Shown here: positions 1-64,000 of the stretch, piece by piece
Layout: the number at the start of each line of letters is the position of its first letter
Position numbering within the stretch: position 1 is the first letter of the stretch
NCBI RefSeq assembly: GCF_006716645.1
Contig: NZ_VFPL01000001.1
Location: 4,650,001-4,714,000 of the forward strand
DNA: 64,000 nt
Direction: 5' to 3'
Source: Arcticibacter tournemirensis
GTDB taxonomy: Bacteria; Bacteroidota; Bacteroidia; Sphingobacteriales; Sphingobacteriaceae
Program-made: the position numbers and the translations under genes
The notes under the pieces: model-generated
Database searches by the model: none
Seen by the model: only the letters and a program-made list of their open reading frames with translations
What the model was told of the DNA's origin: nothing

Positions 1-348
1 GCATTGAGTAAAAAGAGTTCCTGCATTGTTATTATTGCAGAGGGTGATAAAAACGGCGGCGCTTATAATGTGGCTAAACGAGTGAAGGAGAAGTTTGATT
101 TTTACGATATTAAAGTAACTATCCTCGGACACCTTCAACGCGGCGGTACACCAAGCAGCTTTGACCGGGTGCTGGGTAGCCGTATGGGTTATGCTGCAGT
201 AAAAGCTTTAATTGCCGGTGAAACAAGGAAAATGGTTGGCTTAAAAGGTAACATGATCCAGCTAACCGACCTTGAAGAAGCAATTCATAATCACTCCTTC
301 AAGCTGGAAGAAGACTTATTAGAAATGGCTACGATATTGTCTATTTAG
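1..348 (+). CDS. pfkA: 6-phosphofructokinase, C-terminal part
   Basis: The gene is cut by the window edge; the reading frame is open from base 1 and ends at a TAG at 346-348. The visible 115 residues match the C-terminal third of ATP-dependent phosphofructokinase, which converts fructose 6-phosphate to fructose 1,6-bisphosphate in glycolysis. The strongest match is the segment VTILGHLQRGGTPSSFDR, the conserved LGHxQRGGxPSxxDR block that binds fructose 6-phosphate, followed by an SRMGYAAV helix. It lies 8 bp upstream of a sugar-kinase-like gene and in the same orientation as gapA, which suggests a glycolytic operon. The family call is secure; the start and N-terminal nucleotide site are outside the window. 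Confidence 0.95.
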   Translation, partial: ALSKKSSCIVIIAEGDKNGGAYNVAKRVKEKFDFYDIKVTILGHLQRGGTPSSFDRVLGSRMGYAAVKALIAGETRKMVGLKGNMIQLTDLEEAIHNHSFKLEEDLLEMATILSI

Positions 349-356
349 TTATTAAT

Positions 357-2206
<1,850 letters not shown>

Positions 2207-2221
2207 TATTCCATCATAAAT

Positions 2222-2263
2222 AAAAAGAGAGGCCGGAATCTTATGGTTCCGGCCTCTCTTTTT
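2222..2263. terminator. Bidirectional rho-independent terminator between gapA and glgB
   Basis: A perfect 17-bp inverted repeat (2222-2238 with 2247-2263) encloses an 8-nt loop. The outer 5 bp are A5/T5, so a GC-rich stem is followed by a U-run whichever strand is transcribed. It lies between the convergent ends of gapA and glgB. Confidence 0.93.
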
Positions 2264-2322
2264 ATTTATGTAAGTGTATGTTCAAGCCTGCTCAATCACA
2301 ACGTCAAAAGAAAGCGGCTTCT

Positions 2323-4290
2323 CTACCAGAACTTGGCGTTTCTGTTAAACCTTTTCAATATAAGGCCCGATAATGGAGGTAAATGCAATACTGCAGATTG
2401 CTCTCTCCCCTGCCAGGGAACCTGTTGCGTAGTTATTGCGTAATTCAGGTCGAATCCGCTGCCGTAATACTTCTCTTCGTCCGAATTAAAGATTACCTGC
2501 CAGTCGCCATGATAAGGCAAGCCAACGCGATAGTTATAACGCGGTACAGGCGTCAGGTTAAGCACTATAACCAGCTTCTCCTCTGCTATTTCACCTTTGC
2601 GACTGTACACGAGTACCGAATTTTCTGCATCACCAGATTCTATCCATCTGAATCCTTCCCACTCAAAATTCTTTTCATATAATGCCCCTTCTGAGCGATA
2701 TAACGAATTTAATTCCTTCACAACTTCTTTTATTCCCTGATGTGGTTTGAACTGTAACAGATGCCAGTCCAGCGATTGCTCAAAATTCCACTCGTTGGTC
2801 TGACCAAATTCGCCACCCATAAATATGAGTTTAGTGCCGGGATGCGTAAACATGTACGTATAAAGCAGCCTTAAATTAGCAAATTTCTGCCATTCGTCGC
2901 CAGGCATCTTGTATATCAGTGATTTCTTACCATGCACTACCTCATCATGCGATAAAGGAAGCATGAAGTTCTCTGTAAAGGCATAAACAGTGCTGAAAGT
3001 GATGTCGCCATGAAAATACCGCCGGTGAATAGGGTCCTGGCTAAAGTACTTCAGCGTATCATTCATCCAACCCATCATCCATTTCATGCCGAAGCCAAGG
3101 CCTCCGGTAAATACCGGTTTGCTTACCCTGGGAAAAGCTGTGGACTCTTCTGCAATAGTTTGCACATCGGGGAATTGTCCGTATACCGCAACATTCAGCT
3201 CCTTTAAAAAGCTAATTGCCTCAAGGTTTTCACGTCCTCCAAATTCATTTGGGATCCACTCCCCTTCCTTTCGCGAATAATCCCTGTATAGCATGGAAGC
3301 AACGGCATCAACTCTTAATCCATCAACATGATAACGATCGATCCAGAACAAGGCGTTACTTATAAGAAAAGACCTCACCTCATTTCTTCCATAATTAAAA
3401 ATATAAGATTTCCAGTCGGGATGAAAACCTTCTTTTTCATTGGAGTGCTCATAAAGATGAGAACCGTCAAAACGGAACAGCCCATGCATATCTCCCGGAA
3501 AGTGAGAGGGTACCCAGTCGAGAATTATCCCAATGTTATTATTATGGAGTTGTTCAATGAGATACATTAGGTCCTGGGGAGTTCCATACCGTGATGAGGC
3601 AGCAAAGTAGCCTGTTACCTGGTATCCCCATGAGGGATAATACGGATGCTCCATAAGAGGCATAAATTCAATGTGCGTGAACCCCATTTCCTTTATGTAA
3701 GGCACGAGCTTATCGGCAACGAGCCGATAACCAAGAAACTCTTCAGGAGAATCAGGACTGCGCATCCAGGAGCCTAAATGAACTTCATAAACTGACCAGG
3801 GTTTCTTCAGCCCGTTTCTTTCAAATCGGCTTTGCATCCATTCCTCGTCTGTCCATTCATACCAGGTGTCCCAGACAATCGATGCAGTATGAGGTGGCAA
3901 CTCCCACCTAAGCGCATAAGGATCTGACTTCTCCAGTTCTTCACCAGAACTGGAGCGGATAAAATATTTATAAACCTCACCAACACCTATGTCGGGGATG
4001 AATCCTTCCCATATACCCGAGCTATCCCAACGCGGATTCAGATAATGAGCGTCCCTGTTCCAGCCATTAAAATTCCCGATAACAGAAACTTGCCGGGCGT
4101 TTGGGGCCCAAACTGCAAAATATGTTCCGGTTCTGTCGCCGTCTGGTTCTACAACATGCGACCCAAGTTTTTCATACAGCTTATAATGTTTACCTGCTTT
4201 AAACAGATGAATATCATAGTCAGTTAAACGGGAATATGATCTGACATTGTTTTGTAAAGAAGTATCTGAACTTTTTTTCCTGGACTTCAT
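2323..4290 (-). CDS. glgB: 1,4-alpha-glucan branching enzyme (GH13)
   Basis: This 655-residue cytoplasmic enzyme makes alpha-1,6 branches in glycogen. A CBM48-like N-terminal beta domain (TYFAVWAPNARQVSVIGNFN, residues 57-76) precedes the GH13 barrel. Catalytic residues are visible: nucleophile Asp328 in DGLRVDAVAS, acid/base Glu381 in IAEEST, and the transition-state Asp449 in LSHDEVVHG. The second conserved region is DWVPSHF (258-264). The C-terminal beta domain is complete. The length fits bacterial branching enzymes without the extra N-terminal domain of E. coli GlgB. No other glycogen genes are in the window. The ATG at 4290 is the only sensible start. Confidence 0.97.
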   Translation of the reverse strand: MKSRKKSSDTSLQNNVRSYSRLTDYDIHLFKAGKHYKLYEKLGSHVVEPDGDRTGTYFAVWAPNARQVSVIGNFNGWNRDAHYLNPRWDSSGIWEGFIPDIGVGEVYKYFIRSSSGEELEKSDPYALRWELPPHTASIVWDTWYEWTDEEWMQSRFERNGLKKPWSVYEVHLGSWMRSPDSPEEFLGYRLVADKLVPYIKEMGFTHIEFMPLMEHPYYPSWGYQVTGYFAASSRYGTPQDLMYLIEQLHNNNIGIILDWVPSHFPGDMHGLFRFDGSHLYEHSNEKEGFHPDWKSYIFNYGRNEVRSFLISNALFWIDRYHVDGLRVDAVASMLYRDYSRKEGEWIPNEFGGRENLEAISFLKELNVAVYGQFPDVQTIAEESTAFPRVSKPVFTGGLGFGMKWMMGWMNDTLKYFSQDPIHRRYFHGDITFSTVYAFTENFMLPLSHDEVVHGKKSLIYKMPGDEWQKFANLRLLYTYMFTHPGTKLIFMGGEFGQTNEWNFEQSLDWHLLQFKPHQGIKEVVKELNSLYRSEGALYEKNFEWEGFRWIESGDAENSVLVYSRKGEIAEEKLVIVLNLTPVPRYNYRVGLPYHGDWQVIFNSDEEKYYGSGFDLNYAITTQQVPWQGREQSAVLHLPPLSGLILKRFNRNAKFW

Positions 4291-4984
4291 ATATGTTTAC
4301 CTGAATTCTTTAACACCTTTATGTTGCTGAAGTTTTAGTGAACAGGAAACTATTAAACTTCATTACCGCTTCCTGCCGGGGGTTCTCTCAATAAAGTACC
4401 AAAGTAAAAGAAAGAACAAACCTAACTATTTTTAGATTATATGTTATGTAACTAACATATAAATCAAAGATCTGATAAGTCATTTATAGCATATAATCTT
4501 TCTGATTCTGAACTCTATAGATTTTATTCTCATTTATTGTCTGCTTCATTTTTTTCTAAATCCGGAAGATCGTTCAGTTTTTATCGGTCGGGTAATTCAG
4601 AAATGGCAAACAATTGTATCCTGCTTCTGGGCTTCAAATATAAACAAATCCAGGAAATTGTGAAGGCCTTGTAAGAATCAGGACAGGGAAACCGCTTTTA
4701 TAAATTTGCACCTTTTTAGCTCCATTCGCTTACCAGTATCGTACCAGTGCCGTACCAATCCCTGATCAGGTCAGACTCTCGTCAGATCAGGCTTTGATAT
4801 GGAACTTGTCAGGCTTCTTTCCGGACTTATACCTATGTTTTCCCCAGGTTTAACCATTCAGCATCAGGTCTTCGGCTTTTCAGGAGATTCGGTCGGTATA
4901 CCAACATTGAGCAGTAGAACCACTCTACTGTGCTCTCTCTGACCTTTTAAAAGCAATTTCCCGGAGATTCAGGAGGCGATAGCA
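4291..4984. other. 694-bp gene-free region with long putative leader of the acylase gene
   Basis: No open frame here has gene-like properties. The left part must hold the glgB promoter. A -7-like element TAAATTTG at 4701-4708 would start plus-strand transcription near 4715, giving a leader of about 270 nt before the acylase start. That leader has a 10-bp palindrome at 4761-4770, three partial copies of GTACCA at 4731-4758, a perfect 7-bp stem (4912-4918 with 4924-4930, loop of 5) and two copies of GGAGATTC. No known riboswitch was recognised. Confidence 0.5.
4971..4976 (+). promoter_or_regulatory. Consensus Shine-Dalgarno sequence of the acylase gene
   Basis: AGGAGG stands 8 nt before the ATG at 4985. 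Most genes in this window lack such a site, as is usual in Bacteroidota, so it supports this start over the internal ATG at 5018. Confidence 0.7.
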
Positions 4985-7450
4985 ATGAATCAGAATAAAG
5001 CATTTATATTTACGTATATGAAAGTTTTGAAAGCTATTTTAGCGCTCGTGCCGGCAATTGGCATTATAGCTTTGTTTAACACAAAAATGGGAAGTATACC
5101 TCCTGCCGGTAAATTTCTCGACCCCTTCCATGGATTCTGGCATAACGCTGAGAGCAAAAACCACGTAGACGACGTCATCCAATTAAAAGGACTCAAAGGC
5201 AAGGTCCAGGTAGCTCTTGACGACCATATGATCCCCCATGTGTTTGCTGAGAATGATTACGATCTCTACTTTGCGCAGGGATACATCACGGCCAGGCATC
5301 GTCTATGGCAAATGGATTTCCAAACACGTTATGCAAGTGGCCGCCTGTCCGAGGTTATAGGGGAGAAAGCGATAGAACTCGACCGTTATCAGCGTCGTAT
5401 GGGTATGGTATATGGGGCAGAGAACATGGTGAAAGAGCTTGAAAAATATCCCATCATCAAACGAATGACCGAGGCCTACGCTGACGGAGTAAATGCATAT
5501 ATCCAATCATTACGCCCCCAGGACTATCCCATTGAATTTAAAATACTCGATTATAAGCCAGAAAAATGGTCTCCCTTGAATACTGCGTTGCTTCTCAAGC
5601 TAATGTCGGCTACACTCGCCGGAGGCTCCGATGAGTTCTATATGAGCAATGCTCTCCGTAAATTCGGCAAAGACACGATAGAGAATTTATTCCCCGACTT
5701 TCCGTTTAAAAACGATCCTATTATTCCAGAAGGTACCAAATGGAATTTCAAACCGGTCCCTGTTCCGGCAGTCCCTGCAACAGAATACCAGGCAGTTAAC
5801 CCTTCCGTCTTCACTAATAAGAAAGAAGAAGGAATAGGAAGCAACAACTGGGCTGTGTCTGGAACTAAAACGGTTAACGGATATCCATTGCTCGCAAACG
5901 ACCCGCATCTTGAACTTAGTCTTCCTTCTATATGGTATCAGATTCAGATGGCAGCCCCTGGCATAAACGCCTGCGGGGTTTCTATTCCTGGTGCGCCCGG
6001 CGTCATCATCGGATTTAATCAGAAAGTAGCATGGGGAGTTACCAATGTGAATGCAGACGTCCTCGACTTTTACAGTATAAAGTTCAAAGACAGCAGCTGC
6101 AAAGAATATTGGTATAACAATCAATGGAATAAAACGGACATCCGGATTGAAGAGATAAGAATCAGGAACAATAACACTATCCGCGACACCGTTTACTATA
6201 CCCATCACGGACCGGTGGTATATTTAAATAAACCGAAAAACTTTACAAAGGCCCGGAATATCCCTCAAGGTTATGCCCTCCGGTGGATAGCACATGACCC
6301 TTCAGTGGATGTTGCAACCTTCTATTATTTAAACCGCGCAAATAATTACGCCGACTATCGTAAAGCCTTGGCATACTACACTGCTCCGGCACAGAATTTC
6401 GTCTTTGCAAGCATTGATAACGACATTGCGATCAGTCCTAATGGTTATATCCCATTAAAATGGCATGCGCAGGGTAAGTATCTCCTGGACGGCACAAAAA
6501 TAGAGAACGACTGGCATGGCCGGATTCCTGCTACTCAGAATCCGATAGTAAGAAATCCTCCTCAGGGCTTTGTGAGTTCTGCCAATCAGCCGTCTACAGA
6601 TAAATCTTATCCCTATTATATAAACTGGGAGTTTTCGGGATATGAACGCGCTCACCGGATTAATACGCGTCTCGCCGTGATGCAACGTGCTACTGTTGAC
6701 AGCATGAGAAACCTTCAGAATGATAATTATAGTGTACACGCTGAAAATGTATTACCCTTAATGATCAAGTTGATTGATATTAACCGGCTAAATGCGAGCG
6801 AAAGGAGAGCTTATAATATTGTGAAGAAGTGGAACAAATACTTTAACAGTAAAGAGATTGGCGCTTCCATATTTGAAATCTGGCAAAAAGATATATACAA
6901 TAGAATATGGTCTGATGATTTTACGGAGTCCGATGCTCCTATGCGCTTCCCTTCCAGAGACCGTACTGTGCACTTACTCCTTGAAGAGGAAAATTCCCGG
7001 TGGTTTGATGATATAAGAACACCGGAAAAAGGAAACAGGAGCGATATCGTTGAAGCGGCATTTAAGTTCACCGTCGACAGCCTCGAACGAAGATTCGGAC
7101 CAATTAGCAAGGAGTGGCAATGGGCAAACGTTAAACAAAGCCATGTACCTCACCTCGCTAAAATAGCAGGATTTGGCTCATCCATTTTATTGAACGGAGG
7201 TTCTAAGACATCGGTAAACGCACTGTCAGAGAGCCACGGCCCGTCGTGGCGAATGGTGGTCGAGCTGGGTAAAGAAACAAAAGGGTTCGGAGTATTTCCG
7301 GGAGGCCAGTCGGGCAACCCGGGTAGCTTCTACTACGATGATATGATTGACACCTGGACTAATGGAAGGCTCAGCCAGTTGTTATTCCTTAAGTCGGCCA
7401 ACCAAAACACAAAACGCATCATCCAGCACATCACTCTCGAAAAAAAATAA
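4985..7450 (+). CDS. Penicillin acylase family protein (Ntn hydrolase)
   Basis: This 821-residue protein belongs to the self-cleaving penicillin G acylase / acyl-homoserine-lactone acylase family, whose members hydrolyse amide bonds between acyl chains and amines in the periplasm. A hydrophobic N-terminal segment (about residues 13-31) is a signal peptide or anchor. The alpha-chain-like part (PHVFAENDYDLYFAQGYITA, 84-103) is followed by a spacer and the beta-chain start GIGSNNWAVSG, where Ser286 is the expected N-terminal nucleophile after autocatalytic cleavage. LANDPHLELSLPSIWY follows, as in the family. The substrate (beta-lactam, acyl-homoserine lactone or a peptide-like amide) cannot be decided. 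It has a consensus ribosome site and a small membrane-protein gene 7 bp downstream. Confidence 0.93.
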   Translation: MNQNKAFIFTYMKVLKAILALVPAIGIIALFNTKMGSIPPAGKFLDPFHGFWHNAESKNHVDDVIQLKGLKGKVQVALDDHMIPHVFAENDYDLYFAQGYITARHRLWQMDFQTRYASGRLSEVIGEKAIELDRYQRRMGMVYGAENMVKELEKYPIIKRMTEAYADGVNAYIQSLRPQDYPIEFKILDYKPEKWSPLNTALLLKLMSATLAGGSDEFYMSNALRKFGKDTIENLFPDFPFKNDPIIPEGTKWNFKPVPVPAVPATEYQAVNPSVFTNKKEEGIGSNNWAVSGTKTVNGYPLLANDPHLELSLPSIWYQIQMAAPGINACGVSIPGAPGVIIGFNQKVAWGVTNVNADVLDFYSIKFKDSSCKEYWYNNQWNKTDIRIEEIRIRNNNTIRDTVYYTHHGPVVYLNKPKNFTKARNIPQGYALRWIAHDPSVDVATFYYLNRANNYADYRKALAYYTAPAQNFVFASIDNDIAISPNGYIPLKWHAQGKYLLDGTKIENDWHGRIPATQNPIVRNPPQGFVSSANQPSTDKSYPYYINWEFSGYERAHRINTRLAVMQRATVDSMRNLQNDNYSVHAENVLPLMIKLIDINRLNASERRAYNIVKKWNKYFNSKEIGASIFEIWQKDIYNRIWSDDFTESDAPMRFPSRDRTVHLLLEEENSRWFDDIRTPEKGNRSDIVEAAFKFTVDSLERRFGPISKEWQWANVKQSHVPHLAKIAGFGSSILLNGGSKTSVNALSESHGPSWRMVVELGKETKGFGVFPGGQSGNPGSFYYDDMIDTWTNGRLSQLLFLKSANQNTKRIIQHITLEKK

Positions 7451-7457
7451 CCTTCTT

Positions 7458-7811
7458 ATGCTAACCCGTCTTATTTCTTTATCCTGTCTGATACTTCAAT
7501 TCTTCCTGCCCTGGTGGATCATCGGCCCTGTAGCCTTCCTGTTTGCTGCATGGATGGCCAAAAGCCCCTCTCACGCCTTTAAAACAGGCTTCAACGCCGT
7601 CTTTATCCTGTGGTTAATTATAGCGTTGATTAAAACTTTGCCGAATGACAACATCCTCGCAAATCGCGTCGGACAGATGCTTATGCTCCCTGACTGGTCG
7701 CTTAACTGGATTATTGTCATCTTGCTGACCGCCGTCGCAGGGGGATTAGTTGCTGGAATAGCTGGGTTCGCCGGTTATTTCTGGAGGTTTATTTTCCCTA
7801 AGAACAGGTGA
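7458..7811 (+). CDS. Small integral membrane protein, unknown function
   Basis: I do not recognise this family. The ATG at 7458 gives 117 residues, starting 7 bp after the acylase stop codon, so it is probably translated from the same mRNA. A longer open frame begins inside the acylase gene but would overlap it by about 100 bp, so the ATG after the stop is preferred. About three to four hydrophobic segments are visible: residues 3-30, 44-58 and 83-106. There are no catalytic motifs. The 48-bp gap to the next gene holds a -7-like TATCTTTG element. Confidence 0.75.
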   Translation: MLTRLISLSCLILQFFLPWWIIGPVAFLFAAWMAKSPSHAFKTGFNAVFILWLIIALIKTLPNDNILANRVGQMLMLPDWSLNWIIVILLTAVAGGLVAGIAGFAGYFWRFIFPKNR

Positions 7812-7847
7812 TCATTCGGTGATTCTGATTATTGAGGGCATTCTTCC

Positions 7848-7855
7848 TATCTTTG
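7848..7855 (+). promoter_or_regulatory. -7 element TATCTTTG upstream of the LuxE-like gene
   Basis: The motif matches the Bacteroidota -7 consensus TAnnTTTG. It lies only 4 nt before the GTG start at 7860, so a transcript from here would be almost leaderless. No well-spaced -33 TTG was found. Confidence 0.45.
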
Positions 7856-7859
7856 CGGC

Positions 7860-8846
7860 GTGAAGAGTGACTTTTCAAAACCGTTATTTTCAATTCAATC
7901 CGAATCTGATTTTAATCAGCTGGCTATTGAAACCTTCCAATTCCAGGCAGCGAAAAACCAGGTCTATTCACGCTTTGTTGAAGCATTGGGAATTGACCGG
8001 GATAAGGTAAATGAAGTGAGCAGGATTCCCTTCCTGCCAGTAGAGTTTTTTAAATCCCACCCTGTTAAGAGCGGCGAATATGAACCACAAATTATTTTCA
8101 GCAGCTCGGGAACTACGGGGATGATACAAAGCAGGCATCTTGTAAAAGAAATAAGTTTATATGAGGATAGCTTCCTGAACGGCTTTAATTTTTTCTACGG
8201 CGACATCAGCCAATACACTATTCTCGCCTTGCTACCCTCCTACCTCGAGAGGGAAGGCTCGTCGCTTATCTACATGGTAGACGAACTCATTAAACGAAGC
8301 GGGCAAGCTTTGAGCGGTTATTTCCTGCATAATCATCGGGATCTTTATACAACACTTCAAAAATTACAGGCAGAAAAGCAGAAGGTAATTTTAATAGGCG
8401 TAACATACGCACTTCTTGACTTTATTGAGAAATACGAGATCCACTTCCCTGATTTAATTGTGATGGAAACTGGAGGAATGAAAGGAAGGCGTAAAGAGAT
8501 AATCCGGTCTGAACTCCACGAAATGCTTTGCGGGGGCTTCGGCATCGCTTCTGTTCATTCTGAATATGGAATGACCGAACTACTCTCTCAGGCTTATTCC
8601 AAAGGAGATGGAATATTTCAATGTCCGCCCTGGATGAAGGTGCTGAGCCGTGACGTAAACGACCCATTAAGTTACCTGGAATACGGACGTACGGGAGGTA
8701 TCAATATAATAGACCTGGCCAACCGGTATTCCTGCTCATTTATTTCAACCCAGGACCTTGGAAAAGTACATCCGGATGGAAGCTTCGAAATAGCCGGACG
8801 TTTTGATAACAGTGATATCAGAGGCTGTAACTTGCTGGTACAATAG
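7860..8846 (+). CDS. LuxE-like acyl-protein synthetase / acyl transferase
   Basis: This 328-residue protein resembles the LuxE acyl-protein synthetase family, relatives of adenylate-forming enzymes that activate fatty acids with ATP. The phosphate-binding block IIFSSSGTTGMIQSRH (about 79-94) is the ATP-binding signature, and FLPVEFFKSHPV (about 58-69) is typical of LuxE-type proteins. VHSEYGMTELLSQAY (about 232-246) is the adenylation motif region. No luciferase or fatty-acid reductase genes adjoin it, so light emission is not implied; related stand-alone proteins occur in other Bacteroidota. The start is a GTG at 7860; no in-frame ATG fits better. Heptanucleotide repeats begin right after its stop codon. 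Confidence 0.8.
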   Translation: MKSDFSKPLFSIQSESDFNQLAIETFQFQAAKNQVYSRFVEALGIDRDKVNEVSRIPFLPVEFFKSHPVKSGEYEPQIIFSSSGTTGMIQSRHLVKEISLYEDSFLNGFNFFYGDISQYTILALLPSYLEREGSSLIYMVDELIKRSGQALSGYFLHNHRDLYTTLQKLQAEKQKVILIGVTYALLDFIEKYEIHFPDLIVMETGGMKGRRKEIIRSELHEMLCGGFGIASVHSEYGMTELLSQAYSKGDGIFQCPPWMKVLSRDVNDPLSYLEYGRTGGINIIDLANRYSCSFISTQDLGKVHPDGSFEIAGRFDNSDIRGCNLLVQ

Positions 8847-8847
8847 T

Positions 8848-9025
8848 GTTGTGGGTTGCAAGTTGCAGGTTGGAGGTTGTGAGTTGCAGGTTGTGCGCTG
8901 AAGGCTTGTGGGTTCTGCATTGAAGTGCACTTTCTGCTATAACCGGCAATTGTTTGGGGTAATGGGACACAATAGTGTTGAAGGTTGTGAGTTGAAGGTT
9001 GCAGACTCTGTGTTGAAAGCTTGTG
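8848..9025 (+). repeat. Two degenerate 7-bp-period repeat arrays after the LuxE-like gene
   Basis: Starting 2 bp after the stop codon, nine consecutive 7-bp units of the form GTTGNRR (later ones weaker) run from 8848 to 8910. A second array of similar units runs from 8977 to 9025. Each is followed by a shared segment (8921-8940 and 9037-9056, 17 of 20 identical), so the whole block looks like an imperfect 116-bp duplication. Confidence 0.85.
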
Positions 9026-9160
9026 CGCTCCACGTTTGAATTGCACTTTCCGCTATGAAATTGCATCGCGTAAATAACGGATAAAATAACCCACCCTTAT
9101 AAACGGATTTTGCCTGAAGATTTCATTCTAATAATGAAAACTCAGAGCCTGCAAGACGGA

Positions 9161-9231
9161 GCCTGCAACTGCAACAGGAAACCCGCAACTCTCCACACGG
9201 AACCCACAACTCACAACCTGCAACTCACAAC
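9161..9231 (-). repeat. Degenerate heptad array after tyrS, inverted relative to the first
   Basis: Read on the minus strand, the sense strand of tyrS, 7-bp units of the GTTGNRR type start 1 bp after the tyrS stop codon and run for about ten units with increasing divergence. They are the inverted counterpart of the arrays at 8848-9025, so the two genes point heptad arrays at each other. Confidence 0.82.
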
Positions 9232-9232
9232 G

Positions 9233-10516
9233 CTATTCGGCAATCAAAAGAAAGTAGTTCTTTTTACCTTTCTGAACGATCGTAAACTTCCCCTTAACAA
9301 GCTTGTCTGCATTAATCATTTCTGCAGGATCACTTACTTTTTGCCTGTTAACAGAAACGCCTCCGCCTTGTATCATTTTGCGCGCCTCCCCTTTCGAAGG
9401 AAAAACTTTAGTATGTTCGGCAAGAAGATCGGTTACGTTAATACCATTGCTAAGCTGCTCTTTCGATATCGTAAAATGCTGGACACCTTCAAAAACTTCC
9501 AGTATCTCCTCGTCTGTCAGTTGCTCAAGGAAGTCGACCGGGCCTGTGCTGAATAAAAACTCCGAGGTATTCAGGGCTTTCTGCAAAGCCTCTTCTGAAT
9601 GTGTCCTTATTGTTATTTCCTGCGCCAGCGCCTTTTGGAGGGCACGCTGGTGAGGAGCAGCGTCGTGTTCTTTCTCTATAGCATCAATTTCTTCTTTAGA
9701 CTTCAGGGAAAAAATACGGATCCAGTTTTTAGCATCACTATCACTGGTATTTAACCAGAACTGATAGAACTTGTATGGGGATGTCCTTTTGGCATCGAGC
9801 CATACAGCGCCACCTTCTGTCTTTCCAAACTTTGTACCGTCAGCTTTCTTTATCAGTTGAGTGGTTATTGCAAAAGCACTTCCTCCCTCCTTGCGGCGGA
9901 TTAGTTCAGTACCGGTAACAATGTTCCCCCATTGGTCAGAGCCACCCATTTGTACCATACATCCTTTGTTCTTCCAGAGCCAGTAAAAATCATATCCCTG
10001 CACTAACTGGTAACTGAACTCTGTGAACGACATGCCCGTTTCTCCTTCGAGACGCTTCTTCACAGAATCTTTCGCCATCATATAATTCACCGTGATATGT
10101 TTCCCTACATCGCGGATAAAATCAAGAAAATTGAAATTCTTAAACCAATCGAAATTATTCACCATTTCGGCACTGTTAGCTCCGCAGTCAAAATCGAGAA
10201 ATTTCTTCAACTGGTTTTCAATACATGCAACATTGTGCTTCAAGATATCTTCAGAGAGCAGGTTCCGCTCAGCCGACTTTCCCGACGGGTCGCCTACCAT
10301 ACCTGTAGCACCACCTACAAGAGCAAAAGGTTTATGACCAGCCCGCTGAAAATGTATCAGCGTCATGATCTGGGTAAGATGACCTACGTGAAGCGAATCG
10401 GCTGTAGGATCGAAACCAATATAGCCCGAAGCCATCCCTTTATTCAGTTCTTCTTCAGTTCCGGGCATTATATCCTGCAGCATGCCTCTCCAGCGTAGTT
10501 CTTCTATAAAATTCAT
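9233..10516 (-). CDS. tyrS: Tyrosyl-tRNA synthetase
   Basis: This 427-residue class I synthetase charges tRNA-Tyr. The HIGH signature is HVGH at residues 43-46, the KMSKS signature is KFGKT at 229-233, and [13 protein letters not shown] is typical of bacterial TyrRS. Tyrosine-binding residues lie in [12 protein letters not shown] and the block [13 protein letters not shown]-terminal S4-like RNA-binding domain (about 360-427) ends the protein. The length is normal for bacterial TyrRS. A TATCTTTG -7 element lies 26 bp upstream of the ATG. Confidence 0.97.
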
Positions 10517-10541
10517 CTTTTATCAAAAATGTAATGGTGTG

Positions 10542-10549
10542 CAAAGATA
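10542..10549 (-). promoter_or_regulatory. -7 promoter element of tyrS
   Basis: On the minus strand the sequence is TATCTTTG, a full match to the Bacteroidota -7 consensus TAnnTTTG, 25 nt before the tyrS ATG. No clear -33 TTG stands at the usual distance. Confidence 0.5.
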
Positions 10550-10631
10550 GAAAAACTATAAAACTCGTGATCCTAAAAGGCAATCGTTCACAAAATAAAA
10601 CCAGTATGATGAAACGGATGTTACATGGAGT

Positions 10632-11207
10632 ATGGCAGAAATTAAAATAATAAAACAGGAAACACTCTCTGACAAAAAATACAGGCTGGATTTTTTTGAA
10701 TTTGAGAAGACGCAAAACGGCAAAACAGAAAAGCAGCAGCGCGAAATATACTTTCGGCCGTCAGCAGCCGCAATCCTCTTGTTCGACCCGGAAAGAAAAA
10801 CGGTATTATTAACACGCCAGTTCCGCCTCCCCGTTCACCTTAGTCACAAAAAACCTGACATGATTATTGAAGCCTGTGCAGGTGTAATAGATGACGGAGA
10901 ATTTCCTGAACATGCCATCGTACGTGAAGTAGAAGAAGAAACCGGCTACCGGATTTCGGAAATCAGGCAGGTAGCAGAAGGCTTCACCTCTCCCGCGTCT
11001 TTTATGGAATATGTATACTTCTTTACAGGCATCTATTCTTCCGATATGCGCGTAAATGAGGGAGGAGGAAAGAAAGACGAAGGGGAAGATATCGAACTCG
11101 TCGAGGTTTCTTTCTCTGAAGCGCGAAGGATGCTTGAAGCGGGAGAAATCAGGGATGTGAAGACGATCCTGCTGCTGCAACATGCTGCACTAACCGGGCT
11201 GCTATAG
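10632..11207 (+). CDS. NUDIX hydrolase, ADP-ribose/GDP-mannose pyrophosphatase-like
   Basis: This 191-residue protein cleaves a nucleoside diphosphate linked to another moiety. A complete NUDIX box runs from Gly84 to Tyr106 (GVIDDGEFPEHAIVREVEEE, then TGY), with the metal-binding Glu residues at 99-103. The upstream arm LLTRQFRLPV and downstream EGFTSPASFMEYVYFF resemble NudK/ADP-ribose pyrophosphatase-type enzymes, where SPGxxxE is the substrate-selecting motif. Here it reads SPASFME. Substrate preference between GDP-mannose and ADP-ribose is unresolved. The gene stands alone, 115 bp from the divergent tyrS. Confidence 0.9.
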   Translation: MAEIKIIKQETLSDKKYRLDFFEFEKTQNGKTEKQQREIYFRPSAAAILLFDPERKTVLLTRQFRLPVHLSHKKPDMIIEACAGVIDDGEFPEHAIVREVEEETGYRISEIRQVAEGFTSPASFMEYVYFFTGIYSSDMRVNEGGGKKDEGEDIELVEVSFSEARRMLEAGEIRDVKTILLLQHAALTGLL

Positions 11208-11302
11208 TCTATCCGCCTTTTCTACTAGGCTCCTTGATGAGAACAACCGTAAATTCAAGTAATTTAGCTATCTTGTACCATGGTTGACCAGATAGGGGGA
11301 GG

Positions 11303-11986
11303 ATGAATTTTTTGTCGCATTTTTATTTTGACCGGTATAGTGATAATCCCGAACGGATTATAGGGATGGTATTGCCCGACCTGGTTAAGAACGCGAGAAA
11401 AGATTGGTGTATTCGACCCGAAAAACACCAATACCTCTTTACAGCCGACAAGAAGTTAAATTGTATTCTCGAGGGCTGGAAACGACATCTCGAAGTTGAC
11501 CGCTACTTCCATTCATCCGACTTCTTTCATTTCCACACTCAAAAAATCAAGGCGCTTATAGGGCCTTTTTTAATAAATGCAGAAGTTCGCCCTTCATTCG
11601 TTGCACATATTGCTCTTGAGCTGATGCTCGACAGTCTTCTTCTCAAAGAGCGTGTTGTTGGCACTAATCAGTTTTATAAATATCTCTCCGAAGCAGACGT
11701 TCCGTCGACCAAAATCTTCCTGGAGTTAAACGGTATTTCTGATACAACACAGTTCTTCACTTTCCTTGACGAGTTTATCAGTTCTGCTTACCTTAACCAA
11801 TACAACGATTCCGGGCACATTATATACGCAATAGGTCGTATTTGTATGCGTCTCTGGACTGGTCCTTTTTCCGACACTCAAAAACTTCAGCTGACGGCCG
11901 TTTTGTTGCCCTATATGGAAAAGCTTGAAAAAGAATATATGGAGATTTTTGATCAGATCGAAAGACGGCTCAATCCGTATACCTGA
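11303..11986 (+). CDS. ACP phosphodiesterase-like protein (AcpH/DUF479 family)
   Basis: This 227-residue protein starts MNFLSHFYF and continues RIIGMVLPDLVKNA, the pattern of the AcpH family, which removes phosphopantetheine from acyl carrier protein. The N-terminal His6 and the Asp in LPDL resemble the HD-like metal ligands of the family; HIALELMLDSLLL (about 107-119) is a further conserved helix. The protein is longer than E. coli AcpH (193 residues). Whether it is active on ACP is an inference. The ATG is preceded by GGGGGAGG, a possible ribosome site. Its 3' end overlaps the end of the convergent lipoprotein gene by 17 bp. Confidence 0.7.
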   Translation: MNFLSHFYFDRYSDNPERIIGMVLPDLVKNARKDWCIRPEKHQYLFTADKKLNCILEGWKRHLEVDRYFHSSDFFHFHTQKIKALIGPFLINAEVRPSFVAHIALELMLDSLLLKERVVGTNQFYKYLSEADVPSTKIFLELNGISDTTQFFTFLDEFISSAYLNQYNDSGHIIYAIGRICMRLWTGPFSDTQKLQLTAVLLPYMEKLEKEYMEIFDQIERRLNPYT

Positions 11987-12563
11987 TCTTCACAACGATC
12001 TTTTTTACTGCATTGTCTTCATCTACCTTAATATTGGGACGGTGAGCATCCCCCGGAAAAAAAAGAAAGAATGTATCAGGCCTCGTAAGGTAAAATTTCC
12101 CCTCGGCATCATAAATCGCCACGTCTTTTTTCTCATTATAAGGATCTATAACGCGTGCTTTAGATACAGGGGCAACTCCCATTTTCTCGGTACCTTTATA
12201 GGTATACTGCAGGTCTATTGTATGCCGATGGGCTTCCCATTTCGTATTTTCAAAATCACGCATCGGCCCCACTGTTACGTTAACATATACATTGTTGCCA
12301 TCAAGGGGGTATTTTCCCGGAGCGATTTTATCAAAGTCCGTTTCCTTTAGAAACTTAAAAGCGCTGTCCCACCAGGCTTTATTCTTATTATACTGGCTTT
12401 CAAACTCATGACGATTAACAGACACATGGGGATAGAGCTTCATGCCATTATACCACTTGCCATGCATGAACCATTTTTCAGTCCGACGCACCGATGAGCA
12501 CGCGCTTAACATCATGGCGACGCAAAAAAACAATATACCTTGTTGCAAAAAATACCTTTTCAT
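11970..12563 (-). CDS. YhcH/YjgK/YiaL-family lipoprotein
   Basis: This 197-residue protein has an N-terminal lipoprotein signal with lipobox LSAC (Cys22), so it is probably tethered in the periplasm or outer membrane. The rest matches the YhcH/YjgK/YiaL cupin-like family (DUF386), which is associated with sugar-acid and sialic-acid metabolism: KWEAHRHTIDLQY (about 108-120) supplies the conserved His-x-His, and FLFFPGDAHRPNI (about 166-178) the second metal/substrate motif. Cytoplasmic family members have no signal, so the lipidated form is a secreted variant. No sugar gene is adjacent, although a YiaK-like dehydrogenase lies at 56-57 kb. Confidence 0.85.
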   Translation of the reverse strand: MKRYFLQQGILFFCVAMMLSACSSVRRTEKWFMHGKWYNGMKLYPHVSVNRHEFESQYNKNKAWWDSAFKFLKETDFDKIAPGKYPLDGNNVYVNVTVGPMRDFENTKWEAHRHTIDLQYTYKGTEKMGVAPVSKARVIDPYNEKKDVAIYDAEGKFYLTRPDTFFLFFPGDAHRPNIKVDEDNAVKKIVVKIRYTD

Positions 12564-12623
12564 TTGAGAGCAATATTAGTGATTTTACAACAGGATCGGA
12601 TGAACCATGTACATTGATTTTGA

Positions 12624-14660
<2,037 letters not shown>

Positions 14661-14792
14661 CACGGTAACAATCAGGAATACGAAGAGAATCAGTAACGAA
14701 ATCGGACAGGAAAAGCTATTAAATAGCAGAAAAATTAAGAAATAGCACTAAATTCGCGTCCGGCTTTATAAAGCTAAAGAGAACAGAGGATA

Positions 14793-15671
14793 ATGAATAA
14801 ATTTTACGGAACCGGGGTAGCAATGATAACCCCGTTCAATGCAGATGGATCCATTGATTTTGATGGATTAAAAAACCTGATAAATTTTCAGATTGAAGGA
14901 GGTGTAGAATACCTGGTATCGCTGGGTACAACAGGAGAATCAGCTACTTTAAGCAAGGATGAAAAAAAGGCGGTCTGGGAGTTTACGGCAGAAACAGTAG
15001 CAGGAAGAGTTCCGTTGGTTGCCGGCATTGGTGGGAATGCTACTTCCGAAGTTACCGAAAGCATAAAAAAGTTTAACACTCAGGGTTACGATGCGATCCT
15101 TTCGGTTAGCCCTTACTATAACAAACCCATTCAGGAAGGCATATATCAGCACTATAAGGCAATAGCAGAAGTATCGCCTTTGCCAGTGATCCTTTATAAT
15201 GTTCCGGGGCGTACCGGCAGTAATATTGCTGCGGATACAACTCTTCGTCTCGCCTCTGATTTCAAGAACATCATCGCTATAAAAGAAGCTTCAGGCAATT
15301 TCGAACAGTTTAATATTGTGCTGAGAGACAAACCTGAGGACTTTCTGTTCATCTCGGGCGACGATCCTTTAACTCTTCCACTCATCGCATTGGGGGCAGC
15401 AGGAGTAATATCGGTAGCAGGAAACGCGCTTCCGGGTCTATGTTCTAGCATGGTCCGCTTATGCCTTCAAAAAAAGTTTGATGAAGCGTTGCCTATCCAT
15501 TTCAGGCTTACGAATTTCCTTAAGCTCCTTTTCTGCGACGGTAGCCCCGGCGGAATCAAAGCGGCGTTAAAGCATCTGAATATTTGTTCAGATACACTAA
15601 GGTTACCACTCGTTGGTGTCGGTGAGGCCACCAGGGAAAAGATAACACAGGAACTGGAAAAATTGAAATAA
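14793..15671 (+). CDS. dapA: 4-hydroxy-tetrahydrodipicolinate synthase
   Basis: This 292-residue TIM-barrel enzyme condenses pyruvate with aspartate semialdehyde in the lysine/diaminopimelate pathway. The Schiff-base lysine is Lys164 in IAIKEASGN, the catalytic tyrosine Tyr135 is in VILYNVPGRTG, and GTTGES (45-50) is the conserved Thr-Thr motif. Length and motifs are canonical. The product feeds meso-diaminopimelate, the substrate of MurE, whose gene in this window carries the mDAP-type DNPR signature. It stands 132 bp from ligA and appears monocistronic. Confidence 0.97.
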   Translation: MNKFYGTGVAMITPFNADGSIDFDGLKNLINFQIEGGVEYLVSLGTTGESATLSKDEKKAVWEFTAETVAGRVPLVAGIGGNATSEVTESIKKFNTQGYDAILSVSPYYNKPIQEGIYQHYKAIAEVSPLPVILYNVPGRTGSNIAADTTLRLASDFKNIIAIKEASGNFEQFNIVLRDKPEDFLFISGDDPLTLPLIALGAAGVISVAGNALPGLCSSMVRLCLQKKFDEALPIHFRLTNFLKLLFCDGSPGGIKAALKHLNICSDTLRLPLVGVGEATREKITQELEKLK

Positions 15672-15703
15672 AAAACCCCGGGGGATTTTTAATCAGCCGG
15701 GGG
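15671..15703 (-). terminator. Rho-independent terminator of the histone H1-like gene
   Basis: On the minus strand, CCCCGG (15702-15697) pairs with CCGGGG (15681-15676) and the stem is followed by TTTTT. The U-run lies on the minus side only, so it terminates the small histone-like gene rather than dapA. Confidence 0.65.
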
Positions 15704-15727
15704 AAAATTTCTTGAAGGAAACGAATG

Positions 15728-15913
15728 CTATTTACTGTTTTTCGATTCCTGAATCTCTAAACGAATTGCCTGAGCCAGGTTTTTTACATCCTGTAAACCT
15801 TTTCTTACCCTTGTTCCTGCAGCACTATTTCCTTTATTGTAAAATTTGTCTGCATCAGCTTCAATACCTGAAATGAGGTTTTTCAGCTCGGTAAATCTTT
15901 CATAATTTGCCAT
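15728..15913 (-). CDS. Histone H1-like protein (Bacteroidota type)
   Basis: This small basic protein of 61 residues matches the histone H1-like (Hc1-related) proteins common in Bacteroidota. These start MxxYExxxxL and carry an acidic stretch, then FYNKGNSAAGTRVRKGLQDV, which is seen here at residues 24-43. The family is thought to bind DNA as a nucleoid protein; that role is from family knowledge. It has a terminator behind it and no co-oriented partner close by. The ATG is unambiguous. Confidence 0.85.
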   Translation of the reverse strand: MANYERFTELKNLISGIEADADKFYNKGNSAAGTRVRKGLQDVKNLAQAIRLEIQESKNSK

Positions 15914-16036
15914 TGTAATGTTAGTTTAGTTTTATTTTTTTGTTAAGCTTAGGCTAATGTAAATGGCTTTTTTGACAAAAAAAAATATTTTATTAAAAAA
16001 AGAGAAGGGCTTAAGTTATATTTTAGAGGTTGTGAG

Positions 16037-16080
16037 TTAATGAGTTATGAAAGAAACAATAATCCCCCATAACTCATTAA
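16037..16080. repeat. 13-bp perfect inverted repeat after the oxoamine synthase gene
   Basis: TTAATGAGTTATG at 16037-16049 is repeated in inverse at 16068-16080, with an 18-nt loop. It lies 18 bp downstream of the synthase stop codon. The words resemble the heptad arrays elsewhere in the window. No U-run follows, so termination is uncertain. Confidence 0.6.
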
Positions 16081-16098
16081 TCATATTTTATAACTTTT

Positions 16099-17340
16099 TT
16101 ACGCTGTTACAACGCTTTGTTCTTTGTAATAACCACTCTTAAGCTTCTCGAAAACTTTAGAGAATGCATCCAGAGTGACCTGAACATCTTCAAGCGTATG
16201 TGCCGCTGTTGGAATAATACGAAGTTCTATCAGCCCTTTAGGAATGACGGGATAAACAACTATCGAACAAAAAATGCCGTAATTCTCGCGGAGATCCATC
16301 GTTATAGCGGTAGCCTCGTTCAGTTCACCCTGAAGGAATACGGGAGTTACCATGGTATTCGTTACACCTAAATTGAATCCCCTTTCGCGTAATCCATTTT
16401 GAAGCGACGTTGCGATGTTCCACAATTTCTCGCGCAATTCCGGACAACCTTTAAGCAATTCCAGGCGCTTCTTTAAACCCAGCACCATCGGCATTGGAAG
16501 AGCTTTAGCAAATGTCTGAGACCGCATATTATAACGCAGGTAATTAACAATTTCTTCTGTTGAAGCAACAAATGCTCCAATTCCTGCCATCGATTTAGCA
16601 AATGTTCCAAAATAGATATCTATTCCTTCGATACAGTCCTGTGCTTCATGAGTGCCTGCACCAGTCTTTCCCATTGTGCCAAAACCGTGTGCATCATCAA
16701 TGAGCAGGCGGAACTTAAACTCGTCTTTTAAAGCAACGATCTCTTTAAGTTTTCCCTGTGCACCCGACATTCCAAACACGCCTTCGGTAATTACAAGGAT
16801 ACCACCACCCGTTTGCTCAGCTAGCCGTGTAGCCCGTTCCAACTGCTTTCTGCAGCTGTCCATGTCATTGTGCTGAAAAACAAAGCGTTTACCCATATGC
16901 AACCGCACCCCATCAATAATACATGCGTGTGATTCCGCATCATAAACGATCACGTCATTTCTGTCAACTAAAGTATCAATAATAGATACCATACCCTGGT
17001 AGCCGTAATTCAGAAGAAAAGCATCGTGCTTTCCTACAAATTCTGCCAGATCTTTCTCCAGTGACTCGTGATGATTGGAATTTCCTGACATCATTCTGGC
17101 GCCCATAGGATAGGCCATTCCAAATTCTGCCGCTGCTTTGGCATCAGCCTCGCGAACTTCGGGATGATTCGCTAAGCCAAGATAATTATTCAGACTCCAG
17201 ACAAGATGGTCTTTCCCTCTAAACTTCATATGAGGTGCAATTTCACCTTCAAGTTTAGGAAATGCAAAATACCCATGTGCCATCTTCTGATGCTGGCCCA
17301 AGGGGCCCATATTTTTTGAGATTTTATCAAATAAATCCAA
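16099..17340 (-). CDS. Alpha-oxoamine synthase (serine palmitoyltransferase/CFAT-like)
   Basis: This 413-residue PLP enzyme belongs to the family of 2-amino-3-ketobutyrate ligase, 8-amino-7-oxononanoate synthase and serine palmitoyltransferase. They join an amino acid to an acyl thioester with loss of CO2. The PLP lysine is in FAKSMAGIGAF (about residue 243), the Asp/His pair is in LLIDDAHGFGTMG (about 213-225), and SHACIIDG (about 138-145) is the substrate-side His motif. In Bacteroidota such enzymes start sphingolipid synthesis from serine, or sulfonolipid (capnine) synthesis from cysteate. I cannot decide between them from sequence. It is 178 bp downstream of ftsZ, with a strong terminator between, so it is a separate transcript. 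Confidence 0.85.
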   Translation of the reverse strand: MDLFDKISKNMGPLGQHQKMAHGYFAFPKLEGEIAPHMKFRGKDHLVWSLNNYLGLANHPEVREADAKAAAEFGMAYPMGARMMSGNSNHHESLEKDLAEFVGKHDAFLLNYGYQGMVSIIDTLVDRNDVIVYDAESHACIIDGVRLHMGKRFVFQHNDMDSCRKQLERATRLAEQTGGGILVITEGVFGMSGAQGKLKEIVALKDEFKFRLLIDDAHGFGTMGKTGAGTHEAQDCIEGIDIYFGTFAKSMAGIGAFVASTEEIVNYLRYNMRSQTFAKALPMPMVLGLKKRLELLKGCPELREKLWNIATSLQNGLRERGFNLGVTNTMVTPVFLQGELNEATAITMDLRENYGIFCSIVVYPVIPKGLIELRIIPTAAHTLEDVQVTLDAFSKVFEKLKSGYYKEQSVVTA

Positions 17341-17469
17341 TGTTCTAGTATTTAAGTTATTACTCGGATTAAACGCGTAAAGTTAATAATTTTAAAAAGG
17401 TCTGCCAGCAATATATACACCTTATTCTGCTTTATGTTTATAAGCTCTGCTTCAAAACAGTTTCTAAAC

Positions 17470-17498
17470 AAAAAAAGCCCTTACGTTTCCGCAAAGGC
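17470..17498 (-). terminator. Rho-independent terminator of the dcw cluster after ftsZ
   Basis: On the minus strand a 9-bp stem (17498-17490 with 17485-17477, including two G-U pairs) closes a GAAA tetraloop and is followed by seven T residues (17476-17470). It lies 21 bp after the ftsZ stop codon. Confidence 0.9.
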
Positions 17499-17518
17499 TC
17501 TTTCTGTTCGAGTGTATT

Positions 17519-19165
17519 CTAATCTACATTGTCATGCAGAAATGAATTGTTGGGTCTTATTTCTGTTATTCCCTCTTCATTGGAAAGCGTGAAACGCGAT
17601 ATTTGAGATTCCGAAGAGTGAGGAACCTGCTGAAGCGCCATTTGTTTTCTCTTATATGCAGGTTCGTTTTCTAATTCCTGTAGTCCATTCGCAGTACGAA
17701 GCTTCATGCTAAGATCTTTCAAACGAAGGATCCGCTCCCGCGATTTGCGCAGCTGCTCTTCTATCGATTCATCCGTCTTATCTTCGTCAGGATTATATAC
17801 TTCTGTTTCTTCCGTATCAACCGGGTGAACGTCTACGGCATTCTGAGGGAGTTCTTCTGTAACCGGCTCATTAAACTGAAACTCCGATTCAGCTATCTTT
17901 AAACCAAATTCGAAAGTTGGTTCCGGCTTAACAGGCTCTTCATCCTGTAAAGTATGCCTGATAACTTTTGGTTCTGAAGGTTTCTTTTCTTCTGCCTTCT
18001 TTTGAAAAAGTCCGCCAAAAAGATCTGCCTGAACCTGGGCTGAGTATTTAGGCGTTGTATCTTCTGCTGTTTCCTCCACTTCCAACTCAGGCTCTTCTTC
18101 AATGAAAGCATTGACCGGCTTCACCATAGGAGCATTCTCAGGAGTCAGCATTGAGACCTTCTTCTGATTGCTCTTTTCGAGAGCCCGTTCCTCTTTTGTC
18201 TGGAAACCAGTAGCTATTATCGTCACGGAAAGTTTCTCTCCCAACGACTCATCCATACAGTTACCCCAGATTAAATCGGCGGCAAGCCCGGCTTCTTCCT
18301 GGATATAATCAGTAATTATACTTACTTCATCCATGGAGACCTCTCTGGATCCCGAACTGATATTTAACAGAATGTATCTGGCCCCCTCTATCTCGTTATC
18401 CTTTAATAAAGGAGATGCAAGAGCACCTTCTACTGCACGCAACGCCCGACTTTCTCCTTCTGCCGAATAACTACCCATAATAGCGACACCGCTATTATTC
18501 ATCACTGTCCGAACATCTTTAAAGTCAACATTGATATAACCCGGTATAGTAATAATCTCCGCTATACCTTTAGCCGCTGTCGTCAATATATTATCAGCCT
18601 GTGCAAATGCTGCACTGAGGGTCAGATTACCAAAAATCTCACGAAGACGATCATTTGAAATTACAAGATATGAATCAACATATTTCTTAAACTCTTCAAG
18701 ACCTTCTTCCGCCTGCATCTTCCGTCGTTTACCTTCGAAAGAAAAAGGCGTCGTTATAATTCCTACAGTCAGAATGTCAAGTTCCTTTGCTGCTTTCGCG
18801 ATAATCGGACTTGCTCCTGTACCGGTACCACCACCCATTCCTGCTGTAATAAAAAGCATCTTTGTGGTGCTTCCCAGCATCCGTTTCACATCCTCTATAT
18901 TCTCGATAGCAGAGTTCTTCCCTACTTCAGGTATAGAACCTGCACCCATTCCTTCCGTAAGACTAGCACCCAACTGAACTTTGTTCGGAATAGGGCTTAA
19001 CTCCAGTGCCTGGGCGTCTGTATTGCAGATAATAAAGTCTACACCAGTAATTCCCTGCCTGTACATATGATTTACGGCATTCCCACCGCCGCCGCCAACA
19101 CCAATTACTTTGATAATTGATGATTTCTCTTTTAACATTTCAAACTGCATATCGCTATTAATCAA
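17519..19165 (-). CDS. ftsZ: Cell division GTPase FtsZ
   Basis: This tubulin homologue polymerises into the division ring. GGGGGNAV (24-31) and the tubulin signature GGGTGTG (111-117) bind GTP, and NxDxxD-type T7-loop residues are present (VDFKDVRTVM). The GTPase core ends near residue 325. A long acidic variable linker follows (about 340-500, rich in Glu/Pro/Lys). The total of 548 residues is much longer than E. coli FtsZ (383), as is common in Bacteroidota. Near the C-terminus ISRFTLSNEEG may act as the partner-binding peptide; that is an inference. The ATG at 19165 is used; Met6 is an alternative. It closes the dcw cluster. Confidence 0.97.
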   Translation of the reverse strand: MINSDMQFEMLKEKSSIIKVIGVGGGGGNAVNHMYRQGITGVDFIICNTDAQALELSPIPNKVQLGASLTEGMGAGSIPEVGKNSAIENIEDVKRMLGSTTKMLFITAGMGGGTGTGASPIIAKAAKELDILTVGIITTPFSFEGKRRKMQAEEGLEEFKKYVDSYLVISNDRLREIFGNLTLSAAFAQADNILTTAAKGIAEIITIPGYINVDFKDVRTVMNNSGVAIMGSYSAEGESRALRAVEGALASPLLKDNEIEGARYILLNISSGSREVSMDEVSIITDYIQEEAGLAADLIWGNCMDESLGEKLSVTIIATGFQTKEERALEKSNQKKVSMLTPENAPMVKPVNAFIEEEPELEVEETAEDTTPKYSAQVQADLFGGLFQKKAEEKKPSEPKVIRHTLQDEEPVKPEPTFEFGLKIAESEFQFNEPVTEELPQNAVDVHPVDTEETEVYNPDEDKTDESIEEQLRKSRERILRLKDLSMKLRTANGLQELENEPAYKRKQMALQQVPHSSESQISRFTLSNEEGITEIRPNNSFLHDNVD

Positions 19166-19227
19166 TCAAGTAGATTTGAAGTTATGATACCCTGTTACTT
19201 GTTGTAATATTAACTATTTTTACACAT

Positions 19228-19276
19228 AAGTTTTCCACACATGTTGAGAATGTGGAAAACTCTTCAATTGTGGAAA
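19228..19276. promoter_or_regulatory. Three DnaA-box-like TTTTCCACA sites between ftsA and ftsZ
   Basis: TTTTCCACA occurs at 19230-19238 on the plus strand and on the minus strand at 19258-19250 and 19276-19268. The first two are the core of a perfect 11-bp inverted repeat (19228-19238 with 19250-19260, 11-nt spacer). Each is one mismatch from the DnaA box TTATCCACA. They lie in the 113-bp gap upstream of ftsZ. Binding by DnaA is an inference. Confidence 0.5.
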
Positions 19277-19278
19277 AA

Positions 19279-20628
19279 TCACTTAATATAGTCCTCGTCT
19301 TTAATATCGTCCTTTATAAACCGCGCTCCTGTTTGCAGTAATTTATCAAATAAACCGAATGACTTCTTTGCTTTTTCAGGCGCAGGTTTCTCTACGTATA
19401 CACCCGGCTGCTTCAGCATTTCTTCCATTTCTTCTGCCTTACAAATTCCCTTGATCAGCAAACCAATACCTGTGGCGTATAAAGGACTTTTCAGGTCGTC
19501 GTAAATATTCTTCGGCAACACCTCGTTCTTTGCAAGATGCTCATTCGGATAACCTACCCGGCAATCGAGCCCGGTTACATATTCTACCAGCTGAGGAAGA
19601 TGCTTAAGCTGAGCTCCCCCGCCCGTGATAACAATACCGGCAATCAAACGCTTTTCGTATCCCGAAGCTTTTATTTCATAGTAAACATGTTCAATGATCT
19701 CTTCCATCCGCGCCTGAATCACATAGGCAAGGTTCTTTACGGATATCTCCTTAGGCTCGCGGCCTCGTAAACCGGGAACACAGATGATTTCGTTCTCCTT
19801 GTTTTCATCAGCCAGTGCAGAACCAAACCGTGTTTTCAAAAGCTCCGCCTGATTCCTCATTACGGAACAACCTTCCCTGATATCTTCAGTAACGCTGTTT
19901 CCGCCGAATGGTATTACCGCGGTATGGCGGATAATCCCCTCATGGAAGATAGCAATGTCTGTAGTTCCACCACCTATATCCACAAGCACAACGCCAGCTT
20001 CTTTCTCTTCCTCACTTAAAACCGATTCTGAAGAAGCCAGAGGTTCAAGTATTAGCTCCTGCGTTTCCAGTCCGGCATTTCTCACACACTTCAGGATATT
20101 TTTCACCGCACTCACATGACCAGAGATGATGTGAAAATTCGCTTCCAGACGAACCCCTGCCATACCGATCGGATCTTTGATCCCCGGCTCGTTGTCGACG
20201 GTAAATTCCTGTGGCAACACATGAATGATCTCTTCTCCCGGCGGCATAACCAGCTTATACATATCTTCAATCAGCTTGTCAATATCTTTCCGCTGTATTT
20301 CATTCTGAAGATCTTTCCGCGTAAAGATCCCCCGATGCTGGAGGCTTTTTATATGCTGCCCGGCAATCCCGACATTCACGATCTTAATATCAACGTTCGA
20401 CTGCGAACTGGCGTCCTCTACTGCCTGAAGGATTCCCTGAACCGTCTTTTGTATATTAGATACCACCCCGCGTGTTACTCCTGCAGATTCAGTTTTTCCA
20501 ATACCCAATATTTCTATTTTCCTGTGCCCGCTTCTCCGGCCAACTATCACACAAATTTTTGTAGTTCCTATATCTAAACCTACGACGATAGGAGAACTCT
20601 TTGATAATGTAGAAGTACCTTTTTCCAT
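19279..20628 (-). CDS. ftsA: Cell division protein FtsA
   Basis: This actin-like ATPase anchors FtsZ to the membrane. The phosphate-1 motif VVGLDIGTTKICVIVG is at about residues 15-30, phosphate-2 VVLVDIGGGTTDIAIF at about 207-222, and the adenosine motif IVITGGGAQL at about 336-345. The C-terminal tail (KSFGLFDKLLQTGARFI, about 424-440) is an amphipathic helix suited to membrane attachment. The 449-residue length is normal. It is 33 bp downstream of ftsQ and 113 bp upstream of ftsZ. Confidence 0.97.
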   Translation of the reverse strand: MEKGTSTLSKSSPIVVGLDIGTTKICVIVGRRSGHRKIEILGIGKTESAGVTRGVVSNIQKTVQGILQAVEDASSQSNVDIKIVNVGIAGQHIKSLQHRGIFTRKDLQNEIQRKDIDKLIEDMYKLVMPPGEEIIHVLPQEFTVDNEPGIKDPIGMAGVRLEANFHIISGHVSAVKNILKCVRNAGLETQELILEPLASSESVLSEEEKEAGVVLVDIGGGTTDIAIFHEGIIRHTAVIPFGGNSVTEDIREGCSVMRNQAELLKTRFGSALADENKENEIICVPGLRGREPKEISVKNLAYVIQARMEEIIEHVYYEIKASGYEKRLIAGIVITGGGAQLKHLPQLVEYVTGLDCRVGYPNEHLAKNEVLPKNIYDDLKSPLYATGIGLLIKGICKAEEMEEMLKQPGVYVEKPAPEKAKKSFGLFDKLLQTGARFIKDDIKDEDYIK

Positions 20629-20661
20629 AACTTAAGGTGTTGTTTTTTTGTTTAATTTATC

Positions 20662-21501
20662 CTAATATTTTGTTGTATCACGGGAAGAACTATCTGTAGT
20701 CACCGGCGCCAGATTCGTGCTGTCCCTTATATTTTTCTCGCAAACTATCTGATTGGTATATTTAATATTTATTGTTTTATACGCATCCCAGCCAACCGCC
20801 GGTATGGCCTTTTTATAAAAAATCAATAAATTATTGAGTCTTACCTCCAGAGAATCGGCATTTCCCAACACGATCCGGTGATCCCCCACGCGTGGTATTA
20901 ATACAATTTCCTTTTGCTCATTAACATACATCTGCTCAATTTGCTCCTTCCATAAGGTGTCTCTCTCCATATATGAAGCGGTCTTATAAAGATCTTTTGC
21001 AACTGTCGTTTTCAACGAGTCAACAGAACCGTTAAAACTCTCCATTATAAATCCATTCGCCACCAGAACATGCGGCGTATAGCTTGAAGAGTACGGTATT
21101 TTAAATCCATCTTTATCGACATAAAAATCCTGATTTGTAAAATTAATGATCCGTAACACAGGCTCTCTCTGTTCAATTTCAAGGTGCACAACTCCATCCA
21201 TATCAATATACACTTTTGCCTGCCTGATATAAGGATTTCTCTTCAATACGGTTTCGACTAACTGCACATTAATATTATTTAATGGTTTCCCAATAAGCTT
21301 GCCCGAACTCTCAAATACCATTCGGTTAATCTCTTCTCTGTCAATAAAGCTGGTTGTTCCGGGGATGATCACCTTTAAGTCGCTGCACTTCAGCTCACTT
21401 TTTCTTATACTGATGAAGCTCATGAGGGTTACAAGTCCCCCCAGGCTTATCAGCCAGATAAACGCAAACAACACCCGTTTCCACTTTATTCTTTTAAGCA
21501 T
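20662..21501 (-). CDS. ftsQ: Cell division protein FtsQ
   Basis: This bitopic membrane protein of about 279 residues links early and late divisome proteins. With the ATG at 21501 it begins MLKRIKWKRVLFAFIWL, a short basic tail before a single transmembrane helix, and overlaps the end of murC by 8 bp. A longer in-frame ATG at 21552 would overlap murC by 59 bp and is less likely. A POTRA-like domain follows (PLNNINVQLVETVLKRNPYI), then a beta domain (HRIVLGNADSLEVRLNNLLI). Sequence conservation is low, so position between murC and ftsA is a large part of the evidence. Confidence 0.9.
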   Translation of the reverse strand: MLKRIKWKRVLFAFIWLISLGGLVTLMSFISIRKSELKCSDLKVIIPGTTSFIDREEINRMVFESSGKLIGKPLNNINVQLVETVLKRNPYIRQAKVYIDMDGVVHLEIEQREPVLRIINFTNQDFYVDKDGFKIPYSSSYTPHVLVANGFIMESFNGSVDSLKTTVAKDLYKTASYMERDTLWKEQIEQMYVNEQKEIVLIPRVGDHRIVLGNADSLEVRLNNLLIFYKKAIPAVGWDAYKTINIKYTNQIVCEKNIRDSTNLAPVTTDSSSRDTTKY

Positions 21502-22846
21502 TCGACAGAATTTTCTTAAGTGGTTCAACCATAGTGTCAATATCTCCCGCACCTGCGGTCAGAAGCAACTCTGGCCTTTTACTCTCAACAAGCACCAAAG
21601 CCTCTTCTTTAGAACATTGTTTTTTAAAACTTGAGCTTACCCTGTCGAAAATAATCGCAGAGCTCACTCCGGGAATAGGCAACTCTCTTGCCGGATAAAT
21701 ATCCAGCAGGATCAGTTCATCTGCTATACTTAATACTTCAGCAAAGCCCTCAGCGAAATCTCTTGTCCGCGAATACAGGTGAGGCTGAAAAATGACAGTC
21801 AGCTTTTTATCCGGATACAACTGTCTGGCAGCTGATAAACACGCCCGTAACTCTTCCGGATGATGAGCATAATCGTCTATGTATATCGACGTTCCCCTTA
21901 CTATATATTCAAACCGTCTTTTTACACCTTTAAATGCAGCTATCGCTGCTTTAATTTTTTGAGGAGAAATAGATAACAATAATGCAGCCTGTATTGCTCC
22001 TACCGCGTTCTCAACGTTATGCAGCCCAGGCAGAGGCATCTGAATGTCCTTAATTTCGAGTTCATCATTTATAAAGTCAAACACAAAACAACCATTCTCA
22101 ATTCTGACATTAACCGCCCGCGCTACCGCATCGCCTGAAGCGGAATAACTAATGCCGCCATCCAAAGCCAGCCCATTTTTGCAGATAAGCTTACCATTCT
22201 CCTTTATCTGTCCCGCAAACATTCTGAATGATTCATTCACTTTGTCTGCACTTCCGTAAATATCGAGGTGGTCGGCGTCCATAGAAGTAACTACCGCAAC
22301 ATCGGGATGCAACGTAAGAAAGGACCGGTCGTATTCGTCTGCCTCAACAACCACAACATTATTTGTACCAAACAAAACATTGGTATCATAATTGGAAGAT
22401 ATACCCCCTAAAAACGCGGTACATCCAAAATTGCTATGAGTTAAGACATGAGCAATAAGTGTAGATGTAGTTGTTTTACCATGCGTTCCGGCAACGGCAA
22501 CTGTATACATTCCACGACTTATAATTCCAAGCACTTCAGAACGTTTCTTAAGAATAGCACCCTTACTCCTGAAATAGTTCAGAATAGCAGAGCTGCCTGG
22601 AATTGCCGGGGTATATATAATAAGAGCGGATGGGTCGTCAGTGCGGAAAGCGGGAGAGATCTCGTCAACACTATCCACATACGTTACTTCTATGCTTTCC
22701 TCCCGGAGACTATCGGTTAACGGAGTTTGCGTGCGATCATATCCCTCAACGGAGCAGCCCCTTTTATGGAAATAACGTGCGAGAGCACTCATTCCGATGC
22801 CCCCGATTCCAATAAGATAAACCCGTTTAATATTGTTCAACTCCAT
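21494..22846 (-). CDS. murC: UDP-N-acetylmuramate--L-alanine ligase
   Basis: This cytoplasmic Mur ligase adds L-alanine to UDP-MurNAc, the first amino acid of the stem peptide. The N-terminal Rossmann GxGGxGM motif (LIGIGGIGMSALA, 11-23) binds UDP-MurNAc, GTHGKTTT (120-127) is the ATP P-loop, VVVEADEYDRSFL holds the catalytic Glu/Asp, and DDYAHHPEELRA (about 324-335) is the C-terminal domain signature typical of MurC. The 450-residue length is normal. It starts 5 bp after murG and overlaps ftsQ by 8 bp. Confidence 0.97.
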   Translation of the reverse strand: MELNNIKRVYLIGIGGIGMSALARYFHKRGCSVEGYDRTQTPLTDSLREESIEVTYVDSVDEISPAFRTDDPSALIIYTPAIPGSSAILNYFRSKGAILKKRSEVLGIISRGMYTVAVAGTHGKTTTSTLIAHVLTHSNFGCTAFLGGISSNYDTNVLFGTNNVVVVEADEYDRSFLTLHPDVAVVTSMDADHLDIYGSADKVNESFRMFAGQIKENGKLICKNGLALDGGISYSASGDAVARAVNVRIENGCFVFDFINDELEIKDIQMPLPGLHNVENAVGAIQAALLLSISPQKIKAAIAAFKGVKRRFEYIVRGTSIYIDDYAHHPEELRACLSAARQLYPDKKLTVIFQPHLYSRTRDFAEGFAEVLSIADELILLDIYPARELPIPGVSSAIIFDRVSSSFKKQCSKEEALVLVESKRPELLLTAGAGDIDTMVEPLKKILSNA

Positions 22847-22851
22847 AACCT

Positions 22852-23955
22852 TTATAACTCCGTTGCTATTCTCAGCACTTCCCGTGCTATAACTTCATCG
22901 GCATCGGGCAATGCAAGCTCTCCGATACGCTCACTTAACTCCGCACACCGTTGTTCATTTTTCAAAACGTTCAGCGCCACATCTGCCAGTTCTTTTTCAG
23001 CGTTCTGGTCGGTCACCAGGACTGCAGCGCCATGTTTAACGAGCGATGCAGCGTTTTTTGTCTGATGATCCTCGGCCACGTTCGGCGAGGGCACCAGGAT
23101 AACCGGCTTTTTAACTACACAAAGTTCTGCTATTGTACCTGCTCCTGCCCTGGCAACAATAATATCGGCAGCGGCATAAGCAAGATCCATCCGGTTGAGG
23201 AATTCAGTGACATGAAAATTCGGATGCGGACCTTCTCCGATCTCATCCATTACCATCTTGTAGTAAAATCGCCCGGTCTGCCAGATCACCTGGATATCCT
23301 CAGCCATAAATTTATACATGCCTGCGAGCATACTCCTGTTTAATGTGCCGGCTCCTAAACTACCACCAGTAACAAGTATCGTTTTCTTCGTTGATGACAA
23401 GCCAAAGAACGCAAGCGCCTCTTCACGTTTACCCGAAATATCTACAGCCTCTTTACGAATCGGGTTGCCTGTAAGTAATATCTTCTCCGAAGGAAAGAAC
23501 TTATCCATTCCGTCGAAGGCAACACATATTCTGGCCGCTTTGTCACCTAATCTTTTATTGGTTATACCGGCGTAGGAATTCTGTTCCTGTATCAGATAGG
23601 GTACCTTCATCCGTCCTGCAGCGTATAACAACGGACCAGAGGCATATCCTCCAACACCTACTGCAGCATCAGGCTTAAACTTCCTGACCACAGAACGCGC
23701 TTTCAACAAACTGCCAAATAGTTTAAATGGCAGCAATAAGTTTTTGAGGACCGATTTACGCTGAAAACCCTGAATATCCAGCCCCACAATCGGGTATCCA
23801 GCAGAGGGAACCTTTTCCATTTCCATCCTGCCTTTGGCACCTACAAAAAGGATCTCTGTTGCGGGATCCAAACGTTTTAATGCATTAGCAATAGAAATAG
23901 CCGGGAAGATATGTCCTCCGGTACCTCCACCGCTTATGATTATCCTTTTTGCCAT
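22852..23955 (-). CDS. murG: UDP-GlcNAc:lipid I N-acetylglucosaminyltransferase MurG
   Basis: This peripheral membrane GT28 enzyme converts lipid I to lipid II. The ATG at 23955 gives 367 residues starting MAKRIIISGGGTGGHIFP, which places the first glycine-rich loop in its usual place near the N-terminus; the longer frame from 23982 adds nine residues of no known role. The second glycine loop is VTGGSLGAGTLNR (about 203-215), and VARAGAGTIAELCVVKKPV (about 278-296) is the UDP-GlcNAc site. It is 163 bp downstream of ftsW, separated by a heptad repeat array. Confidence 0.97.
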   Translation of the reverse strand: MAKRIIISGGGTGGHIFPAISIANALKRLDPATEILFVGAKGRMEMEKVPSAGYPIVGLDIQGFQRKSVLKNLLLPFKLFGSLLKARSVVRKFKPDAAVGVGGYASGPLLYAAGRMKVPYLIQEQNSYAGITNKRLGDKAARICVAFDGMDKFFPSEKILLTGNPIRKEAVDISGKREEALAFFGLSSTKKTILVTGGSLGAGTLNRSMLAGMYKFMAEDIQVIWQTGRFYYKMVMDEIGEGPHPNFHVTEFLNRMDLAYAAADIIVARAGAGTIAELCVVKKPVILVPSPNVAEDHQTKNAASLVKHGAAVLVTDQNAEKELADVALNVLKNEQRCAELSERIGELALPDADEVIAREVLRIATEL

Positions 23956-24041
23956 ATTTTTCAAACTTTCGGCCTTATGCACCTGCTACCGGCCTTATTT
24001 TATTTTAAAAGTAAACTACTCACACACTTTACCTCTTGCAT

Positions 24042-24118
24042 CTTCAACTTTAAACTCTCAACCTTCAACTTTAACCTCTCAACCCGCGACTTCGAACCTT
24101 CGCCCCGCAACCCACAAT
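24042..24118 (-). repeat. Degenerate heptad array starting at the ftsW stop codon
   Basis: On the minus strand (sense for ftsW) 7-bp units close to GTTNRRR follow directly after the stop codon and run toward murG, for example GTTGAAG, GTTGAGA, GTTTAAA and GTTGAAG in succession. The array fills about half of the ftsW-murG gap. The sense strand is poor in C. Confidence 0.8.
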
Positions 24119-25294
24119 CTAGCCCATTGCGGGAATCTCTCCGATAATCACTTTATCTCCTTTTAAGTCTTTTTCTTTTTTCTTCTCCTCAATATCCCTG
24201 CTTACGCTGAGGATAATTCCAAAGGCCACGCTGGTAAACAATATCGAAGTTCCGCCCATGCTTACCAGTGGAAGCGGGACACCCGTAACCGGCCCTAAAC
24301 CCACGGCTACTGCCATGTTCGCAAAAGCCTGGATCGTAAGACTAAAGCTTAGTCCCGCCGCGAGCAATGCCCCAAACGCCTTGGGACTCGCCGTTACGAT
24401 CAAAATACATCGATATAAAAACACCAGATAAATAAGTACCAGCACAAATCCCCCAATCAACCCATATTCTTCAATAATCAAAGCATAAACAAAGTCTGAA
24501 TATGGATGAGGCAAGTAGTTCCGCTGCGTGCTGTTTCCCGGGCCTTTTCCGAAAACTCCGCCCGTTGCAATTGCGATCTTGGCCTGATTGGACTGAAATG
24601 CTTTATCAGGATCGGCTTTTTCAGGATGTAAATATGTCTCTATACGCGAAGCATACGTTTTACGCCTCGGCCCTAGAAATATAACCCCTGTTAAAAGAAC
24701 AGCACCAGCCAAACAAACAATCAGAATTTGTTTAATGCTTATTCTTCCGATAATGAGAAGCAAGATGCTTACACCGAACAGCATCAGCGCAGTCGAAAGA
24801 TTTGCCAGTGCTATAAGGATAAAAACAACCGAAACAGAACCCATGATAGGGAGAAAAGATCTTTTTACATCTTTAATTTGCTCTTGCTTTTTCGTAAGGG
24901 TACGTGCAAGAAAAGTAATCAGCGCCAGCTTGGCAAGATCCGAAGTTTGAAACGTCTGGTTGATGACCGGGATCGTTACCCAGCGGTTAGCATCGTTTAC
25001 CGTGGCTCCAAAGATCAGCGTATATAATAATAACGGAATGGTCAGGAGCATCAGCACCTTCGAAATTCCGGCGTAGTATCTGTAATCCAGTTTATGCGAG
25101 AAATACATTAATGCTAAACCACCAACGATCATTACCAAATGCTTGATAAGATACTGCTCAGCCGACTTATCATTTTTATACGCAATGGTACCTGTCGAGC
25201 TATATACTGCAAGTAATGACCATACCGAAAGTAAGATAACAATCAGCCAGATCCAGCGATCGCCTTTGGTTTTACTGAGTATTTGATTTATCAT
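24119..25294 (-). CDS. ftsW: Lipid II polymerase FtsW (SEDS family)
   Basis: This 391-residue polytopic protein has about ten hydrophobic segments and polymerises glycan strands at the septum. The SEDS signature is seen in the C-terminal third: IEEYGLIGGFVLVLIYLVFL and GLGPVTGVPLPLVSMGGTS (about 333-351). The catalytic-site loop after TATGGVFGKGPGNSTQRNYLP-like sequence (about 240-258) and PHPYSDFVYALI are conserved. Its partner transpeptidase gene ftsI is upstream in the same cluster. The gene is bordered on both sides by heptad arrays. Confidence 0.95.
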   Translation of the reverse strand: MINQILSKTKGDRWIWLIVILLSVWSLLAVYSSTGTIAYKNDKSAEQYLIKHLVMIVGGLALMYFSHKLDYRYYAGISKVLMLLTIPLLLYTLIFGATVNDANRWVTIPVINQTFQTSDLAKLALITFLARTLTKKQEQIKDVKRSFLPIMGSVSVVFILIALANLSTALMLFGVSILLLIIGRISIKQILIVCLAGAVLLTGVIFLGPRRKTYASRIETYLHPEKADPDKAFQSNQAKIAIATGGVFGKGPGNSTQRNYLPHPYSDFVYALIIEEYGLIGGFVLVLIYLVFLYRCILIVTASPKAFGALLAAGLSFSLTIQAFANMAVAVGLGPVTGVPLPLVSMGGTSILFTSVAFGIILSVSRDIEEKKKEKDLKGDKVIIGEIPAMG

Positions 25295-25299
25295 TTGCT

Positions 25300-25334
25300 G
25301 AGTTATGAGATTTGATTTATGAGATTTGAGATAC
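25300..25334 (+). repeat. Heptad array upstream of ftsW
   Basis: Five consecutive 7-bp units of the form GAKWTWT (GAGTTAT, GAGATTT, GATTTAT, GAGATTT, GAGATAC) lie on the plus strand starting 6 bp upstream of the ftsW start codon. Confidence 0.75.
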
Positions 25335-25436
25335 CAGAAAACGAATTTCCGATCCCGGCTTACTCACGATACTTTTTTATTTATTTCCTATGTCCTTATT
25401 ATTAGCAATCATATATTTTTTACTTCCGCTTTTTTG

Positions 25437-25470
25437 GCTTTCAACCCGCAACACACAACCTGCAACTCAT
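25437..25470 (-). repeat. Heptad array containing the murD stop codon
   Basis: On the minus strand, GTTGCAG, GTTGTGT, GTTGCGG and GTTGAAA follow each other directly after the murD stop codon, which is embedded in the first repeat word. It is the same GTTGNRR type as the arrays after tyrS and the LuxE-like gene. Confidence 0.78.
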
Positions 25471-26858
25471 AAGTCCCTTACTGCTGCTTTAAACTGGTCT
25501 CCCCGGTCTTCATAATTTTTGAAAAGATCAAAACTTGCGCACGCAGGTGAAAGAAGAACAGTATCGCCCTTCGCCGCCAGATGATATGAAATTTCCACAG
25601 CCTCTTTCATTGAGAATGTATTAACTATAACATCTACCTGGTCCTCGAAAGCATCATGTATCCGTTTGGTGTCTTTACCTAAACAAACAATGGCTTTTAC
25701 TTTATTCTTTACCAGATCCTTCAACATCGAATAGTCATTCCCTTTATCAACTCCCCCAAGTATTAACACAACATCAGTGGTCATGCTTTCAAGGGCATAC
25801 CATGTAGAGTTAATGTTCGTAGCTTTCGAATCATTAATGAAATCAATACCCGAAATCTTTCCTGCATGCTCGAGCCGGTGTTCAATATTCTTGAAGTTAC
25901 CCATGCTCTCACGTATAGATTCATTCCGTAACTCGAGAACTTTGGCTACAATCCCTGAAGCCATTGAATTGTAAATGTTGTGTTTTCCCTGTAGCGCTAA
26001 TTCTGTAATAGACATATTAAATAGTTGATCTGTTCCCAGGTTAATAATAATTTCATTGTTTGATAAATATGCGCCCCTATCCAGCTCTTTCTGAATCGAA
26101 AAAGGATAGGCTTTCGCATGAACATGCTGACGCTGTAGTCCGCTTATTGTTTCCGGATCATCTTCACAATAAATAAAGACGTCCTCCTCTGTTTGATTCT
26201 GGAGTATGCGGAATTTAGAATCTGCATAATTCTCCATTTTATAGTCATAGCGGTCAAGATGGTCGGGAGTGATGTTTAGCAACACTGCGATATCCGCTCT
26301 AAAGCGGTACATGTCATCCAGCATAAAACTGCTTATCTCCAATACGTACCAGTCAAAACTTTCCTCTGCAACCTGCCTGGCAAAGCTTTTACCTATGTTC
26401 CCTGCGAGACCCACATTCAGTCCTGCATTTCTAAGAATATGATAGGTCAGCATTGTGGTGGTAGACTTCCCATTCGACCCTGTAATACAAATGGTTTTCG
26501 CCTTGTTGTAACGACCCGCGAACTCTATTTCCGATATTACAGGAACTCCTTTTTCTTTCAGCTTCTTTACCAGTGGGGCCTTCTCCGGAATCCCCGGGCT
26601 TTTTATCACTTCGGTAGCCTGCAGGATCTTTTCCTCGGAATGGTGTCTTTCCTCATAAGCTATTCCACGACTCTCAAGCTCAGACTTATATAGATCAGCA
26701 ATTGCTCCAGAATCCGACACGAATACATCATACCCATGCTTTTGAGCAAGTATTGCAGCGCCGGTACCGCTTTCTGCAGCCCCGAGGATTACAATAAGGG
26801 CTCCCGTGCCTTTTATAGGCTGGCCTGAAGTATCCGATATATTTTTAACAGAATCCAT
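25467..26858 (-). CDS. murD: UDP-N-acetylmuramoylalanine--D-glutamate ligase
   Basis: This 463-residue Mur ligase adds D-glutamate to UDP-MurNAc-L-Ala. The N-terminal loop VILGAAESGTGAAILA (23-38) binds the UDP part, the ATP loop is TGSNGKSTT (126-134), LLNITPDHLDRY carries the conserved HLDR motif, and FINDSKATNINST (about 335-347) is the MurD-type signature. Near the C-terminus, LLSPACASFDLFKNYEDRG is typical of MurD. It lies 18 bp after mraY. The sequence is full length. Confidence 0.97.
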   Translation of the reverse strand: MDSVKNISDTSGQPIKGTGALIVILGAAESGTGAAILAQKHGYDVFVSDSGAIADLYKSELESRGIAYEERHHSEEKILQATEVIKSPGIPEKAPLVKKLKEKGVPVISEIEFAGRYNKAKTICITGSNGKSTTTMLTYHILRNAGLNVGLAGNIGKSFARQVAEESFDWYVLEISSFMLDDMYRFRADIAVLLNITPDHLDRYDYKMENYADSKFRILQNQTEEDVFIYCEDDPETISGLQRQHVHAKAYPFSIQKELDRGAYLSNNEIIINLGTDQLFNMSITELALQGKHNIYNSMASGIVAKVLELRNESIRESMGNFKNIEHRLEHAGKISGIDFINDSKATNINSTWYALESMTTDVVLILGGVDKGNDYSMLKDLVKNKVKAIVCLGKDTKRIHDAFEDQVDVIVNTFSMKEAVEISYHLAAKGDTVLLSPACASFDLFKNYEDRGDQFKAAVRDL

Positions 26859-26876
26859 CTTTCTTCCTGAACTTAA

Positions 26877-28118
26877 TTACCGTAGTTTAAGGGTGACGAT
26901 CGTTAGTATTGCCAGAATAACTCCGATGATCCAGAAGCGGGTAGCTATCTTCGATTCGTGATACCCTTTCTTCTGATAATGATGATGAAGCGGCGACATT
27001 AAAAATATTCGTCGTCCCTCTCCGAACTTCTTCTTTGTATACTTAAAATAAGAAACCTGTATAATCACTGAGAGATTCTCTATCAGGAATATCCCGCAAA
27101 GAATAGGTATAAGCAGCTCTTTCCTGATCATTATAGCGAAGGCAGCAATAATTCCTCCTATAGCAAGGCTTCCCGTGTCGCCCATAAAAACCTGGGCAGG
27201 GTAAGAATTATACCATAAAAACCCTACACATGCACCCACAAAAGCCCCGGCGAAAACCACCAGCTCCCCCGAATTAGGGATGTACATAATATTGAGGTAG
27301 TCCGCTGTAATGGTATTACCGGAAACGTACGCCAAAATGGCCAGCGTTATCCCGATGATTGCGGAAGTTCCTGTAGCCAGGCCGTCAATTCCGTCGGTAA
27401 TATTCGCACCATTTGAAACCGCTGTAATGATTACGATAACAAAGAACAAAAAGATCACCAGTGCATATTTTTCATAGCCCTCACCCAAAAAACTGAGGAA
27501 CTTCGCATAATCAAGTTCGTTATTCTTTACGAAAGGAATATTCGTCCTGGTCGACTTCAGATTCTGCGTAAAGTAGTAGCTGTTGCCCTTTTGGTGTACT
27601 TCAAGCGGACTGGTATTGGTAGTTGGAAGTGTGATTTGCTGACGAACAACAATATTAGGATGAAAGTACATCGTCCAGCCAATAATCAGCGCCAGCCCTA
27701 CCTGACCCATTATTTTAAACCTGCCAGCCAGCCCTTCCTTGTCCTTTTTAAATACCTTAATATAATCGTCAACAAAGCCAATAACTCCCATCCAGATGGT
27801 TGTTATAACCATCAGCACAACATACACATTACCCAGTTTAGCAAACAAAAGAGTAGGTATCAGGATTCCAAGTAAAATAATAATACCTCCCATAGTAGGG
27901 GTTCCCTGTTTCTGCATCTGGCCTTCTAAGCCCAGATTCCGTACCGTTTCTCCTACCTGCTTAGCCCGCAGGATCTTTATCAGTCTGCTTCCGTAAATTG
28001 TTGTAAACAGAAGAGAGAAAATAATAGACATTCCTGTCCGGAAAGATATATACTGAAACACCCCGGCTCCCGGGAAATCATATGCTTTATCTAACCACGT
28101 AAATAAATAATACAGCAT
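26877..28118 (-). CDS. mraY: Phospho-N-acetylmuramoyl-pentapeptide transferase MraY
   Basis: This integral membrane enzyme transfers phospho-MurNAc-pentapeptide to undecaprenyl phosphate, giving lipid I. It has about ten transmembrane segments. The Mg-binding motif [12 protein letters not shown] is near residues 115-126, [12 protein letters not shown] (about 240-251) is the catalytic aspartate motif, and the HHHYQKKG motif (about 376-383) is near the end. The 413 residues exceed the 360 of E. coli because of an insert of about 50 residues (near 160-215) between membrane segments, a feature I associate with Bacteroidota. The start ATG shares one base with the murE stop (TGATG). Confidence 0.97.
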
Positions 28119-29581
28119 CAGCTAACATGATATAATTGTTCAATTAATATTTTTTTATCATCAAAAGGATGTTTCACCCCTTGTATCTCCTGATATTTTT
28201 CGTGTCCTTTCCCCGCCAGAAGGATAATATCGCCTGGTTTAGCCAAATGACATGCCGTTTTAATAGCTTCCAGCCTGTTGGTAATAGTCAGGGCTTTTCT
28301 TTTGTTATCGGGCGTAATACCGGCTTCCATATCCCGGATGATATCTTCCGGATCTTCGGAACGCGGATTGTCGGAAGTAATAATCACTTTATCACTCCAG
28401 TCACAGGCCACCTGCGCCATTACCGGCCGCTTTGCCTTATCACGATCGCCGCCACAGCCAATTATGGTGATGACCTGCTCCGTTCCCTTTCGGATATCTC
28501 TTATTGTACTCAGCACATTCTGTACGGCATCAGGTGTATGAGCGTAATCAACAATACCGATAACACCGTTGGAAGAAGTAACATAGTCAAATCGTCCTTC
28601 AGCGCCATTTAACCGGCTTAGAATCGTCAAAACCCGGCCCCTGTCCTGCTCCAGTAGCATGGCCGTAGCAAAAACAGCCAGCAAGTTATAGGCATTAAAA
28701 CTTCCAACCAGCTTAAACCACACTTCTTGTCCGCCTATATCGAGCAGCAAGCCACTCAGCTCATTTTCAACAACCTTGGCCTTAAAATCAGCCATGCTCT
28801 TCAGCGCGTAGCTTTTCTTGTAGGCAGTTGTATTTTGAATCATAACAGAGCCATTTTTATCATCAGAATTGACAAGTGCGAAGGCATTCCTGTCGAGCTT
28901 ATCAAAAAACGCTTTCTTTGCCTCTAAATAAGCTCTGAATGTTTTATGAAAATCCAGATGGTCATGTGTTAAGTTCGTAAATACGCCTCCGCTAAATTTC
29001 AAACCCTCAATTCTGTGTTGTGCCACAGCATGAGAACTTACCTCCATAAAACAGTAATCACATCCGGCTTCTACCATTTCAGCAAGCAAAGCGTTCAGCG
29101 TCACCGGATCAGGAGTGGTATGAGTAGACGGAACCACCGACGTATGAATGTAATTTTCTACCGTCGAGATCAATCCGGCTTTATATCCCAGTTCCTCAAA
29201 CAACTTATACAACAAAGTCCCTACTGTCGTCTTACCGTTTGTTCCGGTGATACCTACCAATTTCAGCTTCCCGGATGGATGGTTATAAAACGCGGACGCA
29301 AGGATGCCGAGAGCAACCGCCGAGTCCTTAACCAGTATATATGTGACATTTTCTTTTAATGTCTCAGGAAATTCTTCGCAAACAACAACCGAAGCTCCCT
29401 TACTCACAGCACCTGCTATAAAATGATGTCCGTCCGTAGCCGTTCCGCGGACCGCCACAAACAAGGTACCTTTTTCAGCTTTTCTCGAATCAAAACAAAC
29501 CTGGTCTATAACAATATCAGCAGTACCCTTTATCTCAAGTACTTCCACTTCCTGTAATAACTCCTTCAATTCGTTTATCAT
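28118..29581 (-). CDS. murE: UDP-MurNAc-L-Ala-D-Glu:meso-diaminopimelate ligase
   Basis: This 487-residue Mur ligase adds the third residue of the stem peptide. The ATP loop is GTNGKTT (113-119), the carbamylated-lysine region follows [10 protein letters not shown], and the C-terminal substrate motif is [10 protein letters not shown]. The DNPR motif is characteristic of enzymes that add meso-diaminopimelate rather than lysine, so the organism should have mDAP-type peptidoglycan. It overlaps ftsI by 4 bp (ATGA) and mraY by 1 bp, indicating translational coupling. Confidence 0.97.
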
Positions 29582-31674
29582 TTCAATTCAATACTAATTG
29601 GATGCCCCTTAACCAGCCTGCTTCCTGGTTCAAGTGACTGTTTAACTACTTTGCCGCTTCCTTTAACCACTGGTTTTAACCCTGCATTTCCAAGCAGGAA
29701 AACGGCGTCCTTTAAGCCCATTCCGGTAACATCAGGAACGGCATTGGGATATAATTTCACCTCTTTAACGGCAACCCCGTTGTTTGTGTCAATCGTATTG
29801 ATCAACTCGCTATTGGAGGCAAAAAACGTCTTTATCCCGAGCGATTTATAAACCTTTTGCGTGGCCTTATTATAGCCTGCTTTGGATGACGGCATTTTTG
29901 TATTCCCTACAAACCTTTGCTGTACAGGGATATACATCTCCAAATCGTTAGCATATATCTTATCTGCAATTTCCCGGAACGGCGGACCGGCAACCTGCGC
30001 GGCATAATATCCTTTTTTGGGACCGTTAACGACCACTATCAGGGAGTACTTAGGATTGTCGGCGGGAAAATACCCGCAGAATGACGCCTGATACTGCCTC
30101 TTTACGCGATAGCCTTTATTTGCGTCGGCAACCTGCGCCGTACCTGTCTTACCTGCAACTTTATATAAAGGATTATAAATAATACCCTTGCCTGTACCTT
30201 CAGTTATCACACCTTCCAGCATCGCCTGAATTTTGTTCAGGGTAGCGTCTGAGCAGATCTTATCGTTGATAACCCGTGCCTGAAACTTTTCAATGCTTGT
30301 CCCTAACCTCTTCACTTCTTTCACAAAAATTGGAGCTACATATTTCCCATCATTCGCGATAGCATTATAAAATGTCAGCATCTTCAGTGGAGTAAGCTGC
30401 ATTTCGTATCCATATGCCATCTGTGGCAGCGTCATCTTCTTATTCCAGCTTTTATACTCGGGATTCTTAATTACCGGGCTGGCTTCACCCGGTATCTGAA
30501 GACCGAGTTTTTCGTTGAGATGCCAGTCGTACAAATGATCCGTAAACTTCGACTGGTTATCTTTATATGCCGTGTTTACTAACTTCGCTATAGCCGCATT
30601 CGAGGATTCTTCAAATGCTTTTTTAACAGTAACCACGCCAATACTTCCATGAGAATCTTTAATAAGATGACCTGGTATTTTATAAGTTCCTGTTTCAACC
30701 AGTGTGTTGGTGTCAACTAAATTATCTTCCAGCAACGCCATGTAGGATGCAACCTTAAACGTCGATCCCGGATCCTGGTTGCCGGCGATTGCATAATTAA
30801 ACTTCTCCTTATATTCACCTTCTCCCGTACGTGTATAATTTGCAATAGCCCTGATCTCTCCGGTTGATACCTCCATCAACAATACACAGCCATGATCGGC
30901 ATCGCTTTTTATCAATTGCTTCAGCAAGGCATTTTGAGCAACATCCTGCATATTGATGTCAATGGTCGAAATAATATCAGCACCGTCTTTCGGAGCGATC
31001 TCAATATCTTTATTTACCGGCGCCCATGTGCCACCTGCGATACGCCGCATCAATTGCCGGCCACTTTCACCGTTTATAAAGTCGCCGTAAGCTCCTTCGA
31101 GACCTACGGGCTGCACATTCTCGTTCCAATAACCGATAGTCCTGGCCGCTAACGACTTGAAAGGAAGGATTCGTTTATTCTTCTGTACAACGATCAACCC
31201 GCCACGATACCTGCCCAGATTAAAAATGGGGAACTTCTTAATTTCGATCAGCTCCTGGTGACTTATGTTTCTTTTTATAAGGAACCACCTTTCACCATCC
31301 TTCCTTGCCTGCCGCAACATCGACGAGTATTCTCTCCGTGATTTGTCTCCAAAAAAACGCGCCATCTTCTCCGCCAGCGAATCTACCTTCTCGTAAAATA
31401 CTTCATTCTTTTCTATACCGCCTGCGAGCATATCCATTCTCAGTTCGTATTCGGGAATAGATGTAGCCAGCAAACTTCCGTCTACAGAATAAATATTCCC
31501 CCTCACGGCTTCAACGTTCACATACTTTGTCGATAAACTATCAGCCATAGCCCGCCATTTTTTCCCCTCACTTATCTGAACATGAAAAAGCTTGAACAAT
31601 ACGGCAAAAGCAAGCAGAACAATCAGCCCAAAAGCGATATACACACGTAATAAAATGTCGGTTCTGATATTCAT
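29578..31674 (-). CDS. ftsI: Septal peptidoglycan transpeptidase FtsI (class B PBP) with PASTA domain
   Basis: This 698-residue penicillin-binding protein cross-links septal peptidoglycan. One transmembrane helix at about residues 10-30 is followed by the PBP dimerisation domain (about 55-210) and a transpeptidase domain with SxxK at Ser304-Lys307 (STFK), SxN at 357-359 (SSN) and KTG at 509-511. A C-terminal PASTA repeat (PDVTGMGLKDAVFLLGNAGL, about 638-657) is present, which E. coli FtsI lacks. It partners FtsW. It is 31 bp downstream of the FtsL-like gene and overlaps murE by 4 bp. Confidence 0.97.
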   Translation of the reverse strand: MNIRTDILLRVYIAFGLIVLLAFAVLFKLFHVQISEGKKWRAMADSLSTKYVNVEAVRGNIYSVDGSLLATSIPEYELRMDMLAGGIEKNEVFYEKVDSLAEKMARFFGDKSRREYSSMLRQARKDGERWFLIKRNISHQELIEIKKFPIFNLGRYRGGLIVVQKNKRILPFKSLAARTIGYWNENVQPVGLEGAYGDFINGESGRQLMRRIAGGTWAPVNKDIEIAPKDGADIISTIDINMQDVAQNALLKQLIKSDADHGCVLLMEVSTGEIRAIANYTRTGEGEYKEKFNYAIAGNQDPGSTFKVASYMALLEDNLVDTNTLVETGTYKIPGHLIKDSHGSIGVVTVKKAFEESSNAAIAKLVNTAYKDNQSKFTDHLYDWHLNEKLGLQIPGEASPVIKNPEYKSWNKKMTLPQMAYGYEMQLTPLKMLTFYNAIANDGKYVAPIFVKEVKRLGTSIEKFQARVINDKICSDATLNKIQAMLEGVITEGTGKGIIYNPLYKVAGKTGTAQVADANKGYRVKRQYQASFCGYFPADNPKYSLIVVVNGPKKGYYAAQVAGPPFREIADKIYANDLEMYIPVQQRFVGNTKMPSSKAGYNKATQKVYKSLGIKTFFASNSELINTIDTNNGVAVKEVKLYPNAVPDVTGMGLKDAVFLLGNAGLKPVVKGSGKVVKQSLEPGSRLVKGHPISIELK

Positions 31675-31705
31675 AGTACCACTCTGCTCCTCACCTGGAG
31701 GAATT

Positions 31706-32110
31706 TCATTTTATTTTTAACTCACTCTTCGTAACCAAAATCTTTTTTGGCGGCTCCACAGGCTCCATCAAACCGAAAGTATCTACCCTCTTCGCCACCT
31801 CCGTTTGCGTACTTTTCAGCATAAGGTCTGCTTTTAACGACTTAAAGTCCCAACTCAACTCCTTCACCTCTTTATTGAGTTTGTCGATTTCTCTGATATT
31901 CTTTTCAGCAAAATGCCTGTTTCCGATATAAACCATTCCAAGGAAAGCGATAAAAATGATAAAGGGCATCATCTCCGACGCAGCCTCCTTGGAAATCACT
32001 CCTTCTGTTAACAGCACCGTAAAAAAGTTTCGGGGAAGTTCTGCCTTTTCCGGCTGAACCTCCCTTTCAACTTCCCCCTCAGTGGTTTCATTCCTGAAAC
32101 GATTACTCAT
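31706..32110 (-). CDS. ftsL: FtsL-like cell division protein
   Basis: This 134-residue protein has a charged N-terminus, one transmembrane helix at about residues 48-63 and then a coiled-coil-like region (REIDKLNKEVKELSWDFKSL, about 73-92), the layout of FtsL-type proteins that activate FtsWI. Sequence similarity to E. coli FtsL is too low to judge by eye; the position between rsmH and ftsI decides the call. It is preceded by a 107-bp gap filled by two inverted heptad arrays. Bacteroidota proteins of this type are annotated as FtsL-like. Confidence 0.88.
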   Translation of the reverse strand: MSNRFRNETTEGEVEREVQPEKAELPRNFFTVLLTEGVISKEAASEMMPFIIFIAFLGMVYIGNRHFAEKNIREIDKLNKEVKELSWDFKSLKADLMLKSTQTEVAKRVDTFGLMEPVEPPKKILVTKSELKIK

Positions 32111-32120
32111 ATCTTTTTTA

Positions 32121-32153
32121 GTTTAAAGTTTTACGTAATAAGTTTTAAGTTTC
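32121..32153 (+). repeat. Heptad array on the plus strand in the rsmH-ftsL gap
   Basis: Units GTTTAAA, GTTTTAC, GTAATAA and GTTTTAA follow each other at 7-bp intervals. The array is antisense to the genes and faces the minus-strand array at 32170-32224. A perfect 10-bp inverted match (32135-32144 with 32173-32182) could form a stem between the two. Confidence 0.72.
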
Positions 32154-32169
32154 TTTGCAATCGCTTTAT

Positions 32170-32224
32170 CCTAACTTATTACCTACTACTTACTACTAAC
32201 AACTTATAACTTACTACTTACAAC
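32170..32224 (-). repeat. Heptad array starting at the rsmH stop codon
   Basis: On the minus strand about eight 7-bp units of the form GTWRTAA run on from the last codons of rsmH; the first unit includes the Leu codon and the TAA stop. The sense strand has almost no C. Confidence 0.78.
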
Positions 32225-33120
32225 TTAACCGCTACCCTCAGCTTTGCACTCCTCGCTCTGCTGTTCTCTTTAATCTCCTCCTCTGATGCCGTCTTCGCCT
32301 TACGGGTCACGGATTCAAAAGGCTTAATTTCATTTCCATAAAAATCCTTCTCCACCTCGCCACGAAACTTACCCTTTGCGATAAAATTCTTCACTAGCCT
32401 GTCCTCCAGCGAATGGTACGACATTATTACCAGTCGGCCGCCAGGCCTGAGAACTTCTGCCGTCTGCAATAAGAACTCCTGCAAAGCCTCCAGCTCCTGA
32501 TTCACTTCTATCCGCAACGCCTGGAACACCTGTGCCAGATATTTATTTTCCTTACCTCTCGGAATATGTTTTTTAATCACTTCCTTAAATTCGTCAACCG
32601 TCCCGATGGTCTTATTCAATCGCGAGGTAACAATCGTCTTTGCCAGCGACTTCGCATTCTGAATCTCTCCGTAAATGCCAAAGATCTTGTGTAACTGATC
32701 TTCCGAATAAGAATTGATTACTTCGCGAGCCGTTAAAGAAGCCGACTGATCCATCCTCATATCCAGATCAGCATCAAACCTGATAGAAAACCCCCGCTCT
32801 GGCTGATCAAACTGGTGCGATGAAACACCAAGATCAGCCAGAATACCATCCACAGGCATCACCCCATACAAGCGGCAATAATTCTTCAAAAAGCGGAAGT
32901 TCTGATCTATAAAGGTTAACCGATCATCATTTGGAATATTCTGTTTGGCATCTTCATCCTGGTCAAATGCCAGCAATCGCCCACCTGTTCCCAGCCGTTT
33001 CAGAATTTCATTCGAATGTCCCCCTCCTCCGAAAGTAACATCTACATAAACACCGTCTGACTTAATTGAAAGCGCATCAATACACTCATTAAGCATTACA
33101 GGAGTATGATATTTAAGCAT
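32218..33120 (-). CDS. rsmH: 16S rRNA (cytosine-1402-N4)-methyltransferase RsmH
   Basis: This 300-residue methyltransferase modifies C1402 of 16S rRNA and is the usual second gene of dcw clusters. The ATG at 33120 gives MLKYHTPVMLNECIDAL, the standard N-terminus; a frame from 33138 adds six residues but overlaps mraZ more. The SAM-binding motif is YVDVTFGGGGHSNEIL (about 27-42), and DLGVSSHQFDQPERGFSIRF (about 102-121) is the family signature. HSLEDRLVKNF is in the C-terminal part. It overlaps mraZ by 8 bp. Confidence 0.97.
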   Translation of the reverse strand: MLKYHTPVMLNECIDALSIKSDGVYVDVTFGGGGHSNEILKRLGTGGRLLAFDQDEDAKQNIPNDDRLTFIDQNFRFLKNYCRLYGVMPVDGILADLGVSSHQFDQPERGFSIRFDADLDMRMDQSASLTAREVINSYSEDQLHKIFGIYGEIQNAKSLAKTIVTSRLNKTIGTVDEFKEVIKKHIPRGKENKYLAQVFQALRIEVNQELEALQEFLLQTAEVLRPGGRLVIMSYHSLEDRLVKNFIAKGKFRGEVEKDFYGNEIKPFESVTRKAKTASEEEIKENSRARSAKLRVAVKL

Positions 33121-33577
33121 CCGCCCTCCTTCCTGCACTGCCCATTACTTCCTCTGCCAGAAGCGCAAAGTTTTCAGGCTCATTATCCATCTGGGCATCA
33201 TAAGCATCCTTAGCCCAAACTTCTATTTTATTCAACTGCGAGGATAGAACTGCATCGGCAGCAATTCCTGCATATTCCAGCAGCGACTTCGGTAATAACA
33301 CACGACCCGCTGCATCAAGAGCAAGATCTGTCGCACCTCTTGTAAAATAACGAATGAAATCTCTCGTCTTCTTCTCGTACTGATTCAACTTACTCAGATC
33401 TTCCATTATCTTATCCCACTCTTTCCTGCTGTAAATCACCAGATGCTTCTCAAAACCTCGATTCACAACCAACCCATCTCTCTCAACCTCAGGCATTTGC
33501 TTCCTAAGTCCGGCTGGTATCATCAGCCGCCCTTTGGTATCAAGCTTGCATTCAAATTCGCCTAAGAAATGAGACAT
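33113..33577 (-). CDS. mraZ: Transcriptional regulator MraZ
   Basis: This 154-residue DNA-binding protein contains two AbrB-like swapped-hairpin halves: LGEFECKLDTKGRLMIPAGL (4-23) and RGATDLALDAAGRVLLPKSL (about 79-98), each with the DxKGR or DxAGR core. MraZ binds repeats upstream of its own gene and represses the dcw operon in characterised bacteria. Three TGG repeats at 10-bp spacing lie 44-66 bp upstream of this start. It is the first gene of the cluster, followed by rsmH with an 8-bp overlap. Confidence 0.97.
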   Translation of the reverse strand: MSHFLGEFECKLDTKGRLMIPAGLRKQMPEVERDGLVVNRGFEKHLVIYSRKEWDKIMEDLSKLNQYEKKTRDFIRYFTRGATDLALDAAGRVLLPKSLLEYAGIAADAVLSSQLNKIEVWAKDAYDAQMDNEPENFALLAEEVMGSAGRRADA

Positions 33578-33618
33578 GTGACAGTTACTCTAATAATGAA
33601 TGTAAAAGTACATACTTT

Positions 33619-33643
33619 TACCACTTTCTACCACAATACCCCA
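33619..33643 (-). promoter_or_regulatory. Putative MraZ operator (three TGGNN repeats, 10-bp period)
   Basis: On the minus strand TGGGG, TGGTA and TGGTA begin at 33643, 33633 and 33623, each separated by 5 nt. E. coli MraZ binds TGGGN repeats with 5-nt spacers upstream of mraZ, and Mollicutes MraZ binds AAAGTGG-type repeats; the second and third repeats here include AAAGTGGT. Position and spacing both fit autoregulation of the dcw cluster. Confidence 0.8.
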
Positions 33644-33839
33644 CAAAAAGTTTTCAACAGGATAAAATTTTTCTTTTTATACCACCTTACCCCTCTAAAG
33701 CCATACGTCGCCGGGGTTCTATAAATGGCGCAAATAGAGATAAGGAACAAAACTATTCCCACTTTTTTCAGGTTTTATGATTGGAATGATCCTGGATTAC
33801 GAGTGATATGAATTGGAACAGGTTCGTCCCTCGCTCGGG

Positions 33840-33942
33840 GTGAGTGCACAGTGAGTGCACGGTGAGAGCACGGTGAGTGCACCTTTTTCCGGCGAAAGGT
33901 GCACTCATGGTGCACTCATGGTGCACTCACTGTGCACCCACC
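33840..33942. repeat. 11-bp-period inverted repeat array (GTGAGTGCACN / GTGCACTCANN)
   Basis: Four 11-bp units close to GTGAGTGCACN (33840-33883) are followed by a 15-nt spacer and four inverted units (33899-33942), with a partial fifth after. The 44-bp arms match at 38 positions. Each unit contains the palindrome GTGCAC or a variant. It lies in the 454-bp gene-free gap upstream of mraZ. It is not CRISPR-like: there are no spacers within the arms. Confidence 0.9.
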
Positions 33943-34031
33943 GTGCTCACATCCCGAAACATGTGATAAGAGGGCCAGAACGATTAGGGAAAAAGAGGCA
34001 GATGATTCTGGTCCGCTATCAGGCTATATGG

Positions 34032-36059
34032 CTATAAGGAAGACGTAACTTGTCTGACAAGGCCGTTAACTTTTACTTTAACTTTTCTCTTAAGGGGCGA
34101 TGTAATAGTATAGGAAGTTATATTTCCGTTTTTCCATTTAAAACCAACAGTAAAACCGCCCTCAGCCTTCATTCCCTTTACCTCTCCTTCGACTTTCCAT
34201 TCATCTGGTATAGCAGGGAGAAGATCAATATAACCGGCATGGCTTTGCAGCAACATTTCTCCAATCCCGGCAGTTCCTCCAAAATTCCCGTCTATCTGAA
34301 AGGGCGGCCCGGCAGATAAAAGGTTTGGATAAACACCTCCCCCAGCACCATAATTAATATCCGTTCTAATAGTTGGTTTCATTAACTCCCTGTATAACTT
34401 AAAAGCCCGGTTACCATCGTGTAATCTTGCCCAAAAAAGCAATTTATAAGCAATTGACCAACTCGGACCGTCATCCCTTCTTACATTTAAGCTCTTTCTG
34501 CATGCTTCAGCCAGCTTAGGGGTTTCGTCGGGGGTTATCAGCGATGCGGGATATAATCCATACAAGTGAGAGATATGCCTGTGCTGCGGGTCGGTTTCCT
34601 TATAATCGTCCATCCACTCCATTAATCTTCCATCAGCAGCTACCTGTCCGACCGGCGGGAGGTGGGGCATTATTTCCTGTAGTTGTTTTCGGAAAGATTC
34701 ATCGGTTGCAAGCAGGCGCGAGGCCTCTATAACGTTAGTGAACAGCTCACGGACAATCTGATTATCGATTGCCGGCCCCGCGCAAACGCTGGCAGTTTTT
34801 CCGTTGGGAAGATAAAAAGTGTTCTCTGGCGACGAAGAAGGCGAAGTAACCAGCCAGCCAGTTTTTTTATCCTTTACTAACATGCTGCTATAAAACTGCG
34901 CAGACCCTTTGATCACGGGATAGATGCTTTTTAAATAATTCTTGTCAAGCGTATAGGCATAGTGCATCCATAAATTATTGCAAAGCCAGCCAGAGCCAGC
35001 CTTTGTGATACCCCACGAAGCACTTTCGCCCGGTTCTGTAAATCCCCATACATTGGTGATCACATGTGCTACCCAGCCCCCGGCATTATAATAGGCTTTT
35101 GCGGTCTTTTGGCCTTGAAGTACGAGCCCTTTCACGAGGTCGGCAAGTGGAAGATTAAGTTCTGAAAGATTTGCTGCCTCAACTGGCCAATGATTCATTT
35201 GAACATTCACATCGAGATGATAGTCGCCATTCCACGGAGTGCGGATCTGATTTGCCCAAAGCCCCTGAAGATTGGGAGGAAGTAATCCCACCCTGGTACT
35301 GCTGATACTGAGGTATCGGCCAAACTGATAAAAAAGCACCGGTAATCCCGCATCCGATCGCGGATCATCATGAAACCGATTAATACGAACATTTGTAGGA
35401 AGCGAATCAGCATTCGTGCTGCCAATTGAGAGATACAGGCGGTTAAACAATTTCCGAAATTTCGCGACATGTTGTTTTAATTGGTTCTCGTAGCTTTTGT
35501 TCAAGGTTTTGTTTATCTCATCCTGCACCTTTTTTTCAAATGACAAATTTCTGAAATCGGTAGCGGCGCTTATGATTAATAGCACTTCGTCGGCATTTTC
35601 TATACGGAGAAAATCACTACCTGTAATCAAGCTCCCATTTTTCAATACAGGCCTGACCTTAGCAAGGTATCTCATACCTTTACCATCGGTCCCGTTATCG
35701 AGCTGGCCTGACATTTCAAGCATCCCGTCAGCAACAAGGGTTACCGACCGCTCCGGCCTGGTTAAAGAGACTGTAAAATTAAGCTGTCCGGGTTTATCCG
35801 CGGTGAGCCTGATAAGACTTACGTCATCTCCGAAACTTGTAAAATATTCTCTTTTATATTTTACGCCATTTAATGAATATGAGCAGGAGGCAAGTGCTTT
35901 ATCTATCGAAAGCCCGCGGTAGTATTTTTGGCCTTCGACGGACGGCTGCTTACCCTCTCCGTTGTAAGTAAAATCGAGCCGGAGGTCTCCCAAAAACCTG
36001 AAAACATCCCCATTGAGCACCTCCGGAACCTTCTCCTCTGCAGATAAATGATTGGTCGA
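34032..36059 (-). pseudogene. GH95 alpha-L-fucosidase-family fragment, N-terminus missing
   Basis: About 675 residues match the GH95 family of inverting alpha-L-fucosidases/galactosidases, but the usual 780-800 residues are not reached: the signal peptide and first 100 or so residues are absent. The frame opens at 36059 just after a stop and continues into FRFLGDLRLDF, a block normally internal in GH95. WNGDYHLDVNVQMNHWP holds the active-site region; characterised members read His-x-Asn-x-Asn where this reads His-x-Asp-x-Asn. KETDPQHRHISHLYGLYP is the second catalytic block. A GTG at 36020 would be the first possible start. The 5' side runs into a truncated susC in another frame, so the gene is probably non-functional or mis-assembled. 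Confidence 0.8.
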
Positions 36060-37617
36060 TTAACTTGTACGACAACTGGGAGTCGAAATAAGAATATCTG
36101 TTGGTATTGAATATCCCTCTAAACTTCAGCCCCTTCGTAAAGAACTCTAAATTCTGGTTCAGCTCAAACTGGGCTGACATGCGCGACTCCGACGAGTTTT
36201 TATGCCCTCTCAGCAAAGCGGCATAAGGATTATTATACAATATGCTGTTGTCATTCGTACCTCCGGCGGTACCTGTATTTCCGAATAAAATATGTTTAGC
36301 ATTTAAATTTGCTTCATCAGCCGGGTAATAAGCAGGAAAAAGTACCGGACTAGTATGGATAGCTACATTATAAAGATCGGATGCAAAAGAACCGTCGGCA
36401 GTGATTGGTCCATTATATTCACTGAACGTTCCCGAAAGCCTCACAACCATTTCGGTGGACTTCGTAATATTCACGTTTACATTCGAACGTAACTGGTAAT
36501 TTTTAAACTTAACGTTATTGTCATTGTTGTTACGCTCGTCTGTTTTCAAAACACCATTGTCAACATTATAAGCACCGGTTATGTAATACCGGGCAACACC
36601 GCCACCTCCATTTATACTGAGATTATTTCGCTGGGTAGTTGCCGTTTTCTTAAATAAAAGATCAAGCCAATCAACCGCAGGGTATACGTATGGATTACTT
36701 CCGGGCGTTCCTTCCAGCGTGGCCTGCGTGTTTCTAATCTTAGTTGGAGAGAAAGGCAGGGGAAGTTTAGGATCGCGTGTGAGAGAAGCCTCGTTATAAA
36801 GGTTCATATATTCAATAGGCCCGATGAGATCCAGTGTTCTGGTCGATTGCGAGGAAGAGAATTCGGAGCGGAAACTGATTTTGGCAGGCCCCTCCTTCCC
36901 TTCTTTTGTGCTGACAAGGATAACGCCGTTCGCTCCTCTCGCGCCGTACAGCGATGTCGCGCTTGCATCCTTCAGTATAACAAAACTGGCTATATCGTCA
37001 ACGTTTAACCTGGCCAGATCATTAGCAGACAACTCGACGTTGTCGATTAATATCAAGGGGTCTCTTTTATACCCGAATGTAGTTACCCCCCTGATAAAAA
37101 ACGAAGCGTTATCCTGTCCCGGCTGTCCCGAACGTTGATAACCAATTACTCCGGCAATCTGGCCGGCAAGAGCAGTAGTAAGATTACTGGCCGGAACTTT
37201 CAGATCAGAAGGCCTTACTGAGGTAACAGATCCCACGATAGCCTCTCTCCTTTGTTTCTGGCTGAAGGCAGTGATCACCACTTCCTGCATTTGCGAAGTA
37301 GATTCCTTCAAAATAATATTAACTGTTTTTTGTCCTTCAGTCAGCGTAACTCTCTGTTGAGTAAAACCAACAAAAGAAAAGAGCAGAACCACACCTGGCT
37401 CAACGTCAAGTACAAATTTTCCATTAAGGTCTGTGGTTGTGCCTATTCCTTTCTTGTTCTCAGCGATAACACTTACCCCGGGAAGAGCTTGTTTTGAAGT
37501 ATCTGTAACAGTTCCTGTTACTGTGATCTTTGGAACCTGACTGAAAACATTTGTGCTGATTATACTGCATAAAACCAGAAAGCATATGCAGAGAGCAAAA
37601 TGATAAAATAGTCTCAT
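36060..37617 (-). pseudogene. SusC-like TonB-dependent receptor, 5' fragment
   Basis: The first about 520 residues of a SusC/RagA-type receptor are present: signal peptide (about 1-26), carboxypeptidase-D-like regulatory domain (ITVTGTVTDTSKQALPGVSV, about 30-49), plug domain (IRGVTTFGYKRDPLILIDNV, about 172-191, and KDASATSLYGARGANGVILV) and early barrel strands. Full proteins are about 1000 residues. After about SYFDSQLSYKL the frame leaves receptor sequence and reads GH95 DNA in the wrong frame until a stop at 35950. The rest of the receptor and any susD are missing. Its promoter region carries the same operator pair as the intact susC, so it was once part of that regulon. Confidence 0.85.
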
Positions 37618-37819
37618 AATTTACTTTTATAAATTGATTTGTGAATTCAGAACCTGCTTTGCCTGCTTTTACAGCAGGCTGCAGGCTTATCCTTTCGTTC
37701 TCACCTCCCGGGATTAGTCCGCGGGACGGCTCCTTAGATTATTAATGTAAAATAGATTCATATATTAAGTTTATGCGGTTAATAACTATCGTAAATGTAG
37801 AGTACGGAGTGTTTATATA
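37618..37819 (-). promoter_or_regulatory. Promoter and leader of the broken susC
   Basis: A weak -7 element TACATTTA lies on the minus strand at 37799-37792, 22 bp downstream of the nearest ATGGAT half-site. The leader of about 170 nt contains a GCCTGC/GCAGGC hairpin. No gene is seen here. Confidence 0.45.
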
Positions 37820-37853
37820 AAATGGATGATATATTAAAAAAAATGGACAATAT
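37820..37853 (-). promoter_or_regulatory. Tandem operator A (AAATGGAYRATAT twice, 21 bp apart)
   Basis: On the plus strand, 13-bp half-sites at 37820-37832 and 37841-37853 agree at 11 of 13 positions and start exactly 21 bp apart, the usual spacing of AraC-family half-sites. The nearer one is 22 bp from the weak -7 element of the broken susC. The same pair recurs before the MFS gene and the intact susC. Confidence 0.75.
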
Positions 37854-37933
37854 TCTCATTTCGAAAATTGCCAGGTAAATCTGCCGGATTCGCTGCTACA
37901 TCTGTAGTGCTGCACTTTCAGACGCTCCCGATA

Positions 37934-37974
37934 CTAAAAAGGCCGCTTTTATTATTAAAAAACAGCCTTTTTAG
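37934..37974 (-). terminator. Hairpin terminator after the DUF5107 gene
   Basis: A perfect 10-bp stem (37934-37943 with 37965-37974) with T-rich arms lies 33 bp after the stop codon of the DUF5107 protein. The U-rich part is within the stem on the minus strand, so efficiency is uncertain. Confidence 0.6.
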
Positions 37975-38007
37975 TGAGTACGATATTATCACGTGTACCG
38001 GATTATT

Positions 38008-41000
38008 CTATCCAGCCTTCTCAAGCAGATCGGTTGCCATTTTTAAATGGGTTCTGGAACCAAAGTGCACAGCATCCATCGAAAGAGCGATTTCAAATTC
38101 ATTGCGGGCCAGCTCATAGTCTCCGTTCCCAAGATATCCGAGACCTTTTATAAAGCTGCAATGAATTACATTCCGGGTGTCAAGGTTATCTTCAAATATC
38201 AGAAGATCAGGCAGCGAAACTGCGAAATAGTCAATTTTCACATGATCAGCAAGATGCTGGCTGCCGTATGCTATAAGTTTATTAAATATTTCGCCAGCTT
38301 GCTTTTCGTTGCCAAGCTTTCTCCATGCCAGTCCCTGATAAAATATTTTATCAGGTTGCTGATCGTTGTAAAACATCGCCGCTGAAGGCTCTGACAAACC
38401 CTGGGTCGCTTTTAAATAAAACTCCGTGGCTCTTTGCTCCAGTCCGAGTCCTTCAAATGCACAACCCATCCAATAAAAAATATCGTTCTCCTGCGCACCG
38501 AACAGTTTACCTTCTCCCAGATTATGCGGATATTTCTGTGCCTGTTCAAGCAACTCCAATGCTTTTTCGAAATTGCCGGAATAAATAGCGCCAACCGCCA
38601 TCTGTACCAGGCTATAAACATACTGGCCTGAAACCTTCCCTTCTCCTCCCTCCCACGGATGGAACTTTCTTTCAGTTAGCAGGCTTAATGCTATCTTGTT
38701 CTCGCCTATAAAATTATAAAGCGCTACCCTTTCCAGGTAAAGGTCATCCCTTTCTATGACCACATTCAAATTATCATCCAGAAATGCCAGACGCTGTTCC
38801 GGTGTTCGGTTCAGCCGCTTATAGAGCTGATCAAGTTCCATCAATACTCTTGCATCTGATGGGTCAAGTTCAAATGCTCTCTCATAGCATTGCTGTGCTG
38901 CCTCCTGATCGCCGGCCTTGTTGAATGTTGCAATGCCTAAATTTCTCCATACTGTAGCAAAAGACGGATCAAGCTCAGAAGAAAGCCGCCATAAGGACAT
39001 AGCTTCGTTATACTGCCTCTTATCATAAAACAGATTACCAAGATAATAAGGAGCCTTTGCGTCAAGGGGATTCGTCTCTATCGCGGTCCTCAATATAATA
39101 ATCTCCTCTAGGCGGTTAGGGAAACACAGATAAGGATTTGCTAGTAGAGCTTTACGGAATGCATCGCCGGCTTTATCAATCTCGCCTGACTTATAGAAAA
39201 ACCATCCCAGGCTATAGTATACCATTGGACCTGTGCCTTCTTCCTTTATTGCATAGGACAATAGGCTTGCAGCTTCGTCATATAAACCGGCAGAGGCATA
39301 GTCCAGTGCATAAGTAATGATGTTTTGTTCATTATCTCTCGCGAGGACTAAAAGCTCTGCAAGACATGCATCCGCTTCTCTATTCTTTGCAAGTAATCGC
39401 GAAGCGTTGGCTTTTTCAAACAACGCTGCTAAGTTAAAGCCATCTCTCCTGAGGGCTTCAGAACAAGTTAAAACCGCTGCCTCATATTGTCCCAGCTTCC
39501 TTTGCATCGCAGCTTTGAGAACGTAGGCTTTACTATTGGCAGCGTTCCTGTCGAGAGACTGACTGACATGTTCCAGTCCTGTTTCAAAATCTCCTCTCAT
39601 CAGGTCAATTTGGGCCAGAGAGAAATACCCGCTGTCCTTCCAGGCATTACTCCAGACTGATTTATAAAACGCTCCATATGCGTCGTCGTACCTTTCAAGG
39701 AACTTCAGACACAAACCGAGGTTATAATACGGTTCACTATCATAAGGATTGGGATTACGTCGTGTACTTGTTTCAATTGCTTTCCTGAAGTATCCTTCGC
39801 TCTTTACAAACTTCCCACGCCTCAGGTACCACAAACCCAGAGCATTATTGTTACGTATATCGGCTGGATCCCTGCGTAATGCTTCCTCATAATAAGGCAC
39901 CGGGCTATAAGTGGCATGACGGTATTGTTCCAGATGCTGGCCGGTTAAAAACAGCTGCTCGACAGAAGCTACCTCTTCTGGCGGCAGTGCCGGTTTTGCG
40001 GCCTCGGGGATTTCGTTATTACGGTTTCGTCCCGGATCATAGGATATCAGTTCTTTACCGGAGGCAGAATACACAGAAACGATGATCATCTCTTCCGAAA
40101 CGCCTTCAACGATTTCAAAATCCCGCACAAGAACATCTTCAGGCCGCAGAGTCAGGGTCTCCCGGCATAGCTCTTCTCCGGCACATTTAAGAACAACCGT
40201 CACGTTTTCCTGCACAGAAGTCACATATATTTTAAGGCTGACACTTCCCTTACTAACGTTAGTTGAAACGAGAATATCTTTTGTGGCATTTTTCACGATA
40301 CCCAGCTCCCTGTAAGGCAGAAAATATTGTGTAAACGACTTTTCTTCATAAGGCATAAGCCACGAAAAATCCGGCTGATTATCGGTGAACATGCCGGTCA
40401 TCAGCTCGATATAAGGGCCGTCTTCGTCTGTAAGATTCCTGTCCCATGCCTGTCCGAAATCGCTATGCCCCCATGTCCATTGCTTCTTGCCCGGCGAAAC
40501 ATAATGATTGGCAACATGCAACAGTCCAGCCTGCGTATCATGCTCATATCCACCAACAAAGTCGTAGTCAGAGTTGATCGCCATATATGAAGTCGGCACC
40601 GGAATATTCTTATACATCGAAATATCCGTTCCCGGAGAGTAATCAACTTTATAATAGGTGCCGGTAGCTATAGGAAAAGTGGAAACGTCCCGTTTTCCAT
40701 GATCAAAAACGGCATTTACATCGGGAGGGAATACTGACTGATAATGGTCATTTACTTTCACTGCAGGGTTAGCCCACCATAAAAAGGTTTGGGGAAGCGG
40801 AGTCCTGTTGTAAAGTTTTGCTTTTATTTCAATGTATGCTTTATCTGGATGCAGGGTAAATCCAGCCATAGCTTTGGTGCCAAACATACGTTCGACTTCG
40901 TTTACCCAAACCGTTTTGCTGCCATCTGCATTTTCTTCAAGTTTATAATCCACCGGCTCAAAAGTACTTGGGCGATGGTGCTGAGGCCAGTTAAATTCAA

Positions 41001-41349
41001 TTCCTCCTGAAATCCAGGGGCCCGTCAGTCCGACCAGGGCCGGCTTTATCACCTGGTTATAATAGATAAAGTGTCTTTGTTTGACCTTATCATAAGCCAT
41101 CTGGATGCGGCCGCCCAGCTCGGGAAGGATCATTACTTTCAAATATCTGTTCTCGAGGAACAACCCGGTGTATTCCTTATCCTGTTTTTCATCAAATATC
41201 TTTTCGGTAACAGGATTGGGGTATACTACACCACTACTGCCCTGATATACGCGCTTTTCAAAGAACATCGGATTTTTGTCGGGTTTTCCGATACCATAAG
41301 TAGGCAGGGAAACCTTCTCTTCCCATATGGCTACATTCATATTATTCAT
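38008..41349 (-). CDS. DUF5107 and TPR-repeat protein of the glycan locus
   Basis: This 1113-residue protein has an N-terminal domain of about 440 residues that I recognise as DUF5107, thought to have a galactose-mutarotase-like beta-sandwich (GGIEFNWPQHHRPSTF, about 114-129, and ELMTGMFTDNQPDFSWLMPY, about 314-333). About fifteen TPR-like helical repeats follow (EPYYNLGLCLKFLERYDDAY, AKAPYYLGNLFYDKRQYNEA). There is no signal peptide, so it should be cytoplasmic. Function is unknown; a role in handling imported sugars, or as a scaffold or sensor, is only inference from the neighbours. It starts 8 bp after the MFS gene, so the two form an operon behind operator B. Confidence 0.82.
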   Translation of the reverse strand: MNNMNVAIWEEKVSLPTYGIGKPDKNPMFFEKRVYQGSSGVVYPNPVTEKIFDEKQDKEYTGLFLENRYLKVMILPELGGRIQMAYDKVKQRHFIYYNQVIKPALVGLTGPWISGGIEFNWPQHHRPSTFEPVDYKLEENADGSKTVWVNEVERMFGTKAMAGFTLHPDKAYIEIKAKLYNRTPLPQTFLWWANPAVKVNDHYQSVFPPDVNAVFDHGKRDVSTFPIATGTYYKVDYSPGTDISMYKNIPVPTSYMAINSDYDFVGGYEHDTQAGLLHVANHYVSPGKKQWTWGHSDFGQAWDRNLTDEDGPYIELMTGMFTDNQPDFSWLMPYEEKSFTQYFLPYRELGIVKNATKDILVSTNVSKGSVSLKIYVTSVQENVTVVLKCAGEELCRETLTLRPEDVLVRDFEIVEGVSEEMIIVSVYSASGKELISYDPGRNRNNEIPEAAKPALPPEEVASVEQLFLTGQHLEQYRHATYSPVPYYEEALRRDPADIRNNNALGLWYLRRGKFVKSEGYFRKAIETSTRRNPNPYDSEPYYNLGLCLKFLERYDDAYGAFYKSVWSNAWKDSGYFSLAQIDLMRGDFETGLEHVSQSLDRNAANSKAYVLKAAMQRKLGQYEAAVLTCSEALRRDGFNLAALFEKANASRLLAKNREADACLAELLVLARDNEQNIITYALDYASAGLYDEAASLLSYAIKEEGTGPMVYYSLGWFFYKSGEIDKAGDAFRKALLANPYLCFPNRLEEIIILRTAIETNPLDAKAPYYLGNLFYDKRQYNEAMSLWRLSSELDPSFATVWRNLGIATFNKAGDQEAAQQCYERAFELDPSDARVLMELDQLYKRLNRTPEQRLAFLDDNLNVVIERDDLYLERVALYNFIGENKIALSLLTERKFHPWEGGEGKVSGQYVYSLVQMAVGAIYSGNFEKALELLEQAQKYPHNLGEGKLFGAQENDIFYWMGCAFEGLGLEQRATEFYLKATQGLSEPSAAMFYNDQQPDKIFYQGLAWRKLGNEKQAGEIFNKLIAYGSQHLADHVKIDYFAVSLPDLLIFEDNLDTRNVIHCSFIKGLGYLGNGDYELARNEFEIALSMDAVHFGSRTHLKMATDLLEKAG

Positions 41350-41357
41350 AAATCTAT

Positions 41358-42704
41358 TTAATGTCTGATGAGATTTTCTTCAAGTTCTTCCAGTGTTCTT
41401 CCCTTGGTTTCCTTCACCTTTTTCTTAACAAAAAGGAAGCCTTCAAAGCATATTATGGCATATAGGTAAAAAGGCCCGTAAGTTCCGAGTCGCTCGGCTA
41501 GCAGCGGGAACGTAAATACCAGGATAAAATAAGAAGCCCAGAGCGAAAGGATCGCTACAGAAGAAGCAAGCCCGCGGATATGGTTGGGAAATATCTCAGA
41601 AATGAGTACCCAGGTTACTGGAGCGAGCGACGTAGCATACATTGCAATAGCCAGCAATACAAACACCGAAAGCAAGCCAGGAGCAGCATGGCTCTGAAGT
41701 AAAAAGGCCAGCACTATATAAATAAGTGAAAGACCAAGCGATCCGGCAAGCATCAGAGGTCTTCTTCCCAGCTTATCAACCTGCCACATGGCCAGCACCG
41801 TAAACACCAGATTGACAATACCTATAGCCACGGTCTCTAACAGCTGACGGTTGAGATCAGCACCGACAGATTCAAAAATAGTGGAGGTATAGTTAAAGAC
41901 AACATTAATGCCGCATAACTGCTGAAACGCGGCCAGCACTACGCCCACCAGGATTGCAGGGCGCACTGCTTTATCAAATACTGCTCTGAATGACTGTTTC
42001 TTATTCCCTGATAACGACCGCTCAATATCAGCAAAGGTTGAATCGGCAAATCCCTGCGAACCGATCTTCTCAAGCACCCGTTTTGCTTTCGCTTCCCTGC
42101 CGGCTTTGACCAGCCAGCGCGGACTTTCAGGAAGCCATATCACCCCTATAAAAAAGAGTGCGGAAGGAACGGCTCCAAGTCCGAACATCCACCGCCAGGC
42201 CTCGTTTCCGATATCCGCAAGGAAATAATTCACAAGATTGGTAACCAATATACCGGTAACTACAGTAAGCTGATTAATGGCGACATTGCGCCCTCTGATA
42301 CTCGCTGGCGATATTTCGGCGATATACATGGGACTTAATAGCGATGCCATTCCTACTCCAATTCCCGCGGCAAAACGCATGGAAACAAAAAGGGTGAGGC
42401 TGTGAGAAAAAGCCATTCCAAGAGAAGAAAAAGCAAAGATGAGTGCAGCCACCATCAACCCCGGCCTCCTTCCATATAAGTCGGCGATCTTCCCGGCCGA
42501 CAGACATCCCACAATACAGCCCAGCCCAAGCGAGCCGGTAAGAAAGCCCTCCCATAGAGATGTCAGCGCGAATTCATCTCTCAAAAAAGGCAGGGCACCC
42601 GAGATCACTGCAAAGTCAAACCCGAAAAGATATCCCCCTAATGCGGAAATGAATGAAATACCTGTAATGTAACCGTTGTTAAAGTTTATCTTTTGATTAG
42701 TCAT
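41358..42704 (-). CDS. MFS sugar:proton symporter (XylE/GLUT-like)
   Basis: This 448-residue protein has twelve transmembrane segments and the sugar-porter signatures: GYLFGFDFAVISGALPF (about 23-39), GRRPGLMVAAL, LPESPRWLVKAGR (about 193-205), QQLCGINVVFNY (about 264-275) and GRRPLMLAGS. Members carry monosaccharides such as xylose, galactose, arabinose or glucose with protons across the inner membrane. With GH97 and an aldose epimerase next door, galactose or a pentose is the likely cargo, but this is inferred. A tandem operator lies 49-74 bp before its ATG, giving it its own promoter inside the locus. Confidence 0.93.
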   Translation of the reverse strand: MTNQKINFNNGYITGISFISALGGYLFGFDFAVISGALPFLRDEFALTSLWEGFLTGSLGLGCIVGCLSAGKIADLYGRRPGLMVAALIFAFSSLGMAFSHSLTLFVSMRFAAGIGVGMASLLSPMYIAEISPASIRGRNVAINQLTVVTGILVTNLVNYFLADIGNEAWRWMFGLGAVPSALFFIGVIWLPESPRWLVKAGREAKAKRVLEKIGSQGFADSTFADIERSLSGNKKQSFRAVFDKAVRPAILVGVVLAAFQQLCGINVVFNYTSTIFESVGADLNRQLLETVAIGIVNLVFTVLAMWQVDKLGRRPLMLAGSLGLSLIYIVLAFLLQSHAAPGLLSVFVLLAIAMYATSLAPVTWVLISEIFPNHIRGLASSVAILSLWASYFILVFTFPLLAERLGTYGPFYLYAIICFEGFLFVKKKVKETKGRTLEELEENLIRH

Positions 42705-42749
42705 TTGTTAAAGATATAATGTCAAAATTGCTTTTCCGTTTCTATAAAA

Positions 42750-42783
42750 TCAATAGATTAAAGCCGTTAAAAGATGGATAATT
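42750..42783 (-). promoter_or_regulatory. Tandem operator B upstream of the MFS gene
   Basis: ATAGAT at 42753-42758 and ATGGAT at 42774-42779 are 21 bp apart. A -7-like CAATTTTG is on the minus strand at 42730-42723, 22 bp from the nearer half-site. The nearer half-site is weaker (ATAGAT) than in operators A and C. Confidence 0.65.
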
Positions 42784-42801
42784 TTATCATGTTCTTTCAG
42801 C

Positions 42802-44757
42802 TTAAGGATGGAGATAAATCACAGCACCACCACCCGGCGCCAGATGGAGATCCATTACAGAACGATTGTTTACATTCAGCGTGGTATGTTCGTATTGTTC
42901 TGCATTTTTATCAGCGTCTTTCCCGTCCCTGTATACTTCAGCAGTAAGCGTCACACCATCTGGCAGAAAGGAAAAATCGACCTTCAGATCTCTTTGCGCC
43001 CAGTCGGCCATAGCTCCTATAAACCATTCCTTTTGCTTTCTTTTAGCAACCAGGGCGTATTCTCCAAGCCTGGCGCTTAATACCCTGGTCTCGTCAAATG
43101 ACACTGGTACAGCTGAAAGGTATTTCATAATATCCTGATACTTTTCGTATTCTGTGGGAGAATCACATAACATGGCAAAGGGCTGGTCGTAGAGAACATA
43201 CATCGCCAGTTCGTGACAACGGGTGCCCTGAGTGAAGGGCAAACCAGGATCAACCGGCTTAAATGTCTCCTTCTGCCGGTTTCTCATCGACCCGGGAGTA
43301 TAATCCATCGGCCCCGCAGCCATACGGATAAAGGGAATCAGCAAATGATGCCGTGGGTTGGCTGTGTAATCCCATTTTGAGCATTCGGCTCCTCTTACCG
43401 CTTCATAATTGACAACATTAGGATACCTTCGCTGCAAACCTGCAGGCTTTGCACAGCCATGAAAGTTCACCATCAGCCTTTTCTCTGCAGCTACCTTTGC
43501 TATTCTTTCCATCCACTCTATAGCCTCCTGATCGTCCCTGTCAAAGAAATCGACTTTAATCCCGGCAGCTCCCAGCCCCTTTAAATAGTCCAGGTTCTGG
43601 TCAAGGTCGGTCAGCAGCGATGTTGCAACACACCATAGAAAAACCGCTACCTTCTTCCGGGCGCCATACCCTATCACCTCTTGAATATCGACATCCGGGT
43701 TTGGTTTTTTGAGATCATAGACATTAGACCATCCGGCATCTATCATGATATATTCGAGCTTATGCCTGGCTGCAAAATCAATATAATACTTGTAAAGGAC
43801 TGTGTTCCTGTTTTTCATTCCCGACGGAATATCCGCTCCCGGCAGCATGGCATCGTGCCACCATTCCCATGTTGCTTTTCCCGGTTTTATCCATGATTGA
43901 TCCTTAACAGCCGATGGCCCCGAGAGCTTGTAGATGAGTTCATTGGTGAGCAGGTCTGCATCGTTATCTGTAGCAATAATGACGCGCCATGGATAGTCCC
44001 TCTTACCCCCAGTCTTAGCGATGAAGTCTTTCCTTTCCTTCACTACTGATACGAAGTTTCCCCAACTACCCATTTCAGTTTTAGCAGGATAAGCCGCCCA
44101 ATCACCGGAAAATGCTTCTGCTTCTTTCCTGAGATACATACCGGGGTAGGCAAAAAGATCCGCCTCGGCAATCATTAGCTTAATGCCGGTACTCCCATAC
44201 GCAAACAGAGCGGGGGTAATAGCCCTCTGACCAGCTTTTATATCGCTTACCGACTTATACTCTACATAGGGAACTTCCCAGGAGGTATAGATGCCGGTTT
44301 CCGGATAAAATGCTCCCGGCGATCCATTGATCTTAAAGCTTGCTATTTCGTTCTTCACCTTCACAGAGTCTTTGAAATCAGTAACAAAGCGATAAGCGAC
44401 ACCTTCATTATAAGCCCTGAATACCAATGAATACGACTTCGTAAAACTGATTTGCAGTTCATTGTAATGAGCAATTAACTCAGCAGACTTGCCATAGGGC
44501 GGGTGTATCACCGATTTATAATTTCGATTCTTAGCCTTCTTCACTGTGGCTTGGTCACCAAGCGTGAGGTTATCGAAAACCATGGAGACAACTGAAGGAC
44601 GGATCAACTCCTGCTGCTTAAAGAATACACTATAACGAATGCTGTCGCCGACATGTACTTCCACCCGAAGCTTCTGATCCGGCGACTTTAACACATATTT
44701 CTGGGCGCAGACATTAAAAGAAGCTGCAAGAAGCAACAACAGGGATAATAATTTCAT
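42802..44757 (-). CDS. GH97 family glycoside hydrolase, retaining type
   Basis: The ATG at 44757 gives 651 residues with a signal peptide (MKLLSLLLLLAASFNVCAQ); a longer frame from 44781 adds eight residues. The N-terminal beta-sandwich is followed by the barrel. AAGIKVDFFDRDDQ contains an Asp (403) where retaining GH97 enzymes such as BtGH97b have their nucleophile; inverting SusB-type members lack it. NYEAVRGAE holds the candidate acid/base Glu (452 or 457). Retaining GH97s act on alpha-galactosides or beta-L-arabinopyranosides, so that activity is expected in the periplasm; the substrate is inferred. It is 27 bp after galM and 97 bp before the MFS gene. Confidence 0.9.
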   Translation of the reverse strand: MKLLSLLLLLAASFNVCAQKYVLKSPDQKLRVEVHVGDSIRYSVFFKQQELIRPSVVSMVFDNLTLGDQATVKKAKNRNYKSVIHPPYGKSAELIAHYNELQISFTKSYSLVFRAYNEGVAYRFVTDFKDSVKVKNEIASFKINGSPGAFYPETGIYTSWEVPYVEYKSVSDIKAGQRAITPALFAYGSTGIKLMIAEADLFAYPGMYLRKEAEAFSGDWAAYPAKTEMGSWGNFVSVVKERKDFIAKTGGKRDYPWRVIIATDNDADLLTNELIYKLSGPSAVKDQSWIKPGKATWEWWHDAMLPGADIPSGMKNRNTVLYKYYIDFAARHKLEYIMIDAGWSNVYDLKKPNPDVDIQEVIGYGARKKVAVFLWCVATSLLTDLDQNLDYLKGLGAAGIKVDFFDRDDQEAIEWMERIAKVAAEKRLMVNFHGCAKPAGLQRRYPNVVNYEAVRGAECSKWDYTANPRHHLLIPFIRMAAGPMDYTPGSMRNRQKETFKPVDPGLPFTQGTRCHELAMYVLYDQPFAMLCDSPTEYEKYQDIMKYLSAVPVSFDETRVLSARLGEYALVAKRKQKEWFIGAMADWAQRDLKVDFSFLPDGVTLTAEVYRDGKDADKNAEQYEHTTLNVNNRSVMDLHLAPGGGAVIYLHP

Positions 44758-44784
44758 ATTGTTTCGATAAAGGGACTGCATATT

Positions 44785-45834
44785 TCAGACGAGACTAAAG
44801 GTGAACAGAATCTGGTGATTATATAATTGGCCAGGATTGAGAGCCGTTGACGGGAAAGCGGGATGATTTGGACTATCCGGATAGTACTGGCATTCCAGAC
44901 AAAGACCATCGAACGACTCGTAGGCTCTATGTAAATGCCCGGCTAAACGGCTTTTCAGAAAGTCGCCTGTATACACCATCAACCCGGGGTAAGTAGTATA
45001 AACCCTAAGCATCCTGCCGCTTTCCTCTTCCGATAATTTGGCGGCAAGCTGCAAATGACCGTCCGTTGAAGGATCAAGAATGTAGTAGTGATTTACTCCT
45101 AAAAGGGTGTTACCTTTTTTCCGCAGCTTCTCTTTTATTTTTCTTCCGTCTAACGTTAGCGCCCCCGTCGGAACAACCCTGCCCGTTGGAATATAGTCAG
45201 TTCTCAACTCCAAAATTCTTTGTGAGTAGACAGTCAGTTCATGATTACCTATCTTCGTGTTCCTACCAGAGAGATTAAAGTAAGAATGATTAGTAAAATT
45301 GGCTACCGTCAACTTATCGGTAAAAGCTGAATAACTGATCAGCAGTTCGCAATTGTCGGTCCATTGGTACCTCACGGTAAAATCCAGGTTCCCGGGATAT
45401 CCGCCGTCACCGTCGTTACTTTTTAAGTTAAAATACACGGAATCCTCCGAAACTCTAAACTTAAAAACCTTTGAATTGAACCCATCTTTCCCGCCATGAT
45501 TAGAATGGCCGTACTCATTCTTATCCAGTTGCCAGCTTATGCCATCCAACATAAAACTGGCTCCCGCTATACGATTAGCGAATCTACCGACAGTAGCACC
45601 GATATAACAAGAATCTTCAACATATCCTTCAGGCCCAGGAAACCCAAGTACCACGTTCCCCGGCTTATTGTGTTTATCGGGAACAACTATAGAAACCACG
45701 GAGGCGCCATAATTTGTCAGTTCCACATATGCTCCCGCCTTATTCTCAATTTTTAATAGAACTAATTCTTCTCCTTTATGCTGCCCCCACGACTTGCTGG
45801 AAATCGCTAAATTGCTGGAAATCTGTAAATTCAT
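44785..45834 (-). CDS. galM: Aldose 1-epimerase (mutarotase)
   Basis: This 349-residue enzyme interconverts alpha and beta anomers of galactose or related aldoses. Family motifs are GATVGRFANRIAGA (about 78-91), SNHGGKDGF (about 110-118), catalytic His in FTNHSYFNL (about 179-187) and the catalytic Glu in LCLECQYYPDSPNHPAFP (about 313-330). No signal peptide is evident, so it probably works in the cytoplasm on imported sugar. It lies 34 bp after susD and 27 bp before the GH97 gene, in the same operon. It supports galactose as a product of the locus. Confidence 0.93.
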   Translation of the reverse strand: MNLQISSNLAISSKSWGQHKGEELVLLKIENKAGAYVELTNYGASVVSIVVPDKHNKPGNVVLGFPGPEGYVEDSCYIGATVGRFANRIAGASFMLDGISWQLDKNEYGHSNHGGKDGFNSKVFKFRVSEDSVYFNLKSNDGDGGYPGNLDFTVRYQWTDNCELLISYSAFTDKLTVANFTNHSYFNLSGRNTKIGNHELTVYSQRILELRTDYIPTGRVVPTGALTLDGRKIKEKLRKKGNTLLGVNHYYILDPSTDGHLQLAAKLSEEESGRMLRVYTTYPGLMVYTGDFLKSRLAGHLHRAYESFDGLCLECQYYPDSPNHPAFPSTALNPGQLYNHQILFTFSLV

Positions 45835-45868
45835 TATAGTAATTTGATCCGCTCTTACGGAACTATGT

Positions 45869-47413
45869 TTATTGATTCAGATATCCCGGATTCTGATCCG
45901 AATCCGCGATGTCGTCATTTTGTTTGATCTCCTGCAAGGGTATCGGGTATCTGTTATGAAAAGCCTGAATAGTACCTGACTCCTTTGTCCATCTGTTGCG
46001 CTCCTTTACAAGCTCTACCAGCTTTCCAGATCTGATCAAATCCATTCTTCTCCAACCCTCAAAACACAACTCCCTCATACGCTCGTCAAGTATTTTTGTC
46101 CTGAAATCGACCTGAGACATTCCATTATTCCATCTCTTGTCTGATGGTAGGTTGCCGCCCCACGCTCTTTGCCTCACTGTGTTTACCACATCGACCGCCT
46201 GAGATGTATTCCCGGTCTCATTTAATGTTTCGGCATAGCAGAGCAGAATATCAGAATAACGCAGGTAAAAGATATTTTTTCCTGAGTACCAAAAGCTAAG
46301 GGTTCCATCGGTCCGCGTGTCTTCATACTTTTTTACGTGAGGATCTAATTCATCCCCCCCAAAAGTGGGGTTCAACACAGGAGTTCTTCCTTTGTAAGTA
46401 AAGTCATAGCGAATACTTTCGTTCTTTCTAACATCGCCTTCTTCCCACAATCCGCCCTCGCTGACCGTTTGATAACAGTACCGGGTTGGTACCATCAGAT
46501 CGTAACCTCCGAAATAACAATACTGATCCATCTCGGCGAGTGATCTCGACCCCATTTGCCACTGCGTCTGATTATTATCAGGGTAGGTATTATTAAACTG
46601 AAACTCAAAAATAGATTCGGTGGTATTGGGACGAGATGGGTTCCACAAATCGGCATAATTTGGCACCAGTGCATATCTTCCACTCTCTATAACTTTCTGG
46701 AAACACTCTTTTGCCTTAGCATAGTCTCTCAGTCCAGACTCCTGCGGCGCATATAAATACAATTTTCCAAGGAGCGATAAAGCGGCCCCTTTTGTTGCTC
46801 TTCTTTTATCCTGTTGAACGTCGGGAAGAAAGCTCACTGCATTTTCCAGATCGACCCTGATCGCATTATAAACGAGGTTTAGAGGCTGGCGCCTCGTTCC
46901 ATATTCTTTAAACTTCTCAAAATCTATAATCGGGATTTCACCCCAATACTGTGCTATTTCAAACGTTAAAGCTGCTCTTATAAAACTCGCCTCTCCAAGT
47001 ATCATATCCTTGCGATTTTGATCTTCCGAATTAAACTGAAGAGAATAAATAACCTTCGCTGCAGTTGAAATCACAGGCCATCGGCTATCCCACTGTTGCG
47101 CCAGTGCAGTGTTGCTTGCAGTAAGAAAACCGTTGTATCTATCCAATCCCGCTTGTCGATCATCCGTCATCACCTGAAATGCTCCTTGCTGAGCTTCGTC
47201 GGATCCGAGGGTAAACATAAATCCACCGCGGTCTTTTTTTACATTTCTCCAACTCGTATACAAACCCAAAACCAAGGGTTCTATATTATCGAGACTTTTA
47301 AAAACCTGTTCTTCCGTCAAAGCAGTTTGTGGCTCTTCTTCAATAAAATCCTTGCAGGCTCCCGACAATATTATAATGAATACAGTCAGAATAACAATAT
47401 ATTTCCTTTTCAT
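45869..47413 (-). CDS. SusD/RagB-like outer-membrane glycan-binding lipoprotein
   Basis: The ATG at 47413 gives 514 residues with the signal MKRKYIVILTVFIIILSGAC; the Cys is the lipidation site. SusD proteins bind glycans at the cell surface and close the SusC channel. The N-terminal CKDFIEEEPQTALTEEQVF and C-terminal RMRELCFEGWRRMDLIRSGK (about 466-485), followed by NRYPIPLQEI, are hallmarks of the family. The helical middle has TPR-like repeats. The start is 10 bp after susC; a longer frame from 47437 would overlap susC and lacks a clean signal. It pairs with the SusC gene just upstream. Confidence 0.95.
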   Translation of the reverse strand: MKRKYIVILTVFIIILSGACKDFIEEEPQTALTEEQVFKSLDNIEPLVLGLYTSWRNVKKDRGGFMFTLGSDEAQQGAFQVMTDDRQAGLDRYNGFLTASNTALAQQWDSRWPVISTAAKVIYSLQFNSEDQNRKDMILGEASFIRAALTFEIAQYWGEIPIIDFEKFKEYGTRRQPLNLVYNAIRVDLENAVSFLPDVQQDKRRATKGAALSLLGKLYLYAPQESGLRDYAKAKECFQKVIESGRYALVPNYADLWNPSRPNTTESIFEFQFNNTYPDNNQTQWQMGSRSLAEMDQYCYFGGYDLMVPTRYCYQTVSEGGLWEEGDVRKNESIRYDFTYKGRTPVLNPTFGGDELDPHVKKYEDTRTDGTLSFWYSGKNIFYLRYSDILLCYAETLNETGNTSQAVDVVNTVRQRAWGGNLPSDKRWNNGMSQVDFRTKILDERMRELCFEGWRRMDLIRSGKLVELVKERNRWTKESGTIQAFHNRYPIPLQEIKQNDDIADSDQNPGYLNQ

Positions 47414-47423
47414 AACCTTTCTA

Positions 47424-50400
47424 TTAGAAACCAACATTTATTCCCGTTACAAACATCCTTGCTGTAGGATATCCATCGCCACCCTCAGGATCGTATCCTT
47501 TATACTTCGTGAGTGTAAACAAATTACTTGTTGTAAAATAGAGCTTAAGATTTCTTAGATTCGCCTTTTTTACAAAATTTTGCTTGAAATCATATGAAAC
47601 AGTAAGAGCGGTTAACCTGAGAAATGATATACTTTGAACAGAATAGTCAGTTTCGCCAATACTATATCTGCCAGCTCCGCGATATGCCCTTGGTATATCG
47701 GTATCAGTATTCTGAGGGGTCCATCTATCAAGTTGATCTTCAACCCCGGCGTATTCTCCTGTACCCCCCATCAAGCCTTCGTAGAAGTAATTGACTCTCC
47801 TGCCTCCGTAGTTATAGTTAAAAACAGCATTGAGAGAGAGATTTCGATAGAACAGATTCGACGAAAAACCACCGTAAAATTTAGGATCAGTTTTGCCCAC
47901 TACTACACGGTCCGCATCATCAATCTTTCTGTCCCCATTTTGATCAATTGGTATTATGTCACCCGGCCTTATGGTACGTCCTCCGAAATCAATATCGGCG
48001 ATACGCTCCATATCTGATTCCTGAGCAACCCGGTCGAACTGGTAAGTGTAAATAGAATTAAGTGATCTTCCCAGAAACAGGTTACCCTCTCTTTGGATCT
48101 CTACGCCGGTAAATCCCCCGAAATTATATATCGCGTCGACATTACCGTAGAGTTTCGTTATCTTATTCTTATAGGATGATATATTTAAACTAAAGTCCCA
48201 TTGAACTTCCTTTTTCTTAACCGCTTGGATATTTACAAGGAATTCAACACCTTTATTCAGCAGAGATCCTACATTATCAATCGTATTGGAAAACCCTGTG
48301 GTAGATGAAAGAGTCCTCCGCATCAAAAGATCGTCGTTATGAATAACAAAATAGTCGGCACTAAAAGACAGTCGGTTATTTAGAATCGCACCATCCAGGC
48401 CAAAGTTCAATTGTTTTTGTTTCTCCCACCGAAGACTCTCATTCCCAAGCCTGCCGTCAGATACATAGGTAACCGAATTATTACTGATTTGCGGCCAGTA
48501 CAATGAACGGTATGCGAAATTAGGAATATTCTGATTGCCGGCAATACCGTAGCCGGCGCGCACCTTAAGAATATCAAAACGCAGGTTACGCATGAATTCT
48601 TCTTTTCCAATATCCCAGCTTAAGGCTAAAGAGGGAAATAGCCCCCACCGGTTCCCGTTTCCAAATCTGGAAGAACCATCATAGCGACTAGTTAGCGTTG
48701 CAAAGTATTTGTTATCATAACTATAGTTCAATCTTGCTACATAACTAATCAGGGAATTTGTCACGAAGTCGGATGCCAGCTGAAACTTATCTTTAAGATA
48801 GGCTCCTCCGAGATACTTATAAGAAAAATCGTCGGTAGCAAACCCCCAGGCCGTGATCTGGTTATAGTCATAGTTATTTCTGGTCAGGCCAAAACTCACC
48901 AAACCTGAGAAATTATGCCTTCCGTAATTTCGATCGTATGATATAGAATTATCCCATTGCCAATTCAGCCAGTTGTCCTTTTTATGAGTTGCACTACCGT
49001 TAGTTGAGTTACGTAAAGACTGACCGATATCCCTTGGAAAGTAATTATAATAGTTTTGATTTCTGATATCTGCTGAAAAGCCTGAACGGATATTTAATCC
49101 CTCAACAGGATTCAAAACTATATAATTTGTTGTAAGAAGTCTGTTCTGATTTCCCTTACCATCTATTCTTAAGCTTCGTAGCGGATTGTACAGATCCGTA
49201 CTTTGTATACCTTTCCAGCTTAGGTAATTCGTAGTGTCGTTTATAGCAAGTAGGGGATTTGCATTTGCAGCGATGTTAAACACACCTCCGTCTATATATC
49301 CCTCCTCGGTGCGTGAAAAGGAGGTATTAGTTCCAATCTTTAACCATCTCTTTATTTTCTGATCTAAATTTACCTGACCACCGTAACGTTTATAGTTGGA
49401 ATTCTTTAACAGCCCTTTCTGATTTGTATAGTTCAGGCTTACATATACAGAACCCTCTTCTGTTCCTTTCGAAAAGCCAACTGCATGATTTTGTTGAATC
49501 CCTTGCCGGCGAATTTCATCCAGCCAGTTATAGCTTTTTCCCTGCTTGTAAGTTTCCAGTTCATCGTTACCAAAAGCACTGGATCCTGTAGCAAGCAAGG
49601 AATTAATATAAGCTTGTCGGTCGCTTCCTGGATTGTCGTCCATATATTTGTTTGCATAGGCGTCAACCCTCAAGTCAACAATTTGTGACGCATTGAGATA
49701 CTGAACATTTCTCGTGAATGATTGTAATCCGGCCCAGGCGTTGTAATCAAACCGCCCCTCTCCCTTTACTCCCTTCTTAGATGTGATCACAACAACCCCA
49801 TTTGCTCCCCTTGAGCCATATAAAGCAGTGGCAGATGCATCCTTTAGAACGTCTACACTAGCAATATCGTCAGGATTTATCGAATTAAACCCGTCCTCTA
49901 TAACCAGTCCGTCAACAACATAAATGGGATTGGAGCCAAATTGAATCGAGTTATTACCTCTTATCTTTATGGTTGCATTTCCTCCGGGTCGGGGATCATT
50001 ATTCTGAATCAAAACACCAGGAATACGGCCTTGAATAGCCTGATTTACACTGGTTACTGGAAGTTCCTTTATCTTTTCTCCCGAAAGATGGCCAACGGAA
50101 CCGGTCAGATCCTTCTTTTTCATGCTTACTCCAACGACAGTCACTTCTGAAAGCATGCTCGATACTGGAATTAACGTTACGTTCAACTGAGAAGTGGAAA
50201 CCTGCGTCTCCCCGGCTTCAAAACCTATGGCAGTAAAGATCATTACAGATCCCTTTGGTGCCTGGATGGAAAATCGTCCGTCTCCATCTGTACTCGTAGC
50301 AGTTTTACTCCCTTTGATCGAGACTGTAACTCCTGGAATCGGGTAGCCGTCATCTTTTCCTTTTACCTGTCCTGAGACCTTCAATAGTTCCTGAGAATAC

Positions 50401-50477
50401 AGTGTACTTAGCGGCAGACAGAACAGGAGCACCAACACAAAGACTATTGGTACTCTTTTAAGTTTTGCACGTTTCAT
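47424..50477 (-). CDS. SusC/RagA-like TonB-dependent receptor
   Basis: This full-length 1017-residue outer-membrane transporter imports oligosaccharides with energy from TonB. A signal peptide (1-28), carboxypeptidase-D-like domain (VSGQVKGKDDGYPIPGVTVS, about 33-52), plug (IQGRIPGVLIQ, IKIRGNNSIQFGSNPIYVVD, KDASATALYGSRGANGVVVI) and 22-strand barrel region are visible; it ends in a terminal aromatic strand (MFVTGINVGF). It is the first gene of a susC-susD-galM-GH97 operon and has the tandem operator C 70 bp before its start. A divergent AraC regulator lies 175 bp upstream. Compared with the broken susC at 36-37.6 kb it is a different paralogue. Confidence 0.97.
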   Translation of the reverse strand: MKRAKLKRVPIVFVLVLLFCLPLSTLYSQELLKVSGQVKGKDDGYPIPGVTVSIKGSKTATSTDGDGRFSIQAPKGSVMIFTAIGFEAGETQVSTSQLNVTLIPVSSMLSEVTVVGVSMKKKDLTGSVGHLSGEKIKELPVTSVNQAIQGRIPGVLIQNNDPRPGGNATIKIRGNNSIQFGSNPIYVVDGLVIEDGFNSINPDDIASVDVLKDASATALYGSRGANGVVVITSKKGVKGEGRFDYNAWAGLQSFTRNVQYLNASQIVDLRVDAYANKYMDDNPGSDRQAYINSLLATGSSAFGNDELETYKQGKSYNWLDEIRRQGIQQNHAVGFSKGTEEGSVYVSLNYTNQKGLLKNSNYKRYGGQVNLDQKIKRWLKIGTNTSFSRTEEGYIDGGVFNIAANANPLLAINDTTNYLSWKGIQSTDLYNPLRSLRIDGKGNQNRLLTTNYIVLNPVEGLNIRSGFSADIRNQNYYNYFPRDIGQSLRNSTNGSATHKKDNWLNWQWDNSISYDRNYGRHNFSGLVSFGLTRNNYDYNQITAWGFATDDFSYKYLGGAYLKDKFQLASDFVTNSLISYVARLNYSYDNKYFATLTSRYDGSSRFGNGNRWGLFPSLALSWDIGKEEFMRNLRFDILKVRAGYGIAGNQNIPNFAYRSLYWPQISNNSVTYVSDGRLGNESLRWEKQKQLNFGLDGAILNNRLSFSADYFVIHNDDLLMRRTLSSTTGFSNTIDNVGSLLNKGVEFLVNIQAVKKKEVQWDFSLNISSYKNKITKLYGNVDAIYNFGGFTGVEIQREGNLFLGRSLNSIYTYQFDRVAQESDMERIADIDFGGRTIRPGDIIPIDQNGDRKIDDADRVVVGKTDPKFYGGFSSNLFYRNLSLNAVFNYNYGGRRVNYFYEGLMGGTGEYAGVEDQLDRWTPQNTDTDIPRAYRGAGRYSIGETDYSVQSISFLRLTALTVSYDFKQNFVKKANLRNLKLYFTTSNLFTLTKYKGYDPEGGDGYPTARMFVTGINVGF

Positions 50478-50546
50478 AGTATAAGTTATTATTGGTTTTT
50501 ATCGGATAATTCGGTTTTGTAAAATTATGTACACTCAAGGTTGTCT

Positions 50547-50580
50547 AAATGGATAAATCCTACAAAAAGATGGATTATAT
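50547..50580 (-). promoter_or_regulatory. Tandem operator C upstream of susC
   Basis: ATGGAT occurs at 50549-50554 and 50570-50575, 21 bp apart, within longer similar half-sites (AAATGGATAAAT and AGATGGATTATAT). A weak -7 element TAATTTTA is on the minus strand at 50527-50520, 21 bp from the nearer half-site. It lies between susC and the AraC gene and is the best candidate for its binding site. Confidence 0.78.
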
Positions 50581-50652
50581 TATCACAGATCATCATGCGT
50601 TTTCTATTAAAAAATTGTTAGATTAGTATTCGCATTTCAGACAAAAAAATCA

Positions 50653-51549
50653 ATGAATCCAGCTACAGAGCCGAAAAAAAGAATTAAGGAAGGATTTATC
50701 GGGCAAAAGCTGATTGTTTTACCACCTAATATTAAGCGTAATATTGCCAGGAACCCGCTTATTAAAAGTTTCTATTTAACTGCGATAGGTCACTACCCTA
50801 AAGCGAGTCTTCATGGGATAGAAAGAAAAACGGGCTGTAATGAATATATTCTGATCTATTGCATTGAGGGGAAAGGTGACATATCAATCAGCAACGTTCA
50901 ATATAATATTGATCCCAATACTTATCTGATCATTCCCAGAAATGTCCCACATAAATATAGAAGTTCCACAAGTAATCCCTGGAGTATCTATTGGGTGCAT
51001 TTTAGTGGAGACCTGGCCCAATTTATTTATAACCGCTCTTTACTAAATGATCAGCCTCATGTGTATACCGTTCCATATGATGAGAACAGGATTAAACAAT
51101 TTCAGCAGATATGCTATATTCTGGAACATAGCTATAATGAAAAAGAGATGGAAATATTGAACATCCATCTTTTACATTTTATTTCCTCGCTCATTTACTA
51201 TAAGGAGATCAATCCCGCCCTTTACGATAATGACATTGTAAGCCAGTCGATAGCTTATATGAAAAAGAACATTGCCATGAAATTCACAATAGAGGACTTG
51301 GCGCTGCAACAACGTATTTCGATATCTCATTATTCGAGAATTTTTAAGCATAAAACAGGAGCCTCGCCCATCAATTACTTCAACCAGCTTAAAATCCAGA
51401 AATCGTGTCAATATCTCTATTTTACTGATTCGAACATCAAAGAAATATGTGCTCTGCTGGGATTTGACGACCCGTACTATTTTTCAAGATTGTTTACCAA
51501 GCTAATGGGCGTATCCCCTTCAGCATATAAAAAGAAGCATAAAAAATAA
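50653..51549 (+). CDS. AraC-family transcriptional regulator of the glycan locus
   Basis: This 298-residue protein has an N-terminal cupin-like sensor domain (EYILIYCIEGKGDISI, about 64-79, and YLIIPRNVPHKYRSS, about 92-106, typical of AraC-type arabinose-binding domains) and a C-terminal double helix-turn-helix: FTIEDLALQQRISISHYSRI (about 213-232) and IKEICALLGFDDPYYFSRLF (about 256-275), ending in the SPSAYKK tail. It is divergent from susC and shares the operator-bearing gap. AraC proteins typically bind tandem half-sites about 21 bp apart, the spacing of operators A-C. Activation by a locus sugar is an inference. A hairpin overlaps its stop codon. Confidence 0.93.
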   Translation: MNPATEPKKRIKEGFIGQKLIVLPPNIKRNIARNPLIKSFYLTAIGHYPKASLHGIERKTGCNEYILIYCIEGKGDISISNVQYNIDPNTYLIIPRNVPHKYRSSTSNPWSIYWVHFSGDLAQFIYNRSLLNDQPHVYTVPYDENRIKQFQQICYILEHSYNEKEMEILNIHLLHFISSLIYYKEINPALYDNDIVSQSIAYMKKNIAMKFTIEDLALQQRISISHYSRIFKHKTGASPINYFNQLKIQKSCQYLYFTDSNIKEICALLGFDDPYYFSRLFTKLMGVSPSAYKKKHKK

Positions 51550-51575
51550 GGCTGGCACAATATGCACCAGCCTTA
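51541..51575 (-). terminator. Terminator between AraC regulator and pgk
   Basis: A perfect 9-bp stem (51547-51555 with 51567-51575) includes the stop codon of the AraC gene. On the minus strand the stem is followed by TTTTTT (51546-51541), so it terminates pgk; on the plus strand the tail is weaker. Confidence 0.8.
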
Positions 51576-51618
51576 CGTTTAAATCTATTTATAAAATACG
51601 GGCTACCAAGCCTGTGTC

Positions 51619-52809
51619 TTATTCATTGATTGCCTTCACCCCGGGAAGCTCTTTACCTTCCATGTATTCAAGTAAAGCACCACCACCAGTAGAAACATAG
51701 CTAACCTGATCTTCGAAACCAAATTTAGCGACAGCAGCGGCTGAATCACCTCCTCCAATCAGCGAGAACGCTCCTTTAGAAGTAGCCTCAACAACAGCTT
51801 CGGCAACAGCTTTAGTTCCGTTTTCAAATTTTTCCATTTCAAAAACGCCCATTGGGCCGTTCCATAAAATTGTTTTTGAACTGGCAACCACGTCTTTGTA
51901 TAACTTAACAGCTTCAGGACCGATATCTAAGCCCATCCAGCCATCTTTAATATTATCATTGTTAGCCACATCGGTATTTGCATCAGCAGCAAAAGCGTCA
52001 GCAATAACCGAATCAACCGGCAATATCAGCTTCACGCCACGGCTTTTTGCCTTTTCAATCAGGCTTAGAGCAAGATCAAGTTTATCTTCTTCTACAAGAG
52101 ATTTACCGATAGTTCCGCCTTGTGCTTTAGCGAACGTATATGCCATACCGCCGCCAATCAGCAGGTTATCTACTTTCTCTAACAAACGTTCGATTAGCAG
52201 GATCTTATCTGATACTTTAGCTCCACCCATGATAGCAGTAAATGGTCTTTCAGCTTTATTCAATACTTTTTCAGCATTTTCAAGCTCACCGGCCATCAGG
52301 TAACCGAAATATTTTGCGTCAGGAAAGAACTTGGCAATGATTGCCGTAGAGGCGTGGGCCCTGTGAGCTGTCCCGAACGCATCGTTTACATAAACATCAC
52401 CCAGTTTGCTCAACTTTTCAGCAAATTCTTCGTTCCCTTTTTCTTCTTCTTTATAAAAACGAAGATTTTCAAGAAGAAGCACATCTCCGTTCTTTAATGC
52501 AGCGGCCTTTTCTTTCGCCTGATCGCCGATACAGTCATCTGCAAACTGAACATCTTTACCAAGCACGCCCGAAAGATGTTTTACAATATGCTTAAGCGAA
52601 TATTTTTCAGTAGGTCCTTCTTTTGGCCTTCCGAGATGCGACATCAAAATTACAGATCCGCCATCGGCAAGGATCTTCTTTATAGTAGGCAGCGCACCTT
52701 GAATACGGTTGTCATCCGTGATATTAAAATCTTTGTCGAGCGGTACATTAAAGTCTACGCGGATCAGCGCCTTTTTCCCTGAGAAATTCAGATTATCGAT
52801 GGTTTTCAT
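51619..52809 (-). CDS. pgk: Phosphoglycerate kinase
   Basis: This 396-residue glycolytic enzyme makes ATP from 1,3-bisphosphoglycerate. The N-terminal signature [20 protein letters not shown] (12-31), the substrate block [20 protein letters not shown] (about 54-73), the nucleotide-binding [12 protein letters not shown] (about 191-202) and the C-terminal [17 protein letters not shown] (about 346-362) and [15 protein letters not shown] are all present. It follows a GNAT gene and gap2 on the same strand, with a 26-bp gap; the products of gap2 and pgk are consecutive enzymes. Confidence 0.98.
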
Positions 52810-52835
52810 TTTAAAATAATAATATATATGTATAA

Positions 52836-53270
52836 TTATGAAAGTTTAAGATACATTACCCTGTGCGGCCCTATGTTCTGAATTTCGAATTCTTCTGATA
52901 TAAATTCAAATCCCTGACCCAGATAAAAGCTATAAGCTACCTTTCGGGCATCGCACCAAACATAGCTAACTTTTTTGCCTTTTAGATATAAAACACCAAA
53001 ATTAGCAATGAGGTTTCCAATTCCCTTCTTTCTATATTCAGGTAGAACAGCCATTCCCCTTAGCCTGTAACCCATTCCACTAAATCCCTCTCTACCTTGC
53101 GGCAGAAAAGAAACAACAGCTATTAACTGGCCTTCTTTAAAGTATCCAACATGAAATGCTTCAGCTGCTTCGTCGCCTTCAAACCGGCAATCTTCCAAAA
53201 GCAGTTTGCCGTTCCTTAAAATCTCGTTTCTTAATGGCAGGGTCTGTTCAGCGCTGATAAATTCGATCAT
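52836..53270 (-). CDS. GNAT family N-acetyltransferase
   Basis: This 144-residue protein has the acetyl-CoA binding motif [20 protein letters not shown] (about 68-87), with the Q/RxxGxG/A pyrophosphate loop (RKKGIG), and the C-terminal segment [18 protein letters not shown] typical of Gcn5-related acetyltransferases. The acetyl acceptor is unknown. It overlaps gap2 by 4 bp (ATGA), so its translation is coupled to that of a glycolytic enzyme; whether it acetylates a glycolytic protein is speculation. Confidence 0.9.
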
Positions 53271-54268
53271 CTCCTTTTCAATAAAGCAATTTTATCAATC
53301 ATGTCAGCCAGACGGCTTGAATAACCATACTCATTATCATACCATCCAACAACCTTCGTGATCCCTCCTACTACAGAAGTTAACAAAGAATCGAAGATAC
53401 AGGAATGAGGATTATCAAGAATGTCCACAGAAACTATAGGATCGACGGTATACTGCATAATACCCTTTAAGGATGTATCTGCCGCCCGCCTGAATTCAGT
53501 ATTAATCTCTTCTACAGCAGGTTGCACCTTTAAGGTACAGGTAAAATCAGTCAGTGACCCGTTTAATACCGGCACCCTTATTCCGGCCCCACCAAGCTTT
53601 CCTTCAAGTGAAGGAAATATGGACGTAATTGCTTTCGCGGCTCCGGTAGTGGTAGGAATAATCGACGAAGAAGCCGCCCTGGCTCTGCGAAGGTCACGGT
53701 GAAGTCCATCATGCAGGTTTTGATCACCCGTCATAGAGTGAACGGTGGTGATATAACCGTTAACAATCCCCCAGTTACTTTCAAGTACCTTAATCATAGG
53801 AGCTATATTATTGGTAGTACAGGAAGCATTTGAAAGAACAGGCGATGAAAAATCGATCATTTCATCATTTACACCTAATACGGCAACAGGAACGTCCTTA
53901 GTTCCGGGAGGTGCTGAAATAATCACCTGCTTTGCTCCCGCGGCAAGATGAAGCGCGGCTTTCTCCCTGGTTATGAATTTCCCTGTTGATTCAATAACGA
54001 TGTCTATATCCAGATCTTTCCAGGGAAGTTTTAAAGGGTCTGCTTCGGAAAAAACCGAAACAGTCGTTCCATTAAGGAGCAATGAATTATCTCCTGGCTC
54101 TATGCTTCCTTTAAATCCCCTGTGTACGCTGTCGTATTTTACCAGGTGGGCCATGGTTACCGGATCAGCTAAATCATTAATTGCCACTATTTCAGCAGTT
54201 CCTCTCTCTGAAAGTATGCGGAGAACAGTCCTCCCGATACGTCCGAAACCATTAATAGCAATTCTCAT
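53267..54268 (-). CDS. gap: Glyceraldehyde-3-phosphate dehydrogenase, second copy
   Basis: This 333-residue enzyme is paralogous to gapA at 1.2-2.2 kb. It has the Rossmann motif [12 protein letters not shown] (4-15), Asp32 for NAD preference and the catalytic Cys150 in [12 protein letters not shown], where gapA has CTTNC. The differences over the whole protein are large, so this is not a recent duplicate. It heads a gap-GNAT-pgk operon and is preceded by a TATCTTTG element. One copy may serve gluconeogenesis or use a different cofactor balance; the sequence does not decide this. Confidence 0.96.
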   Translation of the reverse strand: MRIAINGFGRIGRTVLRILSERGTAEIVAINDLADPVTMAHLVKYDSVHRGFKGSIEPGDNSLLLNGTTVSVFSEADPLKLPWKDLDIDIVIESTGKFITREKAALHLAAGAKQVIISAPPGTKDVPVAVLGVNDEMIDFSSPVLSNASCTTNNIAPMIKVLESNWGIVNGYITTVHSMTGDQNLHDGLHRDLRRARAASSSIIPTTTGAAKAITSIFPSLEGKLGGAGIRVPVLNGSLTDFTCTLKVQPAVEEINTEFRRAADTSLKGIMQYTVDPIVSVDILDNPHSCIFDSLLTSVVGGITKVVGWYDNEYGYSSRLADMIDKIALLKRR

Positions 54269-54288
54269 CCTTCAAAAATTAAAGCGGC

Positions 54289-54296
54289 AAAGATAA
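54289..54296 (-). promoter_or_regulatory. -7 promoter element of the gap-GNAT-pgk operon
   Basis: The minus-strand sequence TATCTTTG matches TAnnTTTG, 20 nt before the gap ATG. No clear -33 element was found at normal distance. Confidence 0.5.
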
Positions 54297-54460
54297 GTTT
54301 GCATTCCATTTCTGTCTGTGAACAACTCATCCCAATGCATAGCGACCAGACCGCCAATGCGCCAAAGTTAATTTCTGCAAACCAAAATCACTAATTCTTT
54401 TACAGAAAGCTAAACAAATAAACAAAAGAAGCAGTTAGAACAGAACATCTGCGAATATTT

Positions 54461-55333
54461 ATGAAAGAAAAACCAATAAATGAATGCCCGGTCCCCAAGG
54501 GGATCATCATGGTCATTGGAGGACATGAAGACAAGGGAGAGATTCCAGACAGAGAGATTACGAGGCAAAACAACCATCCTCTTGACGTACTCAAGTCATT
54601 CAGATTCCTTATCAAGTCAAATAATCCGGTACTTGAGATCGTTACTACAGCGAGCAGCGAAGGTGACGAGCTTTTTAAGGAGTACGTGAAAGGCTTCAAC
54701 GACGTCGGTATTAAAAACATAAACAGGATACATCATGAAGATCGCCAAACAGCAATAAATGAAGGCCCAACCTTTATCGAAAGGATCAACAAAGCTGATG
54801 CTGTTTTTTTCAGCGGAGGCGATCAGTTAAAACTAACGTATCTTTATGGCGGTACAGAATTCCTGCTGCATCTTAAACAACGGTATATTCATCATGGGTT
54901 ATTGATTGGAGGCACGAGTGCCGGCGCAATGGCGATGCCCACCCCGATGATCTACGCTGGAAATAAAGATGTGCAGCAGTTTAGCGGTGAGATAAGAATC
55001 ACAACGGGACTGGAATTTTTAAAAGATGTTTGTATTGACACACACTTCGTAGATCGCGGCCGCTTCATCAGGATGGCCCAGGTGATCGTCACCAATCCTA
55101 CTTGCATCGGGATAGGCATTGAAGAGGATACTGCGATGGTTATTCGCAACGGCATAGAGGGCGAAGTTATTGGTAGCGGTGTAGTAATTATTATCCAGGG
55201 ACACAACATCCAGAACTCTAATATTACAGAGTTCGGCAACAAGAAAAAAATCTCCATAAGAGGCCTTGATGTTGACATCTTATCTCATGGAGATTCCTTC
55301 ATAATTCCTCAAACTAATCCGCCCCACATTTAG
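54461..55333 (+). CDS. cphB: Cyanophycinase (peptidase family S51)
   Basis: This 290-residue serine peptidase family protein resembles cyanophycinase, which cuts the storage polymer cyanophycin to beta-Asp-Arg dipeptides. The nucleophile Ser153 is in IGGTSAGAMAMP, FFSGGDQLKL (about 116-125) is the family block, and IDTHFVDRGRFIRMAQVI (about 192-209) supplies the downstream His/Arg motif. No cyanophycin synthetase (cphA) is next to it, although the two are often paired, so either cphA is elsewhere or the enzyme acts on another peptide. The ATG at 54461 is used; an alternative GTG/Met inside is not needed. Confidence 0.92.
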   Translation: MKEKPINECPVPKGIIMVIGGHEDKGEIPDREITRQNNHPLDVLKSFRFLIKSNNPVLEIVTTASSEGDELFKEYVKGFNDVGIKNINRIHHEDRQTAINEGPTFIERINKADAVFFSGGDQLKLTYLYGGTEFLLHLKQRYIHHGLLIGGTSAGAMAMPTPMIYAGNKDVQQFSGEIRITTGLEFLKDVCIDTHFVDRGRFIRMAQVIVTNPTCIGIGIEEDTAMVIRNGIEGEVIGSGVVIIIQGHNIQNSNITEFGNKKKISIRGLDVDILSHGDSFIIPQTNPPHI

Positions 55334-55451
55334 TGGTTAAACAGAATTTACGTAACATCTTCCTATGTTTTCATTGACGTGGTGCATTGCAGCATAAACA
55401 CTTCAATAAAACTATACTTCATGTTGTCCGTTCTATAAAGAAAAGAAAAAC

Positions 55452-55673
55452 ATGAGCGATATAAATAATCAAAGCGATAAGCCGGAAAAACTGTATCCTA
55501 AGGATTCAGAACGGAAACACATCAAACATCCTGAGGACGACGAAGAGGCTGTGTTAAAACCGGAAGACAGGGAATATAACGAAGAAGAAGCGAATTTCAG
55601 AAGTCCCGCTAAAACCAAGGAAGAAAGCGAGCAACCAGTCAACCCGGTTAAGACACCTCCTAAGGACGTTTAG
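55452..55673 (+). CDS. Small highly charged hypothetical protein
   Basis: This 73-residue protein is almost entirely Glu, Lys, Asp, Pro and Asn with hardly any hydrophobic residues, so it is probably disordered. I do not recognise a domain; short acidic proteins of this sort occur in other Sphingobacteriaceae. The ATG at 55452 follows an A-rich stretch, the usual ribosome-loading context in Bacteroidota. It is 118 bp after cyanophycinase and its end lies 11 bp from the end of the convergent DinB gene. That it is expressed is not proven. Confidence 0.55.
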   Translation: MSDINNQSDKPEKLYPKDSERKHIKHPEDDEEAVLKPEDREYNEEEANFRSPAKTKEESEQPVNPVKTPPKDV

Positions 55674-55684
55674 TCTTTTATGCG

Positions 55685-56185
55685 CTATTCCATCGCAGGC
55701 AGTCCCATGCCTGCCCATTCTTCCTTTGAAGGGCCATAGATGCCGGGAACCGGCAAGCCGAGCAATCGCATAATAACTGTCATTTGACTGCGATGATGTG
55801 CCTCATGACGTATAAGAACAGACAAAAGTGTCCCCTTCTTCCAATATTCACCGTACATATTTAATTCTTCATCAAGACTCGCATCCGACCATCTGCTTTC
55901 AATAACCGTTATAAGCTCTCTGCTCCATCTTTGATAAGCGTCGGTAATACCCTGCATTGTTTCGGGAACGGATTCCTCCTCAAGGAAGTCCTTATCGAAC
56001 AAGCCTGCCCTGCTGCCCATTTCGGTAATAGTTTGAACAATGTGCCAGGCAAGCCTTTCGAGGCTCCGTACGTTTTCATGAACCTTTCTTTTTTGCGATC
56101 CTTCCTTAATGAAAGAAAATATCTTTACTGTATTTTGGCTTTCTCTTTCCCAGTCGGCAATAAAATCAGCTATTCTATAATACAT
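55685..56185 (-). CDS. DinB-family protein
   Basis: This 166-residue four-helix-bundle protein has the three metal-binding His positions of DinB/YfiT-like proteins: His48 in ERLAWHIVQTI, and the HEAHHRSQM cluster near 127-135. The family includes thiol-dependent transferases and many members of unknown role; the substrate cannot be read. The C-terminal PGIYGPSKEEW is often seen in Bacteroidota members. It is convergent with the small charged protein and 106 bp from the next gene on the same strand. Confidence 0.85.
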   Translation of the reverse strand: MYYRIADFIADWERESQNTVKIFSFIKEGSQKRKVHENVRSLERLAWHIVQTITEMGSRAGLFDKDFLEEESVPETMQGITDAYQRWSRELITVIESRWSDASLDEELNMYGEYWKKGTLLSVLIRHEAHHRSQMTVIMRLLGLPVPGIYGPSKEEWAGMGLPAME

Positions 56186-56291
56186 GTCACCTTCGTTTAT
56201 TTACCAAACTTAGAGAAATTCCATTTACGTGCAAAGTATATAACGGTGGTCAGAATAACCTTACGTACTTCTCCTCCATGTTTCAGATACT

Positions 56292-57275
56292 TTACATTGC
56301 GAGAACCCGGTTCCAGATCTCTTCATTTACAGGAATGCCATTCTTTTCATTGTCGCGACGGGTTTTTAACGTTTGTTCCCCCGGATAATAAATCGCGCCT
56401 TCAGGTTCAACAGGAGCGCTGGTTTTCGTATAGTCAAGTATTTCTCTGATGAGATCAGCATGCAGATCTTCGCGATGCAGACAAAGAAAAAGCTGTGTTA
56501 CGCCTGTCTCCTTTTTATCCGTGCTGATATCCCTAACACTTCTTCCTCCGCTCAATGCCGTTAGAAGCACATCAAGGACAAGCGACAGCCCCGATCCTTT
56601 CCAGAAACCAACCGGCAGGGCACGCATAGAGCGTGATATAGCAGCCGGATCCGTACTCAGACTACCCTTTTCGTCATACCCGCCCGGCACAGGGAGCTGC
56701 TCGCCATTAAACTCGTATTCCTGTAACTTACCAAAAGAAAATTGTGAAATGGCCATGTCCAGAACGACATGGCCGTCATTATGGGGGATTGCTATTACAA
56801 GAGGATTGTTGCCAAGCCGCGGCTCGACACCTCCCCAGGGTGGCATATTAGCTGTAGTATTCGTAGTACAAATACCTATACAGCCAGCGTCAGCAGCTTG
56901 CCATCCGTAAGTTCCTCCCCGCATCCAGTGGTTCGTGTTTCGCAGCGAAACACATCCCAATCCGTTCTCCTTAGCCAGAGTTATCGCTCTGTCCATACAT
57001 ATTCGGGCATTGTACATTCCCGGAGCCAGGTTTCCCTCCCACGTTTCAATCAAGCCTTTTCCAGCTGCTAACTCGGGTTCTGCATCAGGTCTGACCAATC
57101 CCTCTCTGACATATTGTGCAAAAACCGGAAATCGGTTCAATCCATGAGAATAAACGCCATCAAGACTGTTCGCTGCGAAAACTTCTGCACACAGTTCAGC
57201 CTTCGCTTCTGTGAACGACAGAGAAATAAGTACTCTTTTAAATTCATTTTTCAGTTCACGGAAAGTAACTCTCAT
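56292..57275 (-). CDS. yiaK: 3-dehydro-L-gulonate 2-dehydrogenase-like (YiaK/Ldh2 family)
   Basis: This 327-residue NAD(P)-dependent oxidoreductase of the malate/L-sulfolactate dehydrogenase family closely follows E. coli YiaK, which reduces 2,3-diketo-L-gulonate: MRVTFRELKNEFKRVLIS, GVYSHGLNRFPVF with catalytic His44, RNTNHWMRGGTYGWQAAD and GFWKGSGLSLVLD have direct counterparts. In E. coli it lies beside yiaL; a YiaL-like lipoprotein occurs in this window but 44 kb away. No other gulonate genes adjoin. The activity is inferred from sequence; related lactate or malate activity is the alternative. Confidence 0.88.
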   Translation of the reverse strand: MRVTFRELKNEFKRVLISLSFTEAKAELCAEVFAANSLDGVYSHGLNRFPVFAQYVREGLVRPDAEPELAAGKGLIETWEGNLAPGMYNARICMDRAITLAKENGLGCVSLRNTNHWMRGGTYGWQAADAGCIGICTTNTTANMPPWGGVEPRLGNNPLVIAIPHNDGHVVLDMAISQFSFGKLQEYEFNGEQLPVPGGYDEKGSLSTDPAAISRSMRALPVGFWKGSGLSLVLDVLLTALSGGRSVRDISTDKKETGVTQLFLCLHREDLHADLIREILDYTKTSAPVEPEGAIYYPGEQTLKTRRDNEKNGIPVNEEIWNRVLAM

Positions 57276-57427
57276 AATTTCTGCAATTTCAATCTATTTC
57301 TTATACAGACCTTGTTTCGGCGCTATATTATATAAACCTTTCTGATTACTTTTGAGTTTTAATAAACTGAGCAGTAGTAAAACCGATGCCGTTGACTGGT
57401 AGTATATCTGCTCCTAGCTTCAATTAT

Positions 57428-58420
57428 ATGTTATTTAAAGCATTCGAGGTCGCAGAAAGCTCCGAAAAAGAATATAAATCCGCGTTGGTTACTAAATCCG
57501 AAGACGATCTTCCTCCGGGTGAAGTACTGATAAAAGTACAATACTCATCTTTAAACTACAAAGACGCCCTTTCTGCAATCGGAAATAAAGGAGTAACCCG
57601 CAACTATCCCCATACTCCCGGCATAGACGCCGCAGGAACAGTAGAAAAAAGTGCAGATCCGCACTTTAACAGGGGAGATAAGGTAATTGTTACGGGTTAC
57701 GACCTCGGCATGAATACATCAGGTGGCTTTGCTGAGTATATACGGGTGCCGGCCTCCTGGCCGGTGCACCTGCCCGAAGGCCTGAGCCGGAAACGTAGTA
57801 TGATGTTTGGCACCGCTGGATTAACAGCTGCGCTATCTGTATATAATCTAAAAAAACAGGGCATCACTCCTCCTAATGGAAAAATTATTGTTACAGGAGC
57901 TTCCGGCGGCGTGGGTAGCCTCGCAGTTGCAATTTTGAGTCACCTGGGATTTCACGTAACCGCCGTCACCGGAAAAGAAGACGCAGTGGACCTGTTACTG
58001 GATTTGGGGGCCAAAGAGGTTATTCCCCGTGCAGCTATTGACGATCATAGCGGAAAACCTTTTTTAAAAGCACAGTATGCAGCCGCTATTGACACTGTAG
58101 GGGGTAACATCCTTGCCACTGTTCTAAAAAGCCTCAATTACGGCGGAGTAGCAACCTGTTGTGGCCTGGTAAGCTCACCCGAACTGCATACTACTATTTA
58201 TCCCTTTATTCTAAAAGGGATTCGTTTAATAGGAATTGACTCGGTTCTTTGCGATCACCACCTCAGGAAAGAAATATGGGAACATCTGGCAACAGACTGG
58301 AGGCCAGCAAAAATGGATAAGATTGTAAGTGTATGTACCCTTGATACCATTCAGGAACATCTTGATTCGATGTTAAAAGGACAGCTTACGGGCCGATATA
58401 TAGTAAAGATCTCCAGCTAG
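57428..58420 (+). CDS. YhdH/AcuI-family NADPH oxidoreductase (acrylyl-CoA reductase-like)
   Basis: The ATG at 57428 gives 330 residues, close to the 324 of E. coli YhdH; a longer frame from 57386 adds 14 residues of no family resemblance. This is a zinc-free medium-chain dehydrogenase. YSSLNYKDALSAIGNKG (about 40-56), the coenzyme-binding VTGASGGVGSLAVAIL (about 158-173) and IDTVGGNILATVLK are typical of YhdH/AcuI, which reduce acrylyl-CoA with NADPH. The substrate in this organism is not shown. It ends about 60 bp before a promoter-terminator element. Confidence 0.88.
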   Translation: MLFKAFEVAESSEKEYKSALVTKSEDDLPPGEVLIKVQYSSLNYKDALSAIGNKGVTRNYPHTPGIDAAGTVEKSADPHFNRGDKVIVTGYDLGMNTSGGFAEYIRVPASWPVHLPEGLSRKRSMMFGTAGLTAALSVYNLKKQGITPPNGKIIVTGASGGVGSLAVAILSHLGFHVTAVTGKEDAVDLLLDLGAKEVIPRAAIDDHSGKPFLKAQYAAAIDTVGGNILATVLKSLNYGGVATCCGLVSSPELHTTIYPFILKGIRLIGIDSVLCDHHLRKEIWEHLATDWRPAKMDKIVSVCTLDTIQEHLDSMLKGQLTGRYIVKISS

Positions 58421-58478
58421 ATTTAAAGATCGATGTTCAAAGAGATCAATTCTCGAAGCATGTTTTTTTATTTTTTCT

Positions 58479-58507
58479 TTTGAAAAGTAAAAAAACGCTT
58501 ATATTTG
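58479..58507 (+). promoter_or_regulatory. Bacteroidota-type promoter with no gene behind it
   Basis: TTTG at 58479-58482 and TATATTTG at 58500-58507 are separated by 17 nt, close to the -33/-7 arrangement TTG-N17-20-TAnnTTTG. The only thing downstream is a terminator hairpin at 58527-58563, since the next gene is on the other strand. Confidence 0.65.
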
Positions 58508-58513
58508 CTTTCG

Positions 58514-58563
58514 ATAAGGTTTAGGTGCCTCGACTACACTCATTGTAGCGGGGCTTTTTTTTT
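58514..58563 (+). ncRNA. Candidate ~50-nt small RNA (promoter immediately followed by terminator)
   Basis: From the predicted start near 58514, a 12-nt arm (58527-58538) pairs with 58544-58554 with one bulged A and a 5-nt loop, followed by nine T residues (58555-58563). A transcript from the promoter just upstream would be about 50 nt and contain no open frame. Alternatively this is simply the terminator of the YhdH-like gene, which ends 106 bp earlier; the separate promoter argues for both roles. Confidence 0.5.
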
Positions 58564-58572
58564 GCTACAGAT

Positions 58573-59169
58573 TTACAATTTCTCACAAAGGTCGTTCGCA
58601 CAATCACTCAGTTTAAATGCCAACTCAGTAAGCAGTTTAACATTTTGATCTCCAATGTCCAGGAGAGCAAGCGATTCATCCGTCGGAAAATACAATGAAC
58701 TTACATGCTCTTCGGGCACTTCATTGACCCCGTTTGACAACGAATAACACAAAGTCAACAGATTGAATACGCTAAGGTGGGTATATCCCATCACCTCATT
58801 TAACCAGAAACGATAGTCATTTTCTACAGCTTCGCCATAATCAGGTGCATATTCGCTACCCAGCCCGTTTTCCAGACCTTCATTCAGTTCTTTATCACTA
58901 ATATTATTGATATTCAAAAGACTGTCGCCGTATTCCTCAATATCATACATGGCAGAAAGTATGATCTTTATATTTTCATCGTCAAGAGCTTCAAGCAAAG
59001 CTACATCGCCAGGGTATTCTTCTCCATCTTCAAAAATATCCTTAATATCTTTCAACTCATTATGCAAGGCAGCATTTAATCCATATATAAAGAGCTCACG
59101 GTAAACGGTACTTAACATACAAGCTATATTAAGTACCTGATCTTTGTAATTAAATTTGTTGTCGTCCAT
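58573..59169 (-). CDS. Hypothetical acidic protein
   Basis: The ATG at 59169 gives 198 residues; a longer frame would need a TTG start at 59187. I do not recognise a family. The protein is acidic and mainly helical, with no signal peptide or membrane segment and with Cys/Leu-rich stretches (LNIACMLSTVYRELFIYGL, about 13-31; LAFKLSDCANDLCEKL at the end). It starts 20 bp after the DUF4251 gene, so they probably share an mRNA. Confidence 0.7.
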   Translation of the reverse strand: MDDNKFNYKDQVLNIACMLSTVYRELFIYGLNAALHNELKDIKDIFEDGEEYPGDVALLEALDDENIKIILSAMYDIEEYGDSLLNINNISDKELNEGLENGLGSEYAPDYGEAVENDYRFWLNEVMGYTHLSVFNLLTLCYSLSNGVNEVPEEHVSSLYFPTDESLALLDIGDQNVKLLTELAFKLSDCANDLCEKL

Positions 59170-59189
59170 CTGGTAATCCGACAGCAAAT

Positions 59190-59717
59190 TTATTCTTTTT
59201 TATTTTCCTCCTTATTCTTTTCAAAATAGCCATTAAATGAAATCGGCTGCCTGTTATTGTCGGTTACTTGTACCGATCCATAACCACTTTCTGAAATGTA
59301 AAATGTTAATTGCTGAATGTTATTTACGTCACGTGGTTTAATTACAATATCCCACCCACTCTTTTTTTTATTACTGACAGTATATTGAAAATCTTTTGAA
59401 GTGAAACGAATTCCTCCCTCAGAAGGATTCATCGGTGCGGTATAAGCCCGCCCGAAGTATGGAAGAAAACAAATTACAGTATCCTTTTTTACCTGAACGT
59501 CGTATTCGGATGTTAGCTGAAAAGAACTCCCCCCCATTGGCAGGGCGAACTGCGCTTTGAAAACAAAATCTTTTGAACTTACCATCTGTTTTATCTCAGC
59601 CGCTTTCCGTACTCTTTCCTCTTTTTTCGAAGTTTGAGCATATACTTCGTTCAGCCCCGTAAAAATAACAAACAATGACAACATCACGTTGTAATTCAAA
59701 AATCTACTCCTTTTCAT
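59190..59717 (-). CDS. DUF4251 domain-containing secreted protein
   Basis: This 175-residue protein has a signal peptide (about 1-27, cleavage after VYAQ). The remainder resembles the DUF4251 family of Bacteroidota, a beta-rich domain with the blocks FVFKAQFALPMGGSSFQLTS (about 51-70), CFLPYFGRAYTA (about 83-94) and FTSKDFQYTVSNKK. Function is unknown; family members are predicted to be periplasmic or outer-membrane associated. It leads a two-gene operon with the acidic hypothetical protein downstream. Its start is an unambiguous ATG. Confidence 0.85.
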   Translation of the reverse strand: MKRSRFLNYNVMLSLFVIFTGLNEVYAQTSKKEERVRKAAEIKQMVSSKDFVFKAQFALPMGGSSFQLTSEYDVQVKKDTVICFLPYFGRAYTAPMNPSEGGIRFTSKDFQYTVSNKKKSGWDIVIKPRDVNNIQQLTFYISESGYGSVQVTDNNRQPISFNGYFEKNKEENKKE

Positions 59718-59796
59718 GATTATTTGGTTTTGGTTTTACTGTTAAATATACTCTAATTTACAATATGTTATAGAACGAATCAATAGGTGATAAATA

Positions 59797-59824
59797 GCGA
59801 TATGAGATTTGAGATATTAGAGAT
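59797..59824 (+). repeat. Short heptad array (GAGATWT type) upstream of the SulP gene
   Basis: Units GCGATAT, GAGATTT, GAGATAT and TAGAGAT follow at 7-bp intervals. Words of the same type occur before ftsW at 25300-25334. Confidence 0.6.
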
Positions 59825-59834
59825 AATCTTAATG

Positions 59835-59897
59835 TTACTTGATTCTTGTTTCTTATTTCTTGTGTCCTGATACCTGTGTCTTAACTCTTGATTCTAA
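59835..59897 (+). repeat. Nine-unit heptad array (NNTCTTG type)
   Basis: Nine consecutive 7-bp units (TTACTTG, ATTCTTG, TTTCTTA, TTTCTTG, TGTCCTG, ATACCTG, TGTCTTA, ACTCTTG, ATTCTAA) fill 59835-59897 without a break in period. It lies between the divergent DUF4251 and SulP genes, just upstream of the SulP promoter. Confidence 0.8.
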
Positions 59898-59919
59898 AAT
59901 ATGATCCTCGTCACTTAAA

Positions 59920-59950
59920 TTGACGAAAGATTTGCTTTTAGTTAAATTTG
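59920..59950 (+). promoter_or_regulatory. Promoter of the SulP transporter gene
   Basis: TTG at 59920-59922 and TAAATTTG at 59943-59950 are separated by 20 nt, matching the Bacteroidota -33/-7 consensus in both sequence and spacing. The leader would be about 80 nt. Confidence 0.7.
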
Positions 59951-60038
59951 CACACATTCTTTAATCCGGCCAAAGGATTAATTACAACTTCAATTGCTAA
60001 AGTGGCCATTCTTAACTGGCCAGTTCTATTTATCAGTA

Positions 60039-61589
60039 GTGAAAAGAAAAATAAAATATTACCGTCTGCTGTGGTTAAAACACGACCTGCCAGCGGGACT
60101 CTCTGTCTTCTTTGTTGCGCTTCCACTTTGCTTGGGTATTGCATTGGCCTCTGGAGCCCCTCTCTATTCGGGAATCCTGTCGGGAATAATCGGCGGATTG
60201 GTTGTTTCCCTCATAAGCGGCTCATCATTGAGCGTTTCCGGTCCTGCCGCGGGGCTTACCACACTCGTTTCGGCATCCATTATTTCGCTGGGCGATTACA
60301 AGATATTTTTGTTGGCTGTAATGGTTGCCGGATTGTTCCAGCTTCTCCTGGGTCTTTTAAAGCTGGGCAGTATCGCTAATTATTTCCCGTCATCAGTTAT
60401 AAAAGGAATGTTAGCAGCTATCGGAATCATTCTAATGTCCAAACAGATTCCCCTGGCTATCGGTTACGACCAGCCCGACTTCTGGACGAGCGGATTCCTG
60501 CGTTTATTTTCAGACGAAAACTTTCTCGGCAACTTTAAAAATTTCAACCTGCACATACGCAGAGGAGCCATCCTGATAACAATAATTTCATTAGCCACTC
60601 TTATTCTTCTGCAACGGCCCTGGGCAAAAAAGCTAAGAGTAGTACCGGCTCCATTGCTGGTTGTGATCCTTGGGATCGTCGTTAATTACCTACTGACACA
60701 CTTGAATTCCGACTTTTCACTTAAACCCAACCAACTCGTCAATATTCCCTCGAATATTTTTGCAGATATCTCTTTCCCTGATTTCTCAAAGCTTTTTTCT
60801 AATACAGAGATCTGGAAAGACGGATTAATCATCGGCCTTCTGGCAACGTTAGAAACCCTGCTTTGTGTAGAAGCGGTTGACAAACTTGATAAACATAACC
60901 GCATTACCCCGGTTAATCGTGAGCTTATAGCACAGGGAATCGGAAATATGACCTGCGGACTTCTGGGTGCCATCCCTATGACCGCGGTTGTAGTTCGGGG
61001 AGCAGCCAACGCAGACGCGGGCGGTAGAACAAAATTCTCTGCATTTACTCATGGCGTCTTTCTTTTGCTTGCAGTGGCGCTCATTCCCTTTTTATTGCGG
61101 ATGATTCCCTATGCTTCGCTTGCCGGCATACTTCTGATCACCGGTTATAACCTTACCAAACCCAAGCTCTTCCGCAATATGTGGGGACTGGGATGGAAAC
61201 AGTTTTTTCCGTTTATTCTTACCATCATTGTAATCCTCGCTACTGATCTGCTGATCGGTGTGACTATTGGCCTTTTGATATCAATTTACTTTATTGTTCT
61301 TAATAACTTCCGTGTTGAATATAAGGTCACAAAAACGAAGCAACACCAGACTGAAGTTCACCTGATAAGGCTCAATTCCAATGTTACGTTTCTTAACAAA
61401 GTGAACCTGAGAAAAACGCTTGACAGCATCGCTCCATATAGCGTTCTTACGATCGACGGCAGTGACTGTAACTTCATTGATTACGACATCTTAGAGATCA
61501 TCAGCGAATTTGAAACTAAAGCCCACGACCGGCATATTGAGGTGCATCTGCAGGGAATTGAAAAGGTAAACGTTTCAGCTCTGCATTAA
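60039..61589 (+). CDS. SulP-family anion transporter with STAS domain
   Basis: With the GTG start at 60039 the protein has 516 residues and begins VKRKIKYYRLLWLKHDLPAG; an upstream TTG at 59994 would add 15 residues. About twelve membrane segments are visible with SulP blocks ALPLCLGIALASGAPLYSGI (N-terminal) and SGPAAGLTTLV, then a cytoplasmic STAS domain from about residue 430, with VNLRKTLDSIAPYSVLTIDG. SulP members carry sulfate, bicarbonate or other anions with sodium or protons; the cargo is not decidable. It has a good promoter and is convergent with the GH5 gene. Confidence 0.92.
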   Translation: MKRKIKYYRLLWLKHDLPAGLSVFFVALPLCLGIALASGAPLYSGILSGIIGGLVVSLISGSSLSVSGPAAGLTTLVSASIISLGDYKIFLLAVMVAGLFQLLLGLLKLGSIANYFPSSVIKGMLAAIGIILMSKQIPLAIGYDQPDFWTSGFLRLFSDENFLGNFKNFNLHIRRGAILITIISLATLILLQRPWAKKLRVVPAPLLVVILGIVVNYLLTHLNSDFSLKPNQLVNIPSNIFADISFPDFSKLFSNTEIWKDGLIIGLLATLETLLCVEAVDKLDKHNRITPVNRELIAQGIGNMTCGLLGAIPMTAVVVRGAANADAGGRTKFSAFTHGVFLLLAVALIPFLLRMIPYASLAGILLITGYNLTKPKLFRNMWGLGWKQFFPFILTIIVILATDLLIGVTIGLLISIYFIVLNNFRVEYKVTKTKQHQTEVHLIRLNSNVTFLNKVNLRKTLDSIAPYSVLTIDGSDCNFIDYDILEIISEFETKAHDRHIEVHLQGIEKVNVSALH

Positions 61590-61618
61590 AGATTTCATTT
61601 CGCAGGCCATGATGCTAC

Positions 61619-63421
61619 CTAACGGCGGCCAGCACGCCCCGAGAAACGAAGCTCCGTAAGATCCATCCCTCCCTTCTCTACGTATACTCGTACTTTATTT
61701 GCCCCTTTAGTTAGACGGATATTTCGAAATTCTAAAAATCCAGATGCCTTTAGATCTTCAGTAACCGGGATAGGGGAATTTGAAACGAAACTCTTTCCAT
61801 TAACAACAAGAAGAAATTTACCGGTGTCAATCGGCGATTTAATATTGAGGTGAACAGTGTAACACGCTGCTCTTTCAACATCAATAGTATACTGAAGCCA
61901 TTCCCCGTCTTCAATATCGCTCACGTAGTATTTTTCATAACCGCTTGAGTCGCGCCTGATATCCACACCGTCGTTTCGATATGCGCCACCGCGGTTTCCT
62001 CTTCCATCCTGCCCCGATACCCGGTAATTGGCTGTATCCTTATCAAAATAGGCGCATCCGTTCCTTCCCAGGTCGTAATCAACAGCTTGAATAATCGTAC
62101 CAGGTCCGGTCAAATGTTTTTTAAACGGTTTGGTTTCTGTAGAGAAAGGCTGTCTGATCATTGCATCAATTACGTCGCGATGAACCACATTGTTCCGAAT
62201 CTTAAGTGCGGAAGCCAGCTCCATTAAACCACTGTAAGCGTCGCTCTCGCCCGGTTTTTTCCCCACCCCGTTCCAATAATTTACTACCCGGTCGTAATTG
62301 GGATTAGATTTCACTTCAAGCGGGTTGTTGATGCCAACTTTCTTCAAAGGCCACCACGACCATCCAATATTATTCGTCTCCAGTAATCGGATAGCATCGG
62401 TAAACCACACATTCGAGTTTTCGCCCGTTTCGCCCAGCCATATCGGAATATTGTATTTCTCCCGGGCTTCAAGGAATCCCTTTATTGACTCTAAATCATT
62501 AAAATTCCAATACTTATGATAGCTTAATGCCATGTTGTTATCCCATTGAGGTAAAATTCCCCTGTAGTTATTACCCCAGCCGTTTCCTTCAATAATGATA
62601 AGGTGATTTTTATCCACTTCACGAATTGCCCTCGTGATATCCACCATCAGCTTTTTCAATGGCCCGTTTGTTGGTTCTCCCGTTCCATTTTTATCTTTTT
62701 CCGGATCAGTAAAACCCCAGTTTGGTTCATTAATAATGTCATATCCACCTATCCACTGTTCACTTACGTACCGCTCTGCCAGCTTCCTCCATAAAGCAAC
62801 AGTCTTTTGCTGGTTTGCTTCACTATCCCACAGCGAGGGTTTTGAAGGATCACGGTCCGAGATATTCAGATCGTTCCCCTGGCCTCCCGGCGCAGCATGC
62901 AAATCAAGGATAAGGTACATCTGATTTGCCTTGCACCATGACAACAGGCTGTCAGTCATGGCAAACCCTTTAGCAAGCCAGGTATTCACTCCTTTCACAG
63001 GCTCCTTTTCTAGTGGTAGAGTATAAAGGTTATAGTGCATGGGTAAGCGAATCGAGTTAAAACCCCAGGCCTTCATCGAATCCACATCGGCCTTCGTGGT
63101 ATGATTCAATAGCCACGATTCGTAAAATTCATCTGCCTGCTTTTTACCAATGAGTTCCTCAATTCTTTCCCTGATCCTATACTGCTGGCCATCCCTGTTA
63201 ACCTTCAACATGTACCCTTCCTGTAACATCCATCCGCCAAGTCCTATACCACGAAGTAATACATTGTCTCCTTTCCTGTTAATTATCTTTTGGCCGTCAG
63301 CTCTTAAGAAGCCCTGACCAAGGGCCGTACCGTAAAAAAGGAAGTGTGTTAAAAAAAATATACAAGATACGAGTATAACCCTGCGGTCAAGTAGTTGTGT
63401 TTTATTTGAAGTGGAGTACAT
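61619..63421 (-). CDS. GH5 family glycoside hydrolase with C-terminal CBM6-like domain
   Basis: The ATG at 63421 gives 600 residues with a hydrophobic signal segment (VILVSCIFFLTHFLFYG). The GH5 barrel carries GGWMLQEGYML, the acid/base Glu232 in YDIINEPNWGF and the nucleophile Glu331 in WLGETGENSN. A C-terminal beta-sandwich (about 450-600) with DGEWLQYTIDV and NKVRVYVEKGGMDLTEL resembles a CBM6 carbohydrate-binding module. GH5 is broad (cellulase, mannanase, glucanase), so the substrate is open. It is not in a SusCD operon. Upstream of its start are three AAAAGCG repeats at 11-bp spacing. Confidence 0.92.
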   Translation of the reverse strand: MYSTSNKTQLLDRRVILVSCIFFLTHFLFYGTALGQGFLRADGQKIINRKGDNVLLRGIGLGGWMLQEGYMLKVNRDGQQYRIRERIEELIGKKQADEFYESWLLNHTTKADVDSMKAWGFNSIRLPMHYNLYTLPLEKEPVKGVNTWLAKGFAMTDSLLSWCKANQMYLILDLHAAPGGQGNDLNISDRDPSKPSLWDSEANQQKTVALWRKLAERYVSEQWIGGYDIINEPNWGFTDPEKDKNGTGEPTNGPLKKLMVDITRAIREVDKNHLIIIEGNGWGNNYRGILPQWDNNMALSYHKYWNFNDLESIKGFLEAREKYNIPIWLGETGENSNVWFTDAIRLLETNNIGWSWWPLKKVGINNPLEVKSNPNYDRVVNYWNGVGKKPGESDAYSGLMELASALKIRNNVVHRDVIDAMIRQPFSTETKPFKKHLTGPGTIIQAVDYDLGRNGCAYFDKDTANYRVSGQDGRGNRGGAYRNDGVDIRRDSSGYEKYYVSDIEDGEWLQYTIDVERAACYTVHLNIKSPIDTGKFLLVVNGKSFVSNSPIPVTEDLKASGFLEFRNIRLTKGANKVRVYVEKGGMDLTELRFSGRAGRR

Positions 63422-63549
63422 TATTATTGAACTTAAAACTTTCACTGTAAAGGCTAATAGCCTGAACGCATTGCTGCGATAAATCTAACACAATTGCAGC
63501 AGTTTTGGCGACAGTTTTCTAACACTGATACACTTATTCGAACACGACC

Positions 63550-63578
63550 AAAAGCGTCGCAAAAGCGTTTGAAAAGCG
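63550..63578. repeat. Three AAAAGCG direct repeats, 11-bp period
   Basis: AAAAGCG begins at 63550, 63561 and 63572, about 130 bp upstream of the GH5 start and 46 bp after the end of the metallo-hydrolase gene. The helical-turn spacing would suit a protein binding one face of DNA. Confidence 0.45.
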
Positions 63579-63623
63579 CAGCCATACCGCAGCCCGCCAC
63601 CAACTACCAGCTGAAATAGCTAG

Positions 63624-64000
63624 CTATATATCCACTTTCATACCGTCAAACGCACATTCAGCATCAATCTGATCAATATTATTCAGCATTTCGTTATCAA
63701 AATGAGTGAGGATGATTTTTTTACATGTTAGACCGGGCAGCCACAACTTCAAACTCTGATAATTCATGTGCCCTCTAACCTGAAGATTGAAAAAGTTACA
63801 TTCACAAATGAAAAGATCGGCATCTGCACTAAGAGGAATCAGATTGTCAGTCCACTCGGTATCACCTGAATAACTGATGATCTTATCAGCAATATGTATA
63901 CGTAAACCATGTGGAAATGCGGCTTCTGAATGAATAACTGGATAAGCTTGTACCTTAAGCCCTCCGGTGACAATAGTTTCGAAGGGCTGATACTCCAAAA
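63624..64000 (-). CDS. Metallo-beta-lactamase-fold hydrolase, C-terminal part
   Basis: The gene runs off the right edge; the N-terminus with the HxHxDH metal motif is outside. The visible 125 residues hold later motifs of the RNase Z/phosphodiesterase-like MBL branch: ISYSGDTEWTDNLIP with the bridging Asp, FICECNFF, and KIILTHFDNEML with the final metal-binding His. The frame is open to the edge, where only a TTG (63998) precedes the first Met-like residue, so no start is claimed. The substrate is unknown. Confidence 0.85.
   Translation of the reverse strand, partial: LEYQPFETIVTGGLKVQAYPVIHSEAAFPHGLRIHIADKIISYSGDTEWTDNLIPLSADADLFICECNFFNLQVRGHMNYQSLKLWLPGLTCKKIILTHFDNEMLNNIDQIDAECAFDGMKVDI

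Follow-up and report, generated by a model that had tools for sequence, protein, structure and literature searches.

The window analysed here is the whole 64-kb stretch C1:4650001–4714000 of a 5.66-Mb genome (G000). Between mraZ and a glycoside-hydrolase-like ORF, it contains a large palindromic array of 11-bp units with the following features:

33113–33577, minus strand: mraZ, with its start 263 bp from the hairpin; a neighbour only
33835–33839, no strand: left foot TCGGG, pairing with the right foot
33839–33942, no strand: palindromic array of four GTGAGTGCACN-type units, a 16-nt centre and four inverted units
33883–33898, no strand: 16-nt centre CTTTTTCCGGCGAAAG
33943–33952, no strand: decayed fifth inverted unit CGTGCTCACA
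33953–33957, no strand: right foot CCCGA
34032–36020, minus strand: glycoside-hydrolase-like ORF, named by eye from the sequence, ending about 90 bp from the hairpin; a neighbour only

The forward units start at positions 33840, 33851, 33862 and 33873 and the inverted units at 33899, 33910, 33921 and 33932, with a spacing of exactly 11 bp in both arms. The arms (33839–33882 and 33899–33942) are complementary at 38 of 44 positions, as stated in an earlier note on this DNA, which gave the loop as 15 nt instead of 16 nt. The same note described four plus four 11-bp units, which is correct, and a GTGCAC palindrome in each of them, which is absent from one forward unit, GTGAGAGCAC. When the centre is allowed to pair, the arms extend to 48 nt with 88% complementarity around an 8-nt loop, and the decayed fifth unit together with the TCGGG/CCCGA foot enlarges the hairpin to 33835–33957. 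The folding energy as DNA, computed for one strand, is −50.9 kcal/mol (z = −8.6), a stability reached by none of 200 shuffles. Among inverted repeats of at least 30 nt, the hairpin is the longest and strongest in the 64 kb, and the 11-bp unit occurs nine times in the window against 1.6 expected occurrences (at most one mismatch). The hairpin is not a product of chance. According to the folding calculation, its extrusion as a cruciform would be energetically possible.

A SusC-like ORF at 35950–37617, apparently truncated or carrying a frameshift, overlaps the hydrolase-like ORF at the latter's start, which fits the broken glycan locus (34032–37617) that had been noticed beside the hairpin. A rearrangement hot spot tied to this locus and the dcw cluster had also been proposed; this idea is not supported, as the hairpin family occupies many unrelated intergenic sites.

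A genome-wide search with a two-unit pattern (at most two mismatches) gave 26 matches in five places, and the reversed pattern gave none. Four of the five hairpin copies are solo and intergenic, including that of the window. The fifth, at C1:4287499, precedes a two-gene operon by about 110 bp; this locus is 396 kb outside the window. The operon consists of orfA, a name coined here for the gene of a 280-residue protein without a family match, and its downstream partner, which encodes a DUF6266 protein. All five copies are built alike: units are followed by a 16-nt centre with CTTT...AAA and then by inverted units, and most copies have a TTCGG/CCGAA foot, which is similar to the TCGGG/CCCGA foot of the window copy. 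The centre length of 16 nt and the CTTT...AAAG ends are kept in nearly all family members, whereas the number of units differs among copies. Three of the solo copies are alike beyond the hairpin, over about 190–210 bp in all. The count of the unit in the genome and in relatives that the earlier note had called for thus yielded five copies here and further ones in the relatives, so that the array is not unique. Of the mobile repeat family with variable unit number that it had envisaged in intergenic gaps, the dispersed family is real; movement itself was not caught.

Elsewhere in the genus, the unit type of the window is present only in G001, the contigs of which match Pararcticibacter amylolyticus FJ4-8, and is absent from the other four genomes. 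G001 holds about 20 copies of two subtypes, related copies having 250–280 bp in common, and one copy of each subtype is located directly upstream of orfA and DUF6266 genes. A search of about 85,000 genomes with a pattern of the centre flanked by a unit to its left and right found a single copy outside Pararcticibacter, in Pedobacter frigoris; this hairpin, identified from the DNA pattern alone, is 97 bp upstream of an OrfA gene. The exact-pattern matches outside these two genera that were inspected resemble unrelated repeats or chance. Several contigs of Prevotella sp. MAG RUI435 (L072, L075, L081) contain 22-bp direct repeats AGTGCACTCAAAAAATATTTCC, apparently of a different repeat family.

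If the linked copies and the dispersed ones form one family, dispersed copies of their own types are to be expected in the four genomes that lack the GTGCAC type. We built a covariance model from 24 hairpins that included all class I unit types, and it was therefore not tuned to one type per genome. With this model, every one of the six genus genomes and five further genera of Sphingobacteriaceae proved to hold dispersed copies; there were 25–48 matches per genus genome at E ≤ 0.01, both strands counted, which corresponds to about 12–24 sites. In each of the six genomes, the unit type of the dispersed copies that were read agrees, by eye, with that of an orfA-linked copy. Both are of the GTGAGTGCAC type in this genome. 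The dispersed copies fetched from G002, G003 and G005 have GTGAGGCCAC/GTGATGCCAC units, as in their linked copies; a GTCC type, also present in these three genomes, resembles the hairpins of class II orfA genes. The five solo copies fetched from G004 have ATRAGCCTAC and AATGAAGCCRC units, as in its two linked copies.

All eight orfA–DUF6266 loci that were found have an array of the hairpin architecture upstream, one of them collapsed. Often the unit differs from that of the window: it is GTGATGCCAC/GTGAGGCCAC at loci L188 and L203 (collapsed in L222), ATAAGCCTAC/ATGACCCTAC at L226, and AATGAAGCCRC at L227. The hairpin is absent from DUF6266 loci in general. Each of the six genus genomes encodes OrfA in several copies (9–27 matches), and the protein occurs in 50 of 121 genomes and 14 of 25 genera of the family. 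In the other genera, 16 of 24 orfA genes are preceded within 400 bp by an array with a best period of exactly 11, whereas no such arrays were detected in the controls (0/24 coding, 0/24 downstream and 0/480 shuffles). The consensus of these arrays is RTGAGTCCRNN, in many cases with TTTT...AAAA and an inverted unit after it. In many genera the arrays precede orfA by 145–280 bp; at many class II orfA genes the hairpins are only weak. Hairpins at E ≤ 1e-5 are present in 21 of the 121 family genomes, 20 of which encode OrfA (Fisher 2e-8); with the own genus excluded, OrfA is present in 14 of 15 hairpin-bearing genomes (Fisher 3.5e-6); the genomes behind both values are not phylogenetically independent. 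Copies outside the genus are built of RTGAGTCC units, and several have a CTTCG/CGAAG foot; of the 15 that were fetched, 14 have no OrfA within 1.5 kb. The window hairpin almost certainly belongs to a dispersed, orfA-linked repeat family.

Each of the 54 dispersed copies that were classified by simple ORF calling is intergenic. The neighbouring genes are in tandem in 26 cases, convergent in 15 and divergent in 13, as expected without a preference, which speaks against the copies acting in general as terminators or promoter operators. At least seven hairpin sites are common to the closely related species G002 and G005. The hairpins (89–95%) and flanks (80–96%) of these sites are about equally diverged, and the copies are therefore not very active. 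Hairpin sites are hardly common to distant species. At the site L304/L289, the flanks are homologous on both sides and the unit type differs (57.6% versus 88%), indicating that the array was exchanged in place. At one common site, G005 has lost 81 bp of the palindrome. The L300 site in G005, considered as an empty site, is actually a collapsed array, and L029/L328 are not orthologous, with hairpins on opposite sides of the shared gene. A search with the joined flanks of 11 copies gave no informative match, the relatives being too diverged, and no clean empty site or target duplication was obtained at the copies examined. Related copies show no evident terminal inverted repeat where their common sequence ends. 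A hairpin of a different unit type in G003 is also located upstream of mraZ (C1:399551–399630; L107:1091–1170), about 330 bp from the start; the sequence around it is not alignable with the window, which leaves it at most a candidate orthologue of the window copy.

In the alignment of arms, 87.8% of cells pair, compared with 78.2% in shuffles, and both partners have changed in 25 of 36 pairs, compared with 14.7 in shuffles; the structure was named from the same sequences, which is part of the reason why the sliding control favours it. Within the inner 24 pairs, one-sided changes and G-U intermediates are nearly absent. This co-variation is more consistent with a symmetrical DNA site, or with template switching that corrects the palindrome, than with an RNA helix, and favours a role at the level of the DNA.

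OrfA has no convincing match in Pfam, NCBIfam, PHROGs, PDB sequences, PDB folds or viral folds, and none was found in IMG/VR. No family or fold of DNA-binding proteins, nucleases or transposases emerged from the sequence and fold searches. The predicted structure of OrfA, calculated from three sequences, has helices followed by a beta-sandwich (pLDDT 61, pTM 0.60), and comparison of this low-confidence model gave weak Ig-like matches only. The order of elements in the DUF6266 model (pLDDT 59) is similar. Homology of the two proteins was not accepted, since the profile comparison probability of 27% is weak and suggestive at most. To the extent that such poor models allow, OrfA and DUF6266 look unlike a transposase. 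Class II copies of orfA in G000 (L170–L187) are near-identical, up to 99.3% over 1.5 kb, in unrelated flanks; the similarity often ends at the stop codon, and no target duplication was seen. OrfA as the transposase of IS-like elements was considered because of these copies and rejected for want of a fold or motif for catalysis.

Based on the placement, linkage and unit types of the copies, an explanation of the window hairpin can be proposed. In it, the hairpin is a solo copy, non-autonomous, in a family of palindromic arrays whose 11-bp units are spaced by helical turns. The unit sequence is particular to each lineage, and a copy of that type directly precedes a resident orfA, which in the genus is usually followed by a DUF6266 gene. 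The units may be DNA sites, one per helical turn, for a cognate factor, the simplest candidate for which is the product of orfA and/or the DUF6266 gene, or its regulator. The linked copy would place orfA beside its own putative sites, and the dispersed copies would form a repeat population that is particular to the lineage and persists for as long as the lineage has the gene, in the manner of REPINs with RAYTs. Candidate routes for the copying of arrays and the rewriting of units are copying of 190–280-bp segments, gene conversion and template switching. We consider this reading as a whole, from the solo copy with its lineage-specific unit to the linked copy and the cognate factor, somewhat probable. 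Phasing, linkage and type agreement give an even chance that a cognate factor binds the units, and the multi-site binding array suggested in the earlier note is a plausible part of the explanation. That OrfA or DUF6266 themselves bind the units and drive their spread is a more doubtful step. Equally tentative is the idea that the two constitute a repeat-maintaining system without a known transposase, which would recognise its own unit, act on its own gene, and spread or rewrite arrays, so that unit and protein co-evolve.

The family resembles REP/REPIN–RAYT systems in its population behaviour. Both have palindromic intergenic repeat populations with a resident linked gene; here, the population is dispersed and the linked gene is, by eye, specific to the repeat type. 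Species with several repeat families have repeat-specific linked genes in RAYT systems (PMC3733652), a situation paralleled in G001 and G004. RAYTs belong to the Y1 tyrosine transposases, and REPs, 20–40 bp long, carry GTAG (PMC3733652, PMC8049555), whereas the arrays described here are about 80–120 bp long and built of 11-bp units, and the linked gene is of uncharacterised fold. The family fails two defining tests of such systems: the Y1 transposase (PF01797) was found in none of the six genus genomes, with five control genomes positive, and three of the five G000 copies have neither a GTAG nor a CGTC tag within 25 nt, one having CGTC and one GTAG. An ordinary REP/REPIN or MITE, that is, a transposon remnant mobilised by Y1 (RAYT) or another known IS transposase, would account for dispersed, palindromic, intergenic copies, the related ones of which share 190–280 bp, but is unlikely given the lack of a Y1 transposase in the six genus genomes, the inconsistent foot and the unit-type agreement with orfA-linked arrays that it leaves unexplained. 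Palindromic REPs with a CGTC tag and without a dedicated transposase are known also in Bacteroidetes (PMC3733652); unlike the arrays here, they are short single stem-loops with no 11-bp units and no orfA link. According to the part of its description consulted, the BrickBuilt MITE of Porphyromonas gingivalis is always intergenic, with tandem units in a short dispersed element (PMC4596501). It is thus similar to our arrays, also in belonging to Bacteroidota, but that part describes 23-nt direct repeats in one species, leader and tail units, and no linked orfA-like gene.

A conserved operator array acting on its neighbours, here mraZ and the dcw cluster, would agree with the 11-bp phasing, with the window copy upstream of mraZ, and with the arrays upstream of orfA genes in many genera. 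Linked copies are consistently upstream, but solo copies have no orientation preference, their sites are hardly shared by distant species, and the mraZ gap of G004, with the same neighbouring genes as in the window, lacks any hairpin, all of which makes this role improbable. Iteron arrays of plasmid and phage origins have several sites about one or two helical turns apart, often beside the gene of the binding protein. The arrays here differ in being chromosomal, dispersed and palindromic about a conserved centre, and OrfA has no match to an initiator or DNA-binding domain. The strong predicted hairpin might suggest a structured RNA leader, a processing site or a terminator; however, substitutions in the inner pairs affect both partners and hardly ever pass through G-U, divergent genes flank 13 of the 54 copies, and Rfam returned sub-threshold microRNA matches and no family match, so that an RNA element is highly improbable. 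Slippage and template switching could make and correct units and palindromes without a binding factor. Such a neutral product of replication would explain collapsing arrays, the site that switched unit type between unchanged flanks, and co-variation without selection. It leaves unexplained why arrays are linked to orfA in many genera, why the period is strictly 11 bp and why hairpins are rare in genomes without OrfA, and we regard it as quite unlikely.

The reading of the hairpin as a solo copy of an orfA-linked family ties the repeats to two uncharacterised protein families widespread in Sphingobacteriaceae. It would provide a second, apparently independent example of a REPIN-like repeat population living with a resident gene, make it possible to test if a transposase is required for such partnerships in the first place, and give, with the DNA site, an initial lead to what OrfA and DUF6266 do. 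The literature searched, with most subscription journals outside its scope, points to a partnership not described before and names DUF6266 in no paper.

Short tandem arrays were also observed upstream of 16 of 30 DUF6266 genes from many genera (L140–L169). Their units are unlike those of orfA, and their best period is mostly 10 or 11, in some cases 21 or 22, which are multiples of the helical turn. G000 contains another dispersed repeat of about 135 bp (CTTTTTTCTTTGACCGCAAAGAAAAAAGC...) in about a dozen copies, at sites that include C1:3418405, C1:821076, C1:68547, C1:1704032 and C2:444570.
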